Origin: a virus
IMG/VR virus record: IMGVR_UViG_3300045930_000172
Span: 1 to 27,331 of that record
Direction: 5' to 3' (one strand)
DNA length: 27,331 nucleotides
Of the stretch, positions 1-27,331 are shown piece by piece. Positions within the stretch are counted from its first letter, which is position 1; each line of letters begins with the position of its first letter. Both the position numbers and the translations under genes were made by a program. The notes under the pieces are model-generated. The model saw only the letters and a list, made by a program, of their open reading frames with translations, was not told the origin of the DNA and made no database searches.

Positions 1-983
1 CTGGCCGGATCGTTGACCAGGGCACGCTGAGCCTTTGCAGTGTAAGCCGCCGCCCACTCAAACGTAGGCGAGGGGCTGAACTGCTCCACTGCCATGATCG
101 ACTCGACGCCGCTGTTCTGACCAGCACCAAACGTGATCAGGGCGTTGTAGCCAGTGTCGCCACCGCTGCCGCGCTTGGCTGAGAACACATGGCCAAACAG
201 CTGGCGCTGCCAGCCCCAGCGGCCCTGGTCGGTAAAGCCAAATTCCTGATCCCAGTCGAACAGGGACTGCGGATCGGCATATGGCATCGCGACGAACTCG
301 AAAGGCTCCTCGCCCAGGTTGAGGATCGCGGCGTCGAAATCCGGCTGACCAGCTCCACCAGCCAGGAAGCCGCCGACCGGCAGCTGCAGGTCCAGGCCAG
401 TCGGTGTGCGCTGGCCACCACGCGCGCCGAAATAGTTGAGCGTAACGGCGATTTCATTCGCGTTGATGCTCTTGAAGCTGGACGTGAGGGTGACAGCCGT
501 TGCCGTGGCAGATGCTGTCACCGGCAAGGTGGCATCGTCGTTGATGGCAGCCGCGATTGCAGCTGCAGTGTTGGCCGAGGTGTCAGACGAGCCGACATTC
601 ACCGGCACATATGTTCCGGCAATGTAGAGGTGGATCGTGCCCGCCTCAGTGGCTGGCGTTGCCACAGTGATGGTGCCGGTCGAAGGGCTGCTACCAACTG
701 GCTCAGAAATCGGCAGGCCCCACACCTCGTTCGCAAAATTGTTTGCGAAGTAGGCACGGAACATGCGCGCCAGCTCACTGTCCATGCCGAAGGCTTCATC
801 GGCTTGGGTCTGGCTGCCAATCGGGATCGCGATGTCGGGAGTGGCAAGGCCATCACCAGTCATGACGCCGACCAGCAAGGCACGCAGGTTGATGCTCGGA
901 AGCCCCGCCATGCTCGGATCAACTTCGACCCAGTACAGTGGGACTTTGATATTCGCGGGAATGTTGGCGAAGGAAATGGGCAT
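1..983 (-). CDS. Phage tail sheath protein, Mu gpL-like (partial, cut by left edge)
   Basis: About 327 codons are visible, from an ATG at 983 preceded by AGGAGC at a normal distance; the C-terminus lies beyond base 1. The N-terminus reads MPISFANIPANIKVPLYWVE, which strongly resembles the start of Mu-type sheath proteins (tail sheath, subtilisin-like family). Further along are the 'IGSQTQADEAFG' and 'ELARMFRAYFANN' stretches expected in that family. Residues about 105-165 form a Ser/Thr/Ala-rich variable insertion. Sheath subunits stack around the tail tube and contract at infection, so a contractile (myovirus) tail is implied. The gene directly follows a DUF2635-like gene, the same order as Mu gp38-gpL. 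A terminator lies just upstream, so expression may need read-through or an unseen promoter. Confidence 0.88.
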   Translation of the reverse strand, partial: MPISFANIPANIKVPLYWVEVDPSMAGLPSINLRALLVGVMTGDGLATPDIAIPIGSQTQADEAFGMDSELARMFRAYFANNFANEVWGLPISEPVGSSPSTGTITVATPATEAGTIHLYIAGTYVPVNVGSSDTSANTAAAIAAAINDDATLPVTASATATAVTLTSSFKSINANEIAVTLNYFGARGGQRTPTGLDLQLPVGGFLAGGAGQPDFDAAILNLGEEPFEFVAMPYADPQSLFDWDQEFGFTDQGRWGWQRQLFGHVFSAKRGSGGDTGYNALITFGAGQNSGVESIMAVEQFSPSPTFEWAAAYTAKAQRALVNDPA

Positions 984-1009
984 GGTCGTTGCTCCTGGTG
1001 TTGATCAAG

Positions 1010-1037
1010 AAAAAAGGCGCTGCGGTTAGGCAGCGCC
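1010..1037 (-). terminator. Intrinsic terminator overlapping the end of the DUF2635-like gene
   Basis: On the minus strand GGCGCTGC (1037-1030) pairs perfectly with GCAGCGCC (1023-1016) across a six-base loop and is followed by six T (1015-1010). The TAA stop codon of the upstream gene falls in the loop. The tail sheath start codon is 27 bases downstream of the T run. This is a textbook rho-independent terminator by structure. Confidence 0.8.
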
Positions 1038-1349
1038 CTTGGGTTCGTCATCGCGAGGCCTACTGCCTCGCTTTTGTTTTGGTGGCCCGCCTTCCAGTGT
1101 CACCCCACCGTCAGCCAGGCGGCGCTTGGTGAAACGATCATTCGGCCATTCCGCACCGCCTTCGGCGAGGAAGGCCATGCCGTTGGGATGCTTCAGCACG
1201 CGCCGAAGGTCCTCATTGGCTGGCACCACACGCACTGAGCTGGGCGGCCGGTTGGCCTTGCGCCTGGCGATGCGTTCCAGCTGGTGCTTCTTGCGCTCCG
1301 ACAGCTGCCGATCTGCACGCTGTGGAGTGCGAATATTCACGTCAACCAT
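1026..1349 (-). CDS. DUF2635-like protein (Mu gp38-type, precedes tail sheath)
   Basis: 107 aa. The chosen ATG at 1349 overlaps the stop of the upstream gene by 8 bases and has AAAGGA before it; the frame stays open to 1499, but those codons lie inside the upstream gene. The N-terminal 35 residues are very basic (RKKHQLERIARRKANR). The middle (about residues 40-85) reads 'VRVVPANEDLRRVLKHPNG ... WPNDRFTKRRLADGGV', which fits the short DUF2635 pattern (V-x-P, G-x-x-L, then two Arg before a D-G turn). Mu-like phages carry DUF2635 just before the sheath gene, as here. Its role is not known; a tail assembly role is inferred from position. The basic N-terminal and C-terminal tails are extra relative to the usual short form. 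Confidence 0.6.
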   Translation of the reverse strand: MVDVNIRTPQRADRQLSERKKHQLERIARRKANRPPSSVRVVPANEDLRRVLKHPNGMAFLAEGGAEWPNDRFTKRRLADGGVTLEGGPPKQKRGSRPRDDEPKGAA

Positions 1350-2007
1350 GTTGCCGTTCCTTTCGTTTGCTTGCTGCCCCTTCCAGAACCAGGTCGAGGC
1401 CGACCTGCTTGCGCTGGGCCATCTCCTCCTCCGTCTCACCGATCTTGATGCCGGTGCGGACATTGATTTCGAGCAGGTCATCAGTGATGACAGGCTCAAA
1501 ATAGGTGCGCGTGTTGACCTGCATCTGGTACTGCAGCTCGACGGTCGGAGTTTCGTTGTTCAACCCGGTCACACCAAACACGGTTCGGCGCTGACCACGT
1601 TCGATGCTTTCGACCCTGGTGTTGCCAGGGTTCTGCATGCCGGTGTGCGGGTTGAAGGTGTCCAGCATGTTCATGACGTACTGATCGCAAAACAGGCGAT
1701 CCATGATGTGCCAGAACACCCGGTCGACGACGCGCTCGCCTTCTGCATCATCATTGCGCGAAATCATCACCGAGAAGCTGATGCGCGCCGAATGCATGAA
1801 GCCAATCATGCCGTGGTTGCCCTGGCCATCCGGCACCATGGTTTCGTCACCCAGGTAGATGCCGAGGTACGGCAGATGCTCAGGCTGTATCTGCAGCATC
1901 GGTGTCTTGCGCTTGGTCCATTTCTCGAAGAACGGATCAGCCTTCAGCGTGTCGAAAAACACGTCGCGGATGATCAGCGAATAGCTCTGCTCGGTGTCAG
2001 TTGCCAT
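1342..2007 (-). CDS. Putative tail terminator / tail completion protein
   Basis: 221 aa, start ATG at 2007, overlapping the end of the preceding gene by 11 bases. I do not recognise a named family. The sequence is a soluble alpha/beta protein ('SYSLIIRDVFFDTLKADPFF', 'HSARISFSVMISRNDDAEGE', 'VELQYQMQVNTRTYFEP') with no membrane segment and a charged C-terminal tail. It lies between the head-tail joining genes and the DUF2635-sheath pair. In contractile-tail phages that slot usually holds the tail terminator, which caps the tube and sheath. The assignment rests on position and general character, not on a motif. The 8-base overlap with the DUF2635-like gene indicates coupled translation. Confidence 0.5.
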   Translation of the reverse strand: MATDTEQSYSLIIRDVFFDTLKADPFFEKWTKRKTPMLQIQPEHLPYLGIYLGDETMVPDGQGNHGMIGFMHSARISFSVMISRNDDAEGERVVDRVFWHIMDRLFCDQYVMNMLDTFNPHTGMQNPGNTRVESIERGQRRTVFGVTGLNNETPTVELQYQMQVNTRTYFEPVITDDLLEINVRTGIKIGETEEEMAQRKQVGLDLVLEGAASKRKERQHG

Positions 2008-2359
2008 CCTTGGTTTCCACCTTGCGAATGGTCAGCATCATCTGGCCGCCGCCATCGTCAGAGCTGTCGATGATCTGGTAAGTGCCCTTCGGCGTTTCGT
2101 TGCAATCCATTGGAATGATCACCTGGTCATTCTGCAGCGGCAGCACAGCGAACTCGTTGATGCGAATGTCGAGGATGGTGCGCTGGTCCGAATAGATCGA
2201 ACCGTCTTCGGCTGGCACGTCCAGCGAATAGGTGTTGAGGATGCCGCGCCCTGCGTACTCAGGCATGCCTGGCTGTGATGCCAGCGGCACGAACGTGCAC
2301 GGCACGGCGTAGAAATCGAACACTGGTGATTGCAGCAGCACGCTCAGGTTCACTGGCAT
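1997..2359 (-). CDS. Putative head-tail stopper / joining protein
   Basis: 120 aa, ATG at 2359. It is predicted mostly beta, with many short hydrophobic strands ('VLLQSPVFDFYAVPCTFVPL', 'TILDIRINEFAVLPLQNDQV', 'YQIIDSSDDGGGQMMLTIRK'). The phrase 'I-P-M-D-C-N-E-T-P-K-G-T-Y-Q-I' followed by a C-terminal strand resembles the barrel of phage head-tail stopper proteins, which seal the portal after DNA packaging. Position supports this: connector, neck protein, this gene, then the tail terminator candidate. No catalytic residues are seen. A small tail completion protein of another fold is possible. Confidence 0.5.
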   Translation of the reverse strand: MPVNLSVLLQSPVFDFYAVPCTFVPLASQPGMPEYAGRGILNTYSLDVPAEDGSIYSDQRTILDIRINEFAVLPLQNDQVIIPMDCNETPKGTYQIIDSSDDGGGQMMLTIRKVETKDGN

Positions 2360-2369
2360 GGTGTGCAGC

Positions 2370-2843
2370 TCACTTCGGCCATTTCAAAACCTCCTGAGCG
2401 AAGCTGGTCATTCGCTCGTACAGCTTGTCCTGCAGGACCTTGCGCAGGATCGGCTTGCGAGTGCCGACCACGCGCGGCGCGCGGGCATGCTTTGGACTGG
2501 CAGAAAACTTTTTCGGCTGGTGCTCCTTCGGCGCGATGATGCGCGGAATTGGAACGATGCCCTTTAGCTTCATTTCACGGATGCGAGCGCGGCGAGCTCT
2601 GGCACGCCACTGGGCCTCACTGCGCTTCCTGCCGCGCGGCTGCAGCAGCGTGAACACGCGCTGCTCCTTGGCACCACCGTAGCGGCTGGTGCGTGACCAT
2701 GGCTTGCGGCGGTTCAGGTCCTCGCCCTGCCAGGCCATGAACTCGTCCTGCCAGTCCTGCTCTCGAAACACCGAATAGCGGCGTTCCAGCAGGTCGAATT
2801 TCTTGAGCAGCGGGTCGAGGCCGTCCAGATGAAAGCTAAACAT
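2370..2843 (-). CDS. Neck / tail-completion protein, basic, family not identified
   Basis: 157 aa from the ATG at 2843, whose first 8 bases overlap the stop of the connector gene. The frame is open to 2936, but the extra 31 residues lie inside the connector gene, so the shorter form is preferred. The N-terminus 'MFSFHLDGLDPLLKKFDLLERR' is an amphipathic helix like that at the start of HK97 gp10-like and virion-morphogenesis proteins. The middle is strongly basic ('PRGRKRSEAQWRARARRARI'), and the protein ends in a helix ('LYERMTSFAQEVLKWPK'). Position between connector and stopper suggests a role in neck assembly. Function is inferred from context only. Confidence 0.5.
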   Translation of the reverse strand: MFSFHLDGLDPLLKKFDLLERRYSVFREQDWQDEFMAWQGEDLNRRKPWSRTSRYGGAKEQRVFTLLQPRGRKRSEAQWRARARRARIREMKLKGIVPIPRIIAPKEHQPKKFSASPKHARAPRVVGTRKPILRKVLQDKLYERMTSFAQEVLKWPK

Positions 2844-3471
2844 AGAGGCGCGTGTATTTGTAAAGCAGCGCGTTGACTGTCTCACCCATGGCCTTGATCG
2901 GTGAGCCACCGGAGTCACTGCTGCCTGAAGGAGCATCGAAAAACTGCACGCGGGTTTCGCGATGCGCGATTGATTTGATGCCGCTCACAGCTTCACGCGC
3001 CCCCTGGACGCGGGCGCTCTGAATCATCAGCAGTGCTGCCTGCTTGAGTGCAGGAGGTGCTTCGGCTGGCAGATTGTAGCCGCCCGTGTAGATCACCTGC
3101 ACCGGCTCAGCATAGCTGCCGAACAGCAGCAGCTTGCCTTCCGCATTGTCCAGTTCCCAGCTGCCGGTTTCGGCCAGCCCTGGAGCCAGGATCGTTTCGA
3201 TGTCCTCGTCCTTGGCGACTGGGTAGCGCGTCAAGTAGATGCGATTGCAGTCCAACACTGGCGTGTTGCCGCGCCAGATTTCGCGCACCTTCTCCTTGCC
3301 GAACACGCGATTGCACATGGTGGCAATCGTGTCGCTGTACTGGTCGATCAAAGCCTGCAGCTGCACGTCCTGTGAGGTGTCGGTGATTCCGAAATAGCCC
3401 TTCACCTCAGCCAGTGTCAGCAGCGCGTAGCTGCTGGCAGGCGTCAGGATTTTCACCGTTATGTCGGCCAT
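2836..3471 (-). CDS. Head-tail connector protein, HK97 gp6-like
   Basis: 211 aa; its ATG at 3471 shares one base with the TGA of the collagen-like gene (TGATG). The opening 'LLTLAEVKGYFGITDTSQDVQLQALIDQYSDTIATMCNRV' is the signature of the gp6/gp15-type connector: an LTLAEVK-like motif, then a D-x-x-L-x-x-L-I helix and a second long helix. These proteins form the ring below the portal. The middle holds beta strands ('VQVIYTGGYNLPAEAPPALKQAALLMIQ'), where the 'Y-x-G-G-Y-x-L-P' element followed by a helix is also typical. The C-terminal 45 residues are Gly/Ser-rich, then helical. Family assignment is fairly firm. Confidence 0.75.
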   Translation of the reverse strand: MADITVKILTPASSYALLTLAEVKGYFGITDTSQDVQLQALIDQYSDTIATMCNRVFGKEKVREIWRGNTPVLDCNRIYLTRYPVAKDEDIETILAPGLAETGSWELDNAEGKLLLFGSYAEPVQVIYTGGYNLPAEAPPALKQAALLMIQSARVQGAREAVSGIKSIAHRETRVQFFDAPSGSSDSGGSPIKAMGETVNALLYKYTRLYV

Positions 3472-4592
3472 CAGCGAGTCTCGATCTGGTACTGCTCGAA
3501 CAGCTCACGCAGCTCCATGGCAGGTGCTTCACTGCCATCTGTCATCACTGCGAAAACCTGGAATTCGTCACGATCAACGCGCCAGCTTGCAATGGCAGGA
3601 GCTGCTGGACCTGGTTGGCCGCGTGCACCTGGTGCTCCAGGATCACCCTTCGGCCCTTGCCCCCCTCGGCGGCCTTGGCGCGCAATCATCTGCCAGCCAT
3701 CACCTGGGCACGGACCTGGCTTGTCACGCACTGCGATGAAGCTGCCACCGTCACTGGCCACGATGTCCAGGCAGCGATACTCAGCCGCCTCGGCATAGAG
3801 GCCCTTCACCTCTGGCCACTTGGCATCACGCCCATTGCGACCGGCTGCAGCCAGCAAGGTCCAGCTGTCAGATGGCGGTTGCGTTGCGGTGTCGCGCTTG
3901 GCCTGGAAGGTGCAGCCATCCCAGGTGACCACGTCACCACGATAGTGCACCTCACCAGGTGCGAAGGCCTTGGCCTGTGGCAGCACACCAGGTGTGCCGT
4001 CCTTGCCAGGCTCACCGTTCTGCCCTGGTGCTCCAGGCTCACCTTGCGGACCTGGTGGCCCTTGCTCCCCAGCATGGCCTGGTGGTCCAGGCTCACCAGG
4101 TGGCCCTTGCGGTCCAGGCTCACCTGGCTGAGCTGGTGGCCCAGGAGGCCCTGCAGGACCAGGCGGGCCTTGCTCACCAGGTGGCCCTTGCTCACCTGGC
4201 TGAGCCGGTTCGGCAGGCTGGCCAGGCTCCCCGGCAGGACCTGGAGGCCCAGGTTCGCCCTGCGGCCCCTGCTCCCCTGGCTTGCCTGGCTCGCCCTGCG
4301 ATCCTGCTGGCCCTGCAGGACCTGGTGCCCCTGGTTCGCCGTTCTGCACAGCGGCCATGCGCACCTGGACAGTCTCAAGCATGGTGCCTCTGAACTGCAG
4401 CACCTCGGCCTTCAGCTCCGCGATCACCTGAGCTGCTTGTGCCTGGATCAGTTCACGCTCGCGCTGCCACTGCGCGCGCTCAGTTGCCAGCACCTCAGCC
4501 AGGGCTTCGCGCCAGGCTTCAAGCAGACAATCGGCGGCGGCCGATGCGGGCAGCGGAGGCAAGGAGGTTTCGTGCTTCCCGTTGGATGTCAT
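3471..4592 (-). CDS. Collagen-like virion protein with beta-rich modules
   Basis: 373 aa from ATG 4592, with AAGGA nine bases upstream. The frame is open to 4949, but the extension lies inside the portal gene. Residues about 20-75 form a helix rich in Ala, Glu and Gln, probably a trimerising coiled coil. Residues about 82-205 are Gly-X-Y repeats with GPAG, GEPG and GPPG units, as in bacterial and phage collagen-like fibres. Two related modules follow: '[14 protein letters not shown] ... [13 protein letters not shown]' and '[18 protein letters not shown] ... W-Q-M-I-A-R-Q-G'. These resemble small carbohydrate-binding-type modules that often flank phage collagen repeats. A second short collagen block and a 45-residue beta-rich end follow. 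It overlaps the portal gene by 74 bases. A capsid or neck fibre is inferred; no enzyme motif is seen. Confidence 0.75.
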
Positions 4593-5949
4593 CGCGGCGT
4601 TCCTTCTCAGGAGGAGGAGCTGCATCGCCAGATGCTTCAGCTGGAGGAGCTGCAGGCGGTGCACCAGGTCCAGGAGCTGACGGAATGCCTGCAGCTGCGG
4701 AGAGCGGCACCACCTGCTGCTGCACGCGCGGCTCGTCGCCAAATTCCACGCTGTCAAAGCCTTCGGCGTTGCGTGCTTCGTTGGGGGCGAAGATCCCGCC
4801 CTGCACGCCACGCGCCAGGGCCTCGATGCGATCCCGCATGGCACTGCGCAGCAGAGCTGCAGTGTCAAACTCCAGGTATTCGTCAGGCTGGCCGTATAAC
4901 TGAAACAGCAGGCCGAAAGCCTCCTCGATGTGATTGAGCGCGAAGCCAAGGCCGGTCGAAATCCAGGCCTGCATCAAGGCCTCGGTGGTGTTGAAGCCAG
5001 AGCTGCCCAGGCCCAGCACCTGCAGCGGAATGCGATACGCCAGCGCGATATTGTCATTCGACAGCTTGAGCATTTCGGCTGTCGCTGCATCCTTGCCGCC
5101 ATAGGACCAGGGCTGCACCTTCAGGCCTGCAGTGAGGATCGGCGTGCCGCCCTGGTGCAGGCCTGCAGCCTGCTCATTCCAACGATCACGCAGGTGCTGC
5201 ACGTCATCCTTGTCCAGCACTAGGTCGGTCGATAGCACTGCCGAAGGCCTGGCCTGGTTGGCATAGAACTGCATCTGCTGCTTGGCGATGGCGCTGGTCA
5301 CGGCCATGTCGTCATAGGCAGCGACGACAGGCGACTCTCCCACCAGCGGCTGCGGGTAGCGGTGGCGCGTGGTGTGCAGTCTGATGTGCAGCACATCACG
5401 TTGCGGCACGATGAGCTGGTAGCCGTTGAGGCGCTTGTCGATCACGTCATTGCCGCCGAGCTGGTAGAACACGTCACCTGTCTCGGCCACCAGTGGCGCG
5501 CACTGGTCCGAGTTCATCAGGTGCAGCTCATCAATCTCGAAACGGGAATTGCGGAGTGCGAGAGCGTATGCGTTGCCTTCGCTGTACAGCCAGCGCGTAG
5601 CGTTGAGCATGAAATCCGAAATGCTCTGATACAAATTCGGCTTGCGCAGAATGCGCGACAGTGCCGAGGTGGCCACGCGATCTCGGCCGCCCTTCTCGTT
5701 GGCGCGCCAGTGATCGCCTGGGCACATCGCCACGGTCTGGCTGTAGGCCGACACGCAGGCCTCCACCATGGCCGAGCGCGGCCCGTAGGTGGGGCTGATG
5801 CCGAGCTGCCACCAATTCCAGGGCGAACCAGCGGGCAGCACGCCACCTGTCACCGGCAAGAAATACGGCCCAGGGTGCGGGACACCCTCGGCTGCCTTGC
5901 CGATCAGCAGGCGTGCTGCCGCCCTGGTCAACCAGTTCAGCGGACTCAT
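4519..5949 (-). CDS. Portal protein, HK97 family
   Basis: 476 aa, about the usual length for HK97-type portals. The start ATG at 5949 overlaps the preceding stop (ATGA), so translation is probably coupled; no strong ribosome binding site is seen. Typical landmarks include '[17 protein letters not shown]' (about 65-80), '[11 protein letters not shown]', '[24 protein letters not shown]', '[15 protein letters not shown]', the '[12 protein letters not shown]' helix and '[14 protein letters not shown]' with '[26 protein letters not shown]'. The protein forms the dodecameric vertex through which terminase pumps DNA. The last 60 residues are Ala/Pro-rich and charged, probably disordered. The gene lies downstream of the capsid gene, whereas HK97-type phages usually place portal between terminase and protease. 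Confidence 0.9.
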
Positions 5950-6224
5950 GCTGCTGGAGTGGCTGCCCTGGTTTGATAGTTGCCGCGACCGCGCTTGTCA
6001 GCTTCGCTCTGCTTGGTCTGCGGCCCGTTTCCAGGCGGTGAACCATCTGGCTCGTGCTCCATGATGTGTTCACCACAAGCAGCGCGGTCGTTCTCCTCCT
6101 GCGTCGGCGTCGGCTTGGCAGCAGCAACAGCTTCACGCTGCTCTGCCGTCGCCTTGGCGTGCTCCTCGCGGCGCTTCTTTTCGTCCTCGTACAGCTTCTT
6201 CGCAGCTTCGTTCTGGTCGGCCAT
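5946..6224 (-). CDS. Small charged protein between capsid and portal genes, unknown
   Basis: 92 aa, ATG at 6224 preceded by AAGGAG at good spacing. Residues about 5-50 are a highly charged helix ('KKLYEDEKKRREEHAKATAEQREAVAAAK'). The rest is Gly, Pro, Gln and Lys rich and probably disordered. I do not recognise the family. It is the first gene after the hairpin that follows the capsid gene, and it ends overlapping the portal start. A minor head protein or assembly aid is possible but unproven. Confidence 0.6.
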   Translation of the reverse strand: MADQNEAAKKLYEDEKKRREEHAKATAEQREAVAAAKPTPTQEENDRAACGEHIMEHEPDGSPPGNGPQTKQSEADKRGRGNYQTRAATPAA

Positions 6225-6276
6225 TGGAGTCTCCTTGGTTGAAGGTCAAAAGGTGGTGACGTTTTTTCTGATTTGG

Positions 6277-6315
6277 AAAAGGAAGGCGACCAGGGTTTGT
6301 GTTGGGTCGCCTTCC
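6277..6315 (-). terminator. Hairpin after the capsid gene (probable partial terminator)
   Basis: On the minus strand GGAAGGCGACC (6315-6305) pairs perfectly with GGTCGCCTTCC (6291-6281) across a 13-base loop, followed by TTTTCC. The 11-bp stem starts 47 bases after the capsid stop codon, in the 137-base gap 6225-6361 that otherwise holds no gene. The T run is short, so it may let part of the transcripts through, setting capsid levels above those of portal. It could also be an mRNA-stabilising hairpin. Confidence 0.6.
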
Positions 6316-6361
6316 CCAGGTGCCTGGCAGCTGCCCGGACCCGAACCAGCTGCCGTGGCCC

Positions 6362-8506
6362 TTACCAGGTAACGCCCTGGACCCAGGCGACGGTGCCAGT
6401 GCGCTGCAACGTCCAGTTCACCGGCAGGATCAACCGCAGCGCCAGGCTGTCAGTCTGGAACATCGAGCGCGTGGGAGCTGCCACGACACCTGGTGTGCCA
6501 ACCGTGCCGATCTGCGCCGGGTTGGTGTCCTCCATGTGGAGGGTTGCCTGGTCGCTCACCTCGAAGCGCGGAGCCTCGGCACCGACCGAAACGAAATCGG
6601 CGGCGTCGAGCGCAATCACCGTGCCAGCCGGCACATGGCCGCTGTCGATGATTGGCCAGCCAGACATGCTGCCTGCCCGCACTTCGTCGCGGAACGGGAA
6701 GGCACCGCTGTTCGGCCCGACCGTGAATCCGATGCTGTTGAGCTGCTGCGGATTCATCAGCCAGACAGGATTGCGCAGATTGCCGTTCGTGCCAGTGAGC
6801 AGCGCGGCAGTGATCTGCTTGATGTCACCGACCAGGGCGTTGAAGCCGCCGCCGGTCGTGGCCGTCAAGGCTGCCACACCGTACAGGATGCCAGCAGGCC
6901 GGATTGCTGTGTCAACGTTGGCGTCGAGCAGGACAGAATCGAGCGAAACTGACGTGTCCTCCTGGATGCAGTTGCGCAGCAGCGGTTGAATTGCGGGCGT
7001 GCTGTGTTCGTCAATCTCCCTGGTCCAGGTGGTGATGACGCCCATTTTTTTCGGCAGCAGCGTGACCGCCGAGAATGCAGCCATCCGCACCGGGATCGGA
7101 TTGCCTTCACCGACGAACGAGCCAGCGATGGTCGGCGTGGTTCGGCGCGTCGGCACGACGAGCTTGCCATCAGCTCCGAATGTCACGCTGGTGCCCATGC
7201 CAGCCAGGCGCGGATACACCGCTTTCGGCTGCAGCAGTGGCAGGAAGCCGAGATTGCGCTGACTGACCAGTTCAGCTGCCCAGTTCGACGGCCCAGCTCC
7301 AGTCGTCGTTGCTGGCACGGTGGCGGCCTTGGTAATCAGCTCCTGGACCAGGCGAATTTCGTGATCTTCGCCGAACAGGAGATGGATCGCCTCGGCCTCT
7401 GATTTGCGTTGCGAAGCCGCGAGCATCTTGGCCATGCACATCCTGGTGTACACGTCCATGATGTCCACGGCCTTGCCATTCGTGAACGGCTGGCGCGGCT
7501 TGGCCGGAACAGTGCTCGGCCTGGTCTGCACAGCACCGCCGCGTGCCACCGGCACCGGCAGCTGAGCCTGCACCTGAGCTGCTTGTGCAGTCTCACCGAG
7601 GCGGGCTTCGTTGTCCTTCAGCATCTGATGAAGGGCAGCCTCGCGGTCGATCTTGTCCTTCAGCTCCTTGTTGGTTTCCAGGTCCGCGTCGGTGACGTTG
7701 TTATCGTCAATCAACTCGGTGTGCTTCTGCAGCTCATCACGCGCTGCATTCAGACGCTGCTCGGCGTCTGCAATCCGTTGTGCTAGCGACGACATTGTTT
7801 TGATCCTTGTGGGAGGGGTTTCGGCATGCTTGCCGCGATCCCCGCGCCGCACGATGCCGCCCCGTGCGCCATGCTTGGCGAAAACGGCATCGAGTGTTGC
7901 GGGGGAAATCTTCAGTGACTTGGCGATGGCCAGTGCGTTGGGATTTGCTGGCACTGCGACGATGCTTGTCTCAACCAGCTTTTGCTTGACGTAGAAGGAG
8001 CCGAAATCGGTTTCCTCGCGCGGCCTGGTTTCGATGGGCTTGAAGCCCACCGAGGCAGCTTTCAAAATTCCGGCCTCGACCAGCTTGCGGATTTCGTCAA
8101 CGCGATCTGATGTGCCGAGCGGCGCTAGCTCCAGCTTGCCGCGCAGCTGCTTGCCGACGACGCGCACGTTGGTCCAGGTGCCGATGATGAAATCGGACTG
8201 GTGACTGAACAGCGCAATCGGGTTTAGCTTGAACTCCTCGAGCTGCCAGCCGCTCGACAGGATGATGTCGTCCATGCGGTCAGGCGTTTCATCTGACAGC
8301 ACGAACTCCAGGCCATCCTGCTTGGCTGCAGGCTTCCGCTTCCTGATGATGCCGTCCGCGCTGCGCTCATCCCAAATGATTTCGCAGGCTGTCTCGTCGC
8401 CCAGCTCATCGACGCAGCGATCCATGAAATCGTCGAAGGTTTCGTCATCATCAGGCGTGATTTCACGCGCGACGACGCAGCCGCCGTCGAGGACGTGCTT
8501 GGTCAT
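6362..8506 (-). CDS. Fused prohead protease and major capsid protein, HK97 type
   Basis: 714 aa, ATG at 8506 with AAGGG upstream. Residues about 60-200 are the HK97-type prohead protease: His102 ('LFSHQSD'), Ser152 ('KAASVGF') and Glu179 ('LVETSIVAVPANPNA') fit the catalytic triad. Residues about 238-310 are a coiled coil ('AQRIADAEQRLNAARDELQ') equivalent to the scaffolding delta domain. A linker of about 60 residues and the HK97-fold capsid domain follow ('VPTRRTTPTIAGSFVGEGN', 'KKMGVITTWTREI', 'PAGILYGV', 'PVWLMNPQQLNSIG'). Protease and capsid are normally separate genes; here they form one open frame, a fusion known in some phages. An internal ATG at 7795 (residue 238), with AAGGA eight bases upstream, could start the scaffold-capsid part alone. 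Self-cleavage would release the coat protein. Confidence 0.9.
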   Translation of the reverse strand: MTKHVLDGGCVVAREITPDDDETFDDFMDRCVDELGDETACEIIWDERSADGIIRKRKPAAKQDGLEFVLSDETPDRMDDIILSSGWQLEEFKLNPIALFSHQSDFIIGTWTNVRVVGKQLRGKLELAPLGTSDRVDEIRKLVEAGILKAASVGFKPIETRPREETDFGSFYVKQKLVETSIVAVPANPNALAIAKSLKISPATLDAVFAKHGARGGIVRRGDRGKHAETPPTRIKTMSSLAQRIADAEQRLNAARDELQKHTELIDDNNVTDADLETNKELKDKIDREAALHQMLKDNEARLGETAQAAQVQAQLPVPVARGGAVQTRPSTVPAKPRQPFTNGKAVDIMDVYTRMCMAKMLAASQRKSEAEAIHLLFGEDHEIRLVQELITKAATVPATTTGAGPSNWAAELVSQRNLGFLPLLQPKAVYPRLAGMGTSVTFGADGKLVVPTRRTTPTIAGSFVGEGNPIPVRMAAFSAVTLLPKKMGVITTWTREIDEHSTPAIQPLLRNCIQEDTSVSLDSVLLDANVDTAIRPAGILYGVAALTATTGGGFNALVGDIKQITAALLTGTNGNLRNPVWLMNPQQLNSIGFTVGPNSGAFPFRDEVRAGSMSGWPIIDSGHVPAGTVIALDAADFVSVGAEAPRFEVSDQATLHMEDTNPAQIGTVGTPGVVAAPTRSMFQTDSLALRLILPVNWTLQRTGTVAWVQGVTW
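7795..7812 (-). promoter_or_regulatory. Internal ribosome binding site and start for the scaffold-capsid part
   Basis: On the minus strand AAGGA lies eight bases before ATG 7795-7793, in frame with the capsid ORF. It sits exactly between the end of the protease domain and the first residue of the delta-domain coiled coil (MSSLAQRIAD). This is where a separate capsid gene would begin. It suggests two products from one frame; this has not been tested. Confidence 0.55.
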
Positions 8507-8529
8507 GGCTCTGCCCTTTTGCTGAGGTG

Positions 8530-9234
8530 CTACGACACTACGATCAGCACTGGATCGTTGCCGCCGAGTGGCGGCCCGCTGCTCTGGCCTGGTGTCACTG
8601 TCAAATCAAACCAGCCGCCCATGTCGGCATTGGCAGTGATCGCGTAGCGTTTGATCACTGTGGCATCCAATTTTTTCTGGATGGTGATGCTCTGGCCTGG
8701 CTTCACGCCTTGCCAGAACAGCGTCAGATCCCGGTTTTCGATGTCGCGCGCATCAACGAACAGGTGTGTCGCGTCATCCTGCGCCGCCGTGTCCCAGGCG
8801 ATCTTCGTGTCACCAGGATCACCTGCCGTGGTCTGCGTTGTCTTGGCACTGTAATCGAGCATCGTGCCAGTGGCGTTCGTGCCTGGTGCAGCATCCTGCT
8901 TCACCACCAGCTCGAATTGCCGCTCAGCCTCCTGCTCGATTGGCTGTCCGACAGCGCCAGAGTGCAGCTTGAGCAGCCTGATCGATCGCGAATGTTCCTC
9001 TGGCACGACCACCGCACCACCTGGCACCACGTTGATGGTGACTTCGCGCCCATCGGGCGCGTAAAGGCCGCTGTAGCGCGTGCCTTCTGCAGACACTGCA
9101 AATGCCAGCGTGGCAGGCGTCCACTCGGCGGGCATGTTGATGCGGACGATTTCGGCATTGTCACCAATATCGACGGCCTCTGACAGGCTCCCGCCTGCCG
9201 GAATGACTGGCCCCGTGATGACTTTCAGTGCCAT
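8530..9234 (-). CDS. Putative capsid accessory (decoration or head fibre) protein
   Basis: 234 aa, ATG at 9234 with AGGAG six bases upstream. No named family is recognised. The protein is almost entirely beta-rich. The N-terminal half (about 1-115) has 'VITGPVIPAGGSLSEAVDIG' and 'APDGREVTINVVPGGAVVVP'. The C-terminal half (about 135-234) has 'WQGVKPGQSITIQKKLDA' and ends in 'PVLIVVS'. No catalytic motif, signal peptide or membrane segment is seen. It lies between HNH and the capsid gene and starts two bases after the HNH stop codon. A virion surface or decoration protein fits this composition and location. A tail or fibre component is also possible. Confidence 0.5.
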   Translation of the reverse strand: MALKVITGPVIPAGGSLSEAVDIGDNAEIVRINMPAEWTPATLAFAVSAEGTRYSGLYAPDGREVTINVVPGGAVVVPEEHSRSIRLLKLHSGAVGQPIEQEAERQFELVVKQDAAPGTNATGTMLDYSAKTTQTTAGDPGDTKIAWDTAAQDDATHLFVDARDIENRDLTLFWQGVKPGQSITIQKKLDATVIKRYAITANADMGGWFDLTVTPGQSSGPPLGGNDPVLIVVS

Positions 9235-9236
9235 CG

Positions 9237-9539
9237 CTATCTCCTGTTGGCCGGATGCTTCGGATCGGTCGGCCAGCCATCGGCATCAACCTCGTCGGTG
9301 TAGCCGCGATGTTCGATGGCTTGCTTTTGGTTGCTGTGGCAGGAGCTGCAGAGGCTCTGCAGATCGCCCAGCGAAAACAGTGTCCAGTTGCCTTTGTGCG
9401 GAATGACGTGATCAGCCACCGTGGCGCGCGTGACCACTCCGCGGTTCAGGCAGAACTTGCACAGCGGGTGATGCTTGAGCTGCAGCGTGCGTCGGCGTTG
9501 CCATCGCGCCGTGTCGTAGAACCGCTGCCAGTCTCTCAT
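9237..9539 (-). CDS. HNH endonuclease, terminase-associated
   Basis: 100 aa. The ATG at 9539 overlaps the terminase stop (ATGA). A Zn-binding HNH module fills the protein: 'CKFC' (about 27-30), the 'ADHVIPHKG' D-H motif (about 42-50), then 'DLQSLCSSCHSNQKQ' with the second Cys pair and the Asn. HNH proteins next to terminase genes (HK97 gp74 type) are established as partners of the large subunit in cos-type DNA cutting and packaging. In HK97-like phages the HNH gene is often near the small subunit; here it directly follows the large one. Catalytic residues appear intact. Confidence 0.88.
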   Translation of the reverse strand: MRDWQRFYDTARWQRRRTLQLKHHPLCKFCLNRGVVTRATVADHVIPHKGNWTLFSLGDLQSLCSSCHSNQKQAIEHRGYTDEVDADGWPTDPKHPANRR

Positions 9540-11200
9540 CCGATCAGGGCCTCGATGTCCACCGGCCTGGCGCCCTTGCGATCACGCGAGCGCAAGCCCA
9601 TCAGCATCGCGAGTGCCACCGCGCCGTCGATGCGGAAGCGTGCCTTGTCCTTGTCCAGCTTGCGCAGGCCTGCAGGGTCCATCGCAGCCACTGCGTTTGC
9701 GATGTTCCAGTTCAGCACTGGATTGTTGGAATGGATCAGCGTGCGATCAATCACGGCACGCTCCAGGGCATCAATGGCTGGCCCCATGTCCTTGAAGCCT
9801 TGGCCCCATGGCACCAGGCGCAAGCCATCAGTGAGGCGCGGCCTGGCTCCCAGGGTGACGCGCTGGAATTTTTCATCAGGCTCCTTGCTTGGGTCCTCGT
9901 AAGCCTGCAGGCCGATGCGGTCGAACTCGCGCAGCAGGTCCTGGATGCGCCAGCGGTCATACGCCATGCCCTTGACGCGGTAACGCTGCGACAGCTCAGC
10001 GATGAACAGCGCGACCACTTCGGGATTGATGGTGCGGCCAGGTGAGGCCAGCAGGTGGCCTGCCTCCAGCCATTCGACGTAGCGGAACGTGCCAGTGCCG
10101 AAATCCCGCTGCGATTGTTCGCGCAGCAGGTCCTTCGGCTTCCAGAAATACGGCACGATGCGGCACGGATCAGAAGCTGAGCCGACCAGCAGTGCTGTCA
10201 GGTCCAGCACGCTGGACAGGTCCAGTGCCAGGTACACCTCCTCGCCTTCCTGCAGCTGCACCTCACCAGCACAGGCCATCCATTCAGAGCGCGACAGCAG
10301 CGCAGACACTGGCGCGATGCGCTGGTTCAGGAACAGGTTGCGCACCTTCGGCTCCTCGGCAGGCATGCGCTTGGCCTTCCGAATGGCCGCCACCAGGTCC
10401 TCGCGGTCGCGAAACTTGCCGAGCGCCGGATTGGCCTTGCGCCATTGCCGCTCATCGCCCAGGTCGCAATCCTCATCGGCTGCGTAGAGGTGGCAGACGA
10501 TGGTCGGATCTACACCTGCCTGGCCGTCATCAATCAGCTGGCTCAGGATGTGCTCAGGGTCATTGCTCTGCGTGCTGATGGTGATGAACAGCGGCTCATC
10601 GCGAGCGCCGAATGCAGTGTCCATCACATCGTACAGCGTGCGATTTTTCGCCTGCGCCAGTTCATCGTAGATCACCAGGCTGGGCATATAGCCGTGCTTG
10701 GTGCCAGCCTCTGCACTGATCGCTCGGTAGATCGAGCCAGTGCGCCTGGCGATCATGGTCTTGGTCGAGGCCACGATCTCCAGTTCGCCGCGCAGCTCTG
10801 GCTCCAGCTCAACAATCTGCCTGGCGAACTTGAACACGATGGCTGCCTGGTCGCGGTCATTGGCAGCTGAATAGATTTCGCCGTGCACGATGGCCTCTGG
10901 ACCGATCAGGTGTGCCAGCGCCAGCGTTGCGATCAGTGCGGTTTTGCCATTCTTGCGCGCCACCGAGAGGATGGCACGGCGCACCGCACGATTGCCGTTC
11001 GGCATGTGCGGCTCGTAGATGTCGCGAATGAATTTCTTTTGCCAGGCATCCAGCTTGAACGGTTTGCCCTGGCCCTTGCCACTGGGCACGGTCAATCGCT
11101 GGATGAAATCAATGACCAGTTTCGCACGCTGTCTGCCTCGCGGCGTGCGTCTAACTTGCGAGGAGGCCCGCAAACTTGCTCTGTTGTGCTTCGCCAACAC
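9536..11200 (-). CDS. terL: Terminase large subunit, Terminase_1 type
   Basis: 554 aa. ATPase half: Walker A 'VARKNGKT' (about 80-87) and Walker B 'LVIYDE' (about 175-180). Nuclease half: acidic residues in 'LALDLS' (D327), 'AYDRWR' (D415) and 'RIDGAV' (D525), matching the three metal ligands of the RNase H-like fold. It packages DNA into proheads and cuts concatemers. The frame opens at GTG 11200, overlapping the small subunit gene by 50 bases with no clear ribosome binding site; a TTG about 30 bases later is another option, so the first 10-20 residues are uncertain. Together with the P27-type small subunit and HNH this forms a typical cos-packaging set. Confidence 0.93.
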   Translation of the reverse strand: MLAKHNRASLRASSQVRRTPRGRQRAKLVIDFIQRLTVPSGKGQGKPFKLDAWQKKFIRDIYEPHMPNGNRAVRRAILSVARKNGKTALIATLALAHLIGPEAIVHGEIYSAANDRDQAAIVFKFARQIVELEPELRGELEIVASTKTMIARRTGSIYRAISAEAGTKHGYMPSLVIYDELAQAKNRTLYDVMDTAFGARDEPLFITISTQSNDPEHILSQLIDDGQAGVDPTIVCHLYAADEDCDLGDERQWRKANPALGKFRDREDLVAAIRKAKRMPAEEPKVRNLFLNQRIAPVSALLSRSEWMACAGEVQLQEGEEVYLALDLSSVLDLTALLVGSASDPCRIVPYFWKPKDLLREQSQRDFGTGTFRYVEWLEAGHLLASPGRTINPEVVALFIAELSQRYRVKGMAYDRWRIQDLLREFDRIGLQAYEDPSKEPDEKFQRVTLGARPRLTDGLRLVPWGQGFKDMGPAIDALERAVIDRTLIHSNNPVLNWNIANAVAAMDPAGLRKLDKDKARFRIDGAVALAMLMGLRSRDRKGARPVDIEALIG

Positions 11201-11645
11201 CGGCTGCGATGCGGCTGCGTGCTGCTGGTGTCATGCCGAACTCGGATGCGTAGCGGCACATATCGCCAGCAGCCTTCCTGGCAATCGACAGCAGCGGATT
11301 GATGTGAGCCTGCTTGTCGCGCTTCACCAGCAGGCCCTGGAAAACCGGATCGCCGCTGCGCATTTTGGCCAGGGCTTCCTCAGCCATCTTCCAGGTGCCG
11401 TAGGCCTGGGAGTAGGCAGCCAGCGGCCCATAATCGACAATGGTGAGCAGCCCCAGGCGGTGCAGCTCCAGCACGATGCGGTGCCACTCATCCTGGCCAT
11501 ACGGGCACAAAAAGTCGGGCGGCTCTGGCACGTCATCAGGGATCAGCGGCCTCGGCTCGTCGTAGCTCAGCTTCTTGTGTCCTGGATTGCCGCGCAGCAC
11601 CTGCAGGTGCGTGGGGATCGGGCGCGGTCCTCGCGGGCCACTCAT
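11151..11645 (-). CDS. terS: Terminase small subunit, P27 family
   Basis: 164 aa, ATG at 11645 with AAGGAG at good spacing; the start overlaps the stop of the glycosyltransferase gene (ATGA). The N-terminus 'GPRGPRPIPTHLQVLRGNPGHKKL' is the hallmark of P27-type small terminases (PT-x-L-x-x-L-x-G-N-P). Next come 'PPDFLCPYGQDEWHRIVLELHRLGLLTIVD' and 'LAAYSQAYGTWKMAEEAL', the usual helices, and 'NPLLSIARKAAGDMCRYASEFGMTPAARSRI' near the end. The protein recognises the packaging site and loads the large subunit. Assignment is firm. Confidence 0.92.
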   Translation of the reverse strand: MSGPRGPRPIPTHLQVLRGNPGHKKLSYDEPRPLIPDDVPEPPDFLCPYGQDEWHRIVLELHRLGLLTIVDYGPLAAYSQAYGTWKMAEEALAKMRSGDPVFQGLLVKRDKQAHINPLLSIARKAAGDMCRYASEFGMTPAARSRIAAGVGEAQQSKFAGLLAS

Positions 11646-12550
11646 GTGCGTTGCTCCTTGTTCAGCTTCACTGCACCGTAGCGTTCAGCCATCAGCTGCA
11701 GGCCGTACTCGTTCACGCCGACTGGTCGCTCCAGGTCCTTGCGCAGCAGCAGCTTGTTGCGCTCCTGGAATCGGCTGTAGTCCACGAAGTGGTGCCAGCG
11801 GTTGAATTTCCAGACCACCTTGGCGACGTCAGGATGCAGCTTCACCAGCACCTTGCTCTTGAGCAGCGTGCCGTCTTGATAAATCTCGTCGGTGTTGCCG
11901 CCTGCCATCTTCTGCGTGGCGATCTTCTTTTGCAGGAAGGCGTAGAACTGCACCGTGCACCAGCCAGCCTTGAGACAGCGCAGGCTCAGGTCAGTGTCCT
12001 CGTTGTAGCGGCTGCGCCAGCGAAACGGCAGGTCGTTGCGGATCAGAATGCAGCTGTAAATTCGCGTATTGAACACCAGCGGAGCGAACTTGGTTTTGCG
12101 CGGCGCAAACATTTCATAGGCAGGGCCAGCCATCGCGACGTTGCGATAGCGCAGACAGAAATCCTCCATCGCACGAAAGTGAGTGCCGTCGCCAAGCGAA
12201 GTTTTCTGGTTGCGGTTGAGGCGATAGAAGCCGCCGATGTTGTCATCCATCACCCAGTGCCAGGCATGGCCTTCGCTGATGGAATGCTCCCAGGCGCAGT
12301 TGCGAGCTGGCCCGGATCCTGTGCCAAGCCCCTGGGCATCACCATCAGGGTCGCAAGTGTCGAAATTCTTTTTGAAGGCTGGATCGAGCACCAGCAGCTT
12401 GCTGCGATCAATCACTGCGGCGTAGCTGTCCAGCTCCTGCGGCTCCACGATCACGCGATAGGGCACACCCATCGCGTCCAGGTGGCGCATGGTCAGGCGG
12501 CTTGCTGCTCTGCCCTTGCTCGGAATGTAGATCGGGAATTGCGGATTCAT
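11642..12550 (-). CDS. Glycosyltransferase of TET-associated (TAGT/GREB1-like) type
   Basis: 302 aa. The ATG at 12550 overlaps the stop of the 61-aa gene (ATGA), with no independent ribosome binding site. The fold is GT-A-like: 'IYIPSKGRA' (7-15), 'YRVIVEPQE' (31-39), 'GPARN' (80-84), the metal-binding '[16 protein letters not shown]' (99-114, DDN at 102-104), '[17 protein letters not shown]' (181-197) and '[15 protein letters not shown]' near the end. This pattern matches the phage glycosyltransferases described beside TET/JBP oxygenases and related to human GREB1. Those are predicted to put sugars on hydroxylated bases in phage DNA. No oxygenase or methylase is visible here, so the acceptor is unknown; another macromolecule could be modified instead. 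The C-terminal coding end carries the ribosome binding site of terS, tying its expression to packaging. Confidence 0.7.
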
Positions 12551-12732
12551 CCTGCGTAATCGCGCCGCCTGCGATCAGCACGCTCAGCCAGCTTGTCGTA
12601 CTCATCAGCAATGCGCAGCATCGCAGCCTTGGCTTCGCGGTCTTTCATATCTGCGGCCAGGGTTCTCATTTGCTCAGCCCGCTTGCGCCAGTGTGCCGGG
12701 TTGCGGATCGGATTGCTGCTCTGCTTGGGCAT
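12547..12732 (-). CDS. Small helical protein, rhizobial type, unknown function
   Basis: 61 aa from ATG 12732; the frame is open to 12891, but those codons lie inside the radical SAM gene. It overlaps the end of the radical SAM gene by 59 bases and its stop overlaps the glycosyltransferase start. The core '[42 protein letters not shown]' is two amphipathic helices. I associate this pattern with a very common short protein family of rhizobial chromosomes whose function is unknown to me. Its capture between two modification-type enzymes may mean it is a subunit or regulator, or only a host gene picked up by the phage. Confidence 0.7.
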
Positions 12733-13777
12733 TGGCTGACCTGTCGAAGCGGCCGACAGCAGGATCAGCCTCAAGGGGCCGCCAGGTCTGGCCATTCCAG
12801 AAGCGATCAACTTGCTTGTCGCTCCAGTGTTTGAAATCGCAGCGGCTGAACGTGATGTTGCACTTGCGGCAGGCGTAGTCAGTATCGGCACGGTTTTTCA
12901 GACGCAGGCGGCGGCGCACCGTCTGCATTTCCTCGCCATACCAAAACGCCATGAAGCCTTCAGCACCTTCATTCACATTGCCGAATTTGCCTTCACTCTT
13001 GTGCATTCCATCCTGGCAGCACAGCAGGAAGGCACCAGAGGCGGCGACCGTGACATAGAGGAACGGCTGATTGCAGCGCCTGGCCAGCGGCTGCTCCAGG
13101 GGCTTCATGCCGAAGCGTTTGCCAGCATCCCAGTCCAGATTGCCATACCAGTTGCCCAGCAGACCGGCGCGGTAGCGCGACTTCGGCCAGCGCGTTGGTT
13201 CATCCATCAGCACGATCAGCTTGGTTTTCGGCCCGTAATATTTCCAGGGCGTGGGTGCGAACTCAGGGGCCACGCACTTGCCGCTGGCTTCGTTGTAGTA
13301 GGCGAAGAACGGATACTTCGATTGCGCAGCCAGCTTGTGGAAGCGCGAGCGCGGCCCGTACATGTCGGTGTAAATGATGTTCGCCCCTGCATCCAGGAAG
13401 CCATCGTAGGTCACGTCACCTGTCAGCAGCTTGGTGCCGTTGGTCGTGATTTGAATTTGCACCAGTGGTGCCAGCTCACGCGCGATCCTCAGCCAGGCTG
13501 TCAGCTGAGGATGCAGGGTCGGCTCACCGACGACGCCGCAAATGTCAACGCGCACGGTGGGTGAAACCTTGTTGATCGTGGTGAACAGCTTGCGCCAGGT
13601 CTGCTCGCTCATCTGGTGTTCGTTGTGCTTCTCAATCAGCCCAGCACAGCAGTGGCCGCATTTCAGATTGCAGCCATAGACTGGCTCGATCACCCAAACA
13701 TTTGGCGAAGTGCTACCCAGCGGCTTGATCTTCTTTTGATGGCCGAAGCCCTTGGTGATCGCAGGCCAGTTGAACAT
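12674..13777 (-). CDS. Radical SAM enzyme with SPASM-like Cys-rich C-terminus
   Basis: 367 aa. ATG 13777 shares a base with the preceding TGA (TGATG), and AGGGGG lies six bases upstream. The radical SAM motif C-x3-C-x2-C is at Cys36, Cys40 and Cys43 ('GCNLKCGHC'). 'VVGEPTLHP' (82-90) is the GGE-like SAM-binding segment, and '[11 protein letters not shown]' follows as strand 4. The C-terminal part has Cys235 ('RRCNQP'), Cys253-254 ('LLCCQD') and Cys303, 306 and 313 ('[11 protein letters not shown]'), consistent with an auxiliary Fe-S cluster (SPASM or twitch type). The last 40 residues are polar and overlap the next gene. The enzyme would cleave S-adenosylmethionine to start radical chemistry. 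The substrate is unknown; neighbours suggest a nucleic-acid base or a peptide in a modification pathway. Confidence 0.85.
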
Positions 13778-14469
13778 CAGCGGCCCCCTGAGTTGGCCTG
13801 GAGCAGCTCGGCAACTGGAGGCAGTTCATCGCTGCCCTTCTTGGCCTTGAACTGCTGGGCGACGTAGCTCTGTCGATCAGCGCGCGGAAACCAGAGAAAC
13901 TTCGTCTTGTCGCTCATGTCCTGCTGCACCAGGTGGCAGAATTGCTTGACGGCCTCAGCATCCTTGAAGTGAAGCATGATGGTGCGAAAGGCCTCAGCAC
14001 TGTTCTGCTCGTACTCAGGCATGCCAACGTATTCGCGGATCGGATCATTGGCAGGTGCAGTGAGCTGCTCAGCCTCTACCTGGGTGAAGCCTGTCAGGTC
14101 AGTGTCGAAGCCCAGGGTCTGCAGTTCATTCAGCTCCAGCGTGAGCATCGCGGAATCCCAGCTGGAATTTTCTGTGAGCCTGTTATCGGCAATGCGGTAG
14201 GCACGAACCTGGGCTTCGCTCCAACCACGAGCGACCATGACTGGCACCTGATCCAGCTTTAATCGCTGTGCAGCCAGGACTCTCCCATGCCCAGCGATGA
14301 TCTCCCCACGCTCATCGACCAGGACCGGCATCGTCCAGCCCCACTCCTGAATCGAGTCGGCCAGCTGCTCAATCTGAGCGTCAGAGTGAATGCGAGCATT
14401 CCTGGCCGATGGAAGCAGCTCAGCGATTGCACGCCGCTCCACATGGTCTGCAGGCCATTTCACAGTCAT
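13777..14469 (-). CDS. ParB/Srx-fold protein with a separate C-terminal domain
   Basis: 230 aa, ATG 14469 with AAGGA at good spacing; first gene of the leftward late operon. Residues about 12-110 are a ParB N-terminal (ParB/sulfiredoxin) domain: 'NARIHSDAQIEQLADSIQEWGWTMPVLVD', the nucleotide-binding 'AGHGRVLAAQRL' (GHGR 60-63) and 'AYRIADNRLTENSSWD'. Such domains are often fused to DNA methylases in phages. Here the second part (about 148-205) is instead 'MPEYEQNSAEAFRTIMLHFKD ... KTKFLWFP', a small domain I have seen following phage ParB-like domains. No methylase motif (DPPY or NPPF type) is present. No helix-turn-helix of true ParB partition proteins is evident. A role in nucleotide binding or DNA modification is inferred from domain and neighbours. 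Confidence 0.8.
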   Translation of the reverse strand: MTVKWPADHVERRAIAELLPSARNARIHSDAQIEQLADSIQEWGWTMPVLVDERGEIIAGHGRVLAAQRLKLDQVPVMVARGWSEAQVRAYRIADNRLTENSSWDSAMLTLELNELQTLGFDTDLTGFTQVEAEQLTAPANDPIREYVGMPEYEQNSAEAFRTIMLHFKDAEAVKQFCHLVQQDMSDKTKFLWFPRADRQSYVAQQFKAKKGSDELPPVAELLQANSGGR

Positions 14470-14763
14470 CTGCGATCCTTCGGTTAGAACGTTTTTTCGC
14501 TGGCGATTTTCAAAACCTCAGGGCGCTCACGGAAAGGCCCCGCTCCGCTGGCCCGCCGCGCGACTTCTGAGCGGTTTGCACGCCCCCCCTGGCCATGCAG
14601 TCCCACTGCCCCCCGGTTCCCGCTGCAACGCTTTGCAGGAGCTGCGGTTTATTCGCGTCGGTTTTGCTTGAACTGGGCGCTGGCGTGGCCCATATATAGG
14701 CCACTACCCCGGTCCTTTGGCTCATATCTGAGCCGGGCCACCTGAACCAAGAAAGGAAACAAG
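14470..14763. promoter_or_regulatory. Divergent control region with three palindromes
   Basis: This 294-base gap separates the leftward late operon from the rightward cassette. It holds the palindromes CTGCAA-N4-TTGCAG (14623-14638), TGGCC-N8-GGCCA (14686-14703, around a candidate -10 box) and GGCTCA-N4-TGAGCC (14719-14734). Such symmetric sites are typical repressor or activator targets. I see no convincing gene in the gap. Confidence 0.5.
14668..14696 (+). promoter_or_regulatory. Candidate promoter for the rightward cassette
   Basis: TTGAAC (14668-14673), a 17-base spacer and CATATA (14691-14696). The -10 box lies inside the TGGCC-N8-GGCCA palindrome, so a bound regulator could cover it. 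The expected transcript would start near 14703 and carry the GGCTCA/TGAGCC palindrome in its leader. The -10 match is only moderate. Confidence 0.35.
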
Positions 14764-15210
14764 ATGACGACCATTCTCAAAGGCCACACCTCGCCAGAGA
14801 CTGCGTACCTGGTCAGCGACTATCCCTATGGCTTCAAGCTGCGCTGCTCCATCCGCTACTGGATTGAGTATGCACCAAAGAAGGGATTTCGGTTTGTCTC
14901 ACAGACCACCAACCCGAAGCGCGGCAATGTTTGGAACAAGCCCAAGGCTTCCACTTACTGCAAGTTCGGTGGCTGCTTGTTCATCAATGATGAAGGCCAC
15001 GTCACCTGGTCTGGCCTGACTGAATACTGCAACAGCCAGGAGGCACAGGCCTTCCTCAACACCTATGGCGCAGGTGTCCCTGAGGCTGGCTTGCCAGTGC
15101 TGCGCAAGTGGGTTGCTGCCAAGGTGGCCTATGACAGCAATCGCCAGTCAGATGATCCACTCCATGTCGGTCTGCCTGAAGCCCGCAAAGCCTTCAGCGT
15201 GACGGAGTGA
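14764..15210 (+). CDS. Conserved-looking phage/plasmid protein, unknown function
   Basis: 148 aa, ATG 14764 with AAAGGA upstream. The protein is soluble with no signal peptide: 'KGHTSPETAYLVSDYPYGFKLRC', 'GFRFVSQTTNPKRGNVWNKPKASTY', 'WSGLTEYC', 'LPVLRKWVAAKVAYDSNRQ'. I recognise this as a type of protein seen in proteobacterial phages and plasmids, but I know no function. It is the first gene after the candidate promoter. Its stop is close to the ribosome binding site of the next gene, so the two are probably cotranscribed. Dense aromatic and Cys content suggests a compact fold. Confidence 0.75.
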   Translation: MTTILKGHTSPETAYLVSDYPYGFKLRCSIRYWIEYAPKKGFRFVSQTTNPKRGNVWNKPKASTYCKFGGCLFINDEGHVTWSGLTEYCNSQEAQAFLNTYGAGVPEAGLPVLRKWVAAKVAYDSNRQSDDPLHVGLPEARKAFSVTE

Positions 15211-15212
15211 CC

Positions 15213-15533
15213 ATGCGCACCTTCATCACTGCTGCAGCTCTGGCACTGCTGGTGCACTCAGCACAGGCTGCGCCCTTCACCGGCAATGACCTGGTGCAGG
15301 AGTGCGAAGCACAGACTCCGATGTGCACTGGCTTCCTGCTGGGCGTGTCCGACATAGCCCTTCAGCTCAAGGCCGTTTGCGTGCCAGCTGCATCAACCAA
15401 CCAGCTGCGCGCTGTCGTGCTGAGCTATCTGCGAAAAAATCCAAATCGCTGGCATGAGAACGCAGCCAGGCTGGTGCGCTTGGCTCTGCTTGATGCCTGG
15501 CCCTGTTTTGACCTGAGTGAGCCAAAGCCATGA
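15213..15533 (+). CDS. Rap1a/Tai-family-like exported protein
   Basis: 106 aa from ATG 15213, with GGAG five bases before it; a GTG at 15207 overlaps the previous stop but leaves no spacing for that GGAG. Residues 1-20 are a signal peptide (MRTFITAAALALLVHSAQAA), probably cleaved after AQA. The mature part has 'FTGNDLVQECEAQTPMCTGFLLGVSD', 'AVCVPAASTNQLRAVVLSYLRKNP' and 'ENAARLVRLALLDAWPC'. This Cys pattern and the 'C-T-G-F-x-x-G-V-x-D' motif match Rap1a/Tai proteins, known as periplasmic immunity proteins against type VI secretion amidases. In a phage it may protect the host from rivals or act on the envelope. Its stop overlaps the next start (ATGA). Confidence 0.75.
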   Translation: MRTFITAAALALLVHSAQAAPFTGNDLVQECEAQTPMCTGFLLGVSDIALQLKAVCVPAASTNQLRAVVLSYLRKNPNRWHENAARLVRLALLDAWPCFDLSEPKP

Positions 15534-15784
15534 ACATCGACACACCTGAGCTGCCCTGGTTCTCGCAGGGCCTCACACCTGAAACCATCACGCGCTGGCG
15601 CGAGCGCCTGTTCCTGTCACAGCGTGAAGCTGCCAGGAAGCTGGGCTGCTCGCGTGGTGCATTGGCTGGCTGGGAAAGTGGCCAGACCGAAATTCCGCGC
15701 TACATCGGCCTGGCAATGGCAGCCCTGGCCCTTGGCATCGACCCTTGGAAACAGCAAGCCGATGAGAGTGACCAGCATGAGTGA
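15530..15784 (+). CDS. HTH (XRE-type) DNA-binding protein
   Basis: 84 aa, ATG 15530 overlapping the previous stop. Residues about 18-70 form a lambda-repressor-like helix-turn-helix: 'ITRWRERLFLSQREAARKLGCSRGALAGWESGQTEIPRYIGLAMAALAL'. There is no dimerisation or protease domain. Small XRE proteins in this setting usually regulate their own operon or a nearby promoter; the palindromes at 14623-14734 are plausible targets. The end overlaps the next gene by 8 bases. Confidence 0.82.
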   Translation: MNIDTPELPWFSQGLTPETITRWRERLFLSQREAARKLGCSRGALAGWESGQTEIPRYIGLAMAALALGIDPWKQQADESDQHE

Positions 15785-16280
15785 ACAGCAACTGCGCCAG
15801 CTCATCGAGTACGCATCAGGCTTTGCCGAGGGTGTCATGGCCAAGGATGGCTACGTCGCTTCGCTCTGGCACTGTGTCAAGGCAGACGGCCAGCAGATCG
15901 TCACGCCTCATCCTGCAGGCGACAAGGATTTGGCCAACGCGATGATGCGCGCGTTTTTTGATCTGCATGACGTGGTTCGCTACGTCTATTTGGGCGAGGC
16001 CTGGACACTGCTGCAGCCTGAGAGCGAGCAGGCCGTCAATGACTGGATCGCCAAACACGGCAGCCTGAAGGATCACCCGCGCCGCAAGGAGGTGGTGCAG
16101 CTCATGGGCGAGGACAGCGAATGCGGTCAGCACATTTGGTGGCGCGAAATCATCCGGCCCAAAAACCGCAAGCCATATCTTGGGCCGCTCCAGACTTTCC
16201 AGGAGCTGCATCCTGGCAAGCCACTTGAATCCAGAGGCCGCATGGTTGGCATGCTGCCAGTGAGAGGAACGAAGCAATGA
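15777..16280 (+). CDS. Hypothetical protein in the rightward cassette
   Basis: 167 aa from ATG 15777, which overlaps the HTH stop (ATGAGTGA); the frame is open further upstream but inside the HTH gene. I do not recognise a family. The N-terminal half is helical ('EQQLRQLIEYASGFAEGVMAKDGY', 'DKDLANAMMRAFFDLHDVVRYVY'). The middle has 'LLQPESEQAVNDWIAKHGSLKDHPRRKEVVQLMGED', and the C-terminal part is basic ('IIRPKNRKPYLGPLQTFQEL'). No membrane segment or catalytic motif is evident. Coupled translation with two HTH genes suggests an accessory or regulatory role, not a structural one. Confidence 0.65.
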   Translation: MSEQQLRQLIEYASGFAEGVMAKDGYVASLWHCVKADGQQIVTPHPAGDKDLANAMMRAFFDLHDVVRYVYLGEAWTLLQPESEQAVNDWIAKHGSLKDHPRRKEVVQLMGEDSECGQHIWWREIIRPKNRKPYLGPLQTFQELHPGKPLESRGRMVGMLPVRGTKQ

Positions 16281-16783
16281 TGAAAAACAATGACCGTGCC
16301 GCGCTTAAAATGAAGCACTGGCAGCAACATCAAAAGCTGATCAAGTGGCTGACTGCAGCGCGGCGTCGAGCCGGGCTGCGGCAGGTCGATCTCGGCAAGC
16401 AGATGGGCCACAGTCAGGCGTGGATGGCACGCGTCGAGGCTGGCGGTCGCCGCATTGATGTCAACGAATTTTTGATGTTGGCACAGTTGCTGCGCTTTGA
16501 CCCATGCAAGGCTATGCGAAGCATTTCAAGTCTGCTGCTGCTGCTGCTGGCCCTGTCTGCCAGTTCAGCCCTGGCCCAGGGCCAGGTCACGATCTACAAG
16601 CCAGGCGGATCAGTGGCAGGGCGTGCTGTCACAGCACCAGGTGGCGGCACCACGTTCTACGATGCAGGCGGCAACGTGGCAGGCAAGGCCTCCACCAGCC
16701 CCAGCGGCACGACCACGTTCTACGATGCCAGGGGCAACGTGACGGGCCGTGCCGCTTCTGCGCCCAGCTCTGGACGCAAATAG
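16277..16783 (+). CDS. HTH domain fused in frame to a secreted repeat peptide
   Basis: 168 aa, ATG 16277 overlapping the previous stop. Residues about 20-78 are an XRE-type helix-turn-helix ('KWLTAARRRAGLRQVDLGKQMGHSQAWMARVEAGGRR'). At Met80 (ATG 16514) a classical signal peptide begins, MRSISSLLLLLLALSASSAL, followed by A-Q. Then come three related units of about 20 residues ('TIYKPGGSVAGRA', 'TTFYDAGGNVAGKA', 'TTFYDARGNVTGRA'). Such secreted repeat peptides are common as stand-alone rhizobial proteins. An internal signal peptide behind a DNA-binding domain makes little sense as one product. Likely explanations are a lost HTH stop codon or a second product from the ATG at 16514. No strong ribosome binding site is seen before that ATG. 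Confidence 0.65.
   Translation: MMKNNDRAALKMKHWQQHQKLIKWLTAARRRAGLRQVDLGKQMGHSQAWMARVEAGGRRIDVNEFLMLAQLLRFDPCKAMRSISSLLLLLLALSASSALAQGQVTIYKPGGSVAGRAVTAPGGGTTFYDAGGNVAGKASTSPSGTTTFYDARGNVTGRAASAPSSGRK
16649..16728 (+). repeat. Short direct repeat coding TTFYDA units
   Basis: The 17-base word ACCACGTTCTACGATGC occurs at 16649-16665 and again at 16712-16728, a 63-base period (21 codons). It encodes the repeated TTFYDA motif and shows recent internal duplication in the secreted part of the fused gene. Confidence 0.7.
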
Positions 16784-16830
16784 AACTGTTCGCTATAACG
16801 CCGCCGTTCAGGTGGAATACATCCCCCTTG

Positions 16831-16857
16831 CCCCGGCCTTGTGCCGGGGCTTTTTTT
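16831..16857 (+). terminator. Strong intrinsic terminator of the rightward cassette
   Basis: CCCCGGC (16831-16837) pairs with GCCGGGG (16843-16849) across a five-base loop and is followed by C and seven T (16851-16857). It lies 48 bases after the stop codon at 16783 and just before the end of the convergent membrane-protein gene. Confidence 0.88.
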
Positions 16858-17146
16858 ATATCCGTGGGAAGCGCGGCAAGCCTGAGCCGATCAGGCAGCT
16901 GAGCAGCATGAAGATCAGCCACAGCACGAAAATCATGATGACTGCCCACACGATGATGTTGAGAGCTGCTGCAACGAAGCCCAGCAGACCGCCGCCAGAC
17001 GGTGCAGCTGCAAAGGTCGGCGGCCAGAACGGTCCTGCAGCACCACCCAGGGCCGAAATCAGCAGACGCAGCAGGGCCACCACTGCGATCAGCACGATGA
17101 CGTAGATCGCAACGTCATACCAAAACGCCAGCGACAGGCAGGCCAT
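16856..17146 (-). CDS. Small two-helix membrane protein (holin candidate)
   Basis: 96 aa from ATG 17146, with GGAGG five bases upstream. The frame continues upstream to 17395 but without coding character. Two hydrophobic helices are clear: residues about 8-30 ('YDVAIYVIVLIAVVALLRLLI') and about 54-88 ('LGFVAAALNIIVWAVIMIFVLWLIFMLLSCLIG'), linked by a Gly/Pro-rich loop. The C-terminus is short and basic (PRFPRI). Size and topology suit a holin, but no endolysin or spanin lies nearby, so this is only a possibility. Similar small membrane proteins of unknown role occur in rhizobial genomes. It has its own promoter-like site and a hairpin in its leader. Confidence 0.6.
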   Translation of the reverse strand: MACLSLAFWYDVAIYVIVLIAVVALLRLLISALGGAAGPFWPPTFAAAPSGGGLLGFVAAALNIIVWAVIMIFVLWLIFMLLSCLIGSGLPRFPRI

Positions 17147-17163
17147 GTGAACCTCCATGCGCA

Positions 17164-17199
17164 AATCGACCGCGCTAGGGGGGCCATGCGCGGCCGATT
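17164..17199 (-). promoter_or_regulatory. Hairpin in the leader of the membrane-protein gene
   Basis: On the minus strand AATCGGCCGCGC (17199-17188) pairs with GCGCGGTCGATT (17175-17164): 12 pairs counting one G-U, with a 12-base loop. It ends 17 bases before the start codon and just before the GGAGG. There is no T run, so translational control or RNA stability is more likely than termination. Confidence 0.5.
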
Positions 17200-17281
17200 C
17201 GGGGTTCTGCTTTGAGGGTAACGTGCGCAGCTTCAGCTGAGAGGGGAAAGACTCACACTGATGGCCGCGCCCGTGCGCGCG

Positions 17282-17310
17282 ATAGAGCAACCAAAAAAAT
17301 CTTTTGTCAA
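17282..17310 (-). promoter_or_regulatory. Candidate promoter for the membrane-protein gene
   Basis: TTGACA (17310-17305), a 17-base spacer and CTCTAT (17287-17282) on the minus strand. The -35 box is a perfect sigma-70 match; the -10 is moderate. The leader of about 130 bases carries the 12-pair hairpin. The site overlaps the stop codon of the gene upstream. Confidence 0.45.
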
Positions 17311-17951
17311 CGGTGCTGACCTGGCAGCAGCGGAAAAATCTTCGGCAGCAGTGCGGCGCCGAAGCTGGTGACGTCACCCTGCAGCACTGCAACAAAAACG
17401 ACGCGGCGCAAGCGCGCTCTGGCTTCTGCGTAGCTCATGTAGCGCCCATGCTGCTTGGCTTCTAAGCGCCATTCCCGAAATCCGCGGTTGAACCACGACA
17501 GCTCACCTGACGCATTCGCGGCCTCGATTATTTTCTGCACCTCGGTGACAGCAATGCGCACGCGCTGCATCACCACGCTATGCGGCGTCATCTGGACACC
17601 CATGCGCTGCGCGGCCTCCGCGATCGCTTGGATGGAAGGCCCGCAGGAGGCGGTGAGGATCCGCCTGGCTATGTCTGCATCGTCGACCCAGCTGGCCCAG
17701 CTCAACCGCCAGGCCAGGTGCTGACGGCGCAACTCCAGCATGGTGCGGCGCAAATCCCGCGACACGCCACTGCGGCGTTCGATGTGATTGCCTTCGCAAT
17801 CGGCAATGTAGATCGCGGCCACCTCTGCTGCGATCAGGTATTCACGCAGCGTGCCGCGTGGCAGTTCAGGCTCAGAACACCGGGGAACGCTCGCGGCGTA
17901 GCGAGCGGGCGATGATGCTGCAGCCCTTGTCGTGGTTGTGCCTCCAGGCAT
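17307..17951 (-). CDS. Degraded GIY-YIG-like nuclease-domain protein
   Basis: Up to 214 aa. 'AAIYIADCEGNHIERRSGVSRDLRRTMLELRRQHLAWRLSWASWVDD' resembles a GIY-YIG/T5orf172 domain: the Y-I strand, then a short loop, G-V-S-x-D-x-x-R and a helix. The usual catalytic Tyr and Glu are not clearly kept, so it may be inactive. The second half is helical, with 'ASGELSWFNRGFREWRLEAKQHGRYMSYAEARARLRR' near the end, a pattern I associate with rhizobial proteins of this kind. The start is uncertain: ATG 17951 is used here, ATG 18011 is possible, and a GTG at 17822 would avoid most of the overlap with the DUF6362-like gene. No good ribosome binding site favours any of them. Confidence 0.5.
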   Translation of the reverse strand: MPGGTTTTRAAASSPARYAASVPRCSEPELPRGTLREYLIAAEVAAIYIADCEGNHIERRSGVSRDLRRTMLELRRQHLAWRLSWASWVDDADIARRILTASCGPSIQAIAEAAQRMGVQMTPHSVVMQRVRIAVTEVQKIIEAANASGELSWFNRGFREWRLEAKQHGRYMSYAEARARLRRVVFVAVLQGDVTSFGAALLPKIFPLLPGQHR

Positions 17952-18342
17952 CAGGATGACCGCCGAACCTTCTGGAAACCCAGCCTGCGTCACGGTCCAG
18001 GCTATGCGCAAATGCGACCCAATTCACGGCACGCACCAGGCACAGATCACTGGTCAGGAATTGCATCGGCCAATACAGCGCCAGTTCCATGCGCGTGATG
18101 TCGCGATAGCTCGGCAGCATGCGGATGTAGTTTTGCTGCTGCTGCGTGCGCTCCAGTTCACCCTGCTCAGCCTGGTGCAGCAGGTCCTCGAACTCGTAGC
18201 AGTAGGCAGGCCAGCAGCCGGATTTTTTGCTGATGCCTCCAGTGGGGAGGAGGCGCAGCGTGCGCAATGCCTCCACCAGGCGGCAGCTCACATGGCCGCC
18301 TGACCACCTGGACGGAGCCTCGTCCAACAGCTCGAGCAGCAC
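17872..18342 (-). CDS. DUF6362-like protein
   Basis: 156 aa from a GTG at 18342; no strong ribosome binding site, so the start may lie some codons later. The order 'SCRLVEALRTLRLLP' (about 19-33), 'SGCWPAYCYEFEDLL' (about 41-55), 'PSYRDITRMELALYWPMQFL' and 'LVRAVNWVAFAHSLDRDAGWVSRRFGGHPDAWRHNHDKGCSIIARSL' fits DUF6362. In that family a conserved L-E-E-A-x-R-T-L-R-x-L-P start is followed by a helical, DNA-binding-looking C-terminus. Such proteins are frequent in alphaproteobacterial phages; their function is unknown. It follows a 331-base gap containing a large inverted repeat. Confidence 0.65.
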   Translation of the reverse strand: MLLELLDEAPSRWSGGHVSCRLVEALRTLRLLPTGGISKKSGCWPAYCYEFEDLLHQAEQGELERTQQQQNYIRMLPSYRDITRMELALYWPMQFLTSDLCLVRAVNWVAFAHSLDRDAGWVSRRFGGHPDAWRHNHDKGCSIIARSLRRERSPVF

Positions 18343-18673
18343 TGTTCAAGCATCCGAGGCGCACACGCACTGTGTTCGTACCGGCTCCGGGTTCCAGTGT
18401 CCACGACCGAGCATTCACAAAAACGGAACCTCTTTCTGTTCCCTCCTCCAACTGCTGCTGCTGATGCCGACAGGTTGCTGGCTTTCCGAGGAAGGACTCT
18501 GGAGGGGGTGGGAGACGTATCACCACACACCCCTATAGTGTGTGTGTGTGGTGTTACGTTCTCCCCCACCAGTCCCTCGGAGCCACCTTCTGATCAGGCC
18601 AGCTGTAACTTGTAACAGTGCAAAAGTTTTAATGCCGGGTGGGGCTTAGTGATTTCGTAACTGGCCGTCACGG
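18343..18673. other. Non-coding gap with a large inverted repeat
   Basis: No convincing gene lies in these 331 bases. They hold the 107-bp inverted repeat (18479-18585), a smaller one GGAAC-N8-GTTCC (18425-18442), and a TGTAAC direct repeat near 18603-18616. The gap separates the ATPase gene from the DUF6362-like gene on the same strand, so a promoter, RNA-processing site or replication element could be here. Confidence 0.5.
18479..18585. repeat. 107-bp imperfect inverted repeat with (GT)n centre
   Basis: TGGCT...CCGAG...GGACT at the left end (18479-18498) pairs with AGTCC-CTCGG-AGCCA at the right end (18571-18585). The core arm at 18507-18530 pairs with 18544-18570 (CACCACACAC against GTGTGTGGTG, then GGTGGGAGA against TCTCCCCCACC with small bulges). 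The centre is CCCCTATAG followed by GT repeats. No T run follows on either strand, so it is not an ordinary terminator. Confidence 0.75.
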
Positions 18674-19807
18674 TCAGTCCAGGTCGAGGCGTTCCTGGTC
18701 CTCCAAATCGGTAACATCGGGGTCATTTTCGGCCTTGCTGTAACCCGCAAGTTTTTTGGCCTCCTCCACCCCCTTTTTGGTGAGCTGGAACCGGCCTCGG
18801 AACTTGTTGACCATCTTGCCAGCCTCCAGGCGCTTCAGGGTCCGGTTGACCTGCATGCGATAGGGCTGGCCCTTGGCAGCACCGCTCTGCTGGAACCAGC
18901 CCAGCGTCTTGGCCAGGTCGGCCTGGGAGGCCTCGGCATTGGCAGGGTCAGCCAGGGCCACCAGCACCTGGTCCTCGCGCTCCCTGGTGGCCTTGGCTAT
19001 GGCCTGGGAACTGTCATCACTGATGGCGCTTGCCACCACGGTCGGCATCGCGCGGCCCTTGGCATCGCGCAGCTGGTCGACCGTCACCTCCTTCAGCTCG
19101 AAATTCACCGGGCTGAAATCAGCACCACGGAATTTGCCCTGCCAGTGCAGCTCGATGTTGCTCTCGCTCATCTTGGCGGACAGGTTGCCGTCAACCTCGG
19201 CCAGGTAGGCACCGCCGCCGCGCGGGATCAGGTCATCATCCGAGGCACGCTTGACCGGATGGCAGGCTGCTAGCGTGGTCGGTCCTCCAGGCATGTCGCA
19301 CAGCCTGCGCAGCAGCCTGGCGTGTGCGCCATTCTGCACGTTGTCGTTCTCATCCTTGCCTTCAAAAAAAGCTGCGCTGGTGTCCACGAAGATCGCGACC
19401 ACCTCACCCATCCAGTGAATTTCGGTGCGCACCTCCTCCAGCAATTTGGACAGGGTGAACACGCCTGGAATGAAATTCACGTCGATGTGGTCCACGTCAA
19501 AGCCAACGGTCTGTGACATGGCGATCCAGCGCATGCGCACGTCATTGTCATTCTCGCCAGCCAGGTAGAGCACGCGCCCCTTCTGCACATCGCGGCCGAG
19601 CAGTGGCCGCCCTAGCGCGATGTGAGCTGCCATCAGCAGCATGATTGCCGTCTTGCCCGCTCCAGTCTTGCCGGTGAGGCTGTAGAAAAATCGGCGCTGC
19701 AGGATGCCGTCGAACAGGTATTCAGGCGGCACGAAGCCGCGCACGAAGGCTGAGCTGGTCAGGATGCGCCGCTTAAAGCGCACAATCTTTTCGTCATCGT
19801 CGGCCAT
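18674..19807 (-). CDS. RecA-fold ATPase, RepA/DnaB-helicase-like, with winged-helix end
   Basis: 377 aa from ATG 19807, with AGGGG eight bases upstream; the frame is open to 19870. Walker A is 'GKTGAGKT' (46-53) and Walker B 'VVAIFVD' (136-142), followed by 'ACHPVKRASDDDLIPRGGGAYLAEVDG', typical of AAA_25/RepA-type hexameric helicases of plasmids and phages. Residues about 270-360 form a winged-helix DNA-binding part ('ASQADLAKTLGWFQQSG', 'RTLKRLEAGKMVNKFRGRFQLTKKG'). The end is acidic. It probably acts as replicative helicase or initiator ATPase. It lies last in the run of replication genes and overlaps the preceding small gene by 14 bases. Confidence 0.85.
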   Translation of the reverse strand: MADDDEKIVRFKRRILTSSAFVRGFVPPEYLFDGILQRRFFYSLTGKTGAGKTAIMLLMAAHIALGRPLLGRDVQKGRVLYLAGENDNDVRMRWIAMSQTVGFDVDHIDVNFIPGVFTLSKLLEEVRTEIHWMGEVVAIFVDTSAAFFEGKDENDNVQNGAHARLLRRLCDMPGGPTTLAACHPVKRASDDDLIPRGGGAYLAEVDGNLSAKMSESNIELHWQGKFRGADFSPVNFELKEVTVDQLRDAKGRAMPTVVASAISDDSSQAIAKATREREDQVLVALADPANAEASQADLAKTLGWFQQSGAAKGQPYRMQVNRTLKRLEAGKMVNKFRGRFQLTKKGVEEAKKLAGYSKAENDPDVTDLEDQERLDLD

Positions 19808-20051
19808 CAACGAACCCCTGAGCGATGATGCCTTGAACGAAATCGGTGCCGTGCACCTCCACCAGGTCATGCGCTAGCGCAATCTCAAACAGACCAGAGG
19901 CAATGCGGCTTCGCAAATGCTCTGGCAGCTCAGCAGCCATCTGCTTGGCTTCCAGGTAGAGTGCCTCGATCCTGGCCAGCGACACGGCGCGCCTGGCCGC
20001 CGTCATGCGCTCCAAAAAAACAGCAATGTCGCCCGCCTCGCTGGCGTCCAT
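19794..20051 (-). CDS. Small helical protein in the replication operon, unknown
   Basis: 85 aa, ATG 20051 with GAGG upstream. Fully helical and soluble: 'GDIAVFLERMTAARRAVSLARIEALYLEAKQMAAEL' then 'LRSRIASGLFEIALAHDLVEVHG'. No family is recognised. It overlaps the start of the ATPase gene by 14 bases, so the two are translationally coupled. It may be a helicase partner, but nothing in the sequence proves it. Confidence 0.65.
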   Translation of the reverse strand: MDASEAGDIAVFLERMTAARRAVSLARIEALYLEAKQMAAELPEHLRSRIASGLFEIALAHDLVEVHGTDFVQGIIAQGFVDGRR

Positions 20052-20058
20052 TGCTGCC

Positions 20059-20472
20059 TCAACCTAATTCGGGACGCAGGCGGCCACCGTGAGGCTTGTC
20101 GCCGGTGACCGCCTGGCCCTTTCCGACCGAGCGTGTTGCGGATCGGTCGTACCTTTGAATGCTGCTGCTGACGCGCTTGAGGCGATAGCGTGCATAGAGG
20201 CCGCGCGGTGAGCTGATGATGCGAACGCCAGTGTCCTCCAGCTTGTCGTTCATCTGCATGATGTGAGTGCGCAGAATGTTCATGCCGGACTTGCAGTTGC
20301 GCGTTGCCATCACGGCTTCGTAGAGCGTGGGGCCATCAATGCCATCAGCTCCAGCGCGCTTGAGCAGATCGAACAGCCTGGCCTTGATCGGCCCCAGCGA
20401 CACGCCCAGCCGATGATGGACCATGAGCTGGTCGCAGTAGGGACAGCGGTCGCGGCGTTCGTCACGCAACAT
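20059..20472 (-). CDS. Zinc-ribbon and winged-helix DNA-binding protein
   Basis: 137 aa, ATG 20472, overlapping the previous gene by 11 bases. It opens with 'RDERRDRCPYCDQLM', one C-x2-C pair of a small Zn-binding knuckle. Residues about 23-100 read 'LGVSLGPIKARLFDLLKRAGADGIDGPTLYEAV ... MNILRTHIMQMNDKLEDTGVRIISSPRGLYARYRL', a winged helix of the response-regulator C-terminal type. The 'G-x-x-L-x-P-x-K-A-x-x-x-D' pattern is frequent in phage proteins of alphaproteobacteria. The tail is basic. A role in replication control or transcription is inferred from the fold and neighbours. Confidence 0.6.
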   Translation of the reverse strand: MLRDERRDRCPYCDQLMVHHRLGVSLGPIKARLFDLLKRAGADGIDGPTLYEAVMATRNCKSGMNILRTHIMQMNDKLEDTGVRIISSPRGLYARYRLKRVSSSIQRYDRSATRSVGKGQAVTGDKPHGGRLRPELG

Positions 20473-21079
20473 GGCGGCGCTCGTCCTCAGAGTGCTTTAG
20501 GCCTTCCCATTCATCATCGCTGAGTTTCGCCACCGCCTTAGTGGCGTGGTCCATCGGTGTTTGTTGTTTGCGAAAGCCAGCCTCGATGGCTGCAGCGTTG
20601 GCTGACAGTTTGCCAGCACGAACCTTGGTTGCCAGTTCGTCATGCCCGTCGCGGTCGAGGCGGGCGAGGATGTAATCGCGCGTGGTGCCCCCGGCTGAAA
20701 TCAACTTGGTATTACCAACTTGATCCTTTGCCTGCTCTGACTTGCGATCACCACCATGCTGGCCCAGCACATCACCGAGAAGCCGCTTGTCGTCCAGCTC
20801 CTCCATGATCAGCTTGGCGCTGACGGCAGGAATGCCGAGGCCATCCGGCTCGGGATATTGCAGGTAATCTTCCCAGCTTCTGAACGGCCGCCCTTTTTTG
20901 TCGGTGAGCTGCTTCCAACGCTCGAACTTTTTGAACTCGATCAGGCCATACTTGAGCCGAGCGACTTCAGAATCAGTGCGACGTTTGCCTTCACACAGAG
21001 TGCCATGTGCATACTTGCACCACGGCGGTGAGCCGACTGGAGCGCGGGGGTCACCGATGTCGATGAAGGCTGACGGCAT
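20462..21079 (-). CDS. Phage replication-region protein, putative DNA-binding
   Basis: 205 aa, ATG 21079, three bases after the helicase stop. The C-terminal half has the recognisable phage segment 'GQHGGDRKSEQAKDQVGNTKL ... TTRDYILARLDRDGHDELATKVRAGKLSANAAAIEAGFRK'. It is a basic loop followed by helices like those of ParB-type or terminase-type DNA-binding domains. The first half has 'WCKYAHGTLCEGKRRTDSEVARLKYGLIEFKKFERWKQL'. I know the pattern from other phages but not a proven function. It is placed among replication genes. Confidence 0.6.
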   Translation of the reverse strand: MPSAFIDIGDPRAPVGSPPWCKYAHGTLCEGKRRTDSEVARLKYGLIEFKKFERWKQLTDKKGRPFRSWEDYLQYPEPDGLGIPAVSAKLIMEELDDKRLLGDVLGQHGGDRKSEQAKDQVGNTKLISAGGTTRDYILARLDRDGHDELATKVRAGKLSANAAAIEAGFRKQQTPMDHATKAVAKLSDDEWEGLKHSEDERRHVA

Positions 21080-21082
21080 TGT

Positions 21083-23023
21083 TCAAAGCCACTGATGGCG
21101 GCTGTCATAAACAGCCTGCAGCTGTTGCTCGGTCAAATCCTCCACGCGCTTGCCAAAAATTCTGTAGATCCGACGACCACGTTCCTTGATCATGTCTGAG
21201 GCTGCAGGATCATCGCGCCTGTAGCCGGTGCGTTTGCAGCTTTCGATGACAGTGCGCAGCCTGGCTTCACGTTGGCTCGGCGTCATGATCGGCTCAGCCT
21301 CGGCCTGCTGTTGCTGGGCCTGTGGCCGAATTTTTTGCGCATTCATTGCATCAAAAAATCTTTTCGCAGGTTCAACTCCAATCGCGCCGAACAGACCAGC
21401 ATCACGCAGTGCTGCATCAATGTTATTGTGGTCGGTGTCCTCGACTGGAGGACTGTCGAACGTATGTGTTGATGCGTTCGTGATGCCCGACTCGATTGGT
21501 CGCGTGCGCGTTCCCTGACCGCCGCCGCCAGCTGGTGATTGGCGGATTTGGTCATCCACGAACGGCGCCTGGTTCGCGCGGATTTCCTCCATGATGTCGA
21601 TGAAAAACTGATCACGCGGTGCAAAGATCGTTGCGAACTGTTGCTCCCAAGGGAGGCCATGGCGATCAAAGCGCGAGACGCGATGCAGCATCTGCTCGAT
21701 CCATTCGCGCGATCGAATGTGGGTCAAGCAGCACAGAACATCGGCAGGCGGACAATCCATCCCGATGTAGGCCATGCCCACCGTGACCAGTGCATTCAGG
21801 TGCGGCCGTCTGACGCGCCGAAACCGCTCAATCGCAAATCGTGCTGCGTCATCATCCTCGCTTGTTGCAATGTCCACGCCCTTGACGCCGCGCTGGATCA
21901 ACAGCCGCAAGGCCTTCTGTGCTGATGCGATGGACGGACAGACGACCAGGAATTGTGAACGCTGGTTGACCTGCCGCCTGGCTTCCCAGTAGTCACAGGC
22001 CTCGGTTAAAAGTGCTTCAAAAAATTCAGTGTTAAGCGCACTCATCAGGCCTTTGGCTGTCTCGTACTCTGATGCACCTGCAAAGGTCTTGATTGCTCCC
22101 TGATCAACCACATCGCCAGTCAGACTGTCCTCGATTTCCCACTTTGCCTTGGCATCACGCAGCTCGAAAAAAATCTGGATCAGCTGATGATCGCGCGTAG
22201 CATCGGCAAGCGTGTATCGGACAAAGCGTTGTGTGCTGCTGTCGGACAAATCAACGAAGCAACGCATGTCCTTGTCTGGCGGCAGATATTGCAGCAAGGC
22301 AATGCGCTCGTCGTCATTGCGGCTCAAGCAGCCGCTGACCATGACGACGATTGCTGCCCGTTCAATCAGCGGCTTCAGCGCCTCATGAGTTTGGCTGTTG
22401 AGTGCTACGCACTGAATTTCGTCCAGCAGCAAGATCATTCGCTTGCGGTTGAACACATCAACGTGCGGATTGAGTTTGTATCCGGTGGCCCGGATCAAGG
22501 CCTGGTAGCTGGTGCAATAGCCGACCTTGTCGCGAATCGGATCAGCCTCATTGGTGGCCGACCTAATCTCCATGGTGTGGCCCAACACATTTCGGAGCCA
22601 CGGAGCTGTGAAGTTGCCTTCAGCCTGCAGCCTCAAATTGTCGCGCGGAACAACCCAGCACAGCCCATCGGCGCGATAGGGTATCAGTTCATGAGCTGCA
22701 ATCGGTGGGTAGATGCTTTTGCCGCCGCCGCACACGATGGATGCCAGAACCGTGCGCAGCGATGTACCAACTTTCAACTCGCGGCAGATGTCCTGAAATT
22801 GCTTTTGGTGGCTCAGCAGCATTGATGTGCCTTTTTTTAGATTGCACTCGATACAAGCGAGACGGCCGTTCTCATCGACCGTAGGTCCTGCTCGCGAAAA
22901 CGGCTGCGCATGGTCGGCATGGAAAGCAGCAGCACTGACTGGTTTGTCGCAATACTCACAAAGCCCATCGGCCCGCAGATAGATTTCCGTTCGTTGTCGT
23001 TTTGAAAAAAATCGCGGCATCAC
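21083..23023 (-). CDS. HNH nuclease fused to SF2 helicase
   Basis: 646 aa. Either GTG 23023 (GTGA overlap) or ATG 23020 (TGATG overlap) starts it just at the stop of the VRR-NUC gene. Residues about 10-65 are an HNH module: 'CEYC' (22-25), 'HADHAQPFSRAG' (D37-H38), Asn52 and 'CIECN' (57-61). Residues about 75-460 are an SF2 helicase: motif I 'CGGGKS' (98-103), motif II 'DEIQ' (201-204), motif III-like 'MVSGC', motif V 'VTVGMAYIGMD' and motif VI 'HRVSRFDRHG' (447-456). The C-terminus has a Gln-rich linker and a basic helical region. It may unwind and cut DNA during phage replication or recombination. The HNH domain seems intact, so both activities are plausible. Confidence 0.85.
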   Translation of the reverse strand: MMPRFFSKRQRTEIYLRADGLCEYCDKPVSAAAFHADHAQPFSRAGPTVDENGRLACIECNLKKGTSMLLSHQKQFQDICRELKVGTSLRTVLASIVCGGGKSIYPPIAAHELIPYRADGLCWVVPRDNLRLQAEGNFTAPWLRNVLGHTMEIRSATNEADPIRDKVGYCTSYQALIRATGYKLNPHVDVFNRKRMILLLDEIQCVALNSQTHEALKPLIERAAIVVMVSGCLSRNDDERIALLQYLPPDKDMRCFVDLSDSSTQRFVRYTLADATRDHQLIQIFFELRDAKAKWEIEDSLTGDVVDQGAIKTFAGASEYETAKGLMSALNTEFFEALLTEACDYWEARRQVNQRSQFLVVCPSIASAQKALRLLIQRGVKGVDIATSEDDDAARFAIERFRRVRRPHLNALVTVGMAYIGMDCPPADVLCCLTHIRSREWIEQMLHRVSRFDRHGLPWEQQFATIFAPRDQFFIDIMEEIRANQAPFVDDQIRQSPAGGGGQGTRTRPIESGITNASTHTFDSPPVEDTDHNNIDAALRDAGLFGAIGVEPAKRFFDAMNAQKIRPQAQQQQAEAEPIMTPSQREARLRTVIESCKRTGYRRDDPAASDMIKERGRRIYRIFGKRVEDLTEQQLQAVYDSRHQWL

Positions 23024-23463
23024 TGCACGCTGACCTTGCTCTGCAGGATGCCGAGCTGCTTCAGCCAGTCGGCCGCAACGCGCACGTTGTCAGTGACCAG
23101 GTAGGGGAAGCCGCAGGCCTGCAGGTGGTTGCCGACATCAATCTGAGCTGGCGTTCGCCCGCGCCCTTTGCGCTTCAGCTCCAGCCAGGCGATGCCGCGA
23201 TTGGGTCCGGTGAACACCAGGTCGGGATAACCTGGCACAGCTCCAGCTCTGCTCAGCCTGCTGCCTGATGGGGAGATCCGACGCCCATCGCGGATGATGT
23301 GCTCGCGCTGCTCACCAGCTGGCCAATGCGCAACGCGCCAGCCTGGCATCATCCAGCGGCGCGCTATGTCAACTAGCCAGCACTGGGTTTCAAATTCGAG
23401 TGGGGCTGGAGGCTCCACACCGAGTTGTCGGCGGCCTTTGAACAGCGACAGTTGCCGCGACAT
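23020..23463 (-). CDS. VRR-NUC domain nuclease
   Basis: 147 aa, ATG 23463 with GAGG at good spacing. The PD-(D/E)XK-type VRR-NUC core is complete: Glu24 ('LEFETQ'), Asp81 ('PGYPDLVF'), Glu95-x-Lys97 ('WLELKRK') and Gln107 ('RTPAQIDVGNHLQACGFPYLV'). Stand-alone VRR-NUC proteins in phages are thought to be structure-specific nucleases that resolve branched DNA, a job otherwise done by RusA-type enzymes. Its stop overlaps the helicase start, so the two are made together. Confidence 0.88.
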   Translation of the reverse strand: MSRQLSLFKGRRQLGVEPPAPLEFETQCWLVDIARRWMMPGWRVAHWPAGEQREHIIRDGRRISPSGSRLSRAGAVPGYPDLVFTGPNRGIAWLELKRKGRGRTPAQIDVGNHLQACGFPYLVTDNVRVAADWLKQLGILQSKVSVQ

Positions 23464-23469
23464 GAAACC

Positions 23470-23706
23470 TCACGCCGATTGGCGCTCATGTTCACCAGTG
23501 GAGTGGAAGCCGAACAGGCGGATCGGCGCGTAGTAGCCGCGCTTCTCCAGCTCAGCCTTGAATGTGAAGTAATGCCTGGTCGGAAAGTAACCGTGCTTTC
23601 GCCATGCCGTGACGTTGCTCCCATCAAGGCCAACGAGCGCGGCCGCGTTCGTTGGGCCGCCGAGAGCAAGCAGCACGTCATCGAATGTCCAGAGTGGCAT
23701 CAGCAT
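23470..23706 (-). CDS. Cro/YdaS-like (carph-isopro type) DNA-binding protein
   Basis: 78 aa from ATG 23706; TTG 23712 and ATG 23700 are also in frame, and none has a clear ribosome binding site. 'FDDVLLALGGPTNAAALVGLDGSNVTAWRKHGYFPTRHYFTFKAELEKRG' is a short helix-turn-helix in which 'GG-x-x-x-A-A', 'V-x-x-W-R-x-x-G-x-x-P' are the family landmarks. It is the first leftward gene beside the operator-like repeats at 23793-23828, and so is the natural candidate to bind them. Confidence 0.7.
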   Translation of the reverse strand: MLMPLWTFDDVLLALGGPTNAAALVGLDGSNVTAWRKHGYFPTRHYFTFKAELEKRGYYAPIRLFGFHSTGEHERQSA

Positions 23707-23737
23707 TTTCAAAACAGAACTTGATCAATCTATCCTC

Positions 23738-23743
23738 TGTCAA
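23738..23743 (-). promoter_or_regulatory. Isolated -35-like box before the Cro-like gene
   Basis: A perfect TTGACA is present on the minus strand at 23743-23738. At 17 bases the expected -10 would be GTTCTG, which is poor, so this is only a weak hint of a leftward promoter. Confidence 0.2.
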
Positions 23744-23792
23744 ATGTTCCGCACATTTTTCATGAGCGTGCAGGGTGTGTGCAGGGTCTAAG

Positions 23793-23828
23793 TTTGGTCA
23801 CACCAAATTGGTGACACCAAATTGGTGA
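23793..23828. promoter_or_regulatory. Tandem operator-like palindromes
   Basis: The 14-base unit CACCAAATTGGTGA occurs twice without a gap (23801-23814 and 23815-23828). Each unit contains the 13-base palindrome CACCAA-A-TTGGTG. A partial third half-site TTTGGTCA (23793-23800) precedes them and makes TTTGGT-CAC-ACCAAA with the first unit. Phase-repeated symmetric sites between divergent genes are typical phage repressor operators. Confidence 0.75.
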
Positions 23829-23867
23829 TCAAAAGAAAGGAAATTAAATCGCGCTTGAACTTTTTTC

Positions 23868-23896
23868 TTGACTCTGATCGCTGATAAATTTTTTAT
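23868..23896 (+). promoter_or_regulatory. Candidate rightward early promoter
   Basis: TTGACT (23868-23873), a 17-base spacer and TTTTAT (23891-23896) in an AT-rich stretch, 40 bases downstream of the operator repeats. The -35 is good and the -10 moderate. It would drive the exonuclease-ERF operon through a leader of about 215 bases. Confidence 0.4.
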
Positions 23897-23944
23897 GCAT
23901 CACACGCTGCGATGTTGAAGTGATTGAGTGCCGCAGCGTCCTAC

Positions 23945-24104
23945 CGAGTGATCGCAGTCTGGTGCCGTCACTCGATCAAGCTGGCAAGTCTGGTTGCCAG
24001 CTGCACGCGACGAAGCTGGCAGGTGCTGGCCGCCAGCGACACAGACGGACCCGAAGCGAAGTCAACACTGAGCGCGAACGTGCTGCATGCACACTCCTGC
24101 ATGC
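23945..24104 (+). promoter_or_regulatory. Chain of RNA hairpins in the leader of the recombination operon
   Basis: Four stems lie in series: CGAGTGA/TCACTCG (23945-23974), AGCTGGCAA/TTGCCAGCT (23979-24002, six-base loop), GCTGG/CCAGC (24025-24037, alternative partner at 24015-24020) and GCATGCA/TGCATGC (24085-24104). The last is followed by GGTGGGGAATTTTTT and the exonuclease ATG. The word AAGCTGGCA recurs before the second and third stems. No convincing gene fills 23707-24119; two open frames here lack ribosome binding sites. The structure suggests an attenuator or cis-acting antitermination RNA. Confidence 0.5.
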
Positions 24105-24119
24105 GGTGGGGAATTTTTT

Positions 24120-24920
24120 ATGCTCACAGACGAGCAGCTGGAGTTCAAAGTCGGCAAGGTCAGCGGCTCCATGATGGGGCCGCTGATGAACGCAGTCAGC
24201 GAAGCTGCCCTGGTTCGCATGTGGGAAATCGCGGTCGGCCTGCGCGAACCTGACCCGCCGAACTGGGCCATGACGGTCGGCTCCCTGATGGAAAAGCCGA
24301 TGCTGGATCAGCGCGAGAAGGTCACCGGCCAGCTCATCACTCGGCGCGGCGACCAGGTTGATCACCCCAAGCATCACGGCGTGATGGTGACGCTCGATGG
24401 CTACCGCGAAGCCGACGATGCAGTGGTCGAAAACAAATTCCATGGCTGTCATCGCCCCTACCAGGACGTGATCGCCTGGGCGGCGCCGCAGGCCACGCTG
24501 GCTGCACTGTGCACTGGAGCCACCAAGGCCGTGGTGATCACCGGCCAGGGCACCGCTGACCCAATCGAAACCGAAATCCAGATCACCGATGAATACAGCG
24601 GCGTCGTGATTGAACGCGCGCTCTGGATGCTGGACCACATCAGGCGTTTCGTGCCGCCGTTCCCGCTGCCACCAGCTCCACCGCCACCAGAGAAATGGCG
24701 CACCGCCGACATCGTTGCTGAGCCGTGCAACTGGGGCCAGCAGCTCCTGAGCCACCTGGAAACCTACGGCAGCCTGGCCGAGGCCGCGCAGCAGTATGAG
24801 CTGGCGGGCAAGGCGGCGCGTGAGCTGGTGCCGGATGACGTCGGCACCTGTCTGGCTGGTGCCTGGCAGCTCAAGCGCAATCGCAAGGGTGTCCTGTCCA
24901 TCACGAGGAGCCGCCAATGA
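24120..24920 (+). CDS. YqaJ / lambda-exonuclease-type recombinase nuclease
   Basis: 266 aa from ATG 24120, with GGGGA about eight bases upstream; an ATG at 24087 is in frame but lies inside a hairpin. Landmarks are 'KVSGSMMGPLM' (about 13-23), 'TVGSLMEKPMLD' (Glu58), 'GVMVTLDGYREADDAVVENKFHG' (Asp93 and Glu104-x-Lys106, the metal-binding core) and 'AAPQATLAAL' with Gln. The protein would be a 5'-3' exonuclease making single strands for the ERF annealing protein encoded next. A Pro-rich stretch at about 180-195 precedes a helical end. The stop overlaps the next start (ATGA). Confidence 0.82.
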   Translation: MLTDEQLEFKVGKVSGSMMGPLMNAVSEAALVRMWEIAVGLREPDPPNWAMTVGSLMEKPMLDQREKVTGQLITRRGDQVDHPKHHGVMVTLDGYREADDAVVENKFHGCHRPYQDVIAWAAPQATLAALCTGATKAVVITGQGTADPIETEIQITDEYSGVVIERALWMLDHIRRFVPPFPLPPAPPPPEKWRTADIVAEPCNWGQQLLSHLETYGSLAEAAQQYELAGKAARELVPDDVGTCLAGAWQLKRNRKGVLSITRSRQ

Positions 24921-25777
24921 ACACCGCTGTCGCCAGGCCTGCTGCTGGCTCGCCTGCTGAGCTGCTGACCATGATCGAGCGTGCTGCTCGCGATCCGCAG
25001 GTTGACCTGGAGAAGATGCAGCGCCTGCTCGACATGCACGAAGTCATGGTGAACCGCGAAGGCGAGCGCGAAATGAATGCCGCGCTGGTGGCAGCAAGCC
25101 AGGACATGCAGCCCATCGTGGCCGATGCCACCAATCCGCAGACCAGGAGCAAGTACGCCACCTTCGCCGCGCTGGATCGACAGGCGAAGCCGATCTACAC
25201 GCAGCACGGCCTGGCGCTCAGCTTCAACACTGAGCCGACCAGCACGCCCGATACGATCCGCGTCATCTGCTACCTGCACCACACCTCTGGCTCCACGCGC
25301 CGCTATCAGACACCCGACCTGCCGGTCGAAACCACCGGCCTGGCTGGCAAGTCGATGATGACGCGCATGCATGCCACCGGCAGTGCCATGACCTACGGCA
25401 AGCGTTATCTGCTGTTGCTGATCTTCAACCTGGCTGTCGATGATGATGATGACGGCAACGCTGCTGGCGGCCGCCGTCATGTGGTCGCGCCGATCAACAC
25501 TGCAGCTGGCCGCGCCATGAATGAGCCAATCGACCAGGGGCCAGCCGTGGCACCTGCAGAGCCGCACGCGCTCACCATGGAGCAGGGCAGCACCTGGTCT
25601 GATTTTGTTGGGCCGCTCACCCAGCACGTCATGCGCTGCGAATCCGCTGTCGAACTCGGTGAGTGGCTGAGGCTGAACGAGGCCATGCTGCTGAAGCTGA
25701 AGGAAATGAAGCCAGCTCTGCACAAGGTTTTCGAGGCCAACGTCGAGGCCAAGCGCAAGGAGTTCAGCGCGAAATGA
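24917..25777 (+). CDS. erf: ERF-family single-strand annealing protein
   Basis: 286 aa, ATG 24917. The ERF core covers about 40-180: 'MNAALVAASQDMQPIVADATNPQTRSKYATFAALDRQAKPIYTQHGLALSFN', then 'HTSGSTRRYQTPDLPVE' and the diagnostic 'TGSAMTYGKRYLLLLIFNLA' (154-173) followed by five Asp. ERF proteins anneal complementary single strands in phage recombination and pair with exonucleases like the one upstream. The C-terminal 110 residues hold a Pro/Ala linker and a helical part ('ESAVELGEWLRLNEAMLLKLKEMKPAL'). Confidence 0.9.
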   Translation: MNTAVARPAAGSPAELLTMIERAARDPQVDLEKMQRLLDMHEVMVNREGEREMNAALVAASQDMQPIVADATNPQTRSKYATFAALDRQAKPIYTQHGLALSFNTEPTSTPDTIRVICYLHHTSGSTRRYQTPDLPVETTGLAGKSMMTRMHATGSAMTYGKRYLLLLIFNLAVDDDDDGNAAGGRRHVVAPINTAAGRAMNEPIDQGPAVAPAEPHALTMEQGSTWSDFVGPLTQHVMRCESAVELGEWLRLNEAMLLKLKEMKPALHKVFEANVEAKRKEFSAK

Positions 25778-26190
25778 TGTGGACGTGCACGCCAACCGGG
25801 CTTGCGCCATTCGACCAGGCTGCAGTGGATTTCATGCGCCACTGTGATGGTGAGCCATTTGAGCTGAAGCACCTGCACAGCCGCGACATGCGCCTGCACA
25901 ACGGCTGCTTCGGCGTGCTGCACGAACTCAGCAAGGCCCTGGGCACACCGATGGACCTGGTGCGCGCTGAGCTGCTGTTCCAGACAGGAAAATTCCAGAT
26001 GATCGGTGAGCTGTTCGGCCGCTCTGTGATCGCGGTCGATTCCATGTCTCGCAGCGCGATGAGCGACAAGGAGCTGCGCGCCTGGTGGGCGGAAGCCGAA
26101 CAGATCATTCGCAAAAGCATGCTGCCACGAATTTCAGATGCCTCTGAGCGGCAACGCTTGGAGGAGCTGCTGCTGCTGGTGCCCGCATGA
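25774..26190 (+). CDS. DUF1367-like phage protein
   Basis: 138 aa from ATG 25774, overlapping the ERF stop (ATGA); ATG 25777 is the next codon. 'FELKHLHSRDMRLHNGCFGVLHELSKAL', 'ELLFQTGKFQMIGELFGRSVIAVDSMSRSAMSDKELRAWWAEAEQIIRKSMLP' resembles DUF1367 proteins, which have an R-N-x-x-x-H-x-x-F start, a middle beta part ending in S-x-S-x-x-M-x-x-x-E-x and a final helix. Such genes sit beside recombination genes in many phages and take part in DNA recombination or Nin-type functions; this is known only loosely. Confidence 0.55.
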   Translation: MMWTCTPTGLAPFDQAAVDFMRHCDGEPFELKHLHSRDMRLHNGCFGVLHELSKALGTPMDLVRAELLFQTGKFQMIGELFGRSVIAVDSMSRSAMSDKELRAWWAEAEQIIRKSMLPRISDASERQRLEELLLLVPA

Positions 26191-26360
26191 CCCGCATCCC
26201 GCGTACATCGCGCGCACCTCAGTGGCCAACGGCCCGCCGTTCTCGGTCACAGCTGGTGCTGCAGCCAGACACTGCAGCACTGGTGCCCACACCGAGGCGG
26301 CGGGCTGGCGGCCAATCATTTCAAACCAGGGAGGACCCATGCGCGCATCCGTCGAAGTGA
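26187..26360 (+). CDS. Possible small basic protein
   Basis: 57 aa: ATG 26187 overlaps the stop of the DUF1367-like gene (ATGA), and its end overlaps the next gene by 22 bases. It is rich in Arg, Pro, Gln and Ser ('RIPRTSRAPQWPTARRSRSQ') with no recognisable domain. The overlap pattern matches that of its neighbours, and it fills an otherwise empty 148-base gap. The composition could also be that of non-coding DNA, so confidence is low. Confidence 0.35.
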   Translation: MTRIPRTSRAPQWPTARRSRSQLVLQPDTAALVPTPRRRAGGQSFQTREDPCAHPSK

Positions 26361-26536
26361 GTAGCCGTCAGGAGGCCGAGGCCATCAGGGATGGCCTGGG
26401 CGATCCAGTCACGCGCGCCATCGTGGTGTGCATGGGAGCCATCAAAAGTTTGCCCAGCGAGCGCGCCCGTATGCGCGTTCTGCAATTCCTCCACGACCAC
26501 TTTGATGAGCAGCAGACAGGAGGGGTGACGAAATGA
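26339..26536 (+). CDS. Small helical phage protein, unknown
   Basis: 65 aa from ATG 26339, with GGGAGG four bases upstream, which decides the start. It reads 'EVSSRQEAEAIRDGLGDPVTRAIVVCMGAIKSLPSERARMRVLQFLHDHFDEQQ', two or three helices without a known motif. Its stop overlaps the next start (ATGA), so it belongs to the early operon. It may be a small regulator or partner of the recombination proteins; no direct evidence. Confidence 0.65.
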   Translation: MRASVEVSSRQEAEAIRDGLGDPVTRAIVVCMGAIKSLPSERARMRVLQFLHDHFDEQQTGGVTK

Positions 26537-26928
26537 ACCAGCGCGATGACGAACTGACCACTGACATGAAGCGCCTGGCGCGAAGCATCCGCCCCGTTCC
26601 CATCACCACCAATGGCGGCGAGGCCACTCCACCTCCTCCACCAGGTCAGCAGCCGCTGATCGAGCAGAAGGATCATGACCTGCTGCATCGCAGCCTGGAT
26701 CAGATCGCAAACAACTGGGTGAAGCAGCTGCAGGCAGTGCGCACCAATGCCGAGCAGATCGAGCAGCTGGTGCTGACGCGAGCTGCCAAGGTCAAGGCCG
26801 ACATCACGCAGCTTTACCTGCTGGGCACAGCTGCCGTCAGCGAGGCCGAGCGCAGCGCCAAGGTCTGCAAGACGCTGCAATCCGAACTGGAGCAGCTGGG
26901 CGAGGTGCCGGATGTCACAGCATCATGA
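26533..26928 (+). CDS. Coiled-coil phage protein, unknown
   Basis: 131 aa, ATG 26533. A Pro-rich patch (about residues 33-39) is followed by long helices ('HDLLHRSLDQIANNWVKQLQAVRTNAEQIEQLVLTRAAKVKADITQ', 'AAVSEAERSAKVCKTLQSELEQLG') likely to form a coiled coil. No family is recognised. It overlaps the following gene by 17 bases. Confidence 0.65.
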   Translation: MNQRDDELTTDMKRLARSIRPVPITTNGGEATPPPPPGQQPLIEQKDHDLLHRSLDQIANNWVKQLQAVRTNAEQIEQLVLTRAAKVKADITQLYLLGTAAVSEAERSAKVCKTLQSELEQLGEVPDVTAS

Positions 26929-27154
26929 TTATCCGCTGCACCAGGTCCGTGATCGCGTCGATGATCTGATCAAGGCTGGTGCGACCTGCTTCCAGAAATT
27001 CACTTGCGCCACCTGCCGCACGCGCCAGTCCTGCAAGGAGCCAAACGTGTTCGGCTTCAATGGCAAGTGCGGCCACTGCGGTAGCTTGACCAACCTGGTG
27101 AGCAGCGGCTGCGGCTTCATGGTGATCTACACACGGAGGCCGCTGTGCAGCTGA
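26912..27154 (+). CDS. Small zinc-finger-like protein
   Basis: 80 aa, ATG 26912. The centre holds two Cys pairs, 'FTCATCRTRQSC' and 'NGKCGHCGSLTNL' (about residues 32-60), with 'KEPNVFGFNGK' between them, as in treble-clef or ribbon-like Zn-binding phage proteins. A helix precedes ('VRDRVDDLIKAGATCFQKF'). Function is unknown; nucleic-acid or protein binding is likely. The end overlaps the next start by about 10 bases. Confidence 0.65.
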   Translation: MSQHHDYPLHQVRDRVDDLIKAGATCFQKFTCATCRTRQSCKEPNVFGFNGKCGHCGSLTNLVSSGCGFMVIYTRRPLCS

Positions 27155-27331
27155 AACGACCGAGCAGCGAATATGTTGGCTTCCTCACTGATGGCCTGCC
27201 CCAGGTGCGGAGGATCCGTGACGGTCGGCGCTTGCCACTGCCAATGCGCACCGACCTGTTCAATCACAGCCCGACTGGTCCGAATTGGGGTTACTCAGGA
27301 TCAGGGCCAGCTCAGCTCAGCCTGGCGATCT
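27145..27331 (+). CDS. DUF6166-like protein (partial, cut by right edge)
   Basis: 62 codons visible from GTG 27145, with GGAGG a few bases upstream. The text 'EYVGFLTDGLPQVRRIRDGRRLPLPMRTDLFNHSPTGPNWGYSGSGPAQLSLAI' matches DUF6166: Y-x-G start, a short strand pair, then the diagnostic N-H-S-P-T-G-x-x-W-G-Y-x-G-S-G-P-A-Q-L-x-L-A-I. The function of this family is unknown; it is often found on phages and other mobile DNA. The C-terminus lies outside the window. Confidence 0.75.
   Translation, partial: MQLKRPSSEYVGFLTDGLPQVRRIRDGRRLPLPMRTDLFNHSPTGPNWGYSGSGPAQLSLAI

What the first reader, a model, noticed from the sequence alone, without database searches (positions are those of the whole stretch)
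11642..14469. Four-gene modification-type cassette coupled to terminase: ParB-like, radical SAM, small helical protein, TAGT-like glycosyltransferase
The genes are joined by TGATG, a 59-base overlap and ATGA, and the last overlaps terS by ATGA, so all should be made together with the packaging motor. Two members look like enzymes for nucleic-acid modification: a glycosyltransferase of the family found beside TET/JBP oxygenases, and a radical SAM enzyme with an auxiliary cluster. The ParB-like protein is of a kind often fused to DNA methylases. Yet no oxygenase, methylase or thymidylate-synthase-like gene is visible to make an acceptor base. Either that step lies outside the window or the radical SAM enzyme supplies the acceptor group. 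Late-operon location suggests modification near packaging, perhaps as defence against host nucleases.
Basis: partly seen in the sequence, partly recalled or inferred. Interest (0 to 1): 0.85.

Follow-up and report, generated by a model that had tools for sequence, protein, structure and literature searches.

The report
Phage sugar-transferase with dedicated tether domain
This phage carries a sugar-transferring enzyme of a family known to decorate virus DNA, always made together with a small undescribed partner domain that looks like a tether to DNA, plus a radical enzyme that probably alters the sugar; nothing visible makes the usual attachment point on DNA, so the chemistry is likely new.

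Summary
In detail: ParB_N, radical SAM/SPASM and TAGT glycosyltransferase genes, translationally coupled to terS. The four-gene reading needs redrawing. (1) The real core is the glycosyltransferase plus a ~70-residue domain, here called MPEF, at the C-terminus of the 'ParB-like' protein. It matches no Pfam or NCBIfam model. It lies fused to, or directly upstream of, this TAGT clade in 86 of 89 viral loci (the other three are cut contigs), and a reverse search seeded with MPEF led back to the TAGT. (2) ParB_N is one of several exchangeable N-terminal parts; stand-alone MPEF proteins instead carry clamp-binding-like peptides (QxxLF, or PIP-like in T4-like phages). (3) The radical SAM enzyme is optional but specific to these phages and has re-associated with the TAGT several times. 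(4) The 61-aa protein is not conserved. A 59.8-kb contig that contains the window exactly shows no hydroxymethylase, TET or methylase elsewhere; thymidylate-synthase-type genes are absent from 50 of 50 relatives tested. Best reading: a DNA-tethered glycosyltransferase acting on phage DNA, with the radical enzyme tailoring the sugar. DNA as substrate is supported by family and context, not shown. Interest about 0.7.

The parts
14191..14394 (-). ParB_N domain (residues 26-93) of the 230-aa protein; keeps the GxxRxxA-type motif (GHGRVLA) and IADNR; no HTH or C-terminal ParB domain
   Evidence: Pfam PF02195 3.5e-7; motif in most relatives
13840..14043 (-). MPEF domain (residues ~143-210, '..EYVGMPEYEQ...IMLHFKDAEAVKQFCHLVQQDMSDKTKFLWFP..'), undescribed obligate partner of the TAGT
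   Evidence: home-made HMM, E 1.9e-23 on this protein; found with TAGT in 86/89 loci; no Pfam or NCBIfam match
13777..14469 (-). whole ParB_N-MPEF gene
12674..13777 (-). radical SAM/SPASM-type enzyme; CX3CX2C (C36, C40, C43) and auxiliary-cluster cysteines (C235, C253/C254, C303, C306, C313) conserved among 10 relatives
   Evidence: no NCBIfam equivalog above cut-off
12547..12732 (-). 61-aa helical protein, no relatives found outside this phage; accessory or unrelated
11642..12550 (-). TAGT-family (PF20691) glycosyltransferase, domain at residues 5-218
   Evidence: GT-A fold predicted for homologue L008
11151..11645 (-). terminase small subunit, ATGA-coupled to the GT gene
9536..11200 (-). terminase large subunit

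Best explanation
A DNA-tethered glycosyltransferase module that decorates the phage's own DNA. The TAGT (a GT-A enzyme using a nucleotide sugar) works as a complex with the MPEF domain, which docks on it (inferred from obligate pairing, fusions and a confident fused model). Whatever is attached N-terminally to MPEF brings the complex to DNA: clamp-binding-like peptides in replication-linked phages, a ParB_N domain in terminase-linked phages such as this one. The radical SAM enzyme is an optional tailoring enzyme of the same product, most likely altering the transferred sugar (oxidation, epimerisation or the like). The product would mask phage DNA from host nucleases. Shown by computation: families, pairing, fusions, contexts, absence of known acceptor makers, motif enrichment. 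Inferred: DNA as substrate (about 0.6), MPEF as tether subunit (about 0.5), rSAM acting on the sugar (about 0.45), protection from restriction (about 0.5). The acceptor on DNA is unknown.
For: GT is TAGT at 1.4e-39; T6 TAGT is a DNA glucosyltransferase (PMC13216743) and lies beside a gp42-like gene in my control. Aeh1ORF087c, an MPEF-GT fusion, is listed as a presumed DNA modifier of 'unknown base' (PMC8056088). MPEF is fused or immediately upstream in 86/89 GT loci, and the GT is downstream in MPEF-seeded loci. The MPEF-GT fusion folds with pLDDT 90, pTM 0.88, MPEF alone with pTM 0.33, in keeping with folding against the GT. Neighbours: terminases/portal for the ParB type (TerL within four genes in at least 8 of 17 loci), DNA methyltransferases, DnaB, primase, SbcCD, ERF for the solo type. 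QxxLF in the first 30 residues of 8/34 solo MPEF proteins versus 12/1392 other ORFs (Fisher 4.5e-9); PIP-like motif in 9/12 T4-like ones. T4 alpha-GT binds the gp45 clamp (PMC13216743). 10 of 11 rSAM records hold the GT, unlinked in one jumbo phage; rSAM joined the GT in at least 4-5 steps with uncorrelated identities, r=0.16. The slot between MPEF and GT otherwise holds FkbM and class-I methyltransferases, GT4 and a second TAGT-like GT. Nearest solved rSAM relatives are tetraether synthase and the aminocyclitol dehydrogenase BtrN.
Against: No acceptor-making enzyme was found, so a sugar on DNA has no known handle. T4 relatives without genes 42 and 56 (Aeh1 and 65 among them) were thought to lack major cytosine modification, from restriction sensitivity of some of them (PMC2993671). 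GT-A enzymes with similar folds act on peptides too: the best Foldseek hit is the glycocin S-glycosyltransferase ThuS, at a low TM-score of 0.34. Clamp motifs are short and the sequences are related by descent, so shuffles overstate certainty. The window's own protein has no clamp motif, and DNA binding by its ParB_N is assumed.
Confidence: 0.5

Rival explanations
1. The radical SAM enzyme makes the acceptor: it puts a hydroxyl, amino or alkyl group on a base, and the TAGT then glycosylates it.
For: No other acceptor maker in the 59.8-kb contig; rSAM tightly tied to the GT. A jumbo phage with rSAM and MPEF-TAGT also has a Tet_JBP / amino acid:DNA transferase / P-loop kinase set, so this rSAM can occur in a phage with base hypermodification.
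Against: The TAGT clade mostly lacks rSAM, including the closest relatives L014-L020 with 71-72% identical GT, and there the acceptor is missing too.
Confidence: 0.2
2. The target is a protein: the TAGT glycosylates MPEF itself, a terminase or capsid part, or a host protein bound by MPEF.
For: An obligate small partner next to a GT-A enzyme resembles GT-substrate pairs; the fold search ranks the peptide S-GT ThuS and protein GTs high; no DNA acceptor is known.
Against: The characterised family member acts on DNA (PMC13216743); neighbours are DNA-handling genes of many unrelated kinds with no constant protein target; clamp-like motifs and ParB_N point to DNA.
Confidence: 0.2
3. Surface polysaccharide modification (seroconversion) that blocks superinfection.
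For: A nucleotide-sugar epimerase family matched by two neighbour proteins and GT4 genes near others.
Against: No flippase or O-antigen genes seen nearby; neighbours are packaging and replication genes; found in T4-like phages too.
Confidence: 0.05
4. A RiPP-like pair: the 61-aa protein is the substrate of the radical SAM/SPASM enzyme.
For: SPASM enzymes often mature peptides; the two genes overlap by 59 bases.
Against: The small protein is absent from all other rSAM loci; rSAM falls below every NCBIfam maturase cut-off.
Confidence: 0.03

Closest known systems
T2/T6 beta-glucosyl-HMC-alpha-glucosyltransferase (T6 TAGT, PF20691)
   Same: Same Pfam family; GT-A fold; phage gene; DNA-related surroundings
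   Different: T6 TAGT is distant (4.8e-11 to the model versus 1e-33 to 1e-57 for isolates of this clade), stands beside a gp42-like hydroxymethylase gene, works after alpha-GT (PMC13216743), and no MPEF was found at its locus
Aeromonas phage Aeh1ORF087c and other 'solitary TAGT' phages (288 of 753 phage genomes, PMC13216743; PMC8056088)
   Same: Aeh1ORF087c is an MPEF-TAGT fusion of the same clade; earlier authors predict DNA modification of an unknown base
   Different: The MPEF partner, the ParB_N form, the rSAM form and the tether motifs were not found described in the papers held
T4 alpha-glucosyltransferase bound to the gp45 sliding clamp
   Same: Works like it in the proposed tethering of a DNA glycosyltransferase to a clamp
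   Different: GT-B fold, and the clamp is bound by the enzyme itself; here the contact would be made by a separate domain or its tail
ParB_N-DNA methyltransferase fusions of phages (phrog_498)
   Same: ParB_N placed beside a DNA-modifying enzyme (phrog_498 E 1.9e-47 over the ParB_N half)
   Different: Here ParB_N is fused to MPEF and paired with a GT, no methylase
Radical SAM enzymes with a SPASM/twitch auxiliary cluster (BtrN, GDGT-MAS)
   Same: CX3CX2C and auxiliary cysteines; best PDB matches 3.4e-9 and 1.8e-9
   Different: Forms its own phage-linked family, nearly absent from 84,980 species genomes (one phage-like contig)

Membership tests
TAGT (PF20691) | Match above curated cut-off over the whole model | tested here: met
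   136.6 bits versus 27.5, model 1-205 of 205
TAGT (PF20691) | GT-A fold | tested here: met
   homologue L008: pLDDT 90, Foldseek hits are GT-A enzymes; the window protein itself was not folded
TAGT (PF20691) | Genomic partnership with TET/JBP or with hydroxymethylase plus alpha/beta-GT | tested here: not met
   Tet_JBP 1/50, Thymidylat_synt 0/50; none in G001
TAGT (PF20691) | Transfers sugar to DNA | not testable with these tools
   reported for T6 (PMC13216743), not for this clade
MPEF-linked TAGT clade (defined here) | MPEF domain fused or immediately upstream | tested here: met
   window residues 143-210; 86/89 loci. In the window one rSAM and one small gene lie between the two
Radical SAM superfamily | CX3CX2C cluster motif | tested here: met
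   C36, C40, C43 invariant in 10 sequences
SPASM/twitch radical SAM | C-terminal auxiliary-cluster cysteines | tested here: met
   PF13186 1-67 of 67, 4.3e-7; C235, C253, C254, C306 invariant, C303 and C313 nearly so
Canonical ParB partition protein | ParB_N followed by HTH and dimerisation domain | tested here: not met
   only ParB_N matches; below the TIGR00180 cut-off (34.7 versus 58.45 bits)
Canonical ParB partition protein | CTP-binding GxxRxxA motif | tested here: met
   GHGRVLA in the window, similar in most relatives
Sliding-clamp-binding protein | QxxLF-type peptide | tested here: not met
   absent from the window's ParB_N-MPEF type (0/17 non-redundant); present in 9/34 non-T4 solo MPEF proteins

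The most novel reading that the evidence does not exclude
A widespread, undescribed class of phage DNA glycosylation that needs no hydroxymethylated base: a TAGT that works only as a complex with a dedicated tether domain, loaded on DNA by a sliding clamp (replication) or by ParB_N (packaging), with radical SAM tailoring that yields a nucleoside not seen before.
Probability: 0.3. Interest if true: 0.9.

Novelty: new variant of a known kind. Interest (0 to 1): 0.7.

Why it matters
A 2026 study notes that 288 of 753 phage genomes have a TAGT without the glucosyltransferases it is thought to follow, and calls them potential novel transferases (PMC13216743). This work gives a class of such TAGTs a signature, an undescribed partner domain, and a test: isolates such as Aeh1 and Vibrio phages 1.076.O and 1.124.O carry it. 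If DNA is the target, the acceptor chemistry is unknown, so new modified nucleosides and new DNA glycosyltransferase tools are likely. The clamp-like motifs also suggest a way in which DNA modification is tied to replication or packaging.

Tried and rejected
Relatives of the rSAM in 50,697 phage records: none at 1e-5. Small protein in plasmids: none. MPEF against Pfam and NCBIfam: nothing above noise; its stand-alone fold model is too weak to interpret, and its fold search found only unnamed phage proteins. GT against PDB sequences: none. RiPP reading rejected because the small protein is not conserved. Capsule/LPS reading rejected on neighbourhoods. A loose 'QTLGF' match in the window ParB_N-MPEF protein was discounted: it lies in a stretch conserved in the ParB_N part of relatives. 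The idea that rSAM and GT simply descend together was rejected: their pairwise identities do not correlate.
Full report
Setting. The window is a whole IMG/VR contig of 27,331 bases. A second contig, G001 (59,828 bases), contains it base for base at 21247-48577, so the surroundings could be read. It is a tailed phage with Mu-like baseplate genes and an ERF recombinase, and an ORF at G001 50840-52084 (minus strand) that by eye reads like a tyrosine recombinase.

Check of the observation. The four genes, junctions and neighbouring terminase genes are as described. Family assignments are firm for TAGT (1.4e-39), good for radical SAM plus SPASM (2.5e-9, 4.3e-7) and for ParB_N (3.5e-7). L012, from another phage, has ParB-MPEF, rSAM, GT, terS and terL in the same order, so the arrangement is conserved. 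The 61-aa protein is not: it has no relative in any other rSAM locus.

The missing piece: an obligate partner domain. Among 89 viral loci with a GT of this clade (near-duplicates included), the C-terminal ~70 residues of the window's ParB-like protein recur as a separate domain (consensus W..EW.GMPEF.Q......R....F..eeD...F..liGQ.iT.KTKSIWyPk). It is (a) a stand-alone protein of about 75-130 aa, usually overlapping the GT gene by a few bases, (b) fused behind ParB_N as in the window, or (c) fused to the N-terminus of the GT itself. It is present in 86 of 89; in the other three the contig is cut at or near the GT start. In two of the six the contig ends, one is a contig already scored, one has the GT as its next ORF, and the last two yielded a GT in a later call. 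No Pfam or NCBIfam model covers it. Isolates carry it too: Aeh1, POP12, PTm1, Kuja, Vibrio 1.076.O, 1.124.O and henriette. At the T6 TAGT locus none was found. I call it MPEF after its motif.

Fold. A homologue with both domains fused (L008) folds with pLDDT 90 and pTM 0.88, a GT-A enzyme by Foldseek. The MPEF domain alone folds poorly (pTM 0.33). This fits a domain that is stabilised by the GT, though the stand-alone model used fewer sequences.

Where it is found. ParB_N-MPEF loci are flanked mainly by terminase subunits, portal and HNH genes (TerL within four genes in at least 8 of 17 non-redundant loci); stand-alone MPEF loci by DNA methyltransferases including MT-A70, DnaB, primase, SbcCD, ERF and integrase. 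These are DNA-handling modules, unlike polysaccharide clusters.

Tether motifs. In non-T4 stand-alone MPEF proteins, the bacterial clamp-binding motif QxxLF lies in the tail ahead of the domain in 9 of 34, against 0.2 expected from shuffles; within the first 30 residues it is in 8 of 34 against 12 of 1392 other ORFs (Fisher 4.5e-9). LF followed by G or a polar residue is in 23 of 34, against 2.3 expected. In the T4-like group, whose clamp is PCNA-like, a PIP-like [ST]LxxF(F/L/M) is in 9 of 12. T4 alpha-GT binds the gp45 clamp (PMC13216743). The ParB_N form lacks QxxLF (0 of 17) but keeps the nucleotide-binding motif GxxRxxA. From established knowledge, chromosomal ParB forms a CTP-dependent clamp on DNA. 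I infer that these N-terminal parts are alternative ways to hold the GT on DNA. This is a hypothesis from motifs.

The radical SAM enzyme. Relatives were found in 11 viral contigs and one contig assigned to a Desulfosporosinus genome that looks like phage (an ORF that reads like a sliding clamp, then MPEF, GT and rSAM in a row). Ten of the 11 viral records also hold the GT; in a 305-kb jumbo phage the two lie about 160 kb apart, with the GT again an MPEF fusion. On the GT tree rSAM needs at least four or five gains or losses, and rSAM and GT identities are uncorrelated (window versus L003: rSAM 70%, GT 47%; L010 versus L189: GT 70%, rSAM 49%). So the enzyme has repeatedly joined this GT and works with it, yet most of the clade does without it. 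The slot it occupies in the window otherwise holds FkbM or class-I methyltransferases, a GT4 or a second TAGT-like GT, which look like tailoring enzymes. I therefore prefer action on the sugar; action on the base is the main rival.

The acceptor. T6 makes hmC with gp42, next to its TAGT. Here neither the window nor the rest of G001 shows a comparable gene. Thymidylate-synthase-family genes were absent from 50 of 50 related records, Tet_JBP present in one, C5-methylase in one of 48; many records are fragments, but several exceed 80 kb. Some larger isolates do have thymidylate-synthase-family genes, which may be ordinary thymidylate synthases; the 47-kb Vibrio phages have none. Petrov et al. (PMC2993671) state that T4 relatives lacking the gene 42/56 network probably lack major cytosine modification. 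Hence the mark may be sparse, on another base, or not on DNA.

Relation to the known. The GT is a TAGT by sequence and fold. It fails the family's usual genomic partnership, and its activity is untested. Its Aeh1 member was already predicted to modify DNA at an unknown base (Iyer et al. 2013, cited in PMC8056088). New here, as far as the held papers show, are the partner domain, its three architectures, the tether motifs and the rSAM association. Verdict: new variant of a known kind, interest 0.7.

Noticed in passing
G006 (L208:1287-4376), 305-kb jumbo phage contig: Tet_JBP, amino acid:DNA transferase (ADDT) and P-loop nucleotide kinase in a row, the known kind of thymidine hypermodification set, in a phage that also has the rSAM and an MPEF-TAGT fusion elsewhere.
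   Followed up: partly
L191:4879-5091 (Aeh1ORF086c) and L193:4831-5028 (POP12_147): A second, short MPEF-like protein directly downstream of the MPEF-TAGT fusion; T4-like fusions also show a partial second copy, as if the domain worked as a pair.
   Followed up: no
window 23020-23463, minus strand: A small protein (reads like a VRR-type nuclease) begins MSRQLSLFKG, a textbook clamp-binding motif.
   Followed up: no
window 21083-23023, minus strand: HNH endonuclease domain fused ahead of a superfamily-2 helicase-like region.
   Followed up: no
window 15207-15533, plus strand: One of the scanned window genes matches the Rap1a immunity family (E 6.7e-18), probably this small exported-looking protein; odd in a phage.
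   Followed up: no
L137:4233-5288, L167:1003-2067, L178: About 350-aa protein, without a Pfam match for L137, inserted between MPEF and TAGT in T4-like phages, in the slot where the window has the rSAM.
   Followed up: partly
L029-L034, L053-L069: Marine phages with an MT-A70 adenine methyltransferase directly ahead of the MPEF-TAGT pair.
   Followed up: no
L035:3634-4779 and 5558-6940: Two further radical SAM-like proteins around a ParB_N-MPEF gene ahead of the TAGT, the second of another radical SAM family by its length and layout: rSAM enzymes may have joined this system more than once.
   Followed up: no
window 3471-4949 (minus) and 3414-4937 (plus): Collagen-repeat protein overlapping the portal ORF; the long plus-strand ORF there is probably its antisense shadow.
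   Followed up: no
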